The notes under the pieces: generated by a model | Told to the model about the DNA's origin: nothing | Seen by the model: only the letters and a program-made list of their open reading frames with translations | Databases searched by the model: none | Position numbers and translations under genes: made by a program | Assembly: GCA_031278095.1 (NCBI GenBank) | Contig: JAITLC010000112.1 | Location: 62,001-126,000, forward strand | DNA length: 64,000 nt | Origin: Treponema sp. | Lineage (GTDB): Bacteria; Spirochaetota; Spirochaetia; Treponematales; Breznakiellaceae | Direction of reading: 5' to 3' | Shown: one piece after another, positions 1 to 64,000 of the stretch | How the letters are laid out: every line of letters starts with the position of its first letter | Position numbering within the stretch: the first letter of the stretch is position 1

Positions 1-515
1 CGCCAGGGGCCTTCAGCCAGAGGGAAAACCGATACCAGGCTTCCCGGAGGAAGCCTTCTGGACAAGCTTTGTCCCTCATTGATACAAAACATATCCTCCC
101 CGGCAGTAATCCAGCGGTCAGGACACCGCTCCCGTTCAAAAAGGGCCCGGATGGCAAAGAGATGATCCACGCGGCCCCCTCCCCCGCCTGCCAGCCAGAC
201 TTCCCCTGCGCCCTGCTCCCAGAGGAGGGAGAGGGCCAGTTCCGTATCGGTATAATCCTTGTCTTTCCCGTAACGGAGTACCCGGTCTTTTGGATAGGCA
301 TCAAGACATCCCGGATCGAAAAGGGAATCCATGTCTCCCACGATCCAGCCGGGCTTGATACCCGCCCTTTCGGCTGCCTCAAGACCGGAATCGGCCGCCG
401 CAATAATCAGCCTTTCCGAGCAGCGCCCCGCCTCTTCAAGAAGCTTCTGTACTGTTTCCCCTTCCGGGCCTTCGGCGCCGGTAAAGGCCAAACCCAGAAT
501 CCTTACCATCCTCAT
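1..515 (-). CDS. thiN: Thiamine pyrophosphokinase, C-terminus cut by the window edge
   Basis: Reading leftward from an ATG at 515, the frame stays open for 171 codons to the window edge. Family knowledge: thiamine pyrophosphokinase transfers pyrophosphate from ATP to thiamine to make thiamine diphosphate in the cytoplasm. Motifs seen are GDMDSL, after a segment with AAADSGLEAAERAGIKP, and then KDKDYTDTELAL, the Asp-rich nucleotide and metal site of the family. A GGGGGRVDH segment follows, matching the family's glycine-rich GGRxDH signature. The gene diverges from cca across only 23 bp. No Shine-Dalgarno is visible; a TATACT hexamer lies 8 nt before the ATG. A second in-frame ATG at 509 is possible. 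Function is confident; the C-terminus lies outside the window. Confidence 0.88.
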   Translation of the reverse strand, partial: MRMVRILGLAFTGAEGPEGETVQKLLEEAGRCSERLIIAAADSGLEAAERAGIKPGWIVGDMDSLFDPGCLDAYPKDRVLRYGKDKDYTDTELALSLLWEQGAGEVWLAGGGGGRVDHLFAIRALFERERCPDRWITAGEDMFCINEGQSLSRRLPPGSLVSVFPLAEGPW

Positions 516-538
516 ACAGGTATAGTATAGTAATCATA
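516..538. promoter_or_regulatory. 23-bp divergent thiN/cca promoter spacer
   Basis: Only 23 bp separate the two start codons. TATAGT at 526-531 is 7 nt before the cca ATG, and TATACT on the minus strand (529-524) is 8 nt before the thiN ATG. The hexamers overlap, and neither gene has a Shine-Dalgarno, so both mRNAs may be leaderless and polymerase may compete for one site. No good -35 hexamer was found on either side. This is inference from spacing. Confidence 0.5.
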
Positions 539-1942
539 ATGAAAAGGATCGATATACACCCCCGGCTCCGGGATTTTGCCGCTGTTTTTACCGGTTCAGG
601 AAAACAGGCGTATCTTGCAGGAGGCGCTGTGCGGGATCTTTTCCTGGGAAAGAAGGCCCAGGACTGGGATCTTGCAACGGATGCAAAGCCTGAGGAAGTG
701 ATCGCCATGTTTCGGAACAGGAAGCCCCGCTGCAGGGTGATTCCGACAGGTATAAAGCACGGGACAGTAACCGTTCATTTTAAGGGGGAAGAGATTGAAG
801 TTACCACGTTTCGCACGGAATCGGATTACCGGGACGGCAGGCATCCTGAGAAGGTAGAATTTGCCTCCAGCATCGAAGAAGATCTCTCCCGCCGGGATTT
901 TACCATGAACGCCGTTGCCCTGAAACTTCCCCGGGGGGAAATCGTCGATCCCTTCGGCGGGGAAAAGGACATCAGTGCCCGCCTTATCCGCTGTGTGGGG
1001 AACCCTGCGGAACGTTTCGGCGAAGACGGCCTCCGCCCCCTCAGGGCGATCCGTTTTGCCTCGCAGCTTGACTTCAGCATTGATGAGGCAACCCTGGCGG
1101 CGATTCCCGGGGCCCTTGCAACCTGTTCCGCAGTAGCCATGGAGCGGATCAGGGACGAAATTGACAAGATTGTCATGCATGGCGGAAAGCCTTCCGTCTC
1201 GTTTTTATTGATGGAAAAAACCGGCCTTCTGGAACTGATCCTCCCTGAACTGGCAGGCTGCCGGAACATTGAACAGAAGGGCTATCACCGCTTCGATGTT
1301 CTGGATCACAGCCTCCTGGCCCTGGATTACGCGGCCGCAAACGGCTTCCCCCACCGGGTGCGCCTTGCTGCGCTGTTCCACGATCTTGGCAAGCCCCTTA
1401 CCCGCAACACGGGAGAGAACGGAGTGTGGACTTTTTACCGCCACGAAGAAGAATCCTCCCGGCTTGCGGAAAAGATTTTGACCCGTCTCCGCTACCCCGG
1501 TACGATAGTCGAAGAAACGGTCCGTCTTATAGCGGAGCACATGTTCCACTATAGCGATATCTGGACAGATGCGGCGGTACGGCGTTTCATCGTCCGGGTG
1601 GGAGAAACATACCTGGAAGATCTTTTCAAACTCAGGATGGCCGACAGCTTCGGCATGACGGGAATTGCGGCGCCCGCAACGGCCCTGGCGCCCCTGCTAA
1701 GCCGGATAGACGCAACTCTGGCCGCGGGCCGGGCCTTCAGCCTGAAAGATCTGGCGATAAAGGGTAAAGATCTCATGGAGGCGGGAATCTCCCCGGGGAA
1801 ACACATGGGCATCATACTCAATGAACTTTTGGAAACGGTTCTGGACGATCCTGAGTGTAACACTCGGGAAACCCTGCTGGACATTGCCTTAAAAATCAAC
1901 CGGCGTTATGAAGGCCGGGAGCCTGTTGCAGGGAAACGCTGA
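539..1942 (+). CDS. cca: CCA-adding enzyme / tRNA nucleotidyltransferase with HD domain
   Basis: A 467-residue class II nucleotidyltransferase that builds or repairs the 3' CCA end of tRNAs. The N-terminus has the family signature LAGGAVRDLFLG followed by DWDLATDAKPEEV (metal-binding Asp pair), then RRDFTMNA and the RFGEDGLRPLRAIRFA helix region. A C-terminal HD phosphohydrolase-type domain has HRFDVLDHSLLAL and LAALFHDLGKP. Length fits bacterial CCA enzymes carrying an HD domain. The start lacks a Shine-Dalgarno but sits 7 nt after TATAGT. The last codons (Gly-Lys-Arg-stop) lie inside the palindromic repeat at 1930-1969, so the repeat provides both the stop codon and a likely terminator. A poly(A) polymerase role is less likely given the HD domain. 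Confidence 0.93.
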   Translation: MKRIDIHPRLRDFAAVFTGSGKQAYLAGGAVRDLFLGKKAQDWDLATDAKPEEVIAMFRNRKPRCRVIPTGIKHGTVTVHFKGEEIEVTTFRTESDYRDGRHPEKVEFASSIEEDLSRRDFTMNAVALKLPRGEIVDPFGGEKDISARLIRCVGNPAERFGEDGLRPLRAIRFASQLDFSIDEATLAAIPGALATCSAVAMERIRDEIDKIVMHGGKPSVSFLLMEKTGLLELILPELAGCRNIEQKGYHRFDVLDHSLLALDYAAANGFPHRVRLAALFHDLGKPLTRNTGENGVWTFYRHEEESSRLAEKILTRLRYPGTIVEETVRLIAEHMFHYSDIWTDAAVRRFIVRVGETYLEDLFKLRMADSFGMTGIAAPATALAPLLSRIDATLAAGRAFSLKDLAIKGKDLMEAGISPGKHMGIILNELLETVLDDPECNTRETLLDIALKINRRYEGREPVAGKR

Positions 1943-1969
1943 TTGGCGTCATTTAATCAGCGTTTCCCT
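1930..1969. repeat. 40-bp perfect palindrome, type C, between convergent genes
   Basis: Arms AGGGAAACGCTGATT (1930-1944) and its exact complement (1955-1969) flank a 10-nt loop, GGCGTCATTT. It overlaps the 3' ends of cca and rnc: the TGA of cca lies in the left arm and the TAG of rnc uses the right edge. It probably works as a bidirectional terminator. Related copies at 4166-4205 and 46928-46967 belong to a larger 124-bp element; the loop at 4166-4205 is in inverted orientation. Confidence 0.85.
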
Positions 1970-2696
1970 AGACGAAACTTTCGTTGCCCAGTGCTTCAAA
2001 TGCCATCTTGGCGGCCTCCTGCTCGGCACTCTTCTTGTTCCGGCCCATACCGGGGCCAAAAACTTTTCCCCGCACGGTTACCTCTATCCAGAAGAAACGT
2101 TCATGCTCCGGGCCTGAACGCTTCACCATGCGGTACTCAGGATACGAATGGAACTCATGCTGACACAATTCCTGCAGGAGGGATTTGTAATCCCGGTAGT
2201 AGTTCTTCTCCAGCACCCGGCGAATCTCGGCGCGCATATGGGGGCTTACGAAGCCGCTTGCCGCCTTGTAGCCTGAATCAAGGTACAGGGCGCCGATAAG
2301 GGCCTCGAAGGCATCGGCCAGGATGGCCTTTTTTCCCCTGCCGCCTGAACGATCCTCACCCTTGCCGAGGAGGAGAAGACCGTCTATCTGGAGTTCCCTG
2401 GCAATACCGGAAAGAACCTCTTCGGAAACCACCACAGCCTTTATCTTGGCAAGGTCGCCTTCACTTTTATCTGAAAAATCGCTGTAGAGAAGCGTGGCGG
2501 TAATGGCGCCCAGGATCGAATCTCCCAGAAATTCCAGCCGCTCATTGTTAAGCCTGAGACCGGGAAGACCTTCGGCGGATGGAAGACCCAGATCCGAAAC
2601 CCCTCCCGCCTCATTGGACACAGATCTATGTACAAAGGCAAGATTGAGAAGTTTCAGATTTTTGAATTTGATTCCCGCGGCCTTCTGAAAGGCCAT
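1968..2696 (-). CDS. rnc: Ribonuclease III
   Basis: A 242-residue double-strand RNA endonuclease that processes rRNA precursors and structured mRNAs. It shows the NNERLEFLGDSILG signature (catalytic acidic residues), the second acidic site in ADAFEALIGALYLDSG, and a C-terminal dsRNA-binding domain (SLLQELCQHEF to SAEQEAAKMAFEAL). I start at the ATG at 2696 because AAAGG lies 5 nt upstream and the protein then begins with the usual first helix. A TTG at 2723 is the alternative. It is the last gene of the leftward coaD-rpmF-acpP-rnc operon. Its stop codon is formed at the edge of the type C palindrome. Confidence 0.94.
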   Translation of the reverse strand: MAFQKAAGIKFKNLKLLNLAFVHRSVSNEAGGVSDLGLPSAEGLPGLRLNNERLEFLGDSILGAITATLLYSDFSDKSEGDLAKIKAVVVSEEVLSGIARELQIDGLLLLGKGEDRSGGRGKKAILADAFEALIGALYLDSGYKAASGFVSPHMRAEIRRVLEKNYYRDYKSLLQELCQHEFHSYPEYRMVKRSGPEHERFFWIEVTVRGKVFGPGMGRNKKSAEQEAAKMAFEALGNESFV

Positions 2697-2731
2697 TAAT
2701 GCCTTTTTCCGGTCCGAAAGCAATTAAAGAG

Positions 2732-2968
2732 CTACTTCTGCTGAGATTTTATATACTCGTAAGCGTCTTTGACAGTTTCGAATTCGTTGGCCTTCTCATC
2801 GGGAATGGAGATACCCATTTCTTCTTCGATGGCATAGACCAACTCATAGGTATCCAAACTGTCGGCGCCGAGATCCTGACGGAAAGAGGCTTCCATGGAG
2901 ATCTTGCCTTCATCCACCTCAAGTTTATCGGCGATCAGTTTCTTCATTTTTTCAAACAACTCGTCCAT
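2732..2968 (-). CDS. acpP: Acyl carrier protein
   Basis: A 78-residue acidic helical carrier for growing fatty acyl chains. The phosphopantetheine serine sits in the DSLD motif (LGADSLDTYELVYAIEEEMG), and length and charge match the family. It lies 14 bp downstream of rpmF and 35 bp before the rnc ATG. Such fatty-acid, ribosomal-protein and RNA-processing genes are often co-transcribed in bacteria. The upstream coaD product makes the CoA from which the prosthetic group comes. Confidence 0.96.
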   Translation of the reverse strand: MDELFEKMKKLIADKLEVDEGKISMEASFRQDLGADSLDTYELVYAIEEEMGISIPDEKANEFETVKDAYEYIKSQQK

Positions 2969-2982
2969 CTCAAATTCCTCTT

Positions 2983-3174
2983 TTATTCAACCTTTGATTC
3001 AGGTACAATAACCTGCTTGCCGCGATAAAAACCGCAACGGGGACAAGCCCTGTGTAACAAGACCATGTTACCGCAGCTCGGGCACTCAACCAAGGTAGGC
3101 CCTGAAAGCTTCATGTTAATCGACTGCCGGCGGCTCGTCCTTGCTTTCGATGTTTTGTATCTGGGTACAGCCAT
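2983..3174 (-). CDS. rpmF: Ribosomal protein bL32
   Basis: A 63-residue basic protein of the large ribosomal subunit. It starts MAVPRYKTSKARTSRR, typical of L32, and carries a CPSC...CPRC pair with 12 residues between, giving a four-cysteine zinc ribbon (a C+ form of L32). GAGG precedes the ATG by 7 nt. It lies between coaD and acpP on the same strand. Confidence 0.96.
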   Translation of the reverse strand: MAVPRYKTSKARTSRRQSINMKLSGPTLVECPSCGNMVLLHRACPRCGFYRGKQVIVPESKVE

Positions 3175-3191
3175 TTATCTACCTCTCAATA

Positions 3192-3230
3192 GAGCCTGTT
3201 CCGAAACCACCCGGGGTTTGAAACAGGCTC
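3192..3230. repeat. Type B hairpin repeat between coaD and rpmF
   Basis: GAGCCTGTT... and ...AAACAGGCTC form an inverted repeat with a CCACCCGGGG centre. It belongs to the type B family, recognisable by tuples such as ACCGGGTTTTGGAACAAGCTC. It sits inside an otherwise polycistronic unit, so it may attenuate or stabilise the transcript rather than end it. Confidence 0.65.
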
Positions 3231-3266
3231 AATATTAATTGAAAATAACAGAAATACATAAAATTG

Positions 3267-3755
3267 TCAAGATAAATCCCGGGCATATTTCTTTTTTAGA
3301 GCTTCCGCCACCAGGGGGGGGACCATGCCGGAAATATTGCCATTGAAAGAAGCCAGTTCCTTGATGGAAGAAGACCGGAGCACGAAATATTCCGGGTCTG
3401 TGGTCATAAAGATAGTCTCAATCTTCCGGTCAAGGGCTTTATTCATCATTGAGAGTTCAAATTCGTAGGAAAAATCTTCCATTCCCCGAACCCCCCGAAC
3501 GAGGATTTTGATGCCTTCTCTATGGAGGAAATCGACGATCAGGGAATCCCAGACCACTACAGTTACATTTGTCAGATCCTTGATCAACTCCTGAATCATG
3601 TTCACCCGCTCGGAAGCGGAAAAAAGATACCTTTTCTGACGATTTTCCGCCACGACCACGGCCAGTTCATCAAACATCTGTGAAGCCCGGCGGATGATAT
3701 TGAGGTGCCCCATGGTACAGGGATCAAAAGATCCGGGAAAAGCCGCTTTCTGCAC
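3267..3755 (-). CDS. coaD: Phosphopantetheine adenylyltransferase
   Basis: A 162-residue enzyme that adenylates 4'-phosphopantetheine to dephospho-CoA. It has PGSFDPCTMGHLNII (the GxFDPxxxGH nucleotidyltransferase site), VRGVRGMEDFSYE, and a C-terminal SSSIKELASFNG corresponding to the ISSTxxR region. A longer frame runs to 3830, but AAGGAGG lies 10 nt before the GTG at 3755, and starting there gives the family's usual length of about 160 residues. It is the first gene of the coaD-rpmF-acpP-rnc unit. Confidence 0.93.
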   Translation of the reverse strand: MQKAAFPGSFDPCTMGHLNIIRRASQMFDELAVVVAENRQKRYLFSASERVNMIQELIKDLTNVTVVVWDSLIVDFLHREGIKILVRGVRGMEDFSYEFELSMMNKALDRKIETIFMTTDPEYFVLRSSSIKELASFNGNISGMVPPLVAEALKKKYARDLS

Positions 3756-3873
3756 GCTCCAGCCGCCTCCTTGCGGCGTATAACCATCTTCCTTATGCCC
3801 ATCGGCCGAAGGGAGACATGCACATACCATAGGAACAAACAGCCCGTCCGGTCAAGCCCTCCGAACCTCTCCC

Positions 3874-3984
3874 AAACAGTAAAACTGCCTCAAAACAGGC
3901 ATTTTGAGTACCGTTTTGCTACAAAAAAGATGCGTAAATGCAAGGTCTGTCCGTAAAGTAACCGACTTTATGGACAGACACTAA
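3874..3984 (+). repeat. Type A intergenic repeat, copy 1
   Basis: About 110 bp that also occurs at 6041-6146 (same orientation) and 52321-52447 (inverted). Shared landmarks are GGCATTTTG, TACCGTTTTG, ACAAAAAGATG, AAATGCAAG, and a terminal hairpin GTCTGTCCGTAAAG...CTTTATGGACAGAC. The hairpin also occurs alone, for example at 13048-13086. Confidence 0.8.
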
Positions 3985-3992
3985 TTATCTGA

Positions 3993-4165
3993 GACTGTTC
4001 TGAAACTTCAGCTTTTGGAACAGCTTCCTTGAATTTAATGGAAAAACCGGGCTTTGACCGGTTTTTCCAAGAGCCTGGCACAAAACCAACCGGGTTTTGG
4101 AACAAGCTCATCGTATAGTGAGGCTTTCCCAAAACTTCAGTTTTTGGGAAGACAGCCTTGGATTT
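3993..4165 (+). repeat. Type B repeats in tandem
   Basis: A 118-bp unit (3993-4110) contains three inverted repeats in a row: CTGTTCTGAAACTTCAG...GGAACAG, GGAAAAACCGGGC...CCGGTTTTTCC, and CAAAACCAACCGGGTTTTGG. A shorter degenerate unit follows at 4120-4165. Close copies lie at 7283-7372, 9199-9271 and 42880-42962, with fragments elsewhere. Confidence 0.75.
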
Positions 4166-4289
4166 AGGGAAACGCTGATTAAATGACGCCAATCAGCTTT
4201 TCCCTGTGTATGTGCTCATTTCATTGCGCACATACCGCATTAAAGCAGCACTGATTTATTCCCGATTGAATAAATCAGTGCTTCCTTAG
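4166..4289 (-). repeat. 124-bp three-hairpin element, copy 1
   Basis: It runs from AGGGAAACGCTGATT to GTGCTTCCTTAG and is the near-identical reverse complement of 46844-46967, over exactly the same length. It contains three stem-loops: the type C palindrome, a hairpin built from GTATGTGC...GCACATAC, and one from AGCACTGATTTATT...AATAAATCAGTGCT. No coding capacity. It looks like a small non-autonomous mobile or structural element. Confidence 0.8.
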
Positions 4290-4362
4290 AGGAAAAAATG
4301 GACTTTTGCCGGCTTTTTCCAAAGCCATTCCCGAAAAAACCTGAGTTTTGGGAATGGTTCTA
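4288..4362. repeat. Type B-like repeat
   Basis: GGAAAAAATGGAC...GGCTTTTTCC and CCATTCCCGAAAA...TTTTGGGAATGG form two adjacent inverted repeats with the B-family layout but diverged sequence. Confidence 0.55.
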
Positions 4363-4440
4363 GTAATTTCTGTTAAAAAGATCGATAATAGAGTATGGAA
4401 CTCACAATAGTCTGACAGAGAGAAAAGTCTGTCCGGGTAT

Positions 4441-4469
4441 TTGACTGAAAAAGGAAATGCGGATAAAAT
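4441..4469 (+). promoter_or_regulatory. Sigma-70-type promoter placing the start site at the ATG
   Basis: TTGACT (4441-4446), a 17-nt spacer, and TAAAAT (4464-4469). The ATG at 4476 follows after 6 nt, so transcription would begin at or next to the start codon. No Shine-Dalgarno is seen, consistent with a leaderless message. Confidence 0.7.
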
Positions 4470-4475
4470 AACAAT

Positions 4476-5045
4476 ATGAAAAGGATGTTCTTTTTATTAG
4501 CCATTGTAACGGCAATTTTTTTTGCCTGCACGTCGGAACCTCAGCCTCAGACTGTCGTAACGAAAGATCCTGAAGTTCAGTCCGGAGAACCTTCATACGA
4601 GGAAGAGCCGGATCTTGAAGTGGTTACTGGGGCTCCCGTACTGGCGCCGGAATTCGATCCCAGTACTATCTCCGAGGAGGCCAGAGAAACGACAAAAGCT
4701 GATGTCCAGCAGTATATTGGTAACCTCAACAGGATTATCAAGGCCAAGGACTACCAGAGCTGGGTTTCCAATCTGGGGGAAGAGTACTTTGCCGAAAAGA
4801 GTTCCAAGGAATATCTGGCGCAGGTTTCCCAGGCTGCCAGGATGAAAACCCAGAAGATTGTTCTTAATACCGCGCAGGACTATTTTCTTCATGTGGTAGT
4901 GCCTTCCAGGGCCAATGACCGGGTTGATGACATCGATTTTGTAAGCCCCAACAGGGTAAAAGCCTATACAATAGACGCTAAGGGCCGGCGGCTTCGTCTC
5001 TATGACCTTGAACATACTGATGATGGATGGAAGATAATCAACTGA
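4476..5045 (+). CDS. Predicted lipoprotein, unknown function
   Basis: A 189-residue secreted protein. Residues 1-18 form a lipoprotein signal, with hydrophobic LLAIVTAIFFAC ending in the lipobox cysteine followed by TSEPQPQ. After an acidic, proline-rich linker to about residue 70, the rest looks like a compact alpha/beta domain. It contains NRIIKAKDYQSWVSNL and ends in a strand-rich section, a layout I associate with small NTF2-like or cone-shaped lipoprotein domains, though this is weak. It lies 19 bp before the HEAT-repeat gene on the same strand, so the two are probably co-transcribed. No family can be named with confidence. Confidence 0.75.
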   Translation: MKRMFFLLAIVTAIFFACTSEPQPQTVVTKDPEVQSGEPSYEEEPDLEVVTGAPVLAPEFDPSTISEEARETTKADVQQYIGNLNRIIKAKDYQSWVSNLGEEYFAEKSSKEYLAQVSQAARMKTQKIVLNTAQDYFLHVVVPSRANDRVDDIDFVSPNRVKAYTIDAKGRRLRLYDLEHTDDGWKIIN

Positions 5046-5064
5046 AAATTATGAAGGAGCAAGT

Positions 5065-5784
5065 ATGAGTAGCTTAAAGTATTTTTTGATCCTGATTGCC
5101 GTAATAGCGGCAGTTTCCTTACCGGTGACGGCTCAAAATTCCAATACCAGAAACGATGAAATGTCGGTTGAGGAATCTTACTTGCAGGAATCCGTGGAAA
5201 TGATGATTATCCGGGAAACAAGCCGGGCCGAAGGAAGAGATCAAAAAATGGTCGCTTTGGAATACATCAGCGACGCCATTGACCGGGGAAATAAGAGTGA
5301 AGAAGTACGTCAGGCTCTGGATTATCTGGTTATGGAAGGGGTCATGAATAAAGCCCGTTTAAACGGCCGGCTGGTCAATAATTATCCTGATGTCAGGACA
5401 AAAGCCGCTACCTATCTCGGTGACCTGGGTACCCCGGAAGCAAAGAACACCCTAATCAAGATAGTCATGGCGGATCCCGAACCCATGGTGCTCACCGAAG
5501 CGGTCAAATCACTGGCCAAAATCGGTATTAACGACAACGACGAAACGGTAAACGCGATCTCATGGGTGGCTACCCGCTTTGACGTCCTTAACCCCGATAA
5601 CCTTCTGGCTCTTTCGGTAGTGGATGCCTATGCAACCCTTGCTGAAAAAGGCGCCATCAAAGATTCCTCTGCGGTACGTACCCTGATCCGCATCACAGAA
5701 GGCAACTATATTACCCCGGTAAAAGAAAAGGCCAAGGCGGTTCTGAAAGAGATGCGGAAAGCGGGTATTACCTCGGATCAGTAG
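5065..5784 (+). CDS. Secreted HEAT-repeat-like protein
   Basis: A 239-residue protein with a cleavable signal (hydrophobic residues 5-20, ending PVTAQ). Helical repeats follow: VRTKAATYLGDLGTPEAKNT and then MVLTEAVKSLAKIGINDNDE match the HEAT/PBS-lyase consensus of paired helices with a conserved small-residue turn. These act as protein-binding scaffolds. GAAGGAG lies 6 nt before the ATG. It is probably co-transcribed with the upstream lipoprotein and exported with it to the periplasm. No catalytic motif is visible. Confidence 0.78.
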   Translation: MSSLKYFLILIAVIAAVSLPVTAQNSNTRNDEMSVEESYLQESVEMMIIRETSRAEGRDQKMVALEYISDAIDRGNKSEEVRQALDYLVMEGVMNKARLNGRLVNNYPDVRTKAATYLGDLGTPEAKNTLIKIVMADPEPMVLTEAVKSLAKIGINDNDETVNAISWVATRFDVLNPDNLLALSVVDAYATLAEKGAIKDSSAVRTLIRITEGNYITPVKEKAKAVLKEMRKAGITSDQ

Positions 5785-5802
5785 CTTTCGGCGGTCTAAA
5801 CG

Positions 5803-5830
5803 AAAAAGGCAGCCCGGCGCTTGTCTTTTT
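5803..5830 (+). terminator. Intrinsic terminator after the HEAT-repeat gene
   Basis: AAAAAGGCA pairs with TTGTCTTTTT around a GC-rich loop, and a T-run closes the structure 19 bp after the stop codon. Confidence 0.6.
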
Positions 5831-6040
5831 TGCCTCAGCCGGAACTAAAAGAGGTTCTTTAGAATACCGGATTTTTTGAAATACGAGGGCTCCTGAATTT
5901 ACTTTCCGAACAGGACGGTAACATATAGTTCGGGTTCATGGAAGCGGTAAATCTCCTTTTCGGACCGGTTATCTTTTTCTTCCCCACGGACCGGGGAGCC
6001 GGACCTGTCCCTAACAGGGAAAGCGCCGTCTTCTTCAGAT

Positions 6041-6146
6041 GTGACAGACAACCTTAAAAAACGCAATTTGTATACCGTTTTGGTACAAAAAGATGTGCAA
6101 ATGCAAGTTCTGTCCACAAAGTAACCGGCTTTGCGGACAGACACTA
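6041..6146 (+). repeat. Type A intergenic repeat, copy 2
   Basis: It begins GTGACAGACAACCTTAAAA and ends GCGGACAGACACTA. It aligns end to end with the copy at 3874-3984 and with the reverse complement of 52321-52418, with scattered substitutions. Confidence 0.78.
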
Positions 6147-6166
6147 AATGAACCGACTTGAATTTT

Positions 6167-6219
6167 AACTGCCGTTCTACCCTTTAGTTTTCCATGTGGT
6201 ATAAGGAATTACGGCAGTT
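6167..6219. repeat. Inverted repeat with 9-bp arms
   Basis: AACTGCCGT at 6167-6175 and ACGGCAGTT at 6211-6219 are separated by 35 nt. It lies 3' of the leftward deoD gene and could help end that transcript. Purpose not known. Confidence 0.45.
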
Positions 6220-6311
6220 CCGGCAAAAATCGAATTCTCCAAATTTTCAAAGAAGGAAAAGAAGGGGGAAACTGTCCTAAAATCTGACAGGCCCGAACAT
6301 CCGAAAACCGA

Positions 6312-7025
6312 TTACCCTATCCTGTGTGCAGTTTCCAGCGCAACTTTCATCATATCGGTAAAAGAGTTTTGCCGTTCCTCTGAAGAAGTTATTTCCCCGG
6401 TGATGAGTGAATCGGAAATAGTAAAAAGTCCCAGGGCCTTTTTGCAAAGACGCGCTGCATTCATATACAGCGCTGCAGTTTCCATCTCTACTGCCAACAC
6501 ACCCATCTTTGCCCAATCCATAGTATCTTCTGCGTCACTATAAAAAGTGTCGCTGGACAGTATATTCCCCACCATATACCGAAAACCTTCTCTTTCCGCT
6601 ATATCTACTGCGGTACGCAACAGTGAATAATCGGCAACCGGCGCAAAGGTTCCCTGCAGATTATATTGTGAAGCATAATTTGAGTTTGTAGATGCACCAA
6701 TAGCGAAAACTATATCCTTTAGTTTGAGATCTCTGTGTATGCCGCCCGCAGTACCGACACGTATGATGTTTTCAACACCGTAGAATGAAAGCAACTCGTA
6801 TGAGTATATGCCGATGGACGGCATCCCCATACCGGAACCCATCACCGACACTGTAACACCCTTATATTGACCGGTAAAACCCAGCATCCCGCGTATACTG
6901 TTAAATTGTACAGGCTCCTGTAAAAAATGTTCTGCTATGAACTCTGCCCGCAGCGGATCACCGGGCATAAGGACTGTTCTGGCAATATCCCCAAGCTTTG
7001 CCGCATTGTGTGGTGTAGGAATCAT
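6312..7025 (-). CDS. deoD: Purine nucleoside phosphorylase, DeoD type
   Basis: A 237-residue hexameric-type enzyme that phosphorolyses purine (deoxy)ribonucleosides for salvage. Motifs in order: MPTPH-like start IPTPHNAAKLGD, LMPGDPLRAEFIAEHFL (phosphate site), RGMLGFTGQYKG, GSGMGMPSIGIY, IRVGTAGGI, AVEMETAALY, and SDSLITGE (catalytic Asp region). I start at 7025 because GGAG lies 8 nt upstream and the family begins at this point; a longer frame to 7079 has no ribosome-binding site. It is monocistronic as far as seen. Confidence 0.93.
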   Translation of the reverse strand: MIPTPHNAAKLGDIARTVLMPGDPLRAEFIAEHFLQEPVQFNSIRGMLGFTGQYKGVTVSVMGSGMGMPSIGIYSYELLSFYGVENIIRVGTAGGIHRDLKLKDIVFAIGASTNSNYASQYNLQGTFAPVADYSLLRTAVDIAEREGFRYMVGNILSSDTFYSDAEDTMDWAKMGVLAVEMETAALYMNAARLCKKALGLFTISDSLITGEITSSEERQNSFTDMMKVALETAHRIG

Positions 7026-7449
7026 ATAATCTCCATTAAGTTGCATAAAGCGGAATAATTTTCTGCGTGATCGTATCAAGTAAACCGCAATCAGTCAATC
7101 GTATTTCGGGCCGCTGCTGTCCTGTTTAATCACAATAAGTCCTCCGGAAGTAGTTGAGGCGAAACGATTTTAAGTTGGGGCGGTTTACCCATACATGATT
7201 CCGGAATGGATCCTTTGGAAAGAAGAGTCGTTTTTATCATTTGCAATATCCGATGAGTAGAAATTATTACCCCATCAAGGGAGACTGTTCCAAAACTTCA
7301 GCTTTTTGGAACAGCTTCCTTGGATTTAGAGGAAAAACCGGGCTTTTGCCGGTTTTTCCAAGAGCTTGTTTCACTATCTTCATCCGGCTTATACCGGATA
7401 GATTTCTGTACTCAAACTTCCCATTACCGATTTGCTATGTATGACACAA
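7026..7449. other. Intergenic stretch with a type B repeat, otherwise no gene
   Basis: 7026-7282 shows no gene I can support. It may include decayed sequence, with short minus-strand frames and no start or signature. A type B repeat follows at 7283-7372. Confidence 0.5.
7283..7372 (+). repeat. Type B repeat
   Basis: Nearly identical to 3993-4085: CTGTTCCAAAACTTCAGC...GGAACAG followed by GGAAAAACCGGGC...GCCGGTTTTTCC. The third hairpin is missing; the unit breaks off at AGCTTGTTTC. Confidence 0.75.
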
Positions 7450-7690
7450 TCCCCCTGCCGCATGGCGGCATAAGATTCCCATGATAGTACCGGAACCTTT
7501 ATACCAAGCTGCGTCAATCGCTTGTACGCTCCTAATGCCATCATATAATTGTGTGTAAATATCGCCGTTACTTTTTTTGCATTAGATTTATAACAAAGTT
7601 GTAACCGGATGCCATATGAGAATCACCATTTGCAACCGGTTCAGGATCAAATGCGATATTTGCCTGGTACAACAACACGAATAAAAATTC
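7450..7690 (-). pseudogene. Decayed LacI-family regulator fragment
   Basis: On the minus strand, one frame gives PEPVANGDSHMASGYNF then reaches a stop. The next frame continues directly with KKVTAIFTHNYMMALGAYK and RLTQLGIKVP. Joined, these match the LacI periplasmic-binding-type core: a GD..xxSGY helix, then TAIFxxNDxMALGAYxxLxxxGxxVP. At least one frameshift plus loss of the DNA-binding domain and the C-terminus show it is dead. Type B repeat sequence lies downstream. Confidence 0.65.
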
Positions 7691-7804
7691 CCCGGAAATT
7701 TCCATAGATTTTTACGGTGATACATGCTTTCTTTTGGGTTAGATTTTCGATGATTCAATGCGGCCGGTTGAATTTGAGGGTGTTTTCGGGGTAGTGTAAA
7801 GTTC

Positions 7805-8527
7805 ATGATTACCCTCAAGGGAGTGTCCAAATACTATGCCTCCGTTGCCGCTCTGCAGGATCTGGAACTCTCCGTGCCTGACGGAACCATCTACGGCGTC
7901 ATCGGGAAAAGCGGCGCCGGGAAATCAACCCTGCTACGGATCATGAGTCTTCTGGAAAAGCCGGACAAGGGGATGGTTTTCTACGGGGAAGAGCGGGTGG
8001 ATACGCTTTCGGGCCGGGAGCTGCTCAGGCGGAGACGGAAAATGGGGATGATCTTTCAGAATTTCAACCTTCTCGGTTCCAGAAACGTTTCGGGGAACAT
8101 CGCGTATCCTCTGGAAATTGCCGGTTTAGCCAAAAAGGAGATACACAGGCGGGTAGATGAACTGCTGGAACTGGTACAAATTCAGGACAAGTGCAAGGCC
8201 CGGCTCCGGGAACTTTCCGGCGGGCAGAAACAGCGTGTGGCCATTGCCAGGGCTCTGGCGGCAAATCCCGAAGTGCTCTTCTGCGACGAGGCCACCAGTG
8301 CCCTGGATCCCCAAACTACCCGCTCGATCCTCTCCCTTATCAGGGAACTTCACGAAAAACTCGGGATTACCGTGGTATTGATCACCCACCAGATGGAGGT
8401 GATCCGCGCAATCTGCCAGGAAATTGCCGTACTGGATGAAGGTCTCATCGTGGAGCAGGGCAGTCTCTCCGATATCTTTGAACGGCCGAAAACCGCGGCG
8501 GCAAGGGAACTGATCTATGCCGGATAA
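7805..8527 (+). CDS. metN: Methionine ABC transporter ATPase, short form
   Basis: A 240-residue ATPase that energises D/L-methionine import with MetI and MetQ. It has Walker A GKSGAGKST, Q-loop FQNFNLLGSRNV, signature LSGGQKQRVAIARAL, Walker B VLFCDEATSALDP, and H-loop ITHQ. It ends shortly after the ATPase core, so the C-terminal NIL regulatory domain of the usual 340-residue MetN is absent. Trans-inhibition by methionine through that domain would therefore be missing. It overlaps metI by 11 bp. Confidence 0.85.
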   Translation: MITLKGVSKYYASVAALQDLELSVPDGTIYGVIGKSGAGKSTLLRIMSLLEKPDKGMVFYGEERVDTLSGRELLRRRRKMGMIFQNFNLLGSRNVSGNIAYPLEIAGLAKKEIHRRVDELLELVQIQDKCKARLRELSGGQKQRVAIARALAANPEVLFCDEATSALDPQTTRSILSLIRELHEKLGITVVLITHQMEVIRAICQEIAVLDEGLIVEQGSLSDIFERPKTAAARELIYAG

Positions 8528-9182
8528 GATCTATTCGGTACTGGTTATGCTTCCCAGGGCCACGGGGGAAACGCTCTACATGACCCTGGTTTCCACTTTT
8601 TTTGCCTGCCTGCTCGGTTTTCCGCTGGGGGCCTTCCTCTACAGCGCCTCCCCGGCAGGTCTACAGCCGCGGACTTTCCTCTATAATGTACTTTCCAGGA
8701 TTGTGAACCTCTTCCGGTCTCTGCCTTTCATCATCCTCATGATCCTCCTCATCCCCCTCTCCCGGCTGATCATCAAGACAAGCATCGGGCCGACGGCGGT
8801 GATCATTCCCCTTTCCATTGCGGCGGCTCCCTTTGTGGCCCGGATCGCGGAGGCGGCCCTCTCCGAGGTAGACAGCGGGGTGCTTGTTGCGGCGCGGGCC
8901 ATGGGTTCCACCAACTTCCAGATCCTGAGGAAGGTGCTGATCCCCGAGGCCATGCCGGCTCTTATTTCCGGTCTTGCCCTGACGATCATCAACCTTATCG
9001 GGTATTCCGCCATGGCCGGCGCTATCGGCGGAGGCGGCCTGGGAGACCTGGCGATTCGTTACGGCTACTACCGGTTCCGTACCGGGGTAACAATAGCGGC
9101 GGTTATCGTCATCCTGCTTCTGGTGGAGACGGTACAGTTGACCGGTACCCTAATCAGCCGGAACCTCCTATCCAAACGTTGA
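8517..9182 (+). CDS. metI: Methionine ABC transporter permease
   Basis: A 221-residue inner-membrane permease with five hydrophobic segments. The EAA loop is AARAMGSTNFQILRKVLIPEA, followed by PALISGLALTIINLIGYSAMAGAIGGGGLG, highly typical of MetI. The start codon lies inside the end of metN, implying translational coupling. The metQ gene follows after 191 bp that contain a type B repeat and a separate promoter. Confidence 0.92.
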   Translation: MPDKIYSVLVMLPRATGETLYMTLVSTFFACLLGFPLGAFLYSASPAGLQPRTFLYNVLSRIVNLFRSLPFIILMILLIPLSRLIIKTSIGPTAVIIPLSIAAAPFVARIAEAALSEVDSGVLVAARAMGSTNFQILRKVLIPEAMPALISGLALTIINLIGYSAMAGAIGGGGLGDLAIRYGYYRFRTGVTIAAVIVILLLVETVQLTGTLISRNLLSKR

Positions 9183-9198
9183 GTTGGGCTAAACGGCG

Positions 9199-9271
9199 GG
9201 GATAACCGGGGGCTTGTCCGGTTTTTCCGGGAGTTTGTTCTGAAACCAACCGGGGGTTGGAATACGCTCAA
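9199..9271 (+). repeat. Type B repeat between metI and metQ
   Basis: GATAACCGGGGGCTTGTCCGG then CTGAAACCAACCGGGGGTTGG repeats the second and third hairpins of the B family. It may separate the metNI and metQ transcripts. Confidence 0.65.
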
Positions 9272-9288
9272 TTTTGGAATTATTTCAC

Positions 9289-9317
9289 TTGACAAAACAT
9301 AATCTTTATTATATCCA
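9289..9317 (+). promoter_or_regulatory. Putative metQ promoter
   Basis: TTGACA at 9289-9294 and TATCCA at 9312-9317 with a 17-nt spacer. The -10 is weak. This would allow binding-protein expression in excess of the membrane subunits. Confidence 0.45.
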
Positions 9318-9373
9318 TATAAATACTAGGAAATAGAAGCGGTGCTTCAAAATCAAATCTTAGGAGGATTTAT

Positions 9374-10186
9374 ATGAAAAAAAGAACTGCAAGTCTGTTA
9401 ATTGCAGCCGCCCTGGTTCTGACCCTGGCGCAGCCCCTGACCGCCGCCGGGAAAAAAGACTCGGCTTCAAAGACCCTTACGGTCGGAGCAACTCCGGTAC
9501 CCCATGCGGAACTGCTCAACCTGATCAAGGATGACCTTGCATCCCAGGGGATCACGCTGGAGGTAGTGGAATTCACCGATTATGTGACTCCAAACACGGC
9601 CCTTATTGCGGGGGATCTTGACGCAAACTTCTTCCAGCATATTCCCTATCTGGAAAGTAATGCCGAATGGACAACGAAGCTGGTTTCGGCATTCGGAGTT
9701 CATGTGGAGCCTTTCGGGATTTTTTCCCTTAAGGTAAAAAACATAGCGGATCTTCCCGGCGGGGCTACTATCGCCATTCCCAATGATCCCACCAACGGCG
9801 GACGGGCGCTGCTGCTCCTCCAGGCCAACGGGCTTATCACACTCAAGAATAATGCGGGTCTGGAAGCCACCCCCCAGGACATTACCGGCAATCCCAAAAA
9901 CTTCAAATTCCGTGAACTCGAATCCGCCCAGCTTCCCCGTTCTCTGGAGGATGTGGATGCCGCGGCGATCAACGGAAATTATGCCCTGGAAGCGGGACTT
10001 GTTCCCACGAGGGACGCCCTGATCATTGAAGGAGCCCAGTCTCCCTATGTAAACATTGTCGTGGTTCAGAAGGGCAGGGAAAACGATGCTGACATCCAGG
10101 CTCTTTCAAAGGCCCTGCGTTCGGCAAAGATTAAAGATTATATTGCCGGCAAATGGCCTGACGGTTCCGTTGTAGCGGTGTTTTAA
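9374..10186 (+). CDS. metQ: Methionine ABC transporter substrate-binding protein
   Basis: A 270-residue NlpA/MetQ-family binding protein. It has a hydrophobic signal (residues 5-25, LLIAAALVLTLAQPLTAAG), then KTLTVGATPVPHAELL, ANFFQHIPYLE, FGIFSLKVKNIADLPGGATIAIPNDPTNGGRAL and LPRSLEDVDAAAINGNYAL. No lipobox cysteine is present, so it is probably a soluble periplasmic protein rather than a lipoprotein as in many relatives. AGGAGG lies 7 nt before the ATG. It completes the metNIQ set. Confidence 0.92.
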   Translation: MKKRTASLLIAAALVLTLAQPLTAAGKKDSASKTLTVGATPVPHAELLNLIKDDLASQGITLEVVEFTDYVTPNTALIAGDLDANFFQHIPYLESNAEWTTKLVSAFGVHVEPFGIFSLKVKNIADLPGGATIAIPNDPTNGGRALLLLQANGLITLKNNAGLEATPQDITGNPKNFKFRELESAQLPRSLEDVDAAAINGNYALEAGLVPTRDALIIEGAQSPYVNIVVVQKGRENDADIQALSKALRSAKIKDYIAGKWPDGSVVAVF

Positions 10187-10188
10187 CA

Positions 10189-10297
10189 GCCTGCTGCAAG
10201 GCGGCAGGCATCAAGTTTGGCGTCTGCCGCTCATTAGTCTGTTCGGAAACTTCGGTGGACTTGTTCGATAACCCGGTTGGTTTTCGAACAAGTCTAT
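10189..10297 (+). terminator. Hairpin plus type B repeat after metQ
   Basis: GCCTGC (10189-10194) pairs with GCAGGC (10204-10209) just after the metQ stop. A type B repeat then runs from 10238, with GACTTGTTCGATAACC opposing GGTTTTCGAACAAGTC and a T-run. It overlaps the end of the leftward kinase gene and could stop both convergent transcripts. Confidence 0.55.
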
Positions 10298-11673
10298 TTT
10301 TCCAGAAGAGGATCTTCCGTATAGCCCGCGTGCCAGCGGCCCAGTTTAAGGAGGCCATACATGACATCTTCCGGATGGAGTGCGCTCCGGAGCGGCATAC
10401 CGAAACGGCGGCTTATCATGCCCCGGAGCAGCGGCGTCCGCAAGAGGACGCCTCCCGCACCGATGAGGCTTGCCGGTTTTGCGCCGCCCGGTTCCAGGCG
10501 CTTATATCCGTCAAAGGCAGCGTCCGCCATGGCCGTGTAGGCAGCGGCGGTCAGGTTCCCCGCGCTGAGCTTGTCCGCGGTTATGCCCCGGATGGCGCCG
10601 CCTTCCCTGTCGAAAAAATTCATGTCCATTGCCGGGAGCTTCCCCCCGGCCTCTACGGCCTTTTCCGCCAGGGCGTTGATCTTTTCCCGGAATTCCCGGC
10701 TGTCTTCCCCTTCAAGATCAAAAACATTTTTCCCGATGTCCCAAAAAAAATCCACGAGGGCCGAAAGGGAACGCCCCGAGGGGAGATCCGACAGGGTACG
10801 GAGGCTCAGGCCGGAGAAAAAAGGCCGGGTTTCGTAAGGCCCAAAGACAAGGCCATTGTCAACCCAGCAAATCTGCCCTCCGGTACCGATGTTGATGACC
10901 ATGCTGCCGGCCGTTGCGCCCGAGCCAAGGATCGCCGCCTGATGATCCCCCACGGGGAGATACATGGGGATTTCCTTCCCCTTCGCCGGCCTGAAATATG
11001 CCGCCGGTTCCCGTTTTTCCGCCACAGGGGGAAATTCAATTTTTCCCAACGAGAGAACATCCGAAAGCCGGCGGTTCCAGTCCCGGCCTTCAAGATCGTA
11101 CATACCTGTGGAGGCCGCCTCGGTGGGATGTATGGGGATAACCTGCCCGGTAAGCCGCCTGATGAGGGCGTCCCCAAGGAGGGCAAAGGCCAGGGGCCCG
11201 GCGGGTTTTTCCTCTTCGAGAAAATGGACCAGGGGCGAAAGGCTGTGGCTGTTGTTAAGGATCACCCCGTTGCGTCTCAGTTCCCCGCCGGCAATTTCGC
11301 TGATTTTGGCGGCGGTTCCCCCGCCGGAACCGAAGGCCCTCCTGTCCTGCCAGGTAACGTAGTTTGTTACGGCCCTGCCGTCACATGGGGAATAAAGCTC
11401 AAAGCCGTGCATCTGTACGGAGAACAGGATCCCTTCAATGGGGAATTTTTCCGCATATGCCCCGATGAGGGCTTGTACGGTTTCCGCCAGGACGTCTACG
11501 GAGATTTCCCGCCTGGAAGAGTACGAGAGCGGAGCCTTACCGGAGGAAAAATTTCCGGCGTCAAGGAAATCCGGCGCCGGGATACTCCGTCCTTCACGGA
11601 CAGCGCCGGAACCAGGATCGAGAAGGGCTGCCTTTACGAAAGAAGAACCGGCGTCTATTCCGAGCCAGAACAT
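10294..11673 (-). CDS. FGGY-family carbohydrate kinase
   Basis: A 459-residue ATP-dependent sugar kinase of the xylulokinase/sedoheptulokinase superfamily. The N-terminal phosphate-1 loop is WLGIDAGSSFVKAALLD; a substrate-side segment is GILFSVQMHGFELY; the C-terminal ATPase fold has LPVGDHQAAILGSGA, VINIGTGGQI and LIGAGGVLLRTPLLRGMI. Overall it looks closest to sedoheptulokinase-like members, but the sugar cannot be fixed from sequence alone. It is downstream of the GH32-like enzyme, so it may phosphorylate a released sugar. GGTGAG precedes the start. Confidence 0.8.
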   Translation of the reverse strand: MFWLGIDAGSSFVKAALLDPGSGAVREGRSIPAPDFLDAGNFSSGKAPLSYSSRREISVDVLAETVQALIGAYAEKFPIEGILFSVQMHGFELYSPCDGRAVTNYVTWQDRRAFGSGGGTAAKISEIAGGELRRNGVILNNSHSLSPLVHFLEEEKPAGPLAFALLGDALIRRLTGQVIPIHPTEAASTGMYDLEGRDWNRRLSDVLSLGKIEFPPVAEKREPAAYFRPAKGKEIPMYLPVGDHQAAILGSGATAGSMVINIGTGGQICWVDNGLVFGPYETRPFFSGLSLRTLSDLPSGRSLSALVDFFWDIGKNVFDLEGEDSREFREKINALAEKAVEAGGKLPAMDMNFFDREGGAIRGITADKLSAGNLTAAAYTAMADAAFDGYKRLEPGGAKPASLIGAGGVLLRTPLLRGMISRRFGMPLRSALHPEDVMYGLLKLGRWHAGYTEDPLLEK

Positions 11674-11758
11674 AGCCGCTCACCATCCAATCCGGAAATT
11701 ACTGTTGCTTTGTTGTCTCCGCTGCCGGGCATAATAACTCTCCGGGTGATACTTCATC

Positions 11759-13024
11759 TCAGTTCAATTCCGGTAAAGGAAAAAATTCCAAAATTCCATC
11801 CGGCCCTTGCCTTGCTTCGTGCAGCACCAGGTATCCGCCAAAACACATATAGTCGGTAGTCCAACTTGCGAACAGAAGCCGCTCCTTATGCCAGATGCAG
11901 CTTTTGGGAACTATGGAGGAAGCGCCGATAACAATATTATTCTCGGGCGCTTTCCATGGCCCAAAAGGATTGGCGGAAATCAGATAACGCCCCAATCCGG
12001 ACACGCTGTAAACAAGATAATAATAGTTTTTATAATAAAAAAAATCACTACATTCAGGCTGATCCTGGACATCAAGAGTAATTAAGGCCTCTTTTTCCTC
12101 CCAATTTTCAAGATCTGCGGACTCCAGGCGAGCAAGACAGCCGCGGGCTTCTTCACCCTTCCCGGTTGATGTGGTAACCAGCATGTGAAAAAGATCATTC
12201 TTATCTTTGAATACGCAGGGGTCTCTCGCCGAAGCCCCATGATACCTTTCGGTCAGGCTGAATACGGTACCGGTTTTTGTGAAACGCACGCCGTCACCGG
12301 AAACCGCCCAACTGATCCACGCGGGGGATTCATCAATAGTTCTGACCGCGTAAAAGGCATAATACTGATCCTTATGTCTTATGACCGAACCGGTGCAGAT
12401 CGAACCTTCCTGCTGATCGTCAACACGTAACGACAAAGGATGTGTACGCCATGTTTTAAGATCCTCTGTTGAAATTTGGGCCCATTGGTGAGCGCCAAGT
12501 CCCCATTTACTACCGTGATGTCTGCGGTCAAAGAGATAATATAGACGCAGTGTTCCCTCGTCAACAAAGGGCATGCAATCACCCACGGCGGTGTTATATC
12601 CGGCAGGTCTCCATCTCTGGGTCATCGTGATGGCAGATTCCGCCTGGGGAATTCCCTGAAGAGGCTCTCCATAAAAATCAACCCTTCCCCGGGCTTCCCG
12701 GCAATCGGCGCCGGAGAAATCTACAAAACCTATTGGCCACTCCTCGTCGGTGAGCTGACCATCGACATAAAAAGCAAGATAATGCCCGGAACAGGACAGT
12801 ACGACACGGCTGCCTTCTTCGACTTTTCCCAAAAGCCGCAGTGGTTTTTCCCGGGCGTTAAAAAGTACGCTCGTCCCGGCCCAGCCCTGTGAATAATTAA
12901 ATGAAATAAGCGTCTTCTCCCGATTGGTGATTCTCAGAAGCTCTCCCGAACCGCCCGATGCCGTCAATTCAATACGCCACAGGATATAATTTTTTTCAAA
13001 GCCGGTATTTTTATTAACGATCAT
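11759..13024 (-). CDS. GH32-like (beta-fructosidase clan) glycoside hydrolase
   Basis: A 421-residue protein, no signal peptide. Residues 1-125 include YLAFYVDGQLTDE and VDFYGEP, a beta-sandwich-like segment; GH32 enzymes usually have such a module at the C-terminus. The propeller follows, with AVGDCMPFVDEG in the nucleophile position, SARDPCVF as the RDP motif (transition-state Asp) and QPECSDFF as the EC acid/base motif. The first motif departs from the usual WMNDPNG, so specificity may be unusual, and GH43-like activity cannot be excluded. AGGAGG lies 6 nt before the ATG at 13024. It probably acts in the cytoplasm on an imported fructoside together with the ABC transporter upstream. Confidence 0.68.
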   Translation of the reverse strand: MIVNKNTGFEKNYILWRIELTASGGSGELLRITNREKTLISFNYSQGWAGTSVLFNAREKPLRLLGKVEEGSRVVLSCSGHYLAFYVDGQLTDEEWPIGFVDFSGADCREARGRVDFYGEPLQGIPQAESAITMTQRWRPAGYNTAVGDCMPFVDEGTLRLYYLFDRRHHGSKWGLGAHQWAQISTEDLKTWRTHPLSLRVDDQQEGSICTGSVIRHKDQYYAFYAVRTIDESPAWISWAVSGDGVRFTKTGTVFSLTERYHGASARDPCVFKDKNDLFHMLVTTSTGKGEEARGCLARLESADLENWEEKEALITLDVQDQPECSDFFYYKNYYYLVYSVSGLGRYLISANPFGPWKAPENNIVIGASSIVPKSCIWHKERLLFASWTTDYMCFGGYLVLHEARQGPDGILEFFPLPELN

Positions 13025-13047
13025 TTTCAACCTCCTGTATCAATAGA

Positions 13048-13086
13048 GTCTGTCCGTAAAGTAACCGGCTTTATGGGCAGGCACTA
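13048..13086 (+). repeat. Solo type A terminal hairpin
   Basis: GTCTGTCCGTAAAGTAACCG followed by GCTTTATGGGCAGGC, matching the right end of the type A element without the rest. It lies between the unknown gene at 13106 and the GH32-like gene. Confidence 0.7.
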
Positions 13087-13105
13087 AACAATCTTTGATA
13101 GAAAC

Positions 13106-13669
13106 CTAACTCATAAGGTATTTGTATTCGGGGTTTAATGCCCTTTTAAACGCCTTAAAGCTCCCCCGCGCAAGCGGGTTCTTGGGTACTAAACCCCTCA
13201 ACACGAATAAAAAGTCATCATCCCATTTCTTTATCAGGTCTTCACGGATCATCAGATGAAACTGTACCCGGGGATTATCGAGCTTGAAGTTCAGATCTAT
13301 TTCTTCGGGGGCAAATTCAGGCTTACACCATCCTGTGTCAGAGACAAATTTTACCTCCAGTCCGCACAATAGGGACACAGACGTACCCTGAGAAAAATCC
13401 AGGGCTATATCCGGAACAGCATCGTCGTCTAATTCGGTCAAAACATCGGATCCCCTTCTCATGCTTTTTAGATATTCATCGTTAATTCCTGAGATCTTTT
13501 TTTTGTCGAGATAATACTCAACAGGATTTTCCATAAATTTCTTTATCCGGACCTCCCCAAAAACCGGTGTACCATGAAAGTCCCTTGTAAAAAGACAATT
13601 CCCCGGATTTTTATCTTTCAGAAAATGTAACGTTTTTGTTGTTCGTTTTTCGATGCAGCTGTTTCTCAT
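13106..13669 (-). CDS. Hypothetical protein in the sugar locus
   Basis: A 187-residue protein I do not recognise. There is no signal or membrane segment, many charged residues, and no catalytic signature. GAGG lies 6 nt before the ATG at 13669, which I prefer over the longer frame to 13759. It sits between the binding-protein gene and the GH32-like gene on the same strand. Oddly, its C-terminus (GLVPKNPLARGSFKAFKRAL) is encoded by sequence matching the type E repeat, also seen at 21347 and 52563. The tail may therefore have been acquired by repeat insertion or read-through into a repeat. Confidence 0.6.
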   Translation of the reverse strand: MRNSCIEKRTTKTLHFLKDKNPGNCLFTRDFHGTPVFGEVRIKKFMENPVEYYLDKKKISGINDEYLKSMRRGSDVLTELDDDAVPDIALDFSQGTSVSLLCGLEVKFVSDTGWCKPEFAPEEIDLNFKLDNPRVQFHLMIREDLIKKWDDDFLFVLRGLVPKNPLARGSFKAFKRALNPEYKYLMS

Positions 13670-13761
13670 TGCAATCCTCAGTTTATATATGAAATTATAA
13701 CGCGTATAGTGGTTCCGATGTAAGACGCGCAGGGAAGGATACCCTTCCCTGCAAAACAACT

Positions 13762-15498
13762 TTATTTTGCTTTTAAGAAGCGATCGTAAGCGCCCTGCAT
13801 GGCCCTGACTAAATCATCAACACCCGCTGCCTTGAGTTCGTTTAAATAGTTGTTCCAGGTGGCGTCAATGTTACCGTCAAGCACCCACTGTACAGTATAG
13901 CGCCGCACAATGTCTGAAATCGTAGGTTGAAGACGGGATATGGTGTTCTGCTCATCGGTAGTAAGAATCATATTGGGTATAGGCGGGTATTCGGCCAGAA
14001 ATTCATTTTTCCCATTGGCAATCTGGTCATTGAGGAGCATTAGCGCGTTAAAGGGATACTCCGCCACGGTATCGTAATACTCGTTCAACACAGCCAGGGC
14101 GCCGCCGGTTGGCGTGGTATTGGTTCTCTCGTCATTAGCGGTTTTGTAAGGCGGAGTAAGGATAAAGTTACCTTTTGCGTCCAGGCGATTAAGAAGCTTG
14201 CCGTCGCTTCCCCTGGTATATAAATAACCTATGGCGCCCCAGTTGAGGGTAACGGAAACTTCGGGCTCAAAACAATAATCCACAAACGCCGCGATTACCT
14301 CCGGATACTTACAATCCATTGTAACAGCCACCCTACTGGGATTGTGCATTTCCGTGGCGTTCAGAGCGAAGCCGGTTTTACCCTTGATGCCCTGCAGGCG
14401 GGGAATTGACTGGTACTGATCCCGTACATTCCAATCGGGAATTTCATCATCCCGCGACCAAAGACCAAAGACGCCGATTACCGCGTCAGATCCTGTAAGC
14501 TTGCTCTTAAACAGGGGATTACCCGGAGAAGGGCCCGGCGAAAAAGAATCCATATCTACGAGGCGTTCGTTTCTCAGCATGTTAAAATACTTTGCGGTAT
14601 CCCTATAAGCTGTGTCCATGGCAGAAAATACGATTTTATTGTTGATAACTCGCATGTGGCTGCCATTAGGATTAAGGGTACAATAGGGATCTGCCATGCC
14701 AAAAGCCCCGGTAAACTGATGGAATGTATTATAGGAACCAAAAACATCCGTATTGGTAAAATCAAGCGCATAGGGAATCTCGTCGGCTTTACCGTTTCCG
14801 TTAAGATCACCGCCGTCCCTGAAAGCCTTGAGTACAGCAGTAAATTCATCTACCGTTTTTGGCATTGGTTTCCCGGCCTTCTTGAGCCATTCCTTGTTGA
14901 TAACAAAGGGGCCTGGGGTGAGTACCAGGCCATGCATTTCCTCGATATAGGGGAAACCATAAGAATGTCCGTTGGGAGCTGTGGCTCCTGCCTTATACTC
15001 AGGGCGCTTTTTATAGATAGCCTTGAGCCGGGACATGTATTTTTCCACTAAATCTTCCGTGGGCCTTAAGATATCCTGATTCATGTACTGGGCTACCATA
15101 CCGCTGTCGATACCGTTCCAAAAAGCATCCGGCAGATTCTGGCCGGAAGCAAGCATAAGGTTGATCTTTTCAGAGGATCCATCCTGGGGTATTTCCAGCC
15201 ATTCAAATTCAACGCCTGTCGCCTTTTTCAGTTCCTGAGCCAGAATTAAATCCTTTACAGGCACAACGCGATCCGGGCTGTTGACATACGCCATAACCAA
15301 TTTTGGAAACTTTGAGGGGTCTTTGATAATGGGAAGTTTGCCGCTCAGATCGATATTAGGATCATTAAGGGCGTTCCCCGTTCCGGCCGGAGCTTTCTTT
15401 GACTGCCCCCCTCCTGCCCAGAGCATGCCTGCCGACAGGATCAATGCCATGAAAATAGCAGCTCTTTTCATCACACCCGATTTGCTATTTGTGTTCAT
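13762..15498 (-). CDS. ABC sugar-binding protein, LplA type
   Basis: A 578-residue extracellular solute-binding protein of family 1. AGGAGG lies 5 nt before the ATG at 15498. The signal runs to about residue 28 (FMALILSAGMLWAGGGQ). Large size, LMLASGQNLPDAFWNG, TEDLVEKYMSRLKAIY, NGHSYGFPYIEEM and the pairing with two permeases point to the LplABC/YtcQ group, which carries oligosaccharides or glycan fragments. No lipobox Cys is seen. No ATPase gene is nearby, so a shared MsmX-like ATPase is likely encoded elsewhere. Confidence 0.87.
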   Translation of the reverse strand: MNTNSKSGVMKRAAIFMALILSAGMLWAGGGQSKKAPAGTGNALNDPNIDLSGKLPIIKDPSKFPKLVMAYVNSPDRVVPVKDLILAQELKKATGVEFEWLEIPQDGSSEKINLMLASGQNLPDAFWNGIDSGMVAQYMNQDILRPTEDLVEKYMSRLKAIYKKRPEYKAGATAPNGHSYGFPYIEEMHGLVLTPGPFVINKEWLKKAGKPMPKTVDEFTAVLKAFRDGGDLNGNGKADEIPYALDFTNTDVFGSYNTFHQFTGAFGMADPYCTLNPNGSHMRVINNKIVFSAMDTAYRDTAKYFNMLRNERLVDMDSFSPGPSPGNPLFKSKLTGSDAVIGVFGLWSRDDEIPDWNVRDQYQSIPRLQGIKGKTGFALNATEMHNPSRVAVTMDCKYPEVIAAFVDYCFEPEVSVTLNWGAIGYLYTRGSDGKLLNRLDAKGNFILTPPYKTANDERTNTTPTGGALAVLNEYYDTVAEYPFNALMLLNDQIANGKNEFLAEYPPIPNMILTTDEQNTISRLQPTISDIVRRYTVQWVLDGNIDATWNNYLNELKAAGVDDLVRAMQGAYDRFLKAK

Positions 15499-15549
15499 AA
15501 TAGCCTCCTGAAATATTTTTTTGCGGAATACCACCGCAAGATTCACAAT

Positions 15550-16467
15550 TTAGCCTTTTACCGCGCCAATCATGACGCCTTTGGCAAAGTACTTCTGCAA
15601 GAACGGATAAACCATCAGCAGAGGAGCTGCGGAAACTACAATTACCGCGTACTTGAGTTGTTCCGCCAGTTTCTGCCGCATCATCATTTCCCCCGGATCA
15701 TTTGTCATTGCCCTGGCCTGGTTAATTAAAATAAGATTTCTCATGATTACCTGGAGAGGCATGTTCTCCTGATCCGCGAGAAACATCAGGGCGTTCATAA
15801 ATTGATTCCATATTGCGGTAGCGTAAAACAGGATCATTACCGCTATAATCGTGGAAGAGACAGGAAGTACAATGCGAAAGAAAAATCCAAAATCCGTACA
15901 ACCGTCCAAACGGGAAGCTTCAAGCAATTCCCGGGGTATGCTCGTGTCAAAATAAGTTCTGCAGACTATAAGATTGTATATCGACACGGCTCCGGGAAGA
16001 ACTATGGCCCAAATCGTGTTGTAAATGCGGAGCTTCTGAATAACCAGATAGAGAGGTATAATCCCCCCGGAAAAAAACATGGTAAAGGTAAAAATAAACA
16101 TCAAAATTCTACGGCCTGCCATATCCCTGCGTGAAAGGGCGTAAGCGGCAGGAACAGTGACAGAAATGGAAACTATCGAACCCGCCGCGGTATAGATAAT
16201 AGTATTCTTATACCCGCTCCAAAGCGGAGGATATTGGAGTATGCGCTCGTAACCCCCCAGAAAAAGGTTTACCGGATAAAGCAACACACGTCCCTGGTTG
16301 ACAATATTCGGATCGGTAAAAGAAGCCGCTAGAACAAAATAAAGGGGATAGGCAATGCAAACGCAGACCAGCGACATAATAATCGCATTTATCACATTAA
16401 ACACACTGTCAGCAAAAGTCTCTTTGCATTTACGAGGCTTTTGAGCGGCAATCTGTGTTTTATCCAT
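15550..16467 (-). CDS. ABC sugar permease, LplC type
   Basis: A 305-residue MalG-like permease with six hydrophobic segments. The EAA loop is SIPRELLEASRLDGCTDFGFFFRIVLP. The C-terminus ends PFLQKYFAKGVMIGAVKG, almost diagnostic for LplC/YtcP permeases. GGAGG lies 11 nt before the ATG. It works with the adjacent LplB-type permease and binding protein. Confidence 0.92.
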   Translation of the reverse strand: MDKTQIAAQKPRKCKETFADSVFNVINAIIMSLVCVCIAYPLYFVLAASFTDPNIVNQGRVLLYPVNLFLGGYERILQYPPLWSGYKNTIIYTAAGSIVSISVTVPAAYALSRRDMAGRRILMFIFTFTMFFSGGIIPLYLVIQKLRIYNTIWAIVLPGAVSIYNLIVCRTYFDTSIPRELLEASRLDGCTDFGFFFRIVLPVSSTIIAVMILFYATAIWNQFMNALMFLADQENMPLQVIMRNLILINQARAMTNDPGEMMMRQKLAEQLKYAVIVVSAAPLLMVYPFLQKYFAKGVMIGAVKG

Positions 16468-16490
16468 AATATATAAATCCTCCGTCCATT

Positions 16491-17423
16491 CTAAAAAATG
16501 CTGACATCCGCAGTACGCTTGGTAATGGCGTTACAGATAATCAAAATGAAAAAATTTACTACTGAATTAAAAAAACCAACTGCGGTGGCAAAGCTGTACT
16601 GGGCGCTCTGGAGTCCTGTTTTGTAAACATACGTGGAGATAATTTCGCTGACTATGGTGTTCATCCCATTCTGCATGAGATACGCTTTTTCGTAGCCTAT
16701 GGTCATTATGTTTCCCAGGGCCAGAATAAACATAACGATAACCGTCGGCATGATAGAAGGAACATCAATATGGATGATCCTGTCCAGTTTGGTGGCTCCA
16801 TCCACAATGGCAGCTTCGTAAAGATCGGGGCTTACTCCTGCAAGAGCGGCGATATAGATAATCGCGTTAAAGCCCATACTTTGCCAAATATTCGAAACAA
16901 TGTAGAGAGGACGGAAATACTCAGGACGGGTCATAAAAAGAACGGGATCTCCCATGGTAAAGGAAGTAATGAGGGTATTCACAAAACCTGAGCCGGGAGA
17001 GAGGATCACCGTGAGAATGCTGACCACAACCACCTGGGAAACAAAATACGGTGCGTAAGAAATGGTTTGAACGGTTTTCCTGAGACCGCCTCTTTTTATC
17101 TGGTTGAGGAGCAGTGCGAAGATCACCGGGACAGGAAAAGAAATACAAATGGTAAGGGCGCTGAGGATCAGTGTATTGGTTATGGTTGTCCATGCTATAC
17201 TGGTACTGAAAAATGCCGCAAAGTGCTTAAAAAGCGGACTTGCCCAGGGGCTTCTGATTATACCGGCGCGAACCCTGAAATCCTTAAAAGCGATGATGAG
17301 ACCATACATGGGCGTATAGACAAAAACAGCTATCCATATCAGGGCCGGCAGCATGAGAATATAGAGCCGCCAACTGTTTTGAATCCGTCCCAATAAAAAT
17401 AAAAACCTACTTTTTCTTTCCAA
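16491..17423 (-). CDS. ABC sugar permease, LplB type
   Basis: A 310-residue MalF-like permease with six hydrophobic segments. PMYGLIIAFKDFRVRAGI in the first periplasmic loop and the EAA loop SPDLYEAAIVDGATKLDRIIHIDVPSIMP fit the LplB/YteP group. The start appears to be TTG at 17423, with AGGA 7 nt upstream; an overlapping ATG is out of frame. It is the first gene of the leftward transport operon, so a TTG start may limit the level of the complex. Confidence 0.9.
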   Translation of the reverse strand: MERKSRFLFLLGRIQNSWRLYILMLPALIWIAVFVYTPMYGLIIAFKDFRVRAGIIRSPWASPLFKHFAAFFSTSIAWTTITNTLILSALTICISFPVPVIFALLLNQIKRGGLRKTVQTISYAPYFVSQVVVVSILTVILSPGSGFVNTLITSFTMGDPVLFMTRPEYFRPLYIVSNIWQSMGFNAIIYIAALAGVSPDLYEAAIVDGATKLDRIIHIDVPSIMPTVIVMFILALGNIMTIGYEKAYLMQNGMNTIVSEIISTYVYKTGLQSAQYSFATAVGFFNSVVNFFILIICNAITKRTADVSIF

Positions 17424-17437
17424 ATTTCCATCCTATT

Positions 17438-17451
17438 TAAACGTTTTTATA
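17438..17451. promoter_or_regulatory. LacI-type operator near the transporter operon
   Basis: TAAACGTTTTTATA has the AAACGTTT core with a central CpG seen in LacI/GalR operators. It lies 15 bp upstream of the LplB-type start. The same 13-mer TAAACGTTTTTAT occurs at 17754. Confidence 0.6.
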
Positions 17452-17753
17452 ATGTTAGCCTGCAAAAAATGAAATGTCAAGCAAAAAATGGAAAAAAATC
17501 ATTTTTTTCAGGGCAAAATTACAAGAAAGAAGGACGCTAGGGTCTGTGGAGAGGGAATTCTCTACTCTATTTACCAAAAAATATCCCGAAATGAGTCAAA
17601 ATGTCCATGTATATGTATCCTAATGATACATTCAGAAATAATATATCCATAATACAGCCGATATCATGAAGAAGATTATCTGTCCGGGCAAAATGACTCT
17701 TTACATCCTGGCTAACAATATCCTATAATAATTACTATAAGCAGCATATTTTA

Positions 17754-17767
17754 TAAACGTTTTTATT
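17754..17767. promoter_or_regulatory. LacI-type operator near the regulator gene
   Basis: TAAACGTTTTTATT lies 16 bp before the start of the LacI-family gene, in the same orientation on the + strand as the site at 17438. This suggests autoregulation and possible looping between the two sites about 316 bp apart. Confidence 0.6.
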
Positions 17768-17783
17768 GCAGGTTCATGGGTAA

Positions 17784-18713
17784 ATGAAAAATAATATCAA
17801 GGATGTTGCCCGCCACGCCGGAGTTTCCATCGCGACAGTTTCCCATGTGATAAACAATACCCATTTTGTTTCAGAAGAAAAAAGGAAGAAAATTCTCGAT
17901 GCCATTGAAGGACTCAATTACCAGCCGAATTTTTTGGCCCGGAACCTGCGAACCAGGAAAGTATCCCATGTAAATATCTATATATGTGAAAATTATGCGT
18001 CAAAAAATCCCGGTATGCTGAACAAAATCCTTGAATACTTCATTGATACTATTGAGGGCAGGGGCTGGCAGACTTTGGTTCATTATGTCAGCCCGAGGAC
18101 TATACTGACCGTAATGGAATCCCAGCCGGACTGTATCTTTTCCCTATTGGTTACCCTGTCTTCCGAGTCATATAGTCATGTGGATCTAACGGAAAAAAAA
18201 CTTTATGTCCTCAACATGGATAAATCCCGTATGGCCTCGCTCAGGCAGGAGGATCGCGAAGAAGAGCGGTTCCATTATGCCGGGCATTATTATTTTATTT
18301 CCATCGCGGATTATATCTCCGATAACGCAGACAAGAATTATTGTTTTTTTATGACATGGGAAGATCTAACAATCCTGCGGGAGTTATACGCGGATAATAT
18401 TAATTACAAGGATATTTTTACCAGAATTACGGCGATCAATTCCGAGATGTCTGAAGCTCAGGTAGTGCTCCAGGATCTATTATCAAGTAACGCATACGAA
18501 CATATTTACCTGACCGATTATAAATTCGCCCTGGGCGCCATACGGCTGCTGCTGACAAAACCGGAGCTTATTCATACCCATACCTCAATCACTTTCCTGG
18601 GTTACGACTGTAATTTGGAAAATTTTAATCTTTTCATTAAAAATAAACCATTTTTTCTGTCGAAGACAATTATGGACGAAATAATAGCCCGCGCGAAAGA
18701 AACTTTTACATAA
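17784..18713 (+). CDS. LacI-family transcriptional regulator
   Basis: A 309-residue regulator. The N-terminal helix-turn-helix and hinge are textbook (IKDVARHAGVSIATVSHVINN, then LNYQPNFLARNLR). The effector domain is diverged: it lacks several usual GFDD-type landmarks, though FLGYDCN is present near the end. It is a few dozen residues shorter than typical LacI proteins. It is transcribed away from the transporter operon and runs into the kinase-GH32 fusion gene after 10 bp, so regulator and fusion form one unit. Two AAACGTTT operators flank the intergenic space. Likely effector: a fructoside or a product of it (inference). Confidence 0.88.
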   Translation: MKNNIKDVARHAGVSIATVSHVINNTHFVSEEKRKKILDAIEGLNYQPNFLARNLRTRKVSHVNIYICENYASKNPGMLNKILEYFIDTIEGRGWQTLVHYVSPRTILTVMESQPDCIFSLLVTLSSESYSHVDLTEKKLYVLNMDKSRMASLRQEDREEERFHYAGHYYFISIADYISDNADKNYCFFMTWEDLTILRELYADNINYKDIFTRITAINSEMSEAQVVLQDLLSSNAYEHIYLTDYKFALGAIRLLLTKPELIHTHTSITFLGYDCNLENFNLFIKNKPFFLSKTIMDEIIARAKETFT

Positions 18714-18723
18714 GGAGAACGCC

Positions 18724-21090
18724 ATGGGTACCATTTACTGTTTTGGAGAAACCATGATTCAACTTTATCCAAGAGATCCCGACGCAGAAGCACGGGATAT
18801 CCTTTACTTCAAAAAACATATAGGCGGCAACGCGGTGATATCTGCGTATTCTATCGCGTGCCTTGGCGGCCATTCCGGTTTCCTCGGGAGCATTTCAACC
18901 GACAGCTTTGGTCAATTCATTCGTTACACTTTAAAAACGGCGGGAGTGGATCTTTCTGCATGCGTCATGGATTCAAAAAATGAAACATCCATCATGCTGG
19001 TAAAGGGACTTAAAAATGCGAAGGAAACCGGATTTTATCAGCCTGTATCCTACAAAATGGAATTTGAATTAACCGGCTGCGGACTGACAAATCAGGATAT
19101 ACTCCACATATCACCCCAGTGTGCCTTTCCGGAAACTGTAATTATTCGGCTCATGGATGCGGCGGCCCGGGCCGGGTGCATAGTAAGTCTAAGTTTAGAT
19201 AATTGGCCGCCTGAAACCGAAAATACAAAAAAAATCCATAAGTACATTAGTGAGAATCTGAGCCGTTTCAGTGTGGTATTTGTGTCACAAAATATTCTCA
19301 CCTCCATGGGGGAGGGCTTTATTGATGGCGTTGACTCAATAATTAAACAAGTTCCTATACTGATTTGTTTCAAAACGGACGGGGAAATTCTCTTATACCG
19401 GCAGGAAAGGAATTCACTTCTGACTGCGGCGGAAATTTTTCCCATTCCCCCTGTGAGCGTAATTAACCGCCAGGCGGTATTCGCCGGAGCTTTTCTGCAG
19501 CAGTGTATGACTGCTTTAGCGGAAAACCGGTGGAAAGAGGTACTGGGTGATCGGTCAGTTGTCAGTGAGATTTATCTTTTTGCGGCGGCTGCGGCGGAGA
19601 TAGGAGGAACCCACAAGAGCGGCCTGCTTCCGTTCCCTGCTCAAGCGGAAGTCAATAGGCTTATTCCGGGGACAGTTGACAAAAACGCTCAGAAAAAAGA
19701 ATTCCTGAGACTGGCCGAAATGGCGAAGAGAGATTACTACCGGCTCAGCTATCATGTGATGCCCGAAGCCGGGTGGATGAACGATCCAAACGGACTCATC
19801 GTATACAATGGAAAATACCATGTTTTCTATCAAACATATCCCTACGCCCCAGGGTGGGGGCCCATGCATTGGGGCCATGTGACAAGCGGAGATTTGATTC
19901 ATTGGGAATATCTTCCCTTCGCCCTCGTTCCGGATCAGTTGTACGAAAAAGGCTGTTATTCGGGAAGCGCGGTAGATAATAACGGTGAATTAACCCTGAT
20001 CTATACCGCCCACGATGATGCACGTTCGCCCAAGGAGTCCCAGTGCATCGCCTTCAGTACTGATGGCGTCAAATTCAGGAAATACGAAAAGAACCCGGTT
20101 ATACTCGGACCTCCCGAGGGCTTTGGTGAAGATTTTCGGGATCCAAAAGTCTTCCGCCGCGGTGATCTCTGGTACCTGATAGTAGGCTGCACCAAAGACA
20201 GGCAGGGAGGCATACTCCTCTATTCCTCAAAGGATCTGCGCGATTGGGAATGTCTCGGCCTTGTCTGCAAATCCAATGGAAAACAGGGAGAAATGTGGGA
20301 ATGCCCGGATCTTTTTGAGTTGGATAATACCTGGGTGCTTATGATATCCCCAATGAACATGAAAAACTCAAAGACTATTTTTATCACAGGCTCCATGGAC
20401 TTCGAGACTGCCGCCTTTACTCAAAAACAATGGCAAGATGTAGATTATGGTTTTGAATTCTACTCGCCTCGAACTTTTCAGGATGACCGGGGCCGGCGTA
20501 TCCTTATCGGATGGATGGATATGTGGATGGGTGAGTATCCTACGCAAAAAAACGGATGGTCAGGCGCTCTCACATTCCCCAGAGAACTCTTTATGAAAGA
20601 CGGGAAAATATGGCAAAGGCCGGTAGAGGAACTTCAATATCTCCGGAAAAAAGAACTTTTCAAGGGAAAGCTGTCTCTCAAGGAAGGCAAAAAAGACAAC
20701 CTGCCGGGTATCAAGGGGGACTGCATGGAAATTTTCTTTACCATTCCGGAAAAAGAAAAGTCCGGGGTTTTGACTCTGTACATGCGTTCTTCGGAAAATT
20801 GGAAAGAAAGAACCATGCTTTCCTATAACTTCAATTCCCAGGTATTTACTATAGACAAGAGACAATCCGGTTCCGGCAGACCTTCCCAGGTTAATGTCCC
20901 CCGCAGGAGGATGGAAAAAATCCCGGTTCACATACTGATAGACAAATCATCGGTGGAAATATTTTTGGACGGGGGTAAATATGCCGTTACCCACCGAATT
21001 TATCCGCAACAATCGTCTGTGTTTTACGACATCTTTACCGAAAGCGTTGATATTGAGATCCCCGATCTCAATATTTATGAGCTTGGATAG
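18724..21090 (+). CDS. Fusion of degenerate PfkB kinase domain and GH32 beta-fructosidase
   Basis: A 788-residue two-domain protein without a signal peptide. Residues 1-310 are PfkB/ribokinase fold: YCFGETMIQLYP, then IGGNAVISAYSIACLGGHSG and LGSISTDSFGQFI. Where active enzymes have GAGD with the catalytic Asp (followed by AFVAGF), this has NRQA at residues 248-251 followed by VFAGAF, so phosphotransfer is probably lost. Residues 336-788 are a complete GH32: GWMNDPNG (nucleophile Asp354), FRDPKVF, and MWECPDLF (acid/base Glu), ending in a beta-sandwich. Predicted role: cytoplasmic hydrolysis of sucrose, sucrose-6-phosphate or fructo-oligosaccharides, with the kinase relic as a sugar-binding or structural module. 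AAGGAG lies 6 nt before the ATG. Confidence 0.88.
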   Translation: MGTIYCFGETMIQLYPRDPDAEARDILYFKKHIGGNAVISAYSIACLGGHSGFLGSISTDSFGQFIRYTLKTAGVDLSACVMDSKNETSIMLVKGLKNAKETGFYQPVSYKMEFELTGCGLTNQDILHISPQCAFPETVIIRLMDAAARAGCIVSLSLDNWPPETENTKKIHKYISENLSRFSVVFVSQNILTSMGEGFIDGVDSIIKQVPILICFKTDGEILLYRQERNSLLTAAEIFPIPPVSVINRQAVFAGAFLQQCMTALAENRWKEVLGDRSVVSEIYLFAAAAAEIGGTHKSGLLPFPAQAEVNRLIPGTVDKNAQKKEFLRLAEMAKRDYYRLSYHVMPEAGWMNDPNGLIVYNGKYHVFYQTYPYAPGWGPMHWGHVTSGDLIHWEYLPFALVPDQLYEKGCYSGSAVDNNGELTLIYTAHDDARSPKESQCIAFSTDGVKFRKYEKNPVILGPPEGFGEDFRDPKVFRRGDLWYLIVGCTKDRQGGILLYSSKDLRDWECLGLVCKSNGKQGEMWECPDLFELDNTWVLMISPMNMKNSKTIFITGSMDFETAAFTQKQWQDVDYGFEFYSPRTFQDDRGRRILIGWMDMWMGEYPTQKNGWSGALTFPRELFMKDGKIWQRPVEELQYLRKKELFKGKLSLKEGKKDNLPGIKGDCMEIFFTIPEKEKSGVLTLYMRSSENWKERTMLSYNFNSQVFTIDKRQSGSGRPSQVNVPRRRMEKIPVHILIDKSSVEIFLDGGKYAVTHRIYPQQSSVFYDIFTESVDIEIPDLNIYELG

Positions 21091-21110
21091 AACTAACAGG
21101 CAATGAACCT

Positions 21111-21245
21111 GGGGCTGTCCAATAAGTACGAATTTTGGGGTTTTGTATAAAAATTCAAAACCTTTACTATAAAAGGCTGTGATTTTGTATTCATATAGAC
21201 AAAAAACGGTTAAAAATTCACTTTTTCAACTTATTGGACATCCCC
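21111..21245. mobile_element. MITE-like 135-bp element
   Basis: The 17-bp ends GGGGCTGTCCAATAAGT (21111-21127) and GGGGATGTCCAATAAGT (complement of 21229-21245) are inverted with one mismatch. The interior is AT-rich and non-coding. GGGGxTGTCCAA ends are of the kind found on several DDE insertion sequences. No clear target duplication is seen. Confidence 0.6.
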
Positions 21246-21346
21246 TATCGTGTAAGCGTTGCATCGTTTACGAGCTTCGTTCTGCAGGGAAATTATTTAA
21301 CTGCGGGGTCTACTGCCGCTTTTTTGGCAGCGTTGCCGATTCTAAC

Positions 21347-21405
21347 CGCCCTAAAGCTCCCCCGCGCAAGCTGGTTCTTGGGTATTAGACCCACTGCGAA
21401 TAAAG
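21347..21405 (+). repeat. Type E repeat
   Basis: Contains the 23-mer core CGCCCTAAAGCTCCCC plus CGCGCAA, then GGTTCTTGGGTATTAGACCC and CACTGCGAATAAAG. The core recurs at 52563-52585 (inverted) and, slightly altered, at 13150. The right end recurs at 34086-34110. Confidence 0.65.
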
Positions 21406-21472
21406 ATAGACTGCAACTTTTAAGTCAGGGTGATGTCTAAACGGTGGATATTACTTTAATGAGGAGTTAATC

Positions 21473-23185
21473 ATGAAAAAATTCAACTATTTCAATAATC
21501 ATGCGTTTTTGGATGAATTCCGGGGGAAGTATTTTTCCGGTCTCTGGCCTACTCTGCCCGAAGTGTTCAGGATAACGACGGTTCGTTATGGGGAACGGCC
21601 CTGTTTTACCATCTATGAACCTGACAGGATAAGCCTTTCCTATAAAGAGGCTCTGCAGAAGATTGAGGCTGTTGCCCGCTGGCTGACCGGCCGGGGTATC
21701 GGCAGGGGGGACAAGGTAGCGCTTACCGGGAAGAATGCTCCTGAATGGGCGGTAGGCTATCTGGGGATTCTCTTTGCGGGGGCTACGGTGGCGCCTCTGG
21801 ATTATCAGCTTAAAAATGAAGAAATAGACACGCTGCTTAAGGCTTCCCATGCGAGGATGCTTTTTGTGGATGAAGAAAAACACGGGTACTACCAGGAGAA
21901 TCCCGGCATGCTGGAGCAGCTTATCTCCCTCAAAAAAGGAGTGGGAACCTATGTTTACGATCTGGACGGCCCACAGGCGGAGATCGAGCAGGCTGAGGAA
22001 ACCGATCTTGCGGCGATTCTCTTTACCAGCGGTACCATGGGGACGCCCAAAGGGGTCATGCTTACTCACCAGAATCTGGTAAGCGACTGTTACCTTGCCC
22101 AGGGTAATATGAATGTGTTCCATACCGATGTGTTCTATGCCCTTCTTCCCCTGCACCACGCCTATACGATGCTGGCGGTTTTGATCGAGACCATTTCCAC
22201 CGGCGCAGAAGTGGTCTTTGGGAAACGGATGGTCACCAGTCAGATATTGAAGGATCTGAAGCAGGCGAAGATCACGATGCTTCTCGCCGTTCCCATGCTC
22301 TTTAACAAGGTGCTGGCAGGCATCATCCGGGGGCTCAGGGAAAAGGGGCCCGTCGTGTACGCTATTATTACGGCGCTCATGGGGTTTTCCGGCTTTATAA
22401 AGAAGACCTTCGGGGTGAATCCGGGCAAGAAGATGTTCGGTTTCATTCTGGACAAGGCGAGTCTTACCACGCTGAGGATCTGTATCTGCGGCGGCGGTCC
22501 GCTGGCTCCTTCTGTCTTCAAAAAATACAACCAGTTGGGCATCGATTTTGTGCAGGGTTATGGTCTTACCGAAACGAGTCCCATTATCACCCTTAATCCC
22601 ATCGAGGCCTACAAGGAAACCAGCGTGGGCAAGCGGATTCCGCAGATTGAGATGAAGATTCTTAATCCCGATGAGCGGGGGGTAGGCGAGGTGATTGTAA
22701 AGGGCCCCGTGGTGATGCAGGGTTACTATGAAAATGATGAAGAGACTGCCGCCGCTTTTACGGAAGACGGTTTCCTCAAGACCGGAGACGTGGGTTATAT
22801 GGACAGTGAGACTTATCTCTACCTAACCGGCCGGGCAAAAAACATAATCGTTACCGAGGGGGGAAAGAATGTCTACCCCGAAGAAATTGAAAATGAGTTC
22901 CAGCTTTTTGAGGAAATTGAACAAATTCTCATCCGCGGCTTTGAACTGGACAAGAAGATGAAGACTGAAGGTATCGAAGCCCTAATCTACCCCAACCCGG
23001 ATTTCTTCAAGGCAAAAGACGGCGGAGAGGCCCCCTCCCGGGAGGAGATCGAAGAATGTATCGACGCCATCGTCTCCGAGGTAAACCAGAGGCTTCTCTC
23101 CTACCAGAAGATCCAAAAGGTAACGCTCCTCAAGGAGGCCATGGAGATGACTACTACCAAAAAGATCAAGCGGGATACTGTGTAG
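21473..23185 (+). CDS. AMP-dependent acyl-CoA synthetase
   Basis: A 570-residue adenylate-forming enzyme, probably activating long-chain fatty acids to acyl-CoA. It has the P-loop LFTSGTMGTPKGVMLTH, QGYGLTETSPII, the hinge region KTGDVGYMDSETYLYLTGRAKNII with VTEGGKNVYPEEIE, and the C-terminal catalytic-Lys region TTTKKIKRD. Overall it resembles FadD/long-chain members. It stands alone on its strand, and its end overlaps the convergent Ldh2-type gene by 20 bp. Confidence 0.88.
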   Translation: MKKFNYFNNHAFLDEFRGKYFSGLWPTLPEVFRITTVRYGERPCFTIYEPDRISLSYKEALQKIEAVARWLTGRGIGRGDKVALTGKNAPEWAVGYLGILFAGATVAPLDYQLKNEEIDTLLKASHARMLFVDEEKHGYYQENPGMLEQLISLKKGVGTYVYDLDGPQAEIEQAEETDLAAILFTSGTMGTPKGVMLTHQNLVSDCYLAQGNMNVFHTDVFYALLPLHHAYTMLAVLIETISTGAEVVFGKRMVTSQILKDLKQAKITMLLAVPMLFNKVLAGIIRGLREKGPVVYAIITALMGFSGFIKKTFGVNPGKKMFGFILDKASLTTLRICICGGGPLAPSVFKKYNQLGIDFVQGYGLTETSPIITLNPIEAYKETSVGKRIPQIEMKILNPDERGVGEVIVKGPVVMQGYYENDEETAAAFTEDGFLKTGDVGYMDSETYLYLTGRAKNIIVTEGGKNVYPEEIENEFQLFEEIEQILIRGFELDKKMKTEGIEALIYPNPDFFKAKDGGEAPSREEIEECIDAIVSEVNQRLLSYQKIQKVTLLKEAMEMTTTKKIKRDTV

Positions 23186-24251
23186 CGTTAACACCCAGGG
23201 AGGCGGCGCAGTCGCAGAGGGTTTTCCACACCTGGTCTGTAAGCGCAACGCCATTTCGGTTGCTTGCCTCTTCGGTTTCCTGTTCCTTCTGTCCGGCATA
23301 GTATACCCGTTCCGCTCCCTCTGCGGGAGAAAGTGAGCTGAGGGCTTCCAGCATAAGGCTCATGTCCTTCTTGAAGTCCGCAGGCGGACGGAAAAGATCG
23401 ATTCTGAGCGCCATGAAAAAATGGCAGACCCTGGCGGATGTAAGTTCCGAATCTCTTACGTTTTCACCGAAGCTGCCGCCTGAACAGAGCGCAGTAAGGA
23501 TGTCTACCATTACCGCCAGTCCGTAACCCTTGTATCCGCCTGACTGTTCTCCCTCCCCTCCGAGGGGAAGAAGGCCGCCTCCTCGCTGGTAGAGCATGTC
23601 TTCCAGGAGCCCTGCGGGATCGCAGGTAACCCTTCCGTCGGTTCCCACGGCCCAGCCCGGGGGGAGGGGCTTCTTTTCGCGTTCGCAGACTTCCACCTTG
23701 CCCCTGGTAACGGTGGTAGTAGCCATGTCAAGGCTGAACATCTTGGCATTGAGGGAGGGCGCTGCAAAGGCAATGGGATTGGTGCCGAACATGGCTTTCC
23801 GCGCAAAGGTAGGAACTCCCAGGGCGGCGGTATTGGTCATGGCGATGCCGATCATGTCCTTCCGTGCGGCCATCTCCGCATAGTATCCGGCAATACCGAA
23901 GTGATTTGAGTTACGGATGCTGCAGGCGCCGAAACCGTGTTCCTCCGCCATGGAGATAACCTTTTCCATTGAACGTTTGCTGAGCGAAAGCCCCATACCG
24001 CCTTCCGCATCAAGAACAAGGGAAACCGGCGTCCGGTGAAGTGTCCGGGGACTTACTCCTCCCGTGATATACCCGGCCCTGATGCCTTCAACATACCGTT
24101 TGATTCGTGCAACGCCGTGACTGCGGATTCCTCTGGCATCGGCGGCTACAAGGATCTCCGCCGAAGAGCGGGCCTCATCCTCCGGTATGCCCAGAGCGGT
24201 AAATATGCCGCCGCAAATTTTTTCCAGATCCCGCCTCTTAACGAATACCAT
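23166..24251 (-). CDS. Malate/L-lactate dehydrogenase family (Ldh2) oxidoreductase
   Basis: A 361-residue NAD(P)-dependent 2-hydroxyacid dehydrogenase of the Ldh2/YbiC/YlbC family, distinct from Rossmann malate dehydrogenases. It has DARGIRSHGVARIKRYVEGI (catalytic His), NSNHFGIAGYYAEMAA, GTNPIAFAAPS, and DMATTTVTRGKVEV with GGYKGYGLAVMVDILTAL. Family substrates include malate, ureidoglycolate and diketogulonate; which applies here is unknown. Its ATG lies inside the end of hisD (14-bp overlap), with GGAGG in the hisD coding region, so it is translated as the last cistron of the his operon. Confidence 0.87.
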   Translation of the reverse strand: MVFVKRRDLEKICGGIFTALGIPEDEARSSAEILVAADARGIRSHGVARIKRYVEGIRAGYITGGVSPRTLHRTPVSLVLDAEGGMGLSLSKRSMEKVISMAEEHGFGACSIRNSNHFGIAGYYAEMAARKDMIGIAMTNTAALGVPTFARKAMFGTNPIAFAAPSLNAKMFSLDMATTTVTRGKVEVCEREKKPLPPGWAVGTDGRVTCDPAGLLEDMLYQRGGGLLPLGGEGEQSGGYKGYGLAVMVDILTALCSGGSFGENVRDSELTSARVCHFFMALRIDLFRPPADFKKDMSLMLEALSSLSPAEGAERVYYAGQKEQETEEASNRNGVALTDQVWKTLCDCAASLGVNATQYPA

Positions 24252-25602
24252 TTGCCTCCCCCCGTGATAGTGCGCTTAAAAACGCGTCGCATCTAAGCGC
24301 AGCGCTTTGGGCATGGGCTTCAAGTCCTTCCGCCTGCGCTATGGTTTCCGCGGATTTTCTGGCAAGCTCAAAGGCCTTGCCCCTTTCACAGCGGAGACTG
24401 GTGAGTATCTTGAGAAAATGTCTCACGGAAAGGCCTCCGGTAAAGCGGGCGCTTCCCGATGTGGGGAGCGTATGGTTGACGCCCGCCGAATAATCGCCGA
24501 GCACCTCCGCAGAAAGGCTGCCTATAAAGAGCGAACCGTAGTTTACCAGTGATGGTATCCATTGATCCGGATCTTCAAGCTGAAGTTCCAGATGTTCGGG
24601 GGCAATGGTATTGGCAATGCGGATCGCCTCTTCCCGGTCTCTGTACAGTACCATGAGGCCCCCGGCATCCAGAGACCCCGGAGCCGGATTTACGGTGGAG
24701 AGAAACGAAAGCTGTTTTTCGATGGCCGCAGAGATACTGTCCGCCATTTCCCGGTCAGGCACGAGAACTCTGGCCCTGGCGTCTACATCGTGTTCCGCCT
24801 GTGCAAGCATGTCCGCGGCAATGGTTTCCGCGCTTCCTGTTTTTTTGTCTGCGATTATAAGTACATCGGTGGGGCCTGCAACAAAGTCTATGCCCACTTC
24901 CCCGTAGAGCTGCCGTTTGGCGGCCGCCACATATCTGTTTCCCGGCCCCGCAATAATATCACAGCGGGGAACGCTTTCCGTTCCAAGCGCAAGCGCGGCG
25001 ATTGCCTGGGCGCCGCCCATGGCGAAAAAGCGGAGTATGGCGTTACTGTTACACACCCTGCGGGCGATCCATGCGGCGCCCAGGATGCGGCGATCGGGAA
25101 TGCCGTCCTCCAGGGGCGGAGAAACAAGCAGCAGTTCTCCGGTTCCGGCAGTCATGGCGGGAACAAGGCCCATGAGTACCGTTGAAATGAGGGGGAAACG
25201 GCCGGCAGGTACATAGATTGCCGCCCTGGACAGGGGAACTATGCGCTGGCCTGTAACAAGGCCCTCCCCCATGGAGTACTCAAAATCCTTAAACTGCCTT
25301 CGCTGTTCTTCGGAGAAACGCCGGATGTGTTCCGCTGCCAGAGTCAGGGCGGCGCAGAGATCGGCTTGGTCACGGGAGAGTTTCCGCCATGCCTCTTCGG
25401 CAGCTTCTCCGGGCACTTCGATACCAAGAGGAGAACTTCTGTCAAATTTTTTCCCATAACGGATAAGGGCCTCGTCTCCTTCGGCCCGTACCGCCGCGAT
25501 AATTTCCCTTACGGTCTCTTCCGTCTCTTCGTTTTCCCGCCCCCCCCGTGAGGCATGAAGCTTCCACCAGGAATCAAATGTATCGCCTGTAATTATCTCC
25601 AT
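24238..25602 (-). CDS. hisD: Histidinol dehydrogenase
   Basis: A 454-residue zinc enzyme that makes the last two NAD-linked oxidations from histidinol to histidine. Motifs: YVPAGRFPLISTVLMGLVPAMTAG, IAGPGNRYVAAAKRQLYGEVGIDFVAGPTD, LAQAEHDVDARA, EHLELQ, and the region GDYSAGVNHTLPTSGSARF (catalytic His). AGGAG lies 5 nt before the ATG. hisC ends 12 bp upstream. Confidence 0.95.
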   Translation of the reverse strand: MEIITGDTFDSWWKLHASRGGRENEETEETVREIIAAVRAEGDEALIRYGKKFDRSSPLGIEVPGEAAEEAWRKLSRDQADLCAALTLAAEHIRRFSEEQRRQFKDFEYSMGEGLVTGQRIVPLSRAAIYVPAGRFPLISTVLMGLVPAMTAGTGELLLVSPPLEDGIPDRRILGAAWIARRVCNSNAILRFFAMGGAQAIAALALGTESVPRCDIIAGPGNRYVAAAKRQLYGEVGIDFVAGPTDVLIIADKKTGSAETIAADMLAQAEHDVDARARVLVPDREMADSISAAIEKQLSFLSTVNPAPGSLDAGGLMVLYRDREEAIRIANTIAPEHLELQLEDPDQWIPSLVNYGSLFIGSLSAEVLGDYSAGVNHTLPTSGSARFTGGLSVRHFLKILTSLRCERGKAFELARKSAETIAQAEGLEAHAQSAALRCDAFLSALSRGEANGIR

Positions 25603-25614
25603 ACGGTCTCCTGT

Positions 25615-26739
25615 CTAATTTACTATCTCCCTGCATGAGGAAATAAACACGTCCATTTCCTCATCCGTACCAATGCTGATACGCAAAAAATCGCGTATCC
25701 TGTCCCTGTCCCAGTGACGCACCAGAATTCCCTTTTCCCTAAGCCTATTAAAGATCTCTTTTCCTGTAAGCCGCGGATGCCGGGCAAAGATAAAATTGGC
25801 GCTGGAAGGCAGCGCCTCAAAACCAAGGCTTTTTAGGGAAACGGAAACCCTGTCGCGTGTCCTGACAAGCCTGCGGTTAATCGCTTCGTAATATGAAGCG
25901 TCCAAAACCGCCGCCTTTCCCGCGGCCTGGGCAAGGCGATCCACGGTGTATGAGTTAAAGGAATCCCGTATCCTGCAGAGGGCTTCTACAAGTTCCCCGT
26001 TGCCAATAGCAAAGCCGAGCCTGAGTCCTGCAAGAGACGCGGACTTTGAGAGGGTATGAACGGTAAGCAGATTCGACCGGCCGGCGATATAAGACACCAG
26101 TGACTCCGCCCCGTTTTCGGTCCCCAATGCGCGGCCAAAGGCGGTGTAGGCTTCATCCACTATCAGTACCCTGTTCCGTTCTTTAAGGTATTCTGCAAGG
26201 CGCAGAATTTCCGTCCGGGGAACGGCGATTCCCGTCGGCGCATTGGGATTGGGAAAAACGACTCCCCCGGAGGGAATGAGATAGTCCTCTATGCGTATTT
26301 CAAAGTTTTCGTTCAGGGGGATAGTTTTATACTGTATATTCCAGAGATCCGCATAAACCGGATAGAAACTGTATGTAATATCGGGCAAGAGAAGGGGAGA
26401 ACCCTCATTGGATTCAAAAAAAGCGGCAAAACTGAAGGCAAGCACCTCGTCGGAACCGTTGCCGCAAAAAACCTCTTCCGGCCTTACACCGTAACGCGCC
26501 GCAATTGCCTCCCGCAGTTCCGTACAGGCAGGATCGGGGTAGAGGCGGAGCGCTGCGCCTGCGGCGGCTTGTGCATGCAGCAGTGTTTCTACCGCTCCGG
26601 AAACCCCGGGTGAAGGCGGGTAGGGATTCTCGTTGGTGTTAAGCTTGATAAGCCTCTCTCTCCCGGGCTGCTCCCCGGGAACATAGGGCTTCAAGTCCCT
26701 GACACGGCGGTTCCAGTATCTGCCCCCTGCGCTTTTCAC
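25615..26739 (-). CDS. hisC: Histidinol-phosphate aminotransferase
   Basis: A 374-residue fold-type I PLP aminotransferase. LNTNENPYPPSP at the N-terminus, FCGNGSDEVLAFSFAAF, PNPNAPTGIAV, VDEAYTAF, and the PLP lysine in LSKSASLAGLRLGFAI. The start is GTG at 26739 with AGGA 8 nt upstream, overlapping the end of the preceding message. It converts imidazole acetol-phosphate to histidinol-phosphate. Confidence 0.94.
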   Translation of the reverse strand: MKSAGGRYWNRRVRDLKPYVPGEQPGRERLIKLNTNENPYPPSPGVSGAVETLLHAQAAAGAALRLYPDPACTELREAIAARYGVRPEEVFCGNGSDEVLAFSFAAFFESNEGSPLLLPDITYSFYPVYADLWNIQYKTIPLNENFEIRIEDYLIPSGGVVFPNPNAPTGIAVPRTEILRLAEYLKERNRVLIVDEAYTAFGRALGTENGAESLVSYIAGRSNLLTVHTLSKSASLAGLRLGFAIGNGELVEALCRIRDSFNSYTVDRLAQAAGKAAVLDASYYEAINRRLVRTRDRVSVSLKSLGFEALPSSANFIFARHPRLTGKEIFNRLREKGILVRHWDRDRIRDFLRISIGTDEEMDVFISSCREIVN

Positions 26740-26749
26740 GCTTTAATCC

Positions 26750-28015
26750 TCATCTTTCTTTGTGTCTTCTGTCCAGTTCATTCAACACTTCTTCTATACC
26801 GACTCCGGCCTTTGTCATAAGAACCGTGGAAAAATACAGCAGATCCGCCGCTTCCCATACAATCTCATCGTGAGTCTTTGCGGTACAGATTTCCCCTGCT
26901 TCCTCTTCAATCTTTTCCCGAACCAGTTCATCATCCAGGGCGGCGGTATAGGAACCGGGCCTGGGATTGCGTAAACGTTCCGCAATTATTTCCTGGAGAT
27001 ACCGCCATGTATAGGAACGTTCCTGTTCAAAGCATGACCAGGAACCGGTATGGCAGACCGGACCTGCAGGCTCTGCAACAACCAGCACAGCATCCCTGTC
27101 GCAGTCGGCTCTGATCTTTTTAAGGCGCAGGACATTCCCGGAAGTTTCGCCCTTCATCCAAAGCATGTTGCGGGTTCTGGAGTGAAAGCACACATTACCG
27201 CGGTTGAAAGTTTCCGCTACCGCTTCCCTGTCCGTAAAGCCTGTCATGAGCACCTGTCCGTCGGGGGAGCTGACAATCAGCGGCAGTATTTCCGCCTTTT
27301 TCCAGTTAAGGGAAACGACAAAGGCGTCCGCAAGACTTATTTTTCCGGTATAGAGGGCCATTCCAAGCTGTACATCGCAGCCTATTCCGGCGCTGTTTTC
27401 AATCTCCTTGAGGCTTGAAACGCCTCCCGCCGCGGTAAGACGGCAGAACACGGCCTTCCGCAGATTCTTTACCGTTTCAAAGTTTATCCCCGTCATGGTT
27501 CCTTCCCTGTCAACACAGGTAAAGAGGAGTTCCGACACCAGGGGGCAGAGTTCCTGAGCAGTCCGCAGGAGATCCAGCCCGGTATGGGTTTTCCATCCGT
27601 CAACAACAATTTCTTCTTCCCTGGCATCCACGGCGACAATGATCCGCTCCCGCCCGATTGACTTTGCCAGTTCGGAAAGAAATATCCTGTTTACGCCGAA
27701 ACCGCCTTCCGGATTTTTCAGTGCCTTTGAGCCGATGATAATTTTTTTTGCACCCAGGCTCACCAGTTCCTTCGCCTGTGCGGCAGTTTTTATGCCGCCG
27801 CCCACTCTGCATTCCGCCTTTCGGAGCAGAGGTTTTATCATACCCAGGTTTGAAGCCTTCCCCATGGCGGCATCAAGGTCTATGACGGCAACTTCACCGT
27901 AGCGGTTAAAATCTTCCGCCAGTTCTCCGGCATTGTCCCGCTGGAGCACAAGCTCCTCACCGTGTTTAAGCTGGACAACCTTACCGCCCTGTATATCGAT
28001 TGACGCAATTACCAT
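26750..28015 (-). CDS. hisAIE: Trifunctional HisA-HisI-HisE fusion
   Basis: A 421-residue fusion of three histidine enzymes. Residues 1-235 are HisA (ProFAR isomerase, beta/alpha barrel): IASIDIQGGKVVQL, VGGGIKTAAQAKELVSLGAKKIIIGSKAL, VAVDAREEEIVV, TAAGGVSSL. Residues 236-340 are HisI (PRA-CH): VLMTGFTDREAV, RTRNMLWMKGETSGN, IRADCDRDAVLV, CHTGSWSCF. Residues 341-421 are HisE (PRA-PH): EEAGEICTAKTHDEIVWEAADLLYF. HisI-HisE fusions are common; the N-terminal HisA is unusual. The ATG overlaps the end of hisF by 7 bp. Confidence 0.93.
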   Translation of the reverse strand: MVIASIDIQGGKVVQLKHGEELVLQRDNAGELAEDFNRYGEVAVIDLDAAMGKASNLGMIKPLLRKAECRVGGGIKTAAQAKELVSLGAKKIIIGSKALKNPEGGFGVNRIFLSELAKSIGRERIIVAVDAREEEIVVDGWKTHTGLDLLRTAQELCPLVSELLFTCVDREGTMTGINFETVKNLRKAVFCRLTAAGGVSSLKEIENSAGIGCDVQLGMALYTGKISLADAFVVSLNWKKAEILPLIVSSPDGQVLMTGFTDREAVAETFNRGNVCFHSRTRNMLWMKGETSGNVLRLKKIRADCDRDAVLVVAEPAGPVCHTGSWSCFEQERSYTWRYLQEIIAERLRNPRPGSYTAALDDELVREKIEEEAGEICTAKTHDEIVWEAADLLYFSTVLMTKAGVGIEEVLNELDRRHKER

Positions 28016-28803
28016 CTGACACAGACCCCCTTTGATTCGGCGTGCTTCTTTATCTCCACGACAGTAGTCTTTTCAAAATGCAACAGAGACGCTACCAGAG
28101 CCGCATCGGCGCCCGCACCGCCGCCGTCATCCCCTGTATGCAGCAGTACATGCGCAATCTGATCGAGATTCCCGGCTCCTCCACTGGCAATAACCGGAAC
28201 CGGAACAGCTTCAAGAATGTTCCTGGTAAGCTCAAGATCGTAACCCTCACCGGTACCGTCGGCATCAATGCTATTGAGAAGGATTTCACCGGCTCCCCGT
28301 TCCACAGCTTCTACGGCCCACGCCACAGCATCCCTGCCTGTATCGATTCTGCCGCCGTGGGAAAAGGCATGCCAGAAAACACGGCCTTCGGCGTCCCTTC
28401 CTGCCCGTTTGGCATCCATGGAAAGCACCACACACTGGTTCCCGTAGGCCCTGGCCATTTCGTCCAGCAATTCAGGACGGGCAAGGACCGAGGTACAGAC
28501 AGAAACCTTGTCGGCCCCGGCATTCATCGCCTCCCGCATATCCTCCGCGGAACGTATGCCGCCCCCCACGCAGAGGGGAATAAAAACTTCGGCGGCTACC
28601 TGCCTTACCACATCAAGAAGCGTAGCCCGGCTTTTATGGGAAGCCCCGATATCAAGAAAGGTAAGTTCGTCGGCGCCTTCTTCGTTGTAGCGCCGGGCCA
28701 GCTCCACCGGGTTTCCCGCGTCCTGTATCCCCTTGAATTTGACTCCTTTAACAACCCTGCCCTCGTCCACATCAAGACAGGGAATGATGCGTTTAGCCTG
28801 CAT
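28009..28803 (-). CDS. hisF: Imidazole glycerol phosphate synthase cyclase subunit
   Basis: A 264-residue beta/alpha-barrel cyclase using ammonia delivered by HisH. AKRIIPCLDVDEGRVVKGVKF holds the first catalytic Asp, FLDIGAS, VGGGIRSAEDM, the second catalytic Asp in VVLSMDAKRAG, and LLNSIDADGTGEGYD. I start at 28803 because GGAGG lies 6 nt upstream and the protein then begins at the family's usual point. It overlaps hisH by 11 bp. Confidence 0.95.
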   Translation of the reverse strand: MQAKRIIPCLDVDEGRVVKGVKFKGIQDAGNPVELARRYNEEGADELTFLDIGASHKSRATLLDVVRQVAAEVFIPLCVGGGIRSAEDMREAMNAGADKVSVCTSVLARPELLDEMARAYGNQCVVLSMDAKRAGRDAEGRVFWHAFSHGGRIDTGRDAVAWAVEAVERGAGEILLNSIDADGTGEGYDLELTRNILEAVPVPVIASGGAGNLDQIAHVLLHTGDDGGGAGADAALVASLLHFEKTTVVEIKKHAESKGVCVRW

Positions 28804-29440
28804 CCCGCGCCTCCGCCCAGTTTGCAAGAAGCCTTAAGCCCGCGACCCCGGATTTTTCAGGATGAAACTGAACCGCGGCGAGCGCGCCCCTTTCCAGTGC
28901 GGAACAGTAGCGGAGATAGTATTCCGTTTCTCCGCTTACGACTACCCTGTCTTCAGGATCGGCATAGAAAGAATGGATGTAGTAAAAAAAACTGTTACTT
29001 TTAAGGCCCCTGAAGAGCTTTGAAGAAGGAAGGGCGGCAGTTTCGTTCCAGCCGATCTGGGGTACCTTGCGGCCGGGAAAACGCCGTACCCTGCCCTTCA
29101 CAATACTAAGGCCGCGGATTTCCCTGCCCTCCGCCGGAGGAGCCTCTTCGGAAGAATCGAGGAGAAGCTGAAGCCCGATACAGATCCCCAGAAAGGGCCT
29201 GTCCGCGTAAATCCATGAACGGATCGCCTCCGCATAACCTGAGCTTTCCAACGACAGCATCGCTGTTGCAAAGTGTCCGTCTCCCGGAAAGATTATGCGT
29301 TCAAAGCCGCCGCCCGGGCCTGGTAAAAGTTCTTCCGGGCCTCTTACAAAACGGGCTTCCAGGGAAAGCCGTTTCAGCGCGTTCATTACCGAACCCAGGT
29401 TTCCCGCGCCGTAATCGATCACCCCGATAAGGTTCCTCAT
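28793..29440 (-). CDS. hisH: Imidazole glycerol phosphate synthase glutaminase subunit
   Basis: A 215-residue class I glutamine amidotransferase that supplies ammonia to HisF. GVIDYGAGNLGSVMNALKRL at the N-terminus, nucleophile Cys in FLGICIGLQLLLDSSEE, and the His-Glu pair in AVQFHPEKSG. It starts within the hisB stop (ATGA overlap), with GGGAG 7 nt upstream inside hisB. Confidence 0.95.
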   Translation of the reverse strand: MRNLIGVIDYGAGNLGSVMNALKRLSLEARFVRGPEELLPGPGGGFERIIFPGDGHFATAMLSLESSGYAEAIRSWIYADRPFLGICIGLQLLLDSSEEAPPAEGREIRGLSIVKGRVRRFPGRKVPQIGWNETAALPSSKLFRGLKSNSFFYYIHSFYADPEDRVVVSGETEYYLRYCSALERGALAAVQFHPEKSGVAGLRLLANWAEARDAG

Positions 29441-30183
29441 GCAATCACTCCCTTTGTAGAAGGGATGTTCCCGGCGGCCCGTGCGTCAATCTCACAGGCT
29501 TCCCGCAGAGCCCTGCCTGCGGCCTTGAAGAGGGCTTCTATTTTATGGTGATCGCTTCTGCCGCGCAGTATATCGAGGTGCAGCGTTACTGCGGATGCAA
29601 GTACAAAACCCTGCCAGAAATCTTCCACCGTGTCGGTCTGGAATGAGGATTGTTCTGCCCGGGAATCACCGCACAACTGGCGGTATGCGAAGCGTGTTTT
29701 GGGAGTAAATTCAGCGCGGCGCCGGCGCCAACAAAGCCTGCCGAACCGAAAACGCCGGGCCGGCACGCCGGGGCTTACAGAGACCAGGGGAATGCCGGAA
29801 AGCCCCGCGTTAAAGACAAGACAGGCCCTCCCGGAAATATCAACCGCGGCGCGCGCCAGGGTTTCGTCCATGGGGAAAAGACAGGAGCCGTTTCTCCGTA
29901 TCCCGCGCCTGTCTCCCAGGGCCTTGTTAAAACATTGACCTAAAACGATTCCCGTATCCTCCACAAGGTGATGTTGATCTACCCAGAGATCCCCCGCGGC
30001 CTCTATCTCAAGATCAAAAAGACCGTGCCGTGCAAAAGTATTCAGCATGTGGGACATGAATCCTAAAGGATACTCAAGATCCGCTTCCCCTGTTCCGTCA
30101 AGATTCAGCTTTACCATAATGTCGGTTTCCTTTGTAGTCCGCCTGATTTCAGCGTTTCTGTAGAAACCGGTTTCTGTTCTCAT
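29437..30183 (-). CDS. hisB: Imidazoleglycerol-phosphate dehydratase with an in-frame insertion
   Basis: A 248-residue dehydratase without the N-terminal phosphatase domain of the E. coli protein. GFMSHMLNTFARHGLFDL, DQHHLVEDTGIVLGQ and DHHKIEALFKAAGRALREA give the two His-rich metal sites. Family members are about 195-200 residues; the excess is an Arg-rich stretch at about residues 133-178 between FNAGLSG and the TDTVEDFW helix. That loop is surface-exposed in known structures, so the enzyme may still work. AGGAG lies 6 nt before the ATG at 30183. Confidence 0.92.
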   Translation of the reverse strand: MRTETGFYRNAEIRRTTKETDIMVKLNLDGTGEADLEYPLGFMSHMLNTFARHGLFDLEIEAAGDLWVDQHHLVEDTGIVLGQCFNKALGDRRGIRRNGSCLFPMDETLARAAVDISGRACLVFNAGLSGIPLVSVSPGVPARRFRFGRLCWRRRRAEFTPKTRFAYRQLCGDSRAEQSSFQTDTVEDFWQGFVLASAVTLHLDILRGRSDHHKIEALFKAAGRALREACEIDARAAGNIPSTKGVIA

Positions 30184-30208
30184 GTCAAACTCCTGAGCCT
30201 GTTCCAAT

Positions 30209-31075
30209 TTACGGCACTACCTTCCGCAGATCGTACTCAACAATATCCGTGGCGCCCAGCCGTTTGAGCCCGGGAATAATACCGGGAACCTCGTCCTTCT
30301 TGACCGCAATCTTCACCGCATATCCGTCATTACCGGAAAGGGTAGAAACCGTGGGACTCCGCATGGCGGGAAGACCGTTCACCAGTTCCCCGAATTTATT
30401 TTCGGATACATTCATTTCCAGCATCACCCTTTCACGGCCGTCCAGAACCGCACGGAAGAGCATTGCCAGTTCCTCAATGAGGCTCCGTTTCTCCGGATTT
30501 TGCATTGCCGCCCTGGAAGCCACAAAACGAGTCGAAGACTCCAACAGCGTTGCTACGATTCTTAATCCGTTGTCCTTCAGGGTCTGACCGGAAGAAGTAT
30601 TATCGATAATCATGTCGGCGTCATCAGGCGGAAAAACTTCCGTTGCTCCATAGGTTCTAAGAATGCGGTATTCGTAGCCTGAACCTTTAAGCCATTCCTC
30701 CGCAAGCCTCACATATTCTGTGGCGGCCACCAGTTTTTTTGAACGCAGCGTCTCTTCACCGGTGGAGACGGGAACCGCGGCAACGATTCTAACCCTGTCA
30801 AAACCCAGATCGAGAATTTCCTCTACATCGGCGCCGCTTTCCCTGATCCAGTCAATGCCGGTAAAGCCCGCGTCGTGGCTCCCCAGTTCCAGAAGCTCGC
30901 CGACATTCTGAGGCTTCATAATCTTGGCATCCAGCCGGTCCGCCGGCGTTCCCGCCCCAATCACCGGCCTGTAGGTTCGATCGGCCAGGGAGATGGGGAA
31001 TCCCGCATCGTCAAAGAGCCGGGCTACCTTGTCGAAGATCCTTCCCTTGGGGATCAGGATCCGTAATTTTTCCAT
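30209..31075 (-). CDS. hisG: ATP phosphoribosyltransferase, long form
   Basis: A 288-residue HisG of the long, self-regulated type with a C-terminal ACT-like domain, which catalyses the committed step of histidine synthesis. It has LRILIPKGRIFDKV, GSHDAGFTGIDWI, and the PRPP loop DDADMIIDNTSSGQTLKDNGLRI. The allosteric domain begins near EMNVSEN and includes RSPTVSTLSGNDGYAVK and LGATDIVEYDL. Length means no HisZ partner is needed. The ATG at 31075 has GGAG 5 nt upstream, placed directly after the T-run of the attenuator. Confidence 0.95.
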   Translation of the reverse strand: MEKLRILIPKGRIFDKVARLFDDAGFPISLADRTYRPVIGAGTPADRLDAKIMKPQNVGELLELGSHDAGFTGIDWIRESGADVEEILDLGFDRVRIVAAVPVSTGEETLRSKKLVAATEYVRLAEEWLKGSGYEYRILRTYGATEVFPPDDADMIIDNTSSGQTLKDNGLRIVATLLESSTRFVASRAAMQNPEKRSLIEELAMLFRAVLDGRERVMLEMNVSENKFGELVNGLPAMRSPTVSTLSGNDGYAVKIAVKKDEVPGIIPGLKRLGATDIVEYDLRKVVP

Positions 31076-31084
31076 AAAAACTCC

Positions 31085-31125
31085 AAAAAAAAACCGTGAA
31101 CTCCCGGTTCGCCGGAAGCCCACGG
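31085..31125 (-). terminator. his operon attenuator terminator
   Basis: On the minus strand CCGTGGGCTTCCGG (31125-31112), loop CGAA, and CCGGGAGTTCACGG (31107-31094) form a 14-bp stem with only G-U irregularities. A run of nine T follows (31093-31085). It lies between the leader peptide and hisG, where an attenuator belongs. A competing pairing is available: CACGG just upstream (31135-31131) can pair with CCGTG of the terminator's first arm. Confidence 0.88.
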
Positions 31126-31146
31126 TATACATTCCGTGTGTTACGC

Positions 31147-31209
31147 CTAAACGGCGCCTGTTTCCGGCAGGAATGGGTAAAAATGATGATGATGCCGAAT
31201 CCCTTTCAT
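31147..31209 (-). CDS. hisL: his operon leader peptide with four consecutive His codons
   Basis: A 20-codon frame starts at ATG 31209 and ends with TAG at 31147-31149. It reads MKGIR-HHHH-FYPF and ends PETGAV. The four CAT codons are at 31194-31183. The stop is 22 nt before the terminator stem. This is the arrangement of ribosome-mediated histidine attenuation: stalling at His codons when charged tRNA-His is short would favour the antiterminator. The ribosome-binding site is weak. Confidence 0.88.
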   Translation of the reverse strand: MKGIRHHHHFYPFLPETGAV

Positions 31210-31341
31210 GACTCGATCCAGCCATGTATCCAAAAAAAAGTCAAGTAAGGGGGGCCTCTTTCCATAGCTCCAAACATCCGGGAGCCTTCATTCACCGGCC
31301 CCCCTACGGGCGCACACGGTTACGCCCTACCCCCTGCAGCC

Positions 31342-32274
31342 TCACCGCTCAGACAACGCCACCATCAGGCCGGCGGCTCCGATATTGAAACCTTCCTGTT
31401 CTTCCCAGGCTGCCACCACCACCCTTCCGCTCAGAGTCTTTGCCGTATAGACAAAGCCGGCAGGGAGAGGCGGCAAACCGGGATCGGGGACGCTGTTTTC
31501 GGTTTCATGCGTAAAGGAATTCTGGAACTCGGCCCGAGATGAAGACTCCGCTTCGGCCTCAAGATCTTTTGATCGGTAAAACCGAATCAGGGGCTGGAGG
31601 GTGTGTTTCTTCACCGCCCTGAAGTACCAATAACCGTCATCCCCCCGGCTCATGGCGTCGATGTCCCAGCCTTCGGAAGGAGACAGGGCATCCAGCGCGG
31701 GAACAGCCAGAGGGATGGGACGGTGAGAATCAATATCCGGCGTCCATACACGCGGCCGGGGAGCAGGAACGGCATTCTCGGCAAAAAAATCATCCCGGTA
31801 GAGCAGCGCAGCGGGGCTTCCCTGATAGATAAAGGCCGCCGCTGCCGTGTAGGAGCCCCAGAACGCGGGATCCGCGCAGCGGTAGACGGCAAGGGCCTCC
31901 GCAGGTTCAGACAGAGGGCCCGCCGGCTGCGAAAGCTCCGGAGTCGGACTTAGCGCCGGAGAAACAACAATAAACCCTTCCCGGTTGATAACAATCGTCA
32001 GTTCCCTGCCGTGTTTCAGGATACTCAGGACATGGCGGGCCAGAGGCCAGGGCTTAAAAGGCGTCAGGGAAGCCTCTCCCGGTGAAGAAAGAACCGTAAG
32101 CCCTTCGGCGGAAAATTCAAACCAGAGAGGATACTTTCCGGCCTCGATAATATAATCGGGATGAAGGGTTTCCCGGTACAAGCCGTCCGGATCTTCGGGA
32201 GGCGGCTCACTGTTTTTCCCGCCTGAACAACCGAATAAGAGGACACAGAACACAAGCGCAAAGAGATGCGGCAT
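31342..32274 (-). CDS. Predicted lipoprotein, unknown function
   Basis: A 310-residue protein starting at ATG 32274 with a short lipoprotein signal (LFALVFCVLLFGC, then SGGKN). The mature part is strand-rich. It contains LYRETLHPDYIIEAGKYPLW and DAMSRGDDGYWYFRAVKK, which suggest a repeat or propeller-like domain, but I recognise no family. GATAAT is 6 nt before the ATG and no Shine-Dalgarno is seen, so the mRNA may be leaderless. A frame extends to 32364 but would hide the signal peptide. Confidence 0.7.
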   Translation of the reverse strand: MPHLFALVFCVLLFGCSGGKNSEPPPEDPDGLYRETLHPDYIIEAGKYPLWFEFSAEGLTVLSSPGEASLTPFKPWPLARHVLSILKHGRELTIVINREGFIVVSPALSPTPELSQPAGPLSEPAEALAVYRCADPAFWGSYTAAAAFIYQGSPAALLYRDDFFAENAVPAPRPRVWTPDIDSHRPIPLAVPALDALSPSEGWDIDAMSRGDDGYWYFRAVKKHTLQPLIRFYRSKDLEAEAESSSRAEFQNSFTHETENSVPDPGLPPLPAGFVYTAKTLSGRVVVAAWEEQEGFNIGAAGLMVALSER

Positions 32275-32357
32275 ACTTCTATTATCGGAAAAACGTGATG
32301 AAGATTCAGTAGGCCTGGTGAGAGAACCCGGTTGGTTTTCTGCTAACCCGCGTTGTC

Positions 32358-32386
32358 TTGACATACCGCAAAGATACCTATATAAT
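32358..32386 (+). promoter_or_regulatory. Perfect consensus promoter with no gene downstream
   Basis: TTGACA (32358-32363), exactly 17 nt, and TATAAT (32381-32386) on the + strand. It points into the transposase fragment in antisense, and beyond that antisense to hicBA. It may be a remnant of an insertion sequence or drive an untranslated RNA. Confidence 0.7.
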
Positions 32387-32620
32387 AAAAGTTACGTTTG
32401 TTATCCCGGCTTTCCCACGAGTCATAAACCGTCTGAAACGGCTGTCCTCTTTGGTAACTCCGAAGGCCCCCTCCGCCTGTATCGAACGGTTCATCCGCGG
32501 CAGAATCCCCTCCTCACCGGTGATGTTCACCCGCGGGGCTTCCCGGCAGGCACGCAGCTTTTTTGATACTCCCATCTCCCGGTTCTTTTTTGTCTTTAGG
32601 TTCCGGCCCTCACGGTACAA
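32378..32620 (-). pseudogene. IS1182-type transposase C-terminal fragment
   Basis: The frame encodes GILPRMNRSIQAEGAFGVTK then EDSRFRRFMTRGK, matching the conserved RxNRSIQVEGxFGxLKxDxGFRRFxxRG block at the C-terminal end of IS1182-family DDE transposases (the E is catalytic). The N-terminal three quarters and the final residues are gone. Recognisable sequence stops around 32620; 32621-32782 shows nothing clear. Confidence 0.75.
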
Positions 32621-32782
32621 CCGGTCTGAAGTGGGCCGGCGCCCTCCCGTCTAATCGGGGATTTCTTTTACAGCCCCAGGTTCATTTGCCCGTTTTGCGG
32701 TTTACCAGGATGTTTCGGTTCCGGCAGGCGGCCCGTGCCGGGGATGTTGCGGATTTGTTCCACCGCCGATGGGGCATATCCT

Positions 32783-33181
32783 TTACGAAGCGATCCCCAG
32801 GGTTTCTTTAATTGCCGTTTCCAGCAGCCGGGAATAGTTGATGCCCTCCGCTTCAGCGGCTTCCTTGAGCCAGCGGGGTATCGTAACCGTGGTCTTTTCC
32901 CTGCGCTTGTTCATTTCGTCTTTAACCATATTCGGGTAAACGGACACAGGAACAACCATGTCCCTGGCTCCGGTTTCGGGGACTTGATCGGTACGTTCCG
33001 GCAGCGGTTCGCCGTCTTTCTCCATGCCATAGAGATGCAGGGAGAGCGCCTCTTTCGCCATTTGCAAAGCGTGATCAAAAGTATCGCTGCAGGAAACGCA
33101 GCCCGGAACGTCGGGGAAATAGACGCTGATTCCGGGATTGTCGTCAACCTCAAAAACCGCAAGATAGGTAAGTTTACGCAT
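32783..33181 (-). CDS. hicB: HicB-family antitoxin
   Basis: A 132-residue antitoxin. The N-terminal partial RNase H-like fold has YFPDVPGCVSCSDTFDHALQMAKEALSLHL, the signature of HicB; the C-terminal part (TTVTIPRWLKEAAEAEG, then INYSRLLETAIKETLG) is a ribbon-helix-helix DNA-binding domain. It neutralises HicA and represses the operon. It lies 12 bp downstream of hicA, the usual toxin-first order. Confidence 0.92.
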   Translation of the reverse strand: MRKLTYLAVFEVDDNPGISVYFPDVPGCVSCSDTFDHALQMAKEALSLHLYGMEKDGEPLPERTDQVPETGARDMVVPVSVYPNMVKDEMNKRREKTTVTIPRWLKEAAEAEGINYSRLLETAIKETLGIAS

Positions 33182-33193
33182 ACTACGCTCCTT

Positions 33194-33376
33194 TCATTCC
33201 AGGCCGGCCTGTTTCAAGAAACTGTGAAGAGTTCCCTTTTTCAGTCCGCCCTTATGGTTCGGGACGGTTACACGGCCTTTTTTAACCGGGTATTTAAGCT
33301 GGATATGAGAACCTTTCCGCTCATTCAGAAACCAGCCGTCATCACGCAAAAGTTTCAAAACTTCACGAATCGTCAT
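33194..33376 (-). CDS. hicA: HicA-family toxin, mRNA interferase
   Basis: A 60-residue toxin with a dsRBD-like fold that cleaves mRNA. EVLKLLRDDGWFLNERKGSH carries the catalytic His of HicA, followed by TVPNHKGGLKKGTLHSFLKQAGL. It appears intact. The ATG is 6 nt after a TATAAT and has no Shine-Dalgarno, so translation is likely leaderless, which may keep toxin synthesis low relative to HicB. Confidence 0.93.
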   Translation of the reverse strand: MTIREVLKLLRDDGWFLNERKGSHIQLKYPVKKGRVTVPNHKGGLKKGTLHSFLKQAGLE

Positions 33377-33382
33377 GCTATG

Positions 33383-33411
33383 ATTATACGTATGTTTTAC
33401 ACGTATATCAA
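33383..33411 (-). promoter_or_regulatory. hicAB promoter with overlapping palindromic operator
   Basis: On the minus strand TTGATA (33411-33406), 17 nt, TATAAT (33388-33383). Within the spacer and -10, TATACGT and ACGTATA form an inverted repeat around GTAAAAC, a plausible site for the HicB ribbon-helix-helix domain. The expected start site coincides with the hicA ATG. Confidence 0.75.
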
Positions 33412-33447
33412 AGGGTTTAGCAAAACTATTTCAGATCTTTTGAGAGG

Positions 33448-33570
33448 TTATTTTTTAGGTTTTCTCCCGGGTTCCGGCTGTTTTGTTTTGGACGGCCTGC
33501 CGCCTTTATCGACACCCTTAATGATTTCAACTACAGACGGATCATACAGCGCTTTGTACCCCGGTTTCGC
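33448..33570 (-). pseudogene. Short orphan frame with an AT-hook-like tail
   Basis: A 40-codon open frame without a start codon follows a stop at 33571-33573. It reads PGYKALYDPSVVEIIKGVDK then GGRPSKTKQPEPGRKPKK. The basic GRP/GRK tail resembles the end of some DNA-binding or transposase-associated proteins. Probably a gene remnant; identity unknown. Confidence 0.3.
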
Positions 33571-33733
33571 TCATAGGTACAGGGTAAGAGGCTGCTTTTA
33601 TAGAAAGAAATTGGGTTTTCCGCAATTTAGGAAAAATAAGAAATTTTGACAAACCGGAGGATTCCGACCATCGATTGCTAACATTATCAAAATCGTATAG
33701 ATTGGCATCATGCAATTTTAAGGGGGTATTCTA

Positions 33734-33822
33734 ATGCAGGAAGTGTATAATTTTCTAAAAAATGTCAGATCTATTATCTATCCACAGTTGAAGGCGATCA
33801 ACCAGTATCCCGACACGATTAA
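33734..33822 (+). pseudogene. Truncated pyridoxamine 5'-phosphate oxidase-like gene
   Basis: After GGGGG and an ATG at 33734, the frame reads MQEVYNFLKN. A one-base frameshift then gives YYLSTVEGDQP before a stop. The two parts together match the start of PPOX-type FMN-binding proteins (MQEVxxFLK...YYLATVEGDQPRVRPFG). Everything after about residue 28 is missing, replaced by sequence ending in an IS200/IS605-like terminus. Confidence 0.6.
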
Positions 33823-34119
33823 ACTTGCAGATGCGGGTGCATTCCCGCCTATGGCGGGAACCGGGCTATCCGCTTCAATTCCTCAGCTTTACCTGCGGTA
33901 AAGCTTCCGGTATTTCCACTTCTATCCCTTGCACTTCGTCAAGGCAGCCATATTGCCGCGTTGGCGTCTCCCATGGGAAACAAAGCCGCAATTTCGTAGC
34001 TGTCGGGATACCAGTCTACAGGCATGGCCGGTTTTGAACCCGGCCTTAATCGAGTCCAATGAACCTCCCCGGACTGAAGGCCGGGGTATTAGACCCCACT
34101 GCGAATAAAGGAGTGTAGT
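33823..34119. other. Scar between the PPOX fragment and the chemotaxis gene
   Basis: No intact gene. One frame includes RNFVAVG, reminiscent of the KNILAVG end of IS605 OrfB transposases; this is weak. The last 50 bp resemble an insertion-sequence end and adjoin the chemotaxis gene, whose GGAG lies 8 nt before its ATG. Confidence 0.45.
34061..34110 (+). repeat. IS200/IS605-like end hairpin joined to a type E tail
   Basis: CCCCGG (34067-34072) pairs with CCGGGG (34081-34086) around ACTGAAGG, the form of the subterminal hairpins recognised by Y1 transposases. It is followed by TATTAGACCCCACTGCGAAT and AAAG, which matches the right end of the type E repeat at 21380-21405. Confidence 0.5.
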
Positions 34120-36312
34120 ATGAAAATCGGTATGAAGCTGGTACTTATCATCAGCATTTTTAACCTTATCGGTATCGGCTTGCTTGCCGGTATTACCCTT
34201 ATCCTGTCACAGCGGGAAATCAGCCGTTTGGCAGAGGAGGAGGCGCAAAGCATTGCCCGGGAAAGCGGAGAGAATATAAGCAAATGGTTTGAGCGGTATA
34301 TAGGCGCAACAAGAACCTTGGCTCAGATCATGGAAGGCTATCGAGACATACCGGTCGAACAACGGCGGGACTATTTTAATATGGCGATGCGGCAGGTTCT
34401 TTCTTCAAATCCCGGACTGCTGGGTGTGTATGCCAACTGGGCGCCAATGGTCTTGGACGGTCTTGACGGAACCTATGCCAATACTCCGGGAAACGATGAG
34501 ACCGGGCGCTTTATACCTGCATGGACCATGAGTGACGGCGCATTTCAGCTAGATCCTGTGCCGGGTTTTAGCTGGGATCTGGTTATGCAAATGCCCAACA
34601 CGAGAATGGAGTATATGCTTGATCCCGCAGAGTATCCCATTCCATTACCGGATGGAAGCTTGTTGTATGCCAATATGGGCGCTCCGGTAAAGGATAAGGA
34701 GACCGGCGCTTTGATAGGGGTGGCCGGAGCTACCATTGTATTGTCCACCATACAATCTATGGTGGATGAGATTAAACCTTTCGGCGACGGCCATGCCTTT
34801 GTATTCAGCTCCGGGGGTATTGTCGTTGCTCATACGGATCCGGAACGGCTGGGTAAGAATATGCGGGAAAGCGAAACCGGCGCCTTCGGCCCCTTCCTCG
34901 ATACCATGGTTGATGCCGTTACCAAAGGAACTCCCGCTTCTTTTGCGTACCGGAGTCCCCAATCGGACACGGTCATACAGTATTATGCTGTGCCATTTAG
35001 CATTGGGAATATTCCTCAACCATGGACCCTGGTTGTGGGAGTTTCCCGCAACACCATCATGGCGCCGGTCTACCGGATGATGATTATTGCCGGTATCATC
35101 GGTATCGTCACGATTATCCTCATGTCGGCGGGTGTGGTTTTTACGGCGCGTTCCATAAGCCGCCCCATCGCCTCTACCATGGCGGTCCTGAAAGACATTG
35201 CCGAAGGAGACCTCACCAGGGAGATCTCCGTCCGTTCCCGCGATGAGCTGGGGAATCTTGCCCGTTACTTGAACTTCACCGTAGACAAGATCAAGGGTCT
35301 TGTTCTGTCCATACGGAAAGATGCGGATCTGCTTGGGGAAACCGGCGCTGACCTTGCCATCAACATGACCGAAACCGCCGCCGCCATTAACGAGATCACG
35401 GCACACATTCAGAGTATCAGATCCCAGACCAACCGGCAGACGACAAGTGTCAAAGGCGCTAACACCATCATGGAACAGGTGGTGGAGCATATTGACCGTA
35501 TAAACGATCAGATTCAGAAACAAAGCGACTGTGTAAGCCAATCCTCCTCGGCGGTGGAGCAGATGCTGGCGAATATCCAGCGCGTTACCCAAACCCTGGT
35601 CAAGAACGAGGAAAATGTAACCAAGCTCTCCCAGGCCTCCGACGTGGGGCGTACCGGCTTACAAGAAGTATCAAGCGATATTCAGGAGATAGCCCGGGAC
35701 TCAGAAGGACTCCTGGAGATCAACGCGGTAATGGAAAATATCGCAAGCCAGACGAACCTGTTAAGCATGAACGCGGCCATAGAAGCGGCGCACGCGGGGG
35801 AGGCGGGAAAAGGCTTTGCGGTGGTGGCCGAGGAGATCAGAAAGCTGGCGGAGTCCTCCAGCGAGCAGTCAAAGACCATAAGCGATGTTTTGAAGAAGAT
35901 AAAAGGTTCCATAGATAAGATCACTTCCTCCACCGGAGCGGTACTGCTGAATTTCGAGGCCATAAACGAGGGGGTGAAGACCGTAACGGATCAGGAGGCG
36001 AATGTCCGCAGCGCCATGGAGGAGCAGGGCATAGGGAGCAAAGCCATCCTTGAGTCCATAGAGCGGCTGAACGAGATCACCGGAGAAGTGAAGGGGAGCG
36101 CCCAGGAGATGAGCAGCGGGAGTCATACGGTGATTCAGGAGAGCAAGACCCTTGAAGAGATAGCAACAGAGATAGGGGATGGGATGCAGGAAATGGCATC
36201 CGGCGCGCGGCAGATAGATACGGCGGTGAACCGGGTCAATGACATAAGTATAGAGAACAAGAAGCAGATAGAGCAGCTTATGACCGAGGTTTCCCGGTTC
36301 AAGGTTGAATGA
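34120..36312 (+). CDS. Methyl-accepting chemotaxis protein with dCache sensor
   Basis: A 730-residue transmembrane chemoreceptor. TM1 at about 7-29; a periplasmic double-Cache-type sensor at about 35-295 (YANWAPMVLDGLDGTYAN, YMLDPAEYPIPLPDGSLLYANM, GVAGATIVLSTIQSMV); TM2 at about 308-332; HAMP with RSISRPIASTMAVLKDIAEGD. The long coiled-coil signalling domain has the highly conserved tip NLLSMNAAIEAAHAGEAGKG then FAVVAEEIRKLA. No C-terminal receptor-methylase tether is seen. The ligand cannot be named; dCache domains often bind amino acids or small organic molecules. It stands alone. Confidence 0.94.
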   Translation: MKIGMKLVLIISIFNLIGIGLLAGITLILSQREISRLAEEEAQSIARESGENISKWFERYIGATRTLAQIMEGYRDIPVEQRRDYFNMAMRQVLSSNPGLLGVYANWAPMVLDGLDGTYANTPGNDETGRFIPAWTMSDGAFQLDPVPGFSWDLVMQMPNTRMEYMLDPAEYPIPLPDGSLLYANMGAPVKDKETGALIGVAGATIVLSTIQSMVDEIKPFGDGHAFVFSSGGIVVAHTDPERLGKNMRESETGAFGPFLDTMVDAVTKGTPASFAYRSPQSDTVIQYYAVPFSIGNIPQPWTLVVGVSRNTIMAPVYRMMIIAGIIGIVTIILMSAGVVFTARSISRPIASTMAVLKDIAEGDLTREISVRSRDELGNLARYLNFTVDKIKGLVLSIRKDADLLGETGADLAINMTETAAAINEITAHIQSIRSQTNRQTTSVKGANTIMEQVVEHIDRINDQIQKQSDCVSQSSSAVEQMLANIQRVTQTLVKNEENVTKLSQASDVGRTGLQEVSSDIQEIARDSEGLLEINAVMENIASQTNLLSMNAAIEAAHAGEAGKGFAVVAEEIRKLAESSSEQSKTISDVLKKIKGSIDKITSSTGAVLLNFEAINEGVKTVTDQEANVRSAMEEQGIGSKAILESIERLNEITGEVKGSAQEMSSGSHTVIQESKTLEEIATEIGDGMQEMASGARQIDTAVNRVNDISIENKKQIEQLMTEVSRFKVE

Positions 36313-36410
36313 CGGGCAAAGGCCGGAGGCGCTGGTAGGATTCCGCCGGTATTCATTATCGACTTTTTCAGGGTACCCCGGCTTTCCCGGCAGCGGTTCC
36401 CTGATTTGTT

Positions 36411-36449
36411 AAGGCTGTCCCAAAATACCGGGTTTTGGAACAAGCTCAG
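36411..36449. repeat. Type B fragment
   Basis: GGCTGTCCCAAAATACCGGG followed by TTTTGGAACAAGCTC is the third hairpin of the B family, next to the end of the acyltransferase gene. Confidence 0.65.
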
Positions 36450-36450
36450 G

Positions 36451-37338
36451 TTACTGTTTGAGGAGCGCCATCCGTTTCGGCTCGGCAGCCTCATGCATGG
36501 CTTCCAGTTCCGCCATGATGGCATCTACCGTTGCCTGCTTCTTGTCTTCAATACCCGCCTTTCCGGCTGCCGCCCTGGCCTGTTTCCGGAATTCGGCGCA
36601 TGAAAGAATAGGCCCTGCGGTAACCCGTACCAAATCGCTTTTTACCTCATCCTCCATCATGTCCTTCTGGTGGATATGAAGAATTTGGCCGTTGAGGGCT
36701 ATACAGCACATATAATCAAAGGAACGGATGTAGGAATCGATCTCCCGGACTCCCCTCTTGGTGGCAGGATCCCAGGCGCGGTAGCGTGTTCCCGCGGGGA
36801 AAACCAGGATCAGTTTCCCCTGGGTTTTTAGCCCATTCAGGGCCTTCATGGCCGCCCGATTGATGGAATTACTGCGGACGATCTCCGCCCGGTCTTTTTC
36901 CGCATCCAGGTGCGCAAGGGAACGGCTTGGATAGATCACGATACGGCTGTATGCGGCGGCAAAGGCGGCAACGGCAGGGTCGTCTTCGGTAAGCTTCATC
37001 CCCGCAATGGCTACTATGGCCCTTGACATCTCCTCCCCGTGCCCGCCTGCCTTCTTGATAAAGCGTGTAATAATCGAAAGATCCAGATTGCTGTAATGCT
37101 CCGGCAGGAGGAGGCAGGAAGAACCGGACTTGGCTTTTTTCCAAAGCTCTTCCAGATTTTCCATACCATCCAGACCCGAACCGGGAAGGCTTAATTCTTC
37201 CACCATCATATCCAGATAGGGAAGCACGGCATCTACCCCAACCTGATAGACATTGTCCTCGGTAATGAGCTTTGGTGTTTTGGTCAAAGTCAGCGCATCT
37301 TTTACAAAATGTCCGTATTTGGATAAGAGAGTATCCAT
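36451..37338 (-). CDS. PlsC-type glycerol-phosphate acyltransferase
   Basis: A 295-residue acyltransferase of the PlsC/LPLAT superfamily. The catalytic HX4D motif is EHYSNLDLSII, and FPAGTRYR replaces the usual FPEGTR substrate-binding block. It probably acylates glycerol-3-phosphate or lysophosphatidate for membrane lipids. I start at 37338, where TAATG overlaps the peptidase stop and GGGGGG lies 7 nt upstream. The gene is translationally coupled to pepT. Confidence 0.78.
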   Translation of the reverse strand: MDTLLSKYGHFVKDALTLTKTPKLITEDNVYQVGVDAVLPYLDMMVEELSLPGSGLDGMENLEELWKKAKSGSSCLLLPEHYSNLDLSIITRFIKKAGGHGEEMSRAIVAIAGMKLTEDDPAVAAFAAAYSRIVIYPSRSLAHLDAEKDRAEIVRSNSINRAAMKALNGLKTQGKLILVFPAGTRYRAWDPATKRGVREIDSYIRSFDYMCCIALNGQILHIHQKDMMEDEVKSDLVRVTAGPILSCAEFRKQARAAAGKAGIEDKKQATVDAIMAELEAMHEAAEPKRMALLKQ

Positions 37339-38633
37339 TATGTTTCCCCCCATAGTTTTACAAGTTCGATGAGTACCCTACCGGCAGCGGTCATCTCGGG
37401 AACGGAAACCCATTCCAGCCTGCTGTGGGCGTTGCGGCCTCCGGTAAAAATGTTCGGCGTGGGGACGCCCAGTTCGGTAAGCCGGGAACCATCTGTACCT
37501 CCCCGAATCGGCTTCTGGCGCATCTCAATGCCGGCCTTCCTGAAGGCTTCCCTGAGAATCTCCATCACCAAAGGATCTTCATCGATCTTTTCTTTCATGT
37601 TGTAGTATTGGGCTTCCGTTGTAACCTTTACCGTAGCGCCGGGGAACTGGGCTTCCACCGTTTTGGCAAAAACTTCCAGGGCCGCCAACCGCCGTTCCAT
37701 GCCATTCCGGTCAAAGTCCCGGAGAAGGATCTCAAGACTTGCACTTTCCAGATCTCCCCTTATCTCCAGGGGGCAGTAGTACCCGTAGCAGCCATCAGTG
37801 GCTTCCGGGCTTTCCGAACGGGGCAGCAACGTGGCGAAATTTGCCGCCATGAGGGCCGCATTTGCCAGGATGCCGCGGGCTGTTCCCACATGGATCACCC
37901 TGCCCCGAAATTCCACAAGCGCCTTCCAGGCATTGAAGCACTCCGCCTCAAGCTCCCCCATGGGGCCTCCGTCCACGGTATAGCAGGCCCTCGATTTGAT
38001 AGACGAAAGGGGAAATTCAGGCAGCCCTTTCCCGGTTTCTTCATCGGGAGAAAAGATAATTTCCAGGGGCCCGTGAACAATCTCGGGATGGGAATAGAGA
38101 TACTCAAGAACACCCATAATCTCCGCAATTCCGGCTTTGTCGTCGGCGCCCAGAAGGGTTGTACCATCGGTATGGATAAGGGCCTTCCCCTTCTGGGCCT
38201 TCAGATCCTCATCCAGCGCAGGATCGAGGAAGAGTCCGCCCCCCAGATCGATTACCGCTCCGTCATAACATTCCACCAGGCAGGGATTAACCCCCTTTCC
38301 GCTGACATCCTCCGCCGTATCAATATGAGCCATAAGTCCTATACAGGGGGTCTTTTCCTTCCCTGGCGAAGAGGGAAGCCTGGCGATCACATAACAGTGT
38401 TCCGTTAACTCAACATCACCGATCCCCAGTCCCTTGAGTTCCTCAAGCAGGACTTTTGCCAGATCCCACTGTCCCGGACTGGAGGGAGTCTCCTCAATCT
38501 TGCGGCTACTCTCCGTCCAGTACCGCACATACTTCAAAAAGCGGGGTACAATAAGTTTTTCCAGGGCAGGCATGAAACTTTGTTTCATGTTCGATTCAGT
38601 TTTTGGGGTTGTTAGGCCGATCTCTTTAGACAT
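37338..38633 (-). CDS. pepT: Peptidase T (tripeptide aminopeptidase)
   Basis: An M20-family zinc peptidase that removes N-terminal residues from tripeptides. FLKYVRYWTESS, GLMAHIDTAEDVSG (first zinc ligand and general acid region), LLGADDKAGIAEIMGVLEYL (bridging Asp), FSPDEETGKG (catalytic Glu), CYTVDGGPMGELE, and the C-terminal IRGGTDGSRLTELGVPTPNIFTGG. All key residues are present. The start is uncertain: ATG 38633 gives 431 residues, ATG 38588 gives 416, closer to the family. It lies upstream of and overlaps the acyltransferase gene. Confidence 0.92.
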   Translation of the reverse strand: MSKEIGLTTPKTESNMKQSFMPALEKLIVPRFLKYVRYWTESSRKIEETPSSPGQWDLAKVLLEELKGLGIGDVELTEHCYVIARLPSSPGKEKTPCIGLMAHIDTAEDVSGKGVNPCLVECYDGAVIDLGGGLFLDPALDEDLKAQKGKALIHTDGTTLLGADDKAGIAEIMGVLEYLYSHPEIVHGPLEIIFSPDEETGKGLPEFPLSSIKSRACYTVDGGPMGELEAECFNAWKALVEFRGRVIHVGTARGILANAALMAANFATLLPRSESPEATDGCYGYYCPLEIRGDLESASLEILLRDFDRNGMERRLAALEVFAKTVEAQFPGATVKVTTEAQYYNMKEKIDEDPLVMEILREAFRKAGIEMRQKPIRGGTDGSRLTELGVPTPNIFTGGRNAHSRLEWVSVPEMTAAGRVLIELVKLWGET

Positions 38634-38748
38634 CCCTTTATTATGAAGTGAAACGGCCAATCCGTAAAGCGTTTCAAAACAGCGGCGGCCTCCACCCGCT
38701 CCGGTGTTTTACTGGTATTTCGGCGGTGAATTTGTTACTATCTTGAGT

Positions 38749-39663
38749 ATGACAAGCCCTGTTCCTTCCTATCCCGATTTTGTTCCAATCAGTTTGGATA
38801 TCATGAATGAGATGCATCCGCAGCTTTCGCTGACACCCGACGGGGTTTCGGAATTTACCTTTGCGGGACTCTACCTCTTCAGGCGGCGTTATCAGTACCG
38901 GGTAAGCCTGGGGCCGGGGCATACCTTCATCATCTCCGGGGTACAGCCTCCGAACGACCATGGGGAGCCGCTCTGGAACGACAATAAGAAGTTCTTTTTT
39001 ACTCCCTGCGCGGCCATGCCCAAAGATATTACCGAAGACCTCTTCCGAACCCACGATTACTGGAAGAACATTCCCGAATCGGTGCTGGCGCAATCCGGGG
39101 AAGATATCGCATCCTGGGGCATTACGCTGGCCGAAGACCGGGACAATTTTGATTATCTGTATCTGAGGCAGGAATTAGCGGATCTTTCAGGAAAGCGCTT
39201 TCATAAAAAAAAGAATCTGGTAAATGCCTTTAATAAAGAGTATCCGGATCATGAAATGAAGCCTCTTACCCCGGAACTGATTCCCCGGGCCCTGGAAGTC
39301 GCCGAACAGTGGGCCAGGGAGAAAGGTGAAGAGGGAGACATTATCGCGGCCAGGGAGACACTGGAACTCTTCGGCGCACTCAGGGTCAGGGGGGCGATCT
39401 TTTATGTGAACGGCAGACCTGCAGGCTGGTGTCTGGGGGAAAGCCTCGCAAAAGGCCGTATCTTCGCCATTCATTTTGAAAAGGCTCTGGAGCAGTACAA
39501 GGGGATCTACCAGTACATCAACCAGGCCTTTGCCGCCAGCCTCCCCCGCTTCTTTACCTATATCAACCGGGAACAGGATCTGGGAGATCTGGGTCTGCGG
39601 CAGGCAAAGGAAACATACCGTCCCTGCGGCTATGTAAAAAAGTACACCGGTGTCCTGTCCTAA
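38749..39663 (+). CDS. DUF2156 (LPG-synthase-C-like) protein
   Basis: A 304-residue protein with a GNAT-like double fold, as in the C-terminal domain of phosphatidylglycerol lysyltransferases and related DUF2156 proteins. LSGKRFHKKKNLVNAFNKEYP is the common substrate-loop signature; RGAIFYVNGRPAGWCLGE, FAIHFEKALEQYKGIYQYIN and NREQDLGDLGLRQAKETYRP follow. No membrane domain is present, so the role may be aminoacyl or acyl transfer to a soluble or lipid acceptor. The ATG has no clear Shine-Dalgarno; TACTAT is 7 nt upstream. Confidence 0.78.
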   Translation: MTSPVPSYPDFVPISLDIMNEMHPQLSLTPDGVSEFTFAGLYLFRRRYQYRVSLGPGHTFIISGVQPPNDHGEPLWNDNKKFFFTPCAAMPKDITEDLFRTHDYWKNIPESVLAQSGEDIASWGITLAEDRDNFDYLYLRQELADLSGKRFHKKKNLVNAFNKEYPDHEMKPLTPELIPRALEVAEQWAREKGEEGDIIAARETLELFGALRVRGAIFYVNGRPAGWCLGESLAKGRIFAIHFEKALEQYKGIYQYINQAFAASLPRFFTYINREQDLGDLGLRQAKETYRPCGYVKKYTGVLS

Positions 39664-39795
39664 AGTTTGTGTAAATGGGGCTTGTTTCGAAATTACGATC
39701 CTGCCGAATCACCGGATGCCGGAACAGCCTCAATGGTCAAAAAGGAATGATTAAATTCGACCCGGCACTGCATGCAGATACCCGGCCATGCTCCA

Positions 39796-41145
39796 CTACT
39801 TCACCGCATTGAATTTCCAGGCGCCCGAAAAAAGGTAGATAACAATGACCAACAGCGTCCCTGCACTTGCGGCGGGGGCGCCGAGGCCTACGCCGGAGAG
39901 TCCCCAGCCGAGTGTCACGCCCAGGAAGTAGCAGACCGGAATACGGAGAAGGACTGCGGAAAGCATATTGGTTATCAGGGTGAACATGGTGTGGCCGCCG
40001 CCGATAAGGAAACCGTTAATGCAAAAGATAAAGGGGATCAGCAGAAAATCAAACGCAAAACTGCGCAGATATGTTACCCCATCGCTTATCATCTGGGGAT
40101 CGCGGCCAAAAATTTCAAGCACCCGGGCAGGAAAGATCTGTACAAATACAAAGAAAAGCCAGGTAACGATGACCGAAAAAACTGTGCCGATTTTTGTGGC
40201 CAGCACTGCCCTGTCCATGTGTCCGGCACCTATATTCTGGGCCGCCATGGCCCCTATCGAGGCGCTTATCGCCTGGGTCGGCATGAAGGCAAAACTGTTG
40301 AACTTTCCCACCGCACCCACTGCGGCCGAAGCGCTTACCCCGCCCACGATGTTTATAATGGTAGTCAAAAACATGAAGGAGAGGCCGGTAACGCTGTTCT
40401 GGATACAGGTCGGAAGGCCTATCCTGAAGATGAGGCCCAGCTCTTTCCGGTAGATCCTGAACGAACGGAGTTTGAAATCAAACTGAAACCCGTTACGAAC
40501 CATATAGATGATGCAGAGGATCATGCTCATCGCCTGGGAGATTACCGTGGCCAGGGCGGCGCCAAAGGCCCCCCAGTGGAAAACCGCCACCATAAGGAGA
40601 TCCAGAACAATGTTGGTGATACTGGCCGCCAGGACAAAGTAGAACGGATGTTTGGAATTCCCCATACCCCGCAGTATTCCTGCCAGCGCATTGTAACCGA
40701 AAATAAACACAAGCCCTGTCAGTGTTACCGTAAGATATATGTTGCTTTCCGCAAAAGACTCTTCCGGAGTCTGGATAAGACGGAGTACCGGAATACGGAC
40801 TGCCAGCATCACTGCCGTAAGGACAAGCGAACTGATAAGCAGTACCGTAATAAGGGTAGCGGTTACCTTTTCCAGGGCATCCCGGTTTCCGGCCCCCAGG
40901 TATTGACCGATAAGAACAGTGCCGCCTATGCACAGTCCGATTACCGTATTGGTAAGGATAAAGGTAACCTGTCCGCCTATATTAACCCCGGACATGCTCC
41001 CCGTTCCCGCAAAATTCCCCACGATAAGCATGTCCGCCACATTGTAAAAGGACTGCACAAGATTGGAAAGAAGAAAAGGAATGGCAAAAAGCACCAATTT
41101 GCTTAATACATTCCCGCTGGAAAGATTGTTTTCTATTTTAACCAT
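39796..41145 (-). CDS. MATE-family multidrug/Na+ antiporter
   Basis: A 449-residue integral membrane protein with twelve hydrophobic segments in two homologous halves. LFAIPFLLSNLVQSFYNVADMLIVGNFAG is the typical first helix pair; MGNSKHPFYFVLAASITNIVLDLLMV and later IGAMAAQNIGAGHMDRA, WGLSGVGLGAP are usual MATE landmarks. It resembles the DinF/NorM-like bacterial branch. The substrate is not predictable. It is downstream of the peptide-binding protein gene by 95 bp. Confidence 0.93.
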   Translation of the reverse strand: MVKIENNLSSGNVLSKLVLFAIPFLLSNLVQSFYNVADMLIVGNFAGTGSMSGVNIGGQVTFILTNTVIGLCIGGTVLIGQYLGAGNRDALEKVTATLITVLLISSLVLTAVMLAVRIPVLRLIQTPEESFAESNIYLTVTLTGLVFIFGYNALAGILRGMGNSKHPFYFVLAASITNIVLDLLMVAVFHWGAFGAALATVISQAMSMILCIIYMVRNGFQFDFKLRSFRIYRKELGLIFRIGLPTCIQNSVTGLSFMFLTTIINIVGGVSASAAVGAVGKFNSFAFMPTQAISASIGAMAAQNIGAGHMDRAVLATKIGTVFSVIVTWLFFVFVQIFPARVLEIFGRDPQMISDGVTYLRSFAFDFLLIPFIFCINGFLIGGGHTMFTLITNMLSAVLLRIPVCYFLGVTLGWGLSGVGLGAPAASAGTLLVIVIYLFSGAWKFNAVK

Positions 41146-41240
41146 ATAAAAAGCCGGGACGGTTCCCGGAACCCTGTGCCGGATCGGAACGAAACTATCC
41201 CGTTCTCCTCCGGCCTATGCCGGAAACCGCCTCAAACCAG

Positions 41241-42845
41241 CTACTGGGCCAACCGTACGTTCTGTGCGGGCAGTACCCACAGCCATGCGGGAGAAACCTC
41301 AAGACCTGTATACTTCTTGTTCAGGGCGCTTTGGCGGATCGTGTAGTCAAACACGATATAAGGCGTATCGCTTATCGCAATGTCCATGAGCTCCTTCTGA
41401 ATTTCAAAACGTTTGGCAGGATCGGTGGAACTCCGCTGCTGTTCAATGAGACTGTCAACCCTGGGATTGACATAGGCGGCGGCGTTGTAGCCGTCTTCCC
41501 CGGCCTGGCTGGAAACAAACAGAATCTCGATATTGCCGTTCAGGTCAGGATAGTCCGCTTCCCAGCCGCCGATGAGCATATCGTAGTCCCGCTTGCCGTT
41601 GGCATCCTGCACACCGCCCATCTGGTAGGTATCATGCTCGTCCCCGCTCATCTTACGGATCTCAACATTGATATTGAGAGGCTTTAATGCCTCCTGCAGG
41701 AAAAGCGCCCGCTGACTGGCAATGGAAGTTTCGCTGATAATTAAAACGCAATTAAAGCCGCTGGGGTACTTTGACTGGGCAAGGAAACTTTTTGCCTGGG
41801 CAGGATTGTAGTCATATTTGGGAGCAGAGGCAATGTAGCTCCTCCATCCTGAAGCATTATCTCCGTAAAGAGCGGCGCCGAAAGGCAGCACTGTTCCCAC
41901 GCTTCCGGCGCCCTTGATGATCGTCCGGTGAAATTCGGGAATATTGAGGGCATGGGAAACTGCCTTACGGACATTCGGATCGTCAAAAGGCGCCCGCTGT
42001 GTGTTCATGGCCAGGAAGGTAAGGCTGTAGGTATCAACAGCAGTCATGTTGAGATTTTTGGCCGCCGCAAGACGATCCAGCATGTCGATGGGCAGGTTAG
42101 CGCAGAAGTCTACGCTTCCTGTCTCAAGGGCAATAACCCTGGTGGTGTCTTCGGGAATGATCTTGAAGACCAGGGTATCAATGATGTTGGCGGCAAGTTT
42201 TTCCTTGTTCCAGTAGTTCGTATTCTTCTTCAGGACAATTTCCTGTCCGCTTGTCCAGCTTTGATACGCAAAAGGCCCGGTAGCAACAATGCCGCCCGAA
42301 GCGCTCCCGAAGTCGGAACTATGTTTTTCGTAGTAGGCCTTGCTGATGATCCTTCCCGCCCCGGTGGTAAGGAAGTACTCGAACACCGCCGAAGGCTGAC
42401 TCAGCGTGATGGTGAGCTGCCAGGGGCCTGTTGCGGTAAAACTCACCACGTCGGCAAAGAAGTCGGAGAAGTAAGTCCCTCCGTCGGGATCCTTTGTCCG
42501 GTTGAGGGAGAAGATCACATCGTCCATGGTCATTTTGCTGCCATCGGAGAAGGTGATGTCATCCCGTACCTCATAGATGTAGGTAAGATCGTCCGCCTGC
42601 CGCCAGCTTCTGGCCAGTTCCGGCACAATGTTGTTGTTGGAGTCCAGGGTTACGAGGCCCTCGGTGATCTGATTCGTTACCTGGTTTGTCACATAGTTCC
42701 AGGCAACCCCGGCATCCACCGCCCGGATATCTTCACTCAGGGCGATGGTAAAGGTTATGCCCTTAGCGGTATCCTTTTTACCACCGGCAAAAGCAATACC
42801 CCCGATCAGGGTAAAGGCAAGCGCAAGTATAAAAATTTTTCTCAT
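41241..42845 (-). CDS. Peptide/nickel-type ABC solute-binding protein (family 5)
   Basis: A 534-residue DppA/OppA-type periplasmic binding protein. Signal to about residue 21 (ILALAFTLIGGIAFAGGKKD, no lipobox Cys). Landmarks are LVTLDSNNNIVPELARSW, YEVRDDITFSDGSKMTMDDV, GTGPFAYQSW-like ATGPFAYQSWTSGQE, and VRKAVSHALNIPEF. It follows the dppBCDF-like genes after a type B repeat, suggesting separate control of its level. The ligand is most likely a short peptide. Confidence 0.9.
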   Translation of the reverse strand: MRKIFILALAFTLIGGIAFAGGKKDTAKGITFTIALSEDIRAVDAGVAWNYVTNQVTNQITEGLVTLDSNNNIVPELARSWRQADDLTYIYEVRDDITFSDGSKMTMDDVIFSLNRTKDPDGGTYFSDFFADVVSFTATGPWQLTITLSQPSAVFEYFLTTGAGRIISKAYYEKHSSDFGSASGGIVATGPFAYQSWTSGQEIVLKKNTNYWNKEKLAANIIDTLVFKIIPEDTTRVIALETGSVDFCANLPIDMLDRLAAAKNLNMTAVDTYSLTFLAMNTQRAPFDDPNVRKAVSHALNIPEFHRTIIKGAGSVGTVLPFGAALYGDNASGWRSYIASAPKYDYNPAQAKSFLAQSKYPSGFNCVLIISETSIASQRALFLQEALKPLNINVEIRKMSGDEHDTYQMGGVQDANGKRDYDMLIGGWEADYPDLNGNIEILFVSSQAGEDGYNAAAYVNPRVDSLIEQQRSSTDPAKRFEIQKELMDIAISDTPYIVFDYTIRQSALNKKYTGLEVSPAWLWVLPAQNVRLAQ

Positions 42846-42879
42846 TTTCTGCTCCTTTAAGCATTTTGTTTAGAGACGG

Positions 42880-42962
42880 GCTTTTGGGAAAAACGGTCAA
42901 ATGCCCGCTTTTCCCTTTAAATCTAAGGCTGCTGTTTCAAAACCTAAGTTTTGAAACAAGCC
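42880..42962. repeat. Type B repeat between dppF and the binding-protein gene
   Basis: GGGCTTTTGGGAAAAACGG... opposing CCGCTTTTCCC, then CTGTTTCAAAACCTAAGTTT and TGAAACAAGC. Diverged copy of the B layout. Its stem-loops may allow partial read-through or protect mRNA ends. Confidence 0.65.
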
Positions 42963-42969
42963 TAGTATA

Positions 42970-43914
42970 CTAAATTTGATGGCAACTGACTATATGTCCG
43001 TCGAGAGCTTCCCGAATCTCCGGCGCCTCTTTCCGGCAGCGTTCGCCGGCTTCAGGGCAGCGGGGGGCAAAGGGACAGCCTGCGATTTTTTCCGCGGGGT
43101 TAGGAGGCTCTCCCCTGGCGGGGATTATCCTGTCTCCGCCGTCAAGCCGGGGAACGGCTGCAATAAGAGAGCGGGTATAGGGATGCAGTGTGTCGGCAAA
43201 AATTTCGGCGGTGGAAGCGCTTTCTACGATCTTTCCCAGATACATAACGGCAACCCTGTCGCAGAGATACTCTACCACCGTCATGTCGTGGGAGATGAAC
43301 AGCATTGCTGCGGCATGAGTACTGCGAAGATCCCCCAGCAGATTGAGAAGCTGGGCCTGCACCGACACATCCAGGGCGGAAATGGGTTCATCCGCAACGA
43401 TAAGGGCAGGTTCCGAAAGAAGAGCCCGTGCTATGGCAAGGCGCTGCAGTTGGCCTCCGGATAGTTCCTGGGGCCAGCGGCCAAGAAGGTCCTCGGAAAG
43501 CCCTATGTCGCTAAAGAGGGAGGCGATTCTCTCCCGTCCCGTCTCCACGCTCATCCCATAGTAGCGGCACACTTCCATCAGGGCTCCGGCAATACGTATC
43601 CTGGGATTAAAGGAGGCAAAGGGATTCTGGAAAACCATCTGCATGCCTGCCCTGATGCGGGTAATCTCCCGGCGGCTGAGGGCGGTAATCTCCTCACCCC
43701 GGAAAAAGACCTGCCCCGCGCTGGGCTCTATAAGGCGCAGGGCCAGGCGCCCCAGGGTTGATTTTCCGCAGCCCGATTCCCCTACGATTCCCAGAATCTC
43801 ATGGGGAGCGATGCTGAAGGAAACGCCGTTCACCGCACGGAGCAGCCTTCCACCCTTCAGGGGAAAGTATTTTGCGGCGTCCTTCACTTCCAGGAGCATC
43901 CCGGCCTTATCCAT
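42970..43914 (-). CDS. dppF: Peptide ABC transporter ATPase, DppF type
   Basis: A 314-residue ATPase. Walker A GESGCGKST, Q-loop VFQNPFASFNPR, signature LSGGQLQRLAIARAL, Walker B ALIVADEPISALD, and the C-terminal oligopeptide extension with CPFAPRCPEAGERC (cysteine cluster). GGGAGG lies 6 nt before the ATG at 43914, inside the end of dppD (8-bp overlap). Works with DppD in the import heterodimer. Confidence 0.9.
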   Translation of the reverse strand: MDKAGMLLEVKDAAKYFPLKGGRLLRAVNGVSFSIAPHEILGIVGESGCGKSTLGRLALRLIEPSAGQVFFRGEEITALSRREITRIRAGMQMVFQNPFASFNPRIRIAGALMEVCRYYGMSVETGRERIASLFSDIGLSEDLLGRWPQELSGGQLQRLAIARALLSEPALIVADEPISALDVSVQAQLLNLLGDLRSTHAAAMLFISHDMTVVEYLCDRVAVMYLGKIVESASTAEIFADTLHPYTRSLIAAVPRLDGGDRIIPARGEPPNPAEKIAGCPFAPRCPEAGERCRKEAPEIREALDGHIVSCHQI

Positions 43915-44887
43915 GGAGGGCCTCCCTGAGGGGATGGCGGCAAAAAACAAGATGCCCTTCTTCGATCTCCGTTACGGGAGGCGCCGCCTTACAGGAAGCG
44001 GAGGCGGAGGCGCAACGGGGCGCAAAGGGACAGCCGTCTGCAGGTTCGTAAAGCCGGGGCGGGAAACCGGGTATTACCGGGAGCCTGCTGCCCGTACCGC
44101 TCCTGCCCCGCGGAATGCAGCCGATAAGGGCTCTGCTGTAGGGATGCGCAGCGTTATTGATCAGGCTTTCTGTCGGGGCCGTCTCCACGATGCGGCCCGA
44201 ATACATGACAGAAACCCTGTCGCAGGTTCCGGCTACCACGGCAAAGTTGTGGGTAATGAGCAGCACGGAAAGCTTCATCTCCCGCTGCAGGGTTTTAAGA
44301 AGTTCCAGAACCTGGGCCTGTATCGTTACATCCAGAGCCGTGGTAGGCTCATCGGCAATGAGAATCTCCGGTTCGCAGCTTATCGCCTGGGCTGTCATAA
44401 CCCGCTGCTGCATACCGCCTGAAAGCTCAAAAGGATACTGTCCGGCAGTACCGGAATGGAGGCCGACTTTTTCCAAAAGTGACACACATGTATTCCGCAG
44501 TTCCCCTTTGGAAAGGGCAGGAAAATGGCTGGTCATGGCCTCTTCTATCTGATTCCCCACGGTTTCAAGCGGGGAAAGCGAGTTAAGGGGGTCTTGAAAC
44601 ACCATCGAAATACGCCGGCCCCGGATATCCCTCATTTCATTTTCATTTAATTTTAAAAGATCCCTGCCGTCAAAAAATACGCTGCCTTTGATCCTGCTGT
44701 GTCTCTTTTCCAGAAGCCCCATCACCGCCCTGGTACTGACACTCTTTCCACAACCGGATTCTCCCACGATGCCATGTATCTCCCCCCGGCGGAGTTTAAG
44801 GGACATGCCGCTCACCGCATAGACAATGCCTTCGACGGTAAGAAAGTCGCAGTACAGATCTTCGATGCTCAATACAGGATCGTTCAT
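43907..44887 (-). CDS. dppD: Peptide ABC transporter ATPase, DppD type
   Basis: A 326-residue ATPase. Walker A GESGCGKSVSTRAVMGL, the DppD/OppD-type RGRRISMVFQDPLNSLSP, signature LSGGMQQRVMTAQAI, Walker B ILIADEPTTALDVT, and CPFAPRCASASASC near the end. Start and stop overlap its neighbours by 4 and 8 bp, so the operon is translationally coupled. Confidence 0.92.
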   Translation of the reverse strand: MNDPVLSIEDLYCDFLTVEGIVYAVSGMSLKLRRGEIHGIVGESGCGKSVSTRAVMGLLEKRHSRIKGSVFFDGRDLLKLNENEMRDIRGRRISMVFQDPLNSLSPLETVGNQIEEAMTSHFPALSKGELRNTCVSLLEKVGLHSGTAGQYPFELSGGMQQRVMTAQAISCEPEILIADEPTTALDVTIQAQVLELLKTLQREMKLSVLLITHNFAVVAGTCDRVSVMYSGRIVETAPTESLINNAAHPYSRALIGCIPRGRSGTGSRLPVIPGFPPRLYEPADGCPFAPRCASASASCKAAPPVTEIEEGHLVFCRHPLREALHG

Positions 44888-45828
44888 TGCTGTAGAGATT
44901 CCCTGTTTTTCATCTGCCCGGACAGCCGCCTTTTTTCTATGTTGTCGAAAGAAGGCAGAGCCCTTCCCTGGGGATCCATGTACTGGGTGATACAGTCGCA
45001 GAATATGTTCAGACTAACCACGGTTACTACAATTGCCGCGCCCGGCGCCAGGGCAAGGAGAGGCGCCTGGAGCAGAAAATTTCTCCCCTCATCAAGCATG
45101 GCGCCCCAGTCGGCAACGGGGGGACTTATCCCAAGGCCGATAAAACTTAAAGCCGCAAGATCGAGTATCGCATAGGCCAGATCCAGGGTAAGCTGCACGA
45201 GAACAGTATCAATGCAATTGGGCAAAACATGGCGGAAGATGACATAGGGCCGTGAAAAACCGATGGAAACGGCGGCCTCCACATAGGTCTTGTTTTTTTC
45301 CACAATGGTAAGGGAACGTACCAGACGGGTAAGCATGGGCACATAGATAATGCCGAGAGCCAGCACCGCATTGGTGATGCCGCGTCCCAGAGCGGCAATA
45401 AAGAGAAAGGCCAGTAACAGCGAAGGAAAGGAGAGCAGCACATCGCAAAAACGGCCCACAATGGCGTCAAATTTACCGCCGTAGTAACCGGAGAAGAGTC
45501 CCAGAGGCACACCGATGATCACCGACAGTAACACTACACCCATGGCGCTCAGGATGGTTACCCGCCCGCCGTAGAGAAGACGGGAAAAAAGGTCGCGGCC
45601 CATCTTGTCCGCGCCCAAAAGGTGCCGGGGTGAAACAGGGGCCAGGGAATCGGAAAGATTCTGTTCGGTTTCGCCATAGGGAGCGATGAACGGGGCCAGG
45701 CTACAGAAAACGATGATGACAAGAAGAAGGGTTCCGGAAATCAAAAGGGCGGCACTGAAAAAAGTCCCTTCGGTTTTCTTCGATATAAAAAAGCTAAAAA
45801 AAGGCTTATGGGCAAGGAGAGGGCTCAT
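44884..45828 (-). CDS. dppC: Peptide ABC transporter permease, DppC type
   Basis: A 314-residue permease with six hydrophobic segments. HLLGADKMGRDLFSRLLYGGRV is the hallmark of DppC/OppC, followed by the EAA loop VEAAVSIGFSRPYVIFRHVLP and LSFIGLGISPPVADWGAML. It overlaps dppB by 4 bp. Confidence 0.93.
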   Translation of the reverse strand: MSPLLAHKPFFSFFISKKTEGTFFSAALLISGTLLLVIIVFCSLAPFIAPYGETEQNLSDSLAPVSPRHLLGADKMGRDLFSRLLYGGRVTILSAMGVVLLSVIIGVPLGLFSGYYGGKFDAIVGRFCDVLLSFPSLLLAFLFIAALGRGITNAVLALGIIYVPMLTRLVRSLTIVEKNKTYVEAAVSIGFSRPYVIFRHVLPNCIDTVLVQLTLDLAYAILDLAALSFIGLGISPPVADWGAMLDEGRNFLLQAPLLALAPGAAIVVTVVSLNIFCDCITQYMDPQGRALPSFDNIEKRRLSGQMKNRESLQQ

Positions 45829-46799
45829 CCCTTCCTCCAGGTTTCTCCGTCCGCCGCAGCCCTTACCCTGGGATCGATTACCGCATAGATCATGTCAACG
45901 GCAAGGTTGAGGATAAGAAACAGCAGCACCAGAAGCAATATGATGGCCTGCACCACAGGATAATCGGAAGCCTGTATGCCTTCTATAAGCAAGGCGCCTA
46001 TACCGCCCAGGGCAAACACATTTTCTACCAGCACGGCCCCAACCACCATGCCGCCTATCTGTATGCTTGCTACGGTAATCACCGGGATGAGGGTATTTTT
46101 AAGACAGTGCCGTATGATGATACGGCTTTTCCTGGTTCCTTTGGCAGTAAGGGCCAGGGCATAGTTGGATTTAAGTTCCCCTATCATCCTGTCTCTGGTG
46201 ATTCTTCCCATGAGGGCTACCATATTAAGACTTAAGGCAAAGGCCGGAAGACAAAGATAGTACAGATTTTCAAAGATGCCGCGCCCTGCCCCAAAGGCAG
46301 GAAACCACCGCAGCCTGAGCGAAAAAAGAAGCATCAGAACAATGGCGTTGAGAAAGACCGGAGAGGACACACAGAACACCATAAAGGCGGAGATTGCCCG
46401 GTCAATGGGGCTGTCCTTCCTGACCGCACTAATCACCCCCGCCGGAATTGCAAGGATAACCGCAAAGAAGGCGCTCATCAGCACAAGCTGTATCGTCGTC
46501 GGGAAACGGGCGGCAAGAAGCCGGGTAACCGGCTGACGGTGGCGGAAACTGTCCCCAAGACTCCCCCGGAACACATTGCCTATCCAGATGAAGTACTGTT
46601 CGGGAAGAGTCCTGTCCAAATGGTACTGTGCCGTCAGCGCGGCCCTGGTTTCATCGCTGATCCGCCGTCCGCCGGTAATAGAGGCAATCGGATCCGAAGG
46701 AGTGAGCCGGATAAGAAAAAAAACAGCCGCCGAAACAACGGCAAGCAGCGGCAGAAGGGTAAGAAGACGCTTAAAGGCATAGCGGATAAAAAAACTCAC
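45825..46799 (-). CDS. dppB: Peptide ABC transporter permease, DppB type
   Basis: A 324-residue permease with six hydrophobic segments. AFKRLLTLLPLLAVVSAAVF at the N-terminus, SLGDSFRHRQPVTRLLAARFP, the EAA loop ALTAKGTRKSRIIIRHCLKN, and ENVFALGGIGALLIEGIQ typical of DppB. The start is GTG at 46799; TATAGA lies 6 nt upstream and no Shine-Dalgarno is seen. It is the first gene of the transport operon. Confidence 0.93.
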   Translation of the reverse strand: MSFFIRYAFKRLLTLLPLLAVVSAAVFFLIRLTPSDPIASITGGRRISDETRAALTAQYHLDRTLPEQYFIWIGNVFRGSLGDSFRHRQPVTRLLAARFPTTIQLVLMSAFFAVILAIPAGVISAVRKDSPIDRAISAFMVFCVSSPVFLNAIVLMLLFSLRLRWFPAFGAGRGIFENLYYLCLPAFALSLNMVALMGRITRDRMIGELKSNYALALTAKGTRKSRIIIRHCLKNTLIPVITVASIQIGGMVVGAVLVENVFALGGIGALLIEGIQASDYPVVQAIILLLVLLFLILNLAVDMIYAVIDPRVRAAADGETWRKG

Positions 46800-46805
46800 T
46801 TGATT

Positions 46806-46834
46806 TCTATAGCACAGAACAGCCCTTTACTCAA
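46806..46834 (-). promoter_or_regulatory. dpp operon promoter
   Basis: On the minus strand TTGAGT (46834-46829), 17 nt, TATAGA (46811-46806). The predicted start site falls at or next to the GTG start codon of dppB. The 124-bp hairpin element ends 10 bp upstream. Confidence 0.6.
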
Positions 46835-46843
46835 CATCTTTTA

Positions 46844-46967
46844 CTAAGGAAGCACTGATTCATTCAATCGAGAATAAATCGGCGCTGCTTTAATGCGGTA
46901 TGTGCACAATGAAATGGGCAAATACACAGAGAAACGCCGACTGGCGTCATTTAATCAGCGTTTCCCT
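46844..46967 (+). repeat. 124-bp three-hairpin element, copy 2
   Basis: It runs from CTAAGGAAGCACTGATT to AATCAGCGTTTCCCT. It is the reverse complement of 4166-4289 over the same 124 bp with about ten differences, several preserving base pairing. It lies between the leftward RlpA-like gene and the dpp promoter. Its right end supplies the stop codon of the RlpA-like gene. Confidence 0.8.
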
Positions 46968-47658
46968 AGGGCAGCCAGGGCAGCCAGAGCAAGAGACGCC
47001 GTCTTCCGGATGTTTTGTCACGCCGGTGACGGCGGCGCAGCCAAAGCGGATAATGCCACGGCCACGGCGGTAAACGGCGCATCAACAGAACGAGTATTAC
47101 TACAAGGATCGCGATGACGAGAATCAAAAGCAGGAAGATTGCCAGTATAAGACGCGCGTTGCAACAGGGCTGGACGGGAGCGGGGGCCGGAATCGAAACA
47201 TACTCTATGTCGGTGACAGTTTGAAGCGGCAGGATCTGGGTCTGGGTCACAATGGACGGAGGGGCGGACTGCTGCGGAACAGGCGCCGGCGCCGGCTCTG
47301 TGATTGTTTGACTTGGGGCGGGATTTTCGGCCGGGGATTCGGTAATGTGGGGCGGCAGAACTTCAAGCAGCACGAGAGTCATGCCGTTCTTGTCTATTTC
47401 CAGGGCATCTCCGGCGTCCCGGGAAATGTCGGCGACCCGTTCGGGACTTATCGGGATGCGCCCATTCACCACGGTTTCCACAAAACGGTTGTTCTGCAGA
47501 TTGGTAACCTTGACGCGGGTATTAAAGGACAGACTGGAATGACTTATGGTAAATCCGGTCTTCGACGAATTATACGAAGCGTTTCCCGTTTGAATCTGGG
47601 CAAAGCAGAAAGACACAATCAAAAAACCGAATATCAACACCGCGCTTAACCGTTTCAT
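46966..47658 (-). CDS. RlpA-like secreted/membrane protein
   Basis: A 230-residue protein. Signal at residues 1-20 (LSAVLIFGFLIVSFCFAQ), then a double-psi beta-barrel-like domain (GNASYNSSKTGFTISHSSLS, FNTRVKVTNLQNNRFVETVV, ISPERVADISRDAGDAL), as in RlpA-type peptidoglycan-binding or lytic proteins. A Pro-rich linker, a transmembrane segment (LILAIFLLLILVIAILVVIL) and an Arg-rich tail follow. RlpA's catalytic Asp is not obvious, so it may only bind glycan. AGGAGG precedes ATG 47658. The TAG stop is formed at the edge of the hairpin repeat. Confidence 0.72.
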   Translation of the reverse strand: MKRLSAVLIFGFLIVSFCFAQIQTGNASYNSSKTGFTISHSSLSFNTRVKVTNLQNNRFVETVVNGRIPISPERVADISRDAGDALEIDKNGMTLVLLEVLPPHITESPAENPAPSQTITEPAPAPVPQQSAPPSIVTQTQILPLQTVTDIEYVSIPAPAPVQPCCNARLILAIFLLLILVIAILVVILVLLMRRLPPWPWHYPLWLRRRHRRDKTSGRRRLLLWLPWLP

Positions 47659-47718
47659 AAAAAACCTCCTGTTTTCCAGGCTTTTTCCAAACCCGGCCTT
47701 TTTCAAAAAAGTTTTTCC

Positions 47719-48846
47719 TTAAAAAATCCGAAGCTTTTTTCCATTAAGAAATCCAAATTCATAACCCAGGTACAGGGAAAGCATATTCCGGCCATACTCT
47801 CTTCCTTCGCTGTTAATCGACATTACGCCAAAATCCCTTCCGTAACGCAGGCCTGCAAAAATCATCCCCATTCCACAGGGCGCCGCGCCCTCAAGCCCCG
47901 CGGTAAATCCCAGAGGATTGGAAACAGACCAGGAAACCGTGTCTGTCGTTCCGTCTTTATCCCGGTAACTGGTCTCTCCCAGCGGAGCGGTTATATAGAA
48001 CCCGGCAAGGGGAGAGAGCCTGACGTTGCCGGCCCTGAAATTCAGCTTGCAAAGAACGGGGATTTCCAGAGAAACATTTGTATATTTTTTATTCTTCAAA
48101 ACAGGACCGGAAGAGCTGGATTCAAGGCCCCGGTAGACCAGGGTGTCTCCGGTAAGGAGGAGTTCAAGCTGGACGGAGAACAGGGAATTGAGCCGAAGCG
48201 CGCCGGAAAAGCCCCCTTCAAGGTTCAGCGCCGAAGCGCCCGGAGATTTTTCGTTAGGTTTAACGTACCAGCGCTGGGAAAGGCCGGCCCTGGCGCCAAG
48301 CATAAAGAGGGGATCCGGCCAAACATCGACTGCCGGGATTTCAATGATTCGTTCACGGATATGGGAAAAAAGCCATTCCACAAGGCCCGGCACGGTTTCC
48401 ATGGCCTCGTCGATATCGTCGTACACAAGATCGTCGGTGTAGATCATTGTGGAACCATCCATGTCCCACAGCCACAACTGGAGGTAATATTCCCCGGCCA
48501 AATCCCCCAGATACACACCTCCGGTAAGGGCATAACGGGCGCCATTTGTCAGGCTGGGGAGGGGAGGCATGTCCGTCGGGATCCTTGTACCGGGAGGAAC
48601 ATCCGCTTTCCGGGGACTATACTTTTCAAGGGCGGCTACCGATTCCATAATCCTGTTGTGGAACCGCAGGATCATTTCGGTTTCGTCCCCCGCCAGGGGA
48701 AGCACCGCAGTAATCGCCTTTCCTTCATAATCCATACCCCAACTGTTTTCCGGGGTTTGAGCAAAAACCGGGACGGATACGCCCAAGACGCCCAAGACAA
48801 CCAAAAACCCGGCCCGGACGAGGAGGAATCTGCGCTTTCCGGTCAT
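47719..48846 (-). CDS. Outer-membrane beta-barrel-type protein
   Basis: A 375-residue secreted protein with a signal at about 8-29 (ending PVFAQ). Residues 30-170 form a soluble domain (GKAITAVLPLAGDETEMILRF, then YALTGGVYLGDLAGEYYLQL) similar to periplasmic parts of spirochaete envelope proteins. The C-terminal 190 residues have alternating beta strands with KLNFRAGNVRLSPLAGFYIT and LYLGYEFGF at the end, the layout of an 8-10-stranded barrel. It overlaps the next gene by 4 bp and shares its C-terminal fold, so the two arose by duplication. Not assignable to a named porin. Confidence 0.68.
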   Translation of the reverse strand: MTGKRRFLLVRAGFLVVLGVLGVSVPVFAQTPENSWGMDYEGKAITAVLPLAGDETEMILRFHNRIMESVAALEKYSPRKADVPPGTRIPTDMPPLPSLTNGARYALTGGVYLGDLAGEYYLQLWLWDMDGSTMIYTDDLVYDDIDEAMETVPGLVEWLFSHIRERIIEIPAVDVWPDPLFMLGARAGLSQRWYVKPNEKSPGASALNLEGGFSGALRLNSLFSVQLELLLTGDTLVYRGLESSSSGPVLKNKKYTNVSLEIPVLCKLNFRAGNVRLSPLAGFYITAPLGETSYRDKDGTTDTVSWSVSNPLGFTAGLEGAAPCGMGMIFAGLRYGRDFGVMSINSEGREYGRNMLSLYLGYEFGFLNGKKLRIF

Positions 48847-49652
48847 GGTCTTCCTCCTTTTCCCTTGGTGAAAAATCCCAATTCGTAGCCCACAGTAATC
48901 GAGATCATGCTACGGTTGAATAGCTCTGTACCCCCGGTTTTAAAATCTCCCAGATCGGCGGCATAACGAAGATCGGCAATGATCATGCCGGGTCCAAATT
49001 TCGCCGCCCCGCTTAAACCGCCCAGGAAACCCACGGACGGGAAAATCTCGTAACTAGAAAATTCTTTCTCGTTGTTCAGGGAGACTGAGCTTTCAAGTTC
49101 TCCCAGGGGTACAAGACAATACATGCCGGCAAACGGAGAAAGCCTGAACCTGCCGGGGAAAAAATCAAATTTTAGAATAAAGGGAAACTGGAAAGAAAAG
49201 GCCGTATAATCTACGGTATAGCGGTAGTCATAGTCGGCGGCCAGGCTTGGGCCTATATAGGCCCACAGGGATGCGTTATCCCAGGTAAAAACCGCCTCTG
49301 TCTGGACGCTCAGGAACGAAAGAACCTGCAGGTTGGCCTGCAACGCTATATCCAGGGCAACGGAAAGGGTGTCGTTCCCGGTATAGGGAGTATCGTCCGA
49401 GGGAGTATAAAACCGCAACGAAGGCCCTGCCCTAAGACCCAGGTAGAGCCAGTCCGTATCAAGACCTTTTTCCGCGGCCGGCAGCACGGCAGGATCTTCC
49501 GGTTCTTCCGCGCCAAAACGTCCCGTGTCGATCTCCTCCTCCGTCCGCGTTTCGGCGGAGAGCGGCGGTACGACAAACAGCAGCGCCGTTACCAGCAGTA
49601 CCGGCAGCGCCGCCAATACCGCCGGAGCTTTCTGCCGGGGATGTCTTTTCAT
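48843..49652 (-). CDS. Outer-membrane beta-barrel-type protein, paralogue
   Basis: A 269-residue secreted protein; the signal ends near LSAE (about residue 34). The rest is strand-rich: LGLRAGPSLRFYTPS, FPFILKFDFFPGRFRLSPFA, and a final ISITVGYELGFF. It aligns with the C-terminal half of the downstream neighbour (RLSPxAGxY..PLGE, and YELGFF/YEFGFL ends). AGGAGG lies 7 nt before ATG 49652. It probably forms a small barrel at the outer membrane. Confidence 0.68.
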   Translation of the reverse strand: MKRHPRQKAPAVLAALPVLLVTALLFVVPPLSAETRTEEEIDTGRFGAEEPEDPAVLPAAEKGLDTDWLYLGLRAGPSLRFYTPSDDTPYTGNDTLSVALDIALQANLQVLSFLSVQTEAVFTWDNASLWAYIGPSLAADYDYRYTVDYTAFSFQFPFILKFDFFPGRFRLSPFAGMYCLVPLGELESSVSLNNEKEFSSYEIFPSVGFLGGLSGAAKFGPGMIIADLRYAADLGDFKTGGTELFNRSMISITVGYELGFFTKGKGGRP

Positions 49653-49687
49653 AGGGCTGCCTCCTTTAGGCAATAGGGGGTAACTCA

Positions 49688-52240
49688 TTACTTTCCAAAT
49701 AGCCCCTCGGTACCCCCGCCGCTAACCTTAATTGTATAAGTGTTCGCCATATTATAAACCGACGGCTGCCCTGTAAAGGTATTGAGTTTGAGACGGCCAA
49801 GCAGGGCCGCATTCAAGGTACCGGCGGCGCCCTGAATGAGCTTCTTGCCGAGCCAGTCGGGCTCAAGCTGTCCCGCAAAGTGGCCGCCGGCATCCAAATG
49901 GCTTTCCAGGTCGATTTCAATTGTGTTCGATCCCGCCATGCCCGAGAGATTCGAAAGCGTTATAAAATTTTTATTGTCCGCCGAATAAGCAAGGGCTATA
50001 CCCGTCTCAATCACGGCGTCCTCCCCTACATCAAATTTCTGCGGAGAGACCGCAGGGTCGTCGTAATTCCAGACATACACATAGTCCGCCGCGGTAGTGC
50101 CGATCAATTCCGTAATACCCCGGTTACATATTGCCTTGGAACTGCCGGTCCCGATATTGTCGTTTATGGTGGAGTCGTCGGCGTTAAACAGGGCTTCCCC
50201 CCAATGGACAAAGACCCCGCCGCCCTGCCGGTTTGCGGCATTACTGGTAACCTCCCCCCCGCTCAACTCAAAGAACCCACGGGCCACATAGACCCCGCCG
50301 CCGCCATGGGGATAGGTCCAACTGGTGGAATTATTGCCGGTGATCTTGCCCCCCATCACATATAAGCCGTAATCAACAGGGTCAGGCCCGGTGTAGTAGG
50401 AACCACCGGTTACGTTACCGTTTACCAGAACGCCGCCCCCGGCGCCCTTGGTGGTATTGCCGGAAATGGTTCCACCGGAATCAAGCCAGAAGTCGGCGTT
50501 CCCTTTAATATAGACCCCGCCGCCGCCGTCCATCGCGGCCAAAGCGGTAAGATCATTGGGATTGGCGGAATTGTAACCCGCGGTACTGCCGGTGGCGGTA
50601 TTACCGCTTATCTCGCCATTGAAGGTAAATTCGCTGTAACTAGAGCCCTCTCCTTCCACATACACGCCGCCTCCGGAACGGGCGCTGTTCCCGGTGATGT
50701 TCCCGGTGAAGTCAACCTTGCTGTTCCCGGTAACGTAGACGCCGCCGCCGGCCCCGGCGGTATTGCCTCCGGTAATGTTGATGCCCTCGAAGGTTAGATC
50801 CGCGCCGCCGGTAATGCTGAGGACCCGCTGGGAGGAACCGGCCCTGAGGGTCCTTGTGCCGCCGGTGACATTACTGGCAATGGTTACCTTTTTATTGGCA
50901 CTAGGAAGCGTACTTAGATCAATGGCAAAGGTGCTGTCGCCGGAGGCGGCGCCTCCATTCACGGCGTCAAGGTCGTCCATGATAAGGACTTTCTTTATCC
51001 CGTCTCTCGCGGCCTTCTGTACCGCGTAGCTCAGGGTCTTAAAGGGGAGGGATTCGGAACCGCCGTTATACCAATCGGGCCAGGCGTCATTACCCTTTAC
51101 CCCGTCCACATAGTAAAACTCGGGGCTTTCGCTCACTATTGCTACGTAATCCTGTTGTGTAACACCGTCTTCGGCCGTTACGGTATACACCGCTTTCTGG
51201 TTGTCCGGGGGGCCAAAGATAATTTTGCCTGTGAAGACCCCAGAGGGATTTTCAACAAGGGGTCCGCCACTGTGGCTTATGGTACTGTTTGAATCATTCA
51301 AGGTTATCCTCGCATACATGTCTGTTTCATTAGTCCCGTTGGGCACCTGGATGACGATAGGGATATCCGCGCCCCACATATTCAGCCCGATAACCACATT
51401 GGGGAATTGGGTAGCATAGGTATTTTCTTTGAAAACCGCGAAATCAAGAATTCCGGTGTCGGTGGATTTATTCACAGTAACCGTAACGGTGTAGTACTTT
51501 GCAGTGCCGTCTTCCGCCGTTACCGTATACGTAACCGGACTCGTAAAATCATCGGTTAAAGTTACCTCCGATTCCGTATTTGGGGTAATATAAGTTACGC
51601 CCGTGTTTGAGGACGAAAGGGACTTGCCGGTGTGGACTACTTTTGCGGTAAGGGAAGCGGGATTTGTCCCGCTGGGTACATTAATGGAAACCGTAAACGC
51701 GGTTTGATCGACAAACCCCTCGGCCATATAACCGATTCCCGGCAGTTCAATGTCAAACCACTTTAGGTCGGCGGAATCAAGAGTTTTTACTATGACTTGT
51801 ACCTCGTACTCCCGCCAGGAATCATCGTCTGCGGTAACCCGGTATGTTACCGGGTACCTAAAATCCCGCGGCACCCCCGATTCTGGAGATATGGATTTTC
51901 CGATATATTTTATAGTCGGAGTTAGATTGCTTATCTCGGATCCGGCGGGCAAAACTACCTGGATGGGGGTTTTACCGTTGCCGGACGGCGTGGTTCGTAT
52001 GGTATCCGTTTGATCGGCCGGCAAAATATCATCGAAAGAAAAGGCGGTTATTCCTTTTGCGGAAGATACATAGGAGAGAGGAGGGGGGGGTCCGGGTTCG
52101 GTTCCGGGTTCGGTTCCGGGTTCGGTTCCGGATTCGGTTTGAACGCTAGGTTCGATCTCTATCCATTCCAGCAACGGGCTGGAACACGCTGCAAACAACA
52201 CAAAAATCACCGGAAGAATGATTTTTTTCTCAATACACAC
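49688..52240 (-). CDS. Large surface lipoprotein with cadherin-like repeats and a beta-helix
   Basis: An 850-residue lipoprotein: IILPVIFVLFAAC is the signal and lipobox. A low-complexity linker TEPGTEPGTEPGPPPP follows. Residues about 55-340 hold three related beta-sandwich repeats (ADDDSWREYEVQVIVK, AEDGTAKYYTVTVTVNK, AEDGVTQQDYVAIV), of DUF5018/cadherin-like type. From about residue 380 (YYVDGVKGNDAW) a right-handed parallel beta-helix follows, rich in GGGVYV and GNITGN turns. It looks like an adhesin or polysaccharide-binding surface protein. The start is uncertain: GTG at 52240 with GAGG upstream is preferred; an ATG at 52270 is possible. It heads the envelope gene cluster. Confidence 0.75.
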   Translation of the reverse strand: MCIEKKIILPVIFVLFAACSSPLLEWIEIEPSVQTESGTEPGTEPGTEPGPPPPLSYVSSAKGITAFSFDDILPADQTDTIRTTPSGNGKTPIQVVLPAGSEISNLTPTIKYIGKSISPESGVPRDFRYPVTYRVTADDDSWREYEVQVIVKTLDSADLKWFDIELPGIGYMAEGFVDQTAFTVSINVPSGTNPASLTAKVVHTGKSLSSSNTGVTYITPNTESEVTLTDDFTSPVTYTVTAEDGTAKYYTVTVTVNKSTDTGILDFAVFKENTYATQFPNVVIGLNMWGADIPIVIQVPNGTNETDMYARITLNDSNSTISHSGGPLVENPSGVFTGKIIFGPPDNQKAVYTVTAEDGVTQQDYVAIVSESPEFYYVDGVKGNDAWPDWYNGGSESLPFKTLSYAVQKAARDGIKKVLIMDDLDAVNGGAASGDSTFAIDLSTLPSANKKVTIASNVTGGTRTLRAGSSQRVLSITGGADLTFEGINITGGNTAGAGGGVYVTGNSKVDFTGNITGNSARSGGGVYVEGEGSSYSEFTFNGEISGNTATGSTAGYNSANPNDLTALAAMDGGGGVYIKGNADFWLDSGGTISGNTTKGAGGGVLVNGNVTGGSYYTGPDPVDYGLYVMGGKITGNNSTSWTYPHGGGGVYVARGFFELSGGEVTSNAANRQGGGVFVHWGEALFNADDSTINDNIGTGSSKAICNRGITELIGTTAADYVYVWNYDDPAVSPQKFDVGEDAVIETGIALAYSADNKNFITLSNLSGMAGSNTIEIDLESHLDAGGHFAGQLEPDWLGKKLIQGAAGTLNAALLGRLKLNTFTGQPSVYNMANTYTIKVSGGGTEGLFGK

Positions 52241-52320
52241 CACACGCCTCTTTCTTCTGGGCCAAATCAAATCTGAAGTGCGAAAATAGCGGGGTGTAGA
52301 AAAGGCTCAGTTATTTGGTA

Positions 52321-52447
52321 CCTGTCCACAAGGCCGGTTATTATGGACAGACCTTGCATTTGCTCATCTTTTTGCACCAAAACGGTGCGCAAAATGCCTA
52401 TTTTAAGGTAGTCTGTCCGTAATGTGTCTACATTATGGACAATCACT
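52321..52447 (-). repeat. Type A intergenic repeat, copy 3 with an extra hairpin
   Basis: Reverse complement of the element at 3874-3984 and 6041-6146 across 52321-52418. It is followed by a second hairpin, GTCTGTCCGTAATGTGTCTA and CATTATGGACA. The latter also occurs at 57441-57472. Confidence 0.75.
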
Positions 52448-52562
52448 ATCTAATAAATTTATACTCCGATTTCTTGCTTCTGTCAAGTACCCGAATAGCG
52501 GACTTTCACCACCGGGTTACTCCCCATGCCGGGCGCGCATGAAAAGAACCGGGTGAACCCGG

Positions 52563-52585
52563 TTGCGCGGGGGAGCTTTAGGGCG
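52563..52585 (-). repeat. Type E repeat core
   Basis: The minus strand carries CGCCCTAAAGCTCCCCCGCG and CAA, identical to 21347-21369. It begins 7 nt after the stop of the M23 peptidase gene. Confidence 0.6.
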
Positions 52586-52592
52586 AGGAGGT

Positions 52593-53624
52593 TCATTGCA
52601 TTAAATTCCGGGGATTTACCGTGACGCCGTTTTTGTAAACGGTGAAGTGAAGATGGGGCCCGGTAGAAAGGCCGGAACTGCCTACATCCCCTATCCGTTC
52701 ACCGGTAGCCACATAGGCCCCGGTCTTTACGCGCACCACACTCAGGTGGGCGTAGAGAGTTCTGTAACCGGAATGATGGGTAATAACAATGAAATTCCCA
52801 AAAGATTGATCATAGCTCACGACACTGACCCGGCCCGACATGGCGGCGACTACCGGGTAGCCCATGGAAGCGCCTATATCCAACCCCGAGTGAAACTGCC
52901 TGGCTCCGCCGAAGGGACTCTGCCGGTAACCGTAGTTTGAAGTAATATAGCCCCGGACAGGCCAGATAAAGAGATCTCCGTTGATCTCCTGGATGTCATC
53001 CTGGGGCATCCGTGCGCCGGGGATAAAGAGCACCGTTCCCGTATGAACAGAATCGGAAAGAAGTTCATTTACCGTCCGCAGATCCGCGGTTTTGGTTTTA
53101 TACTTTTCGGCAATGCCGGAGAGCGTGTCCTCTTTTTTAACCGTATAAAGTATCCCGTCCTGGTTGGGAACCTTGATAACCTGTCCAATCTGGACAGTCC
53201 GGGCGGATCGTATCTTATTAACCGAGAGAAGCGTATCCTGATTGAGGCCGAAGCCCTGGGCCAGGATGCCGATCATCTCACCCTTCTGTACTGTATAGGA
53301 ATCGTAGATCAGCATCTTGGGCCGGGAGAAGTCTTCCGGCTCGGGAATACCGGTCAGGACGGCATTTTCAATAAATACCTCATTTTCAGAATAGCCGGCT
53401 CCGCCCATACCGTTTTCCAGATCTTCGGGCGGCAGGGACTCCGCCTTTGCCGAACTCATGAAGGACTGCAGGGGGAAAAGATACGCCATCGACAGGATAC
53501 AGGCCAGGGAAAAAGCCATCCTGCACTTCGGCGGACTCCGGTACAATTGATCTGTAAGCCTAGATATTACCATGGAAACAGTATCTATAGTTTCGGCAAG
53601 AAAGGGCGGGAGCTTAATTTTCAT
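52593..53624 (-). CDS. LysM / M23 peptidoglycan endopeptidase
   Basis: A 343-residue envelope peptidase. A hydrophobic stretch at about 33-52 (MAFSLACILSMAYLFPLQSF) anchors or exports it. Two LysM modules follow (YTVQKGEMIGILAQGFGLNQ..., YTVKKEDTLSGIAEKYKT...). The M23 domain then shows HSGLDIGASMG (zinc His and Asp) and the GPHLHFTVYKNG zinc His pair, so it should be active on peptide cross-links. I start at ATG 53624, inside the last codons of the upstream DUF151 gene (11-bp overlap), rather than the longer frame to 53747. Its role is likely in cell growth or separation. Confidence 0.9.
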   Translation of the reverse strand: MKIKLPPFLAETIDTVSMVISRLTDQLYRSPPKCRMAFSLACILSMAYLFPLQSFMSSAKAESLPPEDLENGMGGAGYSENEVFIENAVLTGIPEPEDFSRPKMLIYDSYTVQKGEMIGILAQGFGLNQDTLLSVNKIRSARTVQIGQVIKVPNQDGILYTVKKEDTLSGIAEKYKTKTADLRTVNELLSDSVHTGTVLFIPGARMPQDDIQEINGDLFIWPVRGYITSNYGYRQSPFGGARQFHSGLDIGASMGYPVVAAMSGRVSVVSYDQSFGNFIVITHHSGYRTLYAHLSVVRVKTGAYVATGERIGDVGSSGLSTGPHLHFTVYKNGVTVNPRNLMQ

Positions 53625-54177
53625 CTGTATGCTCTTCGTCCAGAAAAACCAGAAGATCCCGGAGCTCTGCGGCCCGCTCATACTCCTCACTGGCAACCGC
53701 TTCCTGCAGTTCCTGCCGGATGATCCGCCGTCTTGAACTGATTTCATTTTCCATCAGTACCGTTTCACCGTTGATTCCCGTTTCGTCAAGCACTGCGGCA
53801 TTGATAAAAATTGGGCATTTCTGCCTGACGGCAAGCCCCATGGCGTCTGAAGGACGGGCATCGAGAATCAGCGGCTTATCCCGGGGATAATCCCTGCCGC
53901 TAATGTGCAGCTCCGCAAGAAACGCATTGTTTTTTATGTCCGAAACCACCACTTTTTCCAGCTTATATCCTGTTTTTTTCAATAAGCTTATCAGAAGATC
54001 ATGGGCCACGGGCCGGACGATGGAAAATTCACCCAAACCAATAAGTATTGATTGAGACTCAAGGCGCCCTATATAGATGGGTACCACCCTGTCATCCTGC
54101 AGAGGACGGAGCAGTACCGTGTTCCCCTGTTCGGTTTTTATTATTGTCCAAATTTCTGCTTCAAGGGACTCATTCAT
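53614..54177 (-). CDS. Bifunctional nuclease family (DUF151) protein with UVR motif
   Basis: A 187-residue protein. The N-terminal DUF151/BFN domain has RVVPIYIGRLESQSI, RPVAHDLLISLLKKTGYKLE, FLAELHI and LDARPSDAMGLAVRQKCPIF, very typical. The C-terminus has a UVR helix pair (IIRQELQEAVASEEYERAAE then LRDLL), as in UvrB/UvrC. Family members bind or cut nucleic acids; the biological role is unsettled. AGGA precedes the ATG. It overlaps the M23 gene. Confidence 0.9.
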   Translation of the reverse strand: MNESLEAEIWTIIKTEQGNTVLLRPLQDDRVVPIYIGRLESQSILIGLGEFSIVRPVAHDLLISLLKKTGYKLEKVVVSDIKNNAFLAELHISGRDYPRDKPLILDARPSDAMGLAVRQKCPIFINAAVLDETGINGETVLMENEISSRRRIIRQELQEAVASEEYERAAELRDLLVFLDEEHTDEN

Positions 54178-54189
54178 ATTATCCTTACT

Positions 54190-55302
54190 TCAGCTCAAAA
54201 GATCTGTCAGGCCCAAAAGAAGCCGCAGAGAACTGTTATGGTATTCTACACCGGAGAGAGCATATTCTGCAAATACTTTTTCAAACAACTTTTTACTTCC
54301 TTCTATAAGAGAAAGTCCTTTTCTCTGCCCTTCTTCCAGAACTCCTTCGCGTTCCATGGCGGTTATCAGCTCCATGATCTCGGAAACGGCTGCCCCTCCC
54401 TTCCGGGCCGCGGAAAAACAACGTCCGGCAAAGTCCCTTTTATCCGGCCTCCGGTGGAGATAGAGAAGTACGGGGAGACTTTTCTTCCCTTCAACCACAT
54501 CATCTCCCCGCTTCTTGCCGGGAATACCTTCCGTCAAATTTTTTACATCATCAAGGATCTGAAAACCCACTCCCAGGTCTTCCGCAGCCTTTCCCAGCAG
54601 ACGGGTATCGACCCGCAGCGCCCCGTCCTGCCGGGGCTGAACCGCTTCCGCCGCGGCAGCGCCCAGAAGGGCCGCCAGCCGGGCAAGGCATCCGGTTTTA
54701 AGACTGCACATAGTGTGGTAATCGTCCAGGGAAGGAAGGCTTTCAAAATCCCGGTGCCAGGCAATATCCATGGCCTGCCCCAGATGAAGGCGCCGCATGT
54801 GTTCCCCCCAAAGGTTGAAAATACGGTTTTTTTCGATTGCCTCAGCCTCTTCGCCGGATCCCTGTTCACGCAGTTTTTTCCCCCACTCTTCGATACATGC
54901 AAGCGGAAGAAAATAGAGGAAACATCCTGAATTTATTGAAGCGTCAATTCCATGAAGAAGGTGTACCGCGGGTTTGCCCCGGCGTTCATCGGAAGAATCT
55001 TCGATGTCATCATGAATAAGGCTGGCATTATGGCAGAATTCCGTGAGGGGTGTCAAAAGCAGAGCCGCTTCTCCTCCGCCCGCACTTTCGCACACAAGGG
55101 TTTGCAGGAGGGGCCTCCATCGTTTCCCGCCGCGATCAAGGAGATCGCGACCGGGGCCGCAGAGAGCCTTTAGGAGATCCGGAGGAATACGGCCGGCAAG
55201 GCCGGGAAACACCTGCGCCGCCCAGGAGCGGCCCGGCGCTTCGGGCAGCCAGCGATCCAGAACAGCTTCAATTTTTGTAATCCGGCGGGTATACTGCTCC
55301 AT
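54190..55302 (-). CDS. Polyprenyl diphosphate synthase
   Basis: A 370-residue trans-isoprenyl synthase that elongates allylic diphosphates with isopentenyl diphosphate. The first Asp-rich motif is LIHDDIEDSSDERRGKP. The second is ILDDVKN, where the usual final Asp is Asn. GKRWRPLL is the IPP-binding block near residue 58. The protein is longer than the usual 300-330 residues because of loops. Chain length of the product is not predictable. TACAAT sits 5 nt before the ATG. It diverges from rlmE by 27 bp and precedes the DUF151 and M23 genes, so it may supply an undecaprenyl-type or quinone precursor. Confidence 0.85.
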   Translation of the reverse strand: MEQYTRRITKIEAVLDRWLPEAPGRSWAAQVFPGLAGRIPPDLLKALCGPGRDLLDRGGKRWRPLLQTLVCESAGGGEAALLLTPLTEFCHNASLIHDDIEDSSDERRGKPAVHLLHGIDASINSGCFLYFLPLACIEEWGKKLREQGSGEEAEAIEKNRIFNLWGEHMRRLHLGQAMDIAWHRDFESLPSLDDYHTMCSLKTGCLARLAALLGAAAAEAVQPRQDGALRVDTRLLGKAAEDLGVGFQILDDVKNLTEGIPGKKRGDDVVEGKKSLPVLLYLHRRPDKRDFAGRCFSAARKGGAAVSEIMELITAMEREGVLEEGQRKGLSLIEGSKKLFEKVFAEYALSGVEYHNSSLRLLLGLTDLLS

Positions 55303-55329
55303 ACCTGATTGTATCTACTAAGGATTGTT

Positions 55330-55962
55330 ATGGGAAGTTACGATAAACCGGATTTCTGGGCCCAAAAGGCCCAAAAAGAAGCCTACCCGGCCCGTTCCGT
55401 CTACAAGCTCAAGGAGATGGATGAAAAATTCGGCCTCTTCCGGCCTCCGGGAGGGAGGAGGGTTCTGGACCTCGGGGCGGCCCCCGGTTCATGGAGTCTC
55501 TATGCCCTGAGGAAGAACCCTGCTCCCGCGCTTACCGCGGTGGATCTTTCACCCCTTTCCAGGGACTTTGACAAGGGTCTTTTTGAGGGGGGGAACTTTG
55601 GTTTTTTACAGGGAGACATGACGGATCCCGGCATCCGGGAGGCAATCCGGGCCCGCGGCCCCTTTGACCTTGTGATGAGCGATGCCGCGCCGGCAACCTC
55701 GGGAAACCGCAGCCTGGACAGCCTCCGCTCCCTGGCTCTGGCGGAAACCGCCCTTGACTACGGAGAGCAATTCCTCTGCAAGGGAGGAGCGCTTATCCTC
55801 AAGATCTTTCAGGGCGGACAGAGCGCGGGTCTGCTCAAACGGATTCAGCGGGATTTTGAAAGCGCAAAGGCCTTCAAACCCCGTGCCTGCCGGAGCAATT
55901 CCTTTGAAACCTACTTTGTAGGCATGAAGTTTAAGGCTGCTGTCCTGCCAAAAGACGCCTAA
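55330..55962 (+). CDS. rlmE: 23S rRNA 2'-O-ribose methyltransferase (RlmE/FtsJ)
   Basis: A 210-residue SAM-dependent methyltransferase for U2552 of 23S rRNA. YPARSVYKLKEMDEKFGL gives the catalytic Lys, VLDLGAAPGSWSLYAL the SAM motif, VMSDAAPATSGNRSLD the catalytic Asp, and GGALILKIFQGG the second Lys. The last tetrad residue is the Glu of SNSFETYFVGMKF. AGGA lies 5 nt before ATG 55330. The 3' end overlaps the convergent lipoprotein gene by 32 bp. Confidence 0.93.
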   Translation: MGSYDKPDFWAQKAQKEAYPARSVYKLKEMDEKFGLFRPPGGRRVLDLGAAPGSWSLYALRKNPAPALTAVDLSPLSRDFDKGLFEGGNFGFLQGDMTDPGIREAIRARGPFDLVMSDAAPATSGNRSLDSLRSLALAETALDYGEQFLCKGGALILKIFQGGQSAGLLKRIQRDFESAKAFKPRACRSNSFETYFVGMKFKAAVLPKDA

Positions 55963-56989
55963 GACCGGCAATCTCGCCGGTATGCAGCTGTATCTTTTCC
56001 TGAAGGTAGTTTTCCGCCCTTTCCCGCAGACCGGGCGCCGGGCCTGTATTTTCAGCCGGGGAGCGGCGCGGCGAAGGTTCCCCTCCCAAAGCTTCGCCGC
56101 AGATCAGGGCAATCATGTCTTCCCCCGAATACGAGATGAGCCTGTACCTGTCTTCGGTTTTATCAAAGCCATAGTAGTTTACATAGCTGTGCATATAGTC
56201 GTCAATTATCTCCTCCCGGCTTGCGTTCATCAGGGCCGCCAGGATCATTACAATAAAGGCGCTAGGGCCGGTTCCGTCAACGCAGTGCAGCAGGAATGGT
56301 TTTTTATGGCTCAACATGAAGCGTAAAACCTCCTGTATCTTTGCCCGGTTGTGCCGGCTGTCATAGTCCAAATCCATGGCGACAGCGATACTGTTTCCCT
56401 GAGTAATAAAACTCTGATACCAGGGAATTGCATTCGCCTTGAGGGCCATCTCCTCCGGGCTGTCGGCAAGATCTATGATAGAACCAACCCTGGCCTGTTC
56501 GGCAAGACGCGCCGCATAGGGAGAACGGGTATCCTCCAGAGCAGGGTGGCGGCTCCGGTAGAGAATTCCGGATGCCATGGAACCGAGCTTCACTTCCCGG
56601 AAATTAGCAAAAGCCGCATCGCTTGAGTAATCCCGCCGTCTTTCGGATTTAACGAGTTTTTTGAATTCGGCCTCCATGGGGAGCCGTTCCTCTTCTGAAA
56701 CCATAATCACGGCATCATCATCCGCAATCGGAGTTTCCTGAACCGGTCGCTCAATAGACCGGCTGCCGGTATCATCATCCGCAATCGGAGTCTCCTGAGC
56801 CGCGATTACCCGGGCCTGGACAATGCGCTCCTTTTCTTCGGGCGGAGGGGAGCCGGGAGGCGTGGAACTGCAAAAACCGAGAAAAAAAGAAACAAAAGTT
56901 ATCGCAAGAACCGGTAAAAAACCAAGCGGATTTTGAAACAGGCCCGCCTGAGTACCTGAAAAACGACTCTTTTGCAAAAGGTTTTTCAT
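55931..56989 (-). CDS. Tyrosine-phosphatase-like lipoprotein lacking the catalytic arginine
   Basis: A 352-residue lipoprotein (lipobox FFLGFC at Cys40). After a low-complexity linker with a duplicated QETPIADDD, residues 125-330 match the Y_phosphatase3 (PTP) fold: VKLGSMASGILYRSRHPAL, VGSIIDLADSPEE, and the loop LLHCVDGTGPSAF. In active CX5R phosphatases the residue six after Cys236 is Arg; here it is Pro242, so catalysis is probably lost. Residues 16-24 (GLFQNPLGF), before the hydrophobic signal, are encoded by type B repeat sequence. GGGAGG lies 4 nt before the ATG. It may be a phospho-binding or scaffold protein. Confidence 0.75.
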   Translation of the reverse strand: MKNLLQKSRFSGTQAGLFQNPLGFLPVLAITFVSFFLGFCSSTPPGSPPPEEKERIVQARVIAAQETPIADDDTGSRSIERPVQETPIADDDAVIMVSEEERLPMEAEFKKLVKSERRRDYSSDAAFANFREVKLGSMASGILYRSRHPALEDTRSPYAARLAEQARVGSIIDLADSPEEMALKANAIPWYQSFITQGNSIAVAMDLDYDSRHNRAKIQEVLRFMLSHKKPFLLHCVDGTGPSAFIVMILAALMNASREEIIDDYMHSYVNYYGFDKTEDRYRLISYSGEDMIALICGEALGGEPSPRRSPAENTGPAPGLRERAENYLQEKIQLHTGEIAGLRRLLAGQQP

Positions 56990-57050
56990 GACGCCTCCCT
57001 TATACTTGACCCGTATTCTCCGGGGCTCTATTCTTAAAATTATATGAGAT

Positions 57051-57089
57051 GAGGTTGTTCCGGAACTTCAGTTTTTGGAGCAAGCTCAG
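57051..57089. repeat. Type B fragment
   Basis: GAGGTTGTTCCGGAACTTCAG followed by TTTTTGGAGCAAGCTC, a diverged first hairpin of the B family, upstream of the small gene at 57173. Confidence 0.6.
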
Positions 57090-57172
57090 ATGTCCCGGCT
57101 TGGGGATTAATCCGGCTATTCTAAAAACTCGGTAAATTTTGGGATGGTCTTGAGTAAAAAAGGAGTCTTATC

Positions 57173-57397
57173 ATGAGCGAACCTGCAAAACGGGATCCCG
57201 GCGCCCCGAAATTTCTCCAAATTTCCATCAAGGACAGTGAGGGCAGGGAATGGTCCGCCGTCATTGCCCAGGCAAAAGACTTTTCCACCGGATCGGTAGG
57301 CTACTATGCCTCGGACAAGATCTCGAACCCGGTAAGCGGCGGACGCTATCAGTGCAGTCTAAGCTTTACCCTGATCGGATCAAAACCGGGAAAATAG
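57173..57397 (+). CDS. Small hypothetical protein
   Basis: A 74-residue protein with AAAGGAG 9 nt before the ATG. It has no signal or membrane segment. LQISIKDSEGREWSAVIAQA, then TGSVGYYASDKISNPVSGGR and YQCSLSFTLIG suggest a compact beta-rich domain. I do not recognise the family. It stands alone between repeats and the convergent sdaA-like gene. Confidence 0.55.
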   Translation: MSEPAKRDPGAPKFLQISIKDSEGREWSAVIAQAKDFSTGSVGYYASDKISNPVSGGRYQCSLSFTLIGSKPGK

Positions 57398-57440
57398 TTC
57401 TTCCCGAAACGGGATCGTTTTCGCATATCAGATTAGACCA

Positions 57441-57472
57441 GTTCGGAAATGTGTCTACATTATGGACAGACT
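57441..57472. repeat. Solo hairpin related to type A
   Basis: GTTCGGAAATGTGTCTACAT then TATGGACAGAC matches the extra hairpin at 52411-52441. It lies between two convergent genes and may be a shared terminator. Confidence 0.55.
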
Positions 57473-57487
57473 CCATATAAACACTCT

Positions 57488-58360
57488 CTATCCGAATATC
57501 CTCTGCTTGAGCGCAAGGCCGGTGGGCGTTACCGCAAGGCCGCCTTGGGCCGTTTCCCTGAGCGTCCGGGAGAGGCTGTCGCCGACTTCTTTCATGGCGA
57601 GAATCACTTCATCGGCAGGGATGACACTTTTTATGCCTGCCAGGGCCATTTCCGCGGCTCCCAGGGCGCACATGATTCCTCCGGCGTTCCGTTTGATGCA
57701 GGGAACTTCCACGAGTCCGGCAACGGGATCGCAAACCAGGCCAAGCTGATTCTTCAGAGCCATGGCAAAGGCCTCCGCCGCCATGGAGGGACTGCCGCCG
57801 GACATCTCCGCCAGGGCCGCCGCGGCGATTGCCGCTGCGCTTCCGCATTCCGCCATGCAGCCTCCTTCGGCTCCGGCAAGACTTGACTCGTTGGCAATGA
57901 CCATACCCATGGCCCCCGCGGTAAAGAGGGCCATCAACGCGTCTTGTTCGCCGGAATTTTTTTCCTCCATCATGGTGAGTACAGCCGCGGGGAGGATTCC
58001 GCAGGAACCTGCGGTCGGGGAGGCTACTATCTTTCCCATTGCCGCATTGAACTCCGCAATGGCAATTGCCCGCGCAAGGGCTTTTGCGCAGAACGGGCCG
58101 GAAAGAGGCTGCCCTTCCGCATAGGAGGCCATCCGGAAGCCGTCGCCTCCCGAAAGACCGGAATGTGAGCGGATTCCTTCTTTCTTTCCTTTTTCAGCGG
58201 CATTTTTCATTATATCAAGATTGTTCTTCATCATGGCGGACAATTCCTCCGCCGTTTTTTCCATGGACGCAGCCTGATCTTCCAATACCACATCAGAGAT
58301 TCTGCACTTTTTTTCTTCGGCCAGCTTTACCAATTCTGCAATGGAATGATACTCAATCAA
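57488..58360 (-). CDS. sdaAA: L-serine dehydratase, iron-sulfur-dependent, alpha subunit
   Basis: A 290-residue subunit that deaminates L-serine to pyruvate and ammonia with SdaAB. AGSCGILPAAVLTMMEEK, GAEGGCMAECGSAAAIAAAALA and CDPVAGLVEVPCIKRNAGG provide the cysteines of the 4Fe-4S cluster that activates the substrate hydroxyl. The start is a TTG at 58360, with AAGGAG 6 nt upstream; starting there gives the family's usual N-terminus. sdaAB ends just upstream. Confidence 0.92.
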   Translation of the reverse strand: MIEYHSIAELVKLAEEKKCRISDVVLEDQAASMEKTAEELSAMMKNNLDIMKNAAEKGKKEGIRSHSGLSGGDGFRMASYAEGQPLSGPFCAKALARAIAIAEFNAAMGKIVASPTAGSCGILPAAVLTMMEEKNSGEQDALMALFTAGAMGMVIANESSLAGAEGGCMAECGSAAAIAAAALAEMSGGSPSMAAEAFAMALKNQLGLVCDPVAGLVEVPCIKRNAGGIMCALGAAEMALAGIKSVIPADEVILAMKEVGDSLSRTLRETAQGGLAVTPTGLALKQRIFG

Positions 58361-58370
58361 CTCTCTCTCC

Positions 58371-59039
58371 TTAATCGCTCTGAATTGCCTTAAGGTATAC
58401 CACACTGTCGATATGGGGCAGGGACTGTAGTTTTCCCGTCACCGTTTTTTCCAGGGTACCGTCTATTTCCACAGTCATTACCGCCTGAAAACCTTTCCGG
58501 GGCCGGGACAGCCTGAAATTTCCTATGTTGATCCCGTACCAGGCCATAAGCGCTGCAACTTCGGCAATGACACCGGGAGTATCCTGATGGGCGATAATAA
58601 GGGTGTCGGAAGCGCCGGTAAAGGAAGTTTCCGTCTCATTCACGCTGGTAATAAGAATGTTGCCGCCCCCTACCGAGGCTCCCTGGACAGCGCACTCACG
58701 TCCGCTTGTCCCTGTTAAATGAAGCCGTGCGGTGTTGGGGTGTGATTTGGGAATTCTGATCTCCGAAATAACATATTCAAGACCTTTTTCTTTGGCAATG
58801 GAAACACTGTCGGGGATACGTTCATCATCGGGAAACATGCCGAGGAGCCCCGCGACGATAGCCCTGCCGGTACCGTGGCCGCGGCCTGTCTGCGCAAAGG
58901 AACCGGCAAGGCCTATTTCGGCTTTTGCAACATCCTCTCCAAGAATCTTCCATGCAACCCTGCCGATGCGCGCGGCTCCTGCCGTATGAGAGCTGGAGGG
59001 GCCTATCATCACGGGGCCGATGATGTCGAATACATTCAT
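58371..59039 (-). CDS. sdaAB: L-serine dehydratase, beta subunit
   Basis: A 222-residue subunit. FDIIGPVMIGPSSSHTAGAARIG is the diagnostic start, GRGHGTGRAIVAGLLG follows, and a C-terminal ACT domain (TLIIAHQDTPGVIAEVAALM, then AWYGINIGNFRLSR) probably binds serine or an effector. It lies directly upstream of the alpha subunit and overlaps the NYN-domain gene by 4 bp. Confidence 0.93.
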   Translation of the reverse strand: MNVFDIIGPVMIGPSSSHTAGAARIGRVAWKILGEDVAKAEIGLAGSFAQTGRGHGTGRAIVAGLLGMFPDDERIPDSVSIAKEKGLEYVISEIRIPKSHPNTARLHLTGTSGRECAVQGASVGGGNILITSVNETETSFTGASDTLIIAHQDTPGVIAEVAALMAWYGINIGNFRLSRPRKGFQAVMTVEIDGTLEKTVTGKLQSLPHIDSVVYLKAIQSD

Positions 59040-59833
59040 TTCCGCTTTCTCCAGCGGATATACACCTGGCGGCCGGTACCGTTTTCCTGGGGGCGCTCCT
59101 CGGTTTCAAACCGGTTTATCGCGCGGAAAAGATCTCCCAGTTTTTTGAAACCGTAGTTCCGGGGATCGAACTCACTGGATCTAAGGCTTATCTTTTGCCC
59201 GATACCTCCAAGGTATGCCCAGCCCGATTCGTCGGCAAGATCCTCTACCGTGTCCCGCAGGAGCTTGAGAAGTTTTTGATCCACCTTGAAGTCCCTGCGG
59301 GCCTTTAGCGCAGGCTTGTCCTCATCCGCTTCGTCCAGGGAATTCAGATCCTGCTGATCCCGCAGGATCTCCGTGTAGACAAATTTGTCGCAAACCGAAA
59401 CAAAGGCCCGGGGCGTCTTCTTTTCCCCAAAGCCGTACACCATCCGGCCGCTCTCCCTAAGACGGGCTGCAAGCCGGGTAAAATCGGAATCGCTTGAAAC
59501 AATACAGAAACCGTCCAGCTTTTCGCTGTACAAAAGATCCATGGCGTCAATGATCATGGCGGAATCCGTGGCATTCTTTCCTGTCGTGTAGGAAAACTGC
59601 TGAATCGGCTGTATGGCATATTCAAGAAGTTTAGCCTTCCAGGAACGGAGATTAGTGCTTGTCCAGTCTCCGTAGATCCGCTTGACGCTGGCAACGCCGT
59701 ATTTGGCAACCTCATCGAGAAGGCCTTCGATTATGGCCGGCTGGGTATTATCTGCGTCGATAAGCACCGCAAGTTTCATCTGGTTTAATTCAACCTGGGA
59801 ATTTGAAACGTTTGTAAAAGGCAATAAGGGCAT
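59036..59833 (-). CDS. NYN-domain (DUF88) protein with OST-HTH/LOTUS domain
   Basis: A 265-residue predicted RNase. The PIN-like NYN domain occupies residues 20-160: LAVLIDADNTQPAIIEGLLDEV (first Asp), RIYGDWTS, KNATDSAMIIDAMDLLYS and FCIVSSDSDFTRLAARLRESG (metal-binding Asps). The C-terminal 80 residues, with LLKLLRDTVEDLADESGWAY and FDPRNYGFKKLGDLFRAI, fit OST-HTH/LOTUS, an RNA-binding winged helix. Family members occur in RNA metabolism, but the target is unknown. GGAG lies 5 nt before the ATG, within a duplicated hairpin module. It is the first gene of the NYN-sdaAB-sdaAA unit. Confidence 0.9.
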   Translation of the reverse strand: MPLLPFTNVSNSQVELNQMKLAVLIDADNTQPAIIEGLLDEVAKYGVASVKRIYGDWTSTNLRSWKAKLLEYAIQPIQQFSYTTGKNATDSAMIIDAMDLLYSEKLDGFCIVSSDSDFTRLAARLRESGRMVYGFGEKKTPRAFVSVCDKFVYTEILRDQQDLNSLDEADEDKPALKARRDFKVDQKLLKLLRDTVEDLADESGWAYLGGIGQKISLRSSEFDPRNYGFKKLGDLFRAINRFETEERPQENGTGRQVYIRWRKRK

Positions 59834-59945
59834 AATAACTCCAATTTTGTGCAGCTTTGCCGCACTTTAAATCGAACAGGAACCCAAGGTTCCTGATAAC
59901 TCCAGTTTAGTGCGGCAAAACTGCACTTTCAATCGAACAGAGCTC
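59834..59945 (-). repeat. Duplicated hairpin-plus-RBS module upstream of the NYN gene
   Basis: On the minus strand two copies of about 46 bp share CTGTTCGATTxAAAGTGC, a hairpin (GTGCGGCAAAGCTGCAC in one, GTGCAGTTTTGCCGCAC in the other), and TGGAGTTAT. The proximal copy provides the ribosome-binding site of the NYN gene. The loop is inverted between copies. A third GGAGTTAT lies near 60028. Confidence 0.65.
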
Positions 59946-60036
59946 TCCGAAAGGTGAAGAAAACTTGTTCGGACGGCTTCCTCAGTACGGGCCGCCGGGA
60001 AGTAACCGGCTTTCCGGACAGCCCCATAACTCCATG

Positions 60037-62151
60037 TTAATCAGAATAAATTGATTTTTTTATTCGCCTTAAAAGACTGATCTTCGCAATGGGAATCCTC
60101 AAGGATTCAGCCCTGCCGCCGGGATCCTCCGCCGGGGCCCGGACTGTGCCGGAAGTTTCGCCGTATGGTTCCCTTCCGAAACTCCCGCCGCTGTGGGGCT
60201 TAAGTACCAGCACACTGTCACTGCCGGATTTTTCAAGAGCCTCGGGAAAACCGAGGGTTTTACTGATCCCGAATTCCGGATGAGGCCAGGTTACTTCAAC
60301 CAGAGATCCCGAAACAATGGCCTGCTTCAGGATATTTGCCTTGCCTGCGTAGTCAAGACCACGAACCTCGTTTTTTTCCGGCCTGAAATGAGCCTCTGAA
60401 AGCTGCGATTCATTGATGATAAGCTTCCGTTCTATCCTCTTTAAGAGTTCTTCCCGCTGTTCCTCGGGAAGTTTCTTGCGCTCCAGGAAATACCGGTACT
60501 TTTCCTTTATCTTTTCTCCGTCCTGCGGGGGAACTGCCTGCGCGGTTTCGCCGCGGGACGCCTCTCCGGCATTCTGAATTCTGTTTCCCAGGGAAGGAAA
60601 AACCTCCAGCGGCGGATCCTGCTGTTCTGCCGTCTGAATTTCCGGTACCGCGACCAGATCTACCCCGGCCTTTGCCAGGGCTTCTGCCGCGGCCTCAATG
60701 CCCGCCCTTCCCGCAACGTCCTCCCGGAGAAGGTAGATACCCGGCGCCAGTGTCTTTGCCGCAAGGGATGACAGAGGCCCTGTTTCCGCAAGATATCGCC
60801 GCTCCTCGGAAAGCCTGAGCACCACTCCCTGATAGAGTGAAACCTCTGCGCTGCGGCGTTCCCAGTCCCTAAGATTCCAGATGAGACTTTCGTCCAGACG
60901 GTTCCCGGAAAGACGGCCCAGAAGTTCTATCATGGCGTCCGCTTCCACGCCCCGGTTAAAGCCCCGGAGTACAGATTCCCTGTCAAGCTTAAAACGGGAA
61001 ACCGGGCCGCCTTTGGCAATGCTGCAGAAGGAAGCCAGTTTCAGGGCATCTGCTATTGAGACTCCGGGGTAAAGCACGAATGAAAGAGGAGAATCAAAGA
61101 CGATACGCTCATCATGTTTTTCAGTACGATTCCTGCAAAACCGGAATCCTGATTCCTGCGAAGAGAACAATCCTACCGCAAGAAGGGAGCCAAAGATACT
61201 GTCGAAGCCGGGCAATTCCTTGCGGTTTTCCGCTTCCTTTTCGCATATAAACCACTTACGCTTCAATGTCTTGAGGGGGTAGATCCTTCCTTCCTCAAAC
61301 GTAGAAAGAAAACGATTCAAAAGCAGCGCCAGTGAACGTATTCTGCCGCGGTATAGATACTCAGGTTCAAAACTGCCGTCGGTCCTGAGGCTTTCCCCCA
61401 GGGAAGCTGCGGCGACGAAGTAGAGCTTCCGGTCCCTTTCTTCAAGGAGGGCAAATGCGGAAAGCCGCTTTTCATCGGGATAGAGATCCCCTCCGTCCCG
61501 GCGGAGGAGGCCCAGCAGAAAAGCTGTGGTATACAGGGATTCTACGGAAAGACCGGGAAAAATCCCGGAGAGCCTTTCAAAGACCAGCTTGCGGAATTCT
61601 CCTTCGGTTTTGAAAAAATGGGGATCTTCCCGTACATAGGCTATAAAACCTGCCAGGACTCCGGGAGCCGCAAGGAGGGGCGGATCTTCCCATACTGTTT
61701 CTGCGTCAGACTGCTCCTCGGGAAAAAGGATGTCATGATTTTCCACCCAGGGGCCGAGAAGTTTTTCCAGAACCGGATTCAGGGCCAGCCGGCTTATCCC
61801 TTCATCCCGAAAACGGTAGAGGATAAAACGCTCCTCCATATTGAGGATTAGATCCTGAAGCCGGGAAAAACTAAAGCCGCCATCAAAAAAGTTATCCAGA
61901 TCTTCGGGCCGGGGAAAGTCGAGGAGGCCCACTGCGGCAATAAGCAGGGCTTCTTCCTCACCGATGTAGGCGCCCATCGTTTCCTGAATGTCGGGCCGGG
62001 AAAGAAAAGCCGCCAGATCCTCTACCAGCCGCTGTTTGTTAAAAGGGGTTTCAATCTTTCCGAAAACCGAACGCATCAGCTCAAAGAAGGCTCCTTCATG
62101 AAGCGTAAGCAGGGCAGATTTCCAGTCTCCGATGGACTTGAAGGTACTCAT
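60037..62151 (-). CDS. XPB-partner protein with a helicase-associated domain
   Basis: A 704-residue protein without helicase motifs. It starts MSTFKSIGDWKSALLTLHEG and is largely helical. The mid to C-terminal part (about 330-530; FVLYPGVSIADALKLASFCS, VLRLSEERRYLAETGP) resembles the Helicase_C_3/XPB-Ssl2 N-terminal-type domain found in proteins encoded beside bacterial XPB, such as the neighbour of XPB in mycobacteria. The last 100 residues are a WYL/beta-like segment (LVEVTWPHPEFGISKTLGFP). Its start overlaps the xpb stop by 4 bp, so it is made together with XPB and probably regulates or docks it. Confidence 0.7.
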   Translation of the reverse strand: MSTFKSIGDWKSALLTLHEGAFFELMRSVFGKIETPFNKQRLVEDLAAFLSRPDIQETMGAYIGEEEALLIAAVGLLDFPRPEDLDNFFDGGFSFSRLQDLILNMEERFILYRFRDEGISRLALNPVLEKLLGPWVENHDILFPEEQSDAETVWEDPPLLAAPGVLAGFIAYVREDPHFFKTEGEFRKLVFERLSGIFPGLSVESLYTTAFLLGLLRRDGGDLYPDEKRLSAFALLEERDRKLYFVAAASLGESLRTDGSFEPEYLYRGRIRSLALLLNRFLSTFEEGRIYPLKTLKRKWFICEKEAENRKELPGFDSIFGSLLAVGLFSSQESGFRFCRNRTEKHDERIVFDSPLSFVLYPGVSIADALKLASFCSIAKGGPVSRFKLDRESVLRGFNRGVEADAMIELLGRLSGNRLDESLIWNLRDWERRSAEVSLYQGVVLRLSEERRYLAETGPLSSLAAKTLAPGIYLLREDVAGRAGIEAAAEALAKAGVDLVAVPEIQTAEQQDPPLEVFPSLGNRIQNAGEASRGETAQAVPPQDGEKIKEKYRYFLERKKLPEEQREELLKRIERKLIINESQLSEAHFRPEKNEVRGLDYAGKANILKQAIVSGSLVEVTWPHPEFGISKTLGFPEALEKSGSDSVLVLKPHSGGSFGREPYGETSGTVRAPAEDPGGRAESLRIPIAKISLLRRIKKSIYSD

Positions 62152-63839
62152 TCAAAACCCCAGTGGTGGATGCTGTACTTGTAGCCCTGCTCCGCGAGAA
62201 ACTTCTGCCGGTTGGCGGCGAAGTCTTCCTCCACGGTGTAGCGGGATACCAAAGTAAAAAACCAGGAATTCCGGGCCTTGGGACGCAAAATCCGCCCCAG
62301 CCGCTGAGCCTCTTCCTGCCGGGAACCGAAGGAACCTGAAACCTGAATTGCCATGGATGCATCGGGGAGATCTATTGCAAAGTTTGCCACCTTTGAAACC
62401 ACTATCACCCGTATCTCCCCCCGCCTGAATGCTCCGTAGATCCGTTCCCGTTCCGGGTTGGGGGTTTTCCCGGTGATCAGGGGAACCTTGAGAAGCCGTG
62501 CAAGGGACTCAAGCTGGGAAATATACTGACCAATCACCAGAATTTGATCTTCCCTATGGTTTTCGATAAGCTGAAATGCTATCTTCTCCTTGAGGGAGTT
62601 TTCGCTGGCAATGCGGTACTTTTCCCGGAGCGTTGCTACGGCATAGGGAATCTTGAGATCTTCCGGCAGATCCAGCCGGATCTCCGTACAGATGGCTTCG
62701 GCAATCCAGCCTTTTGCCTCAATATCTTTCCAGGGTACATCGTAACGCTTGGGCCCCACAAGACTAAAGACAGCATCCTCGTTGCCATCCTCCCGGATGA
62801 GCGTAGCGGTCAGCCCCAGACGCCGTACCGCCTGCAATTCTGCGGTTACCCGGAAGACCGGAGCGGGAAGCAGGTGTACCTCATCGTAAATAATGAGACC
62901 CCAGGCCCGTTCCCGGAACAGTTTAAAATGAGGAAATGCACCCCGTCCGTCCTCCGTGGAAGCATCCGCCCGGCGGGGACGCCATGTGATGATCTGATAA
63001 GTAGCGATGGTTACCGGGGCAATAGCCTTGTGGCCGCCTGAATATTCGGCCAGATTTTCGGCCTTGAGATCTGTCTTGTCCAGCAGTTCGTCGATCCACT
63101 GATGTGCTGCCGCCACATTGGTGGTCAAGATGAGGGTATTGGTCTTGAGCATGCTCATGAGGAGCATTCCCACGATAGTTTTACCTGAACCACAGGGTAG
63201 TACCACCACTCCGTAACCGGTACCGGGCCCTCCGTTACCCTGAACCGCACGGGCCGCTTCCTCCTGGTAATTCCGGACTGTAAAAGGCAGCCCCGACATG
63301 GCGGTATTACGCAGGGAGAATTCCAGTTTGTCACCCTGAACAAAGGGAGCCTCATCCTTGACGGGCCAGCCAAGACGGATTAATTCCCGCTTGACCGTTC
63401 CCCGGCTGGTAAGCTTCACCATGAAACCCTTCCCGCTTTTCTGCAGATACTTTTCCAAAGACTTCGAAGCTTCAATTTCCGCCAGTATTGTCTCGTCTTC
63501 AAATTCCAGAAACAAATTATCCTCATTACCGGAACGCATACGGATCTTTCCGTAACGGGACATGGTATCGGCAAAACCTTCCAGAATCCCCCGGGGAATG
63601 GGATAGCGGGTAAATTCTTCCAGCGCCGCGCTAATATCTTCCGGCTTGAAGCCTGCGCTGGCTGCATTCCAGAGAGAAAGCGGGCTGATTCTGTAGGTAT
63701 GCATGTGTTCGGGAGACTTTTCCAGTTCTGCAAACGGCATGATCGCTTCCCTGCCTTCCTCTGCCCGGGGAGCATGCACATCAAGAAGAAGAGTCCGGTC
63801 ACTCTGGACGATCAGGGGGTTTGAAGGGTCAATAGCCAT
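62148..63839 (-). CDS. XPB-type DNA repair helicase
   Basis: A 563-residue superfamily 2, 3'-to-5' DNA helicase of the XPB/Rad25 family. An N-terminal damage-recognition-like region runs to about 170. Motifs then follow: VVLPCGSGKTIVGM (I), TTNVAAAHQWIDELL (Ia), IIYDEVHLL (II, DEVH), RLGLTATLIRED (III), ILVIGQYISQLESLARLL (IV), VSKVANFAIDLPDASM (V) and RQEEAQRLGRILRPK (VI). All motifs are intact. TATACT is 9 nt before the ATG and there is no Shine-Dalgarno. Probably acts in nucleotide excision repair or transcription-linked repair, together with the overlapping downstream gene. Confidence 0.94.
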   Translation of the reverse strand: MAIDPSNPLIVQSDRTLLLDVHAPRAEEGREAIMPFAELEKSPEHMHTYRISPLSLWNAASAGFKPEDISAALEEFTRYPIPRGILEGFADTMSRYGKIRMRSGNEDNLFLEFEDETILAEIEASKSLEKYLQKSGKGFMVKLTSRGTVKRELIRLGWPVKDEAPFVQGDKLEFSLRNTAMSGLPFTVRNYQEEAARAVQGNGGPGTGYGVVVLPCGSGKTIVGMLLMSMLKTNTLILTTNVAAAHQWIDELLDKTDLKAENLAEYSGGHKAIAPVTIATYQIITWRPRRADASTEDGRGAFPHFKLFRERAWGLIIYDEVHLLPAPVFRVTAELQAVRRLGLTATLIREDGNEDAVFSLVGPKRYDVPWKDIEAKGWIAEAICTEIRLDLPEDLKIPYAVATLREKYRIASENSLKEKIAFQLIENHREDQILVIGQYISQLESLARLLKVPLITGKTPNPERERIYGAFRRGEIRVIVVSKVANFAIDLPDASMAIQVSGSFGSRQEEAQRLGRILRPKARNSWFFTLVSRYTVEEDFAANRQKFLAEQGYKYSIHHWGFE

Positions 63840-64000
63840 AACCTGAATAGTATATCAAATTGTTACATCTTTGGGAGGATACCGGATGGGAAATGCGGCA
63901 ATTTTACATTTATTTCTACGCAATCATTGAGTTACGGCCATAATACAAATAATTTTGAAATTATGCCTGCCCAAACGCCCGCGCCGGGTTTTCATAAAAG
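63840..64000. other. Window end: xpb upstream region, no gene seen
   Basis: It contains the xpb -10-like TATACT (63854-63849 on the minus strand) and a GGAGG-ATG pair near 63877-63887 that opens only a 14-codon frame. Nothing else is supported. Confidence 0.45.

Follow-up and report, generated by a model that had tools for sequence, protein, structure and literature searches.

Known attenuators and the spirochaete locus

Ribosome-mediated attenuation of the histidine operon is classical in enterobacteria, and leader-peptide attenuation was for long known from Proteobacteria and Actinobacteria, to which a few cases in other groups were added later. The enterobacterial his attenuator (HisL, the His leader of Rfam) combines a leader ORF that carries a run of His codons with mutually exclusive terminator and antiterminator helices, all placed before hisG. 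The same arrangement was found in a termite-gut spirochaete, in a window of 64,000 nucleotides from Treponema sp. (positions 62,001 to 126,000 of contig JAITLC010000112.1). Coordinates below are those of the window unless another locus is named, and its features all lie on the minus strand. The spirochaete system differs from the enterobacterial one in the sequence of its leader and RNA, which has no Rfam match, in having four His codons, in the lack of a Shine-Dalgarno (SD) motif before the leader, and in the operon order hisGBHF-AIE-CD.

Three other systems resemble it in part. In bacilli, which like the spirochaete lie outside the Proteobacteria, His leader peptides are found before hisS/hisZ (PMC2965389, which names no spirochaete), and the target genes differ. 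The trpL attenuator of Sinorhizobium meliloti is leaderless, its RNA starting directly at the leader-peptide ATG (PMC7298713); it uses Trp codons and belongs to another phylum, and its RNA start is a reported one, whereas that of the spirochaete is one we infer. The ilvBNC attenuator of Corynebacterium glutamicum, with branched-chain regulatory codons and again from another phylum, has been discussed as a leaderless leader mRNA whose first hairpin is an anti-antiterminator that blocks initiation (PMC11857589), which resembles the role that a pairing between elements 1 and 2 would have in the spirochaete.

A full-text search of openly available papers found no report of his attenuation in spirochaetes, in agreement with the initial annotation of this DNA, which had called such leaders rarely reported there. 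The mechanism is of a known kind, the classical E. coli type, and the phylum is provisionally regarded as new for it.

The his operon and its leader

The first gene of the operon is hisG (30209-31075; PF01634 and PF08029). The order is hisGBHF-(AIE)-CD with all genes contiguous, and the genes after hisG (24238-30207) were assigned by Pfam as hisB, hisH, hisF, a hisA-hisIE fusion, a hisC-like aminotransferase (class I/II, at the place of hisC) and hisD. A single 421-aa protein (26750-28015; PF00977, PF01502 and PF01503) joins HisA, HisI and HisE. On the other side of the leader, the product of the gene at 31342-32364 has 340 aa, an N-terminal stretch like that of a lipoprotein (FALVFCVLLFGCSGG) and no match in Pfam. 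Its C-terminal end (WEEQE.F.IGAAG) is found again immediately upstream of hisG in many relatives, which shows a conserved gene order.

Between these genes lies the leader ORF. The 20-codon frame first proposed was confirmed from the sequence, with its ATG at 31209 and its TAG at 31149-31147 (whole ORF 31209-31147), and it encodes the 20-aa peptide MKGIRHHHHFYPFLPETGAV. Its codons are ATG AAA GGG ATT CGG CAT CAT CAT CAT TTT TAC CCA TTC CTG, followed by CCG GAA ACA GGC GCC GTT TAG. The four consecutive CAT codons for His stand at 31194-31183, as had been claimed, and are the candidate regulatory codons. Homologous leaders occur in relatives, where the His run is kept while its length and the flanking residues vary. 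Apart from the run, these leaders share little: a start of MKRI or MNRI and an end like PESGV, both of which coincide with RNA pairing elements. At the sequence level this is a predicted short leader ORF rich in the codon of the pathway's own amino acid, and a chance origin is excluded because His-rich leader frames are found at the same place in three families, against 0/28 hisG loci in the rest of the phylum.

The leader ORF is separated from hisG by an intrinsic terminator. Its hairpin (31126-31093) is ACCGTGGGCTTCCGG-CGAA-CCGGGAGTTCACGGT, with 9 G-C pairs; the CGAA-looped stem had been recognised before, and its length comes to 15 pairs with the outer A-U included, not the 14 first given. 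The tract of nine T was also correctly read (31093-31085), and straight after it come the GGAG ribosome-binding site of hisG (31084-31081) and the hisG ATG (31075-31073). The further idea that a ribosome-binding site at the terminator edge couples both controls did not hold up: the distance from the end of the terminator to hisG is about 55-110 nt in several relatives, and the terminator hairpin does not pair with the GGAG. The hisG frame is open upstream across the whole terminator region to an ATG at 31225 (31225-30209, 338 aa), which is likely fortuitous.

Competing helices in the leader RNA

The predicted fold of the 171-nt leader has an energy of -55.3 kcal/mol (z = -2.8). Detailed analyses took in 42 loci of the same family for geometry and duplex formation, 40 for promoter, SD motif and folding, and 25 relatives for a covariance model. 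The comparison of hisG upstream regions suggested by the initial annotation found the His run conserved and the terminator stem covarying. In the terminator, 96% of cells are standard pairs and 12 cells are changed on both sides, a score as high as which was reached by 0/500 shuffles. An unconstrained MAFFT alignment of the relatives gives the terminator consensus as CCGTGGACTC/GAGTCCACGG, and contains in addition element 2 (GAGTCCGG), a stop-codon hairpin and a CGG-TAATACAG-CCG hairpin.

The predicted main antiterminator is a long-range pairing between element 2 and the terminator 5' arm, a helix which the earlier reading had missed. Element 2 (TGCCGGAA, 31169-31162) lies within the leader codons, and its partner, element 3 (TTCCGGC, 31117-31111), is part of the terminator 5' arm. 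In the window the pairing is GCCGGAA (31168-31162), the leader codons for LPE, with TTCCGGC; in relatives it is GAGTCC or GAATCC opposite GGACTC or GGATTC. Helix 2:3 alone has 89-91% standard pairs, against 35-58% when slid, and the whole antiterminator structure drops to 33-53% when slid. G-C, A-U and G-U pairs are exchanged in helix 2:3 among relatives; its double-change score is reached by 8/1000 shuffles, and the number of double-changed cells in the whole antiterminator by 12/500. The covariation of helix 2:3 is moderate, since element 2 doubles as coding sequence and conservation of the core is strong. The duplex beats simple shuffles (p<0.05) in 18 of 42 loci only, partly because GC-rich shuffles pair well. 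Counting against the model, the 2:3 pairing is just 3-4 bp in some family members (e.g. L006, L046, L052 and L057).

The competing CACGG/CCGTG hairpin noted earlier upstream of the terminator does exist (CACGG at 31138-31134, CCGTG at 31125-31121; as a whole CACGG-AATGTATA-CCGTG, 31138-31121), and in 25 relatives it is nearly invariant, with 99% of cells paired. It occupies the outer half of the terminator 5' arm, nested inside helix 2:3. As the sole antiterminator it was rejected: despite its conservation it is short, and the remaining arm is taken up by the longer 2:3 helix.

Two further pairings may take part. Element 1 (TTCGGCA, 31199-31193), also overlooked at first, can pair in the minimum free energy fold with element 2 (TGCCGGAA) as a putative protector, or anti-antiterminator; its counterpart in relatives is the conserved CGGATT of codons 3-4 (MKRI). 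A small hairpin, GCGCC-GTTTA-GGCGT (31157-31143), has the leader stop codon in and beside its loop. The evidence for this hairpin, which comes from the fold, is weaker, with 62% of cells paired and 4/5 pairs having changes on both sides.

Could the hairpin before hisG simply end transcription from the upstream genes, or be a constitutive attenuator, with the His codons a coincidence? An intrinsic terminator this strong would work alone, and an unrelated upstream gene does end at 31342. This explanation is nevertheless very unlikely, given that in about 80 genomes the terminator lies between hisG and a His-rich, usually promoter-abutted ORF, that His enrichment stays while run length, flanking codons and order vary, and that the alternative pairing is conserved. 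A sensor other than the translating ribosome, such as a T-box tRNA sensor, a riboswitch or an RNA-binding protein, with the ORF secondary, is the least probable of the readings weighed here. It would account for the conservation in primary sequence, beyond what pairing needs, of the terminator 5' arm CCGTGGAC and the GCGGTAATACAG motif. An Rfam search of the window and the leader (30950-31350, up to E = 10) gave no match, at gathering thresholds or at E<=10, and the Rfam His leader model was unmatched, so that neither a T-box (Stem I specifier and antiterminator with T-box sequence) nor a known riboswitch is recognised here. In relatives with a clear promoter the RNA would start at the ORF, which leaves an upstream aptamer no space, and even divergent leaders keep their His codons.

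Ribosome position and the proposed mechanism

Element 2 begins 20-40 nt past the first His codon in most loci and ends near the leader stop codon. Sequestration of the terminator 5' arm was calculated by partition-function folding of the nascent RNA with a ribosome placed at chosen codons. The family median was 0.80 for a ribosome on the His codons and 0.36 for one on the stop codon, against 0.55 for shuffled sequences. The two ribosome positions differ by >0.2 in 33/40 loci, and observed sequestration is above the shuffled value in 37/40. The window itself gave 0.82, 0.52 and 0.61, and the independent version of the leader in two other families of the order (f4 and f5) gave 0.79, 0.38 and 0.57, using the same scheme with other sequences, e.g. 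GGAGCCGT against CCGGCTC. The antiterminator strand is thus predicted to be free at a His-codon stall and covered at the stop codon, with moderate covariation and clear geometry.

In the proposed mechanism, transcription would start at the leader ATG or a few nt upstream of it, and a ribosome would begin on the leader ORF. When His-tRNA is scarce, it would stall on the four CAT codons and leave element 2, >20 nt downstream, free; element 2 and the terminator 5' arm would then pair, alongside the nested CACGG/CCGTG hairpin, and polymerase would read into hisG. When His-tRNA is plentiful, the ribosome would reach the stop codon and cover element 2, and the terminator would form. If the leader is untranslated, element 1 may pair with element 2 and favour termination. 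This last branch is uncertain: folded with no ribosome, the arm is still largely sequestered, with a median of 0.68 and a value of 0.81 in the window, and helix 1:2 is therefore not predicted to be dominant in every species.

The element is very probably a ribosome-mediated transcription attenuator of the his operon. The initial annotation had proposed control by charged tRNA-His, and this is well supported by the conserved His run, terminator, alternative pairing and geometry. Stalling, termination, a histidine response and, for the Treponema of the window, the precise start point are what we infer from this comparison.

Start of the leader transcript

Upstream of the leader is a -35-like TTGACT (31244-31239), at a distance from the ATG that is the same in four congeners and nearly all relatives. 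A putative weak -10, CTGGAT preceded by TGG (31221-31216), ends 6 nt before the leader ATG. Members of the window's genus keep the -35 intact and have CTGGAT, a poor sequence, where relatives have a -10 of TAnnnT; a consensus promoter scan of the window's leader region found no promoter. In relatives, TTGAC, 17-19 nt, TAnnnT, 5-7 nt and then the leader ATG follow one another in 31/40 loci, with a discriminator of 6 nt in 17 loci and 7 nt in 14. The chance of a promoter abutting an ATG in this way is 0.00035 per locus, and it was seen at just 2/444 other ATGs in the same regions. An SD-like motif precedes the leader ATG in 0/40 loci and hisG in 39/40.

The usual distance from a -10 to the transcription start is 6-7 nt. 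With the spacing found, the transcript of relatives would therefore begin at the ATG, and since no SD motif accompanies the abutting promoter, the leader mRNA is probably leaderless and translated without a ribosome-binding site. For the window itself, with CTGGAT as its -10 and a negative scan, a start at the ATG is suggested by position and by the relatives.

A different start would affect this part of the model only. The promoter could lie elsewhere and give the leader a 5' UTR, as the weak CTGGAT might suggest, or translation could begin at ATG 31225, from which an ORF in frame with hisG stays open to 30209. We consider these options rather unlikely. Four congeners keep the block from TTGACT to the ATG even where the sequence upstream differs (L004), no SD precedes 31209, hisG begins at the conserved MEKLRIL, and the relatives carry TTGAC-N17-19-TAnnnT-N6/7-ATG. 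A leaderless start at 31209 is the more probable reading. Across relatives, then, comparison of sequences establishes the leader, its His run, both competing helices, their geometry and the promoter-ATG spacing.

Distribution in the order

Unclassified Treponema genome bins that share the leader have a hisG 92-94% identical to the window's; for many other members of the family, including Breznakiella homolactica, a named complete genome which carries the attenuator (L059), the identity is about 75-82%. About 43 of 97 unique upstream regions in the family (Breznakiella and termite-gut Treponema) have a His-rich short ORF followed by a GC-rich hairpin and a T tract. Many members have no leader before hisG, which was counted against the model; in these remaining regions hisG mostly lies directly behind another gene, or there is no terminator. 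Elsewhere in the order, every testable genome of families f4 (24 genomes) and f5 (14 genomes) has such a leader (e.g. MSNARYVQFCHLHHHGHAYAVAMIVIP). It is absent from 28/28 hisG loci from the rest of the phylum, including one from family f3, which we take to be Treponemataceae, and from the further f3 loci examined. In f4 and f5 loci (L118-L128), the leader is often followed by two tandem terminator-like hairpins before hisG.

The covariance model built from 25 relatives matches 64/200 family genomes at E<=0.01, mostly directly upstream of hisG, and matches the window's own genome once. Of the matches away from the listed hisG genes, four were read. L159 (382-448) lies before a hisB-led operon in genome G144, where hisG is on another contig, and L161 lies before a second hisG copy. 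In L160 the attenuator is about 2 kb upstream of hisG in genome G021, with a group II intron between them; the intron's maturase (RVT_1 and GIIM) is encoded at 844-2274 on the plus strand of that locus. Some group II introns insert behind terminator hairpins. The match in L162 lies inside a long ORF and is thus probably due to chance. A quick, non-exhaustive pattern scan of six family genomes found no convincing similar leader before leuA, ilvB or trpE.

These data could reflect an order-wide Spirochaetota family of leaderless his attenuators that was already present in the common ancestor of three families and disappeared from Treponemataceae. In such attenuators the mRNA's 5' end would serve as start codon, ribosome-loading site and anti-antiterminator strand, and initiation by an undissociated ribosome would be part of the switch. 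We hold this wider proposal tentatively, at a little short of an even chance.

Implications

With a complete device and conserved alternative helices in three spirochaete families, the known range of attenuation becomes wider, and the spirochaete his attenuator is an RNA family ready for annotation. Its probable leaderless design, suggested by more than 30 genomes, would make the spirochaetes suitable for testing how leaderless initiation works in regulation.
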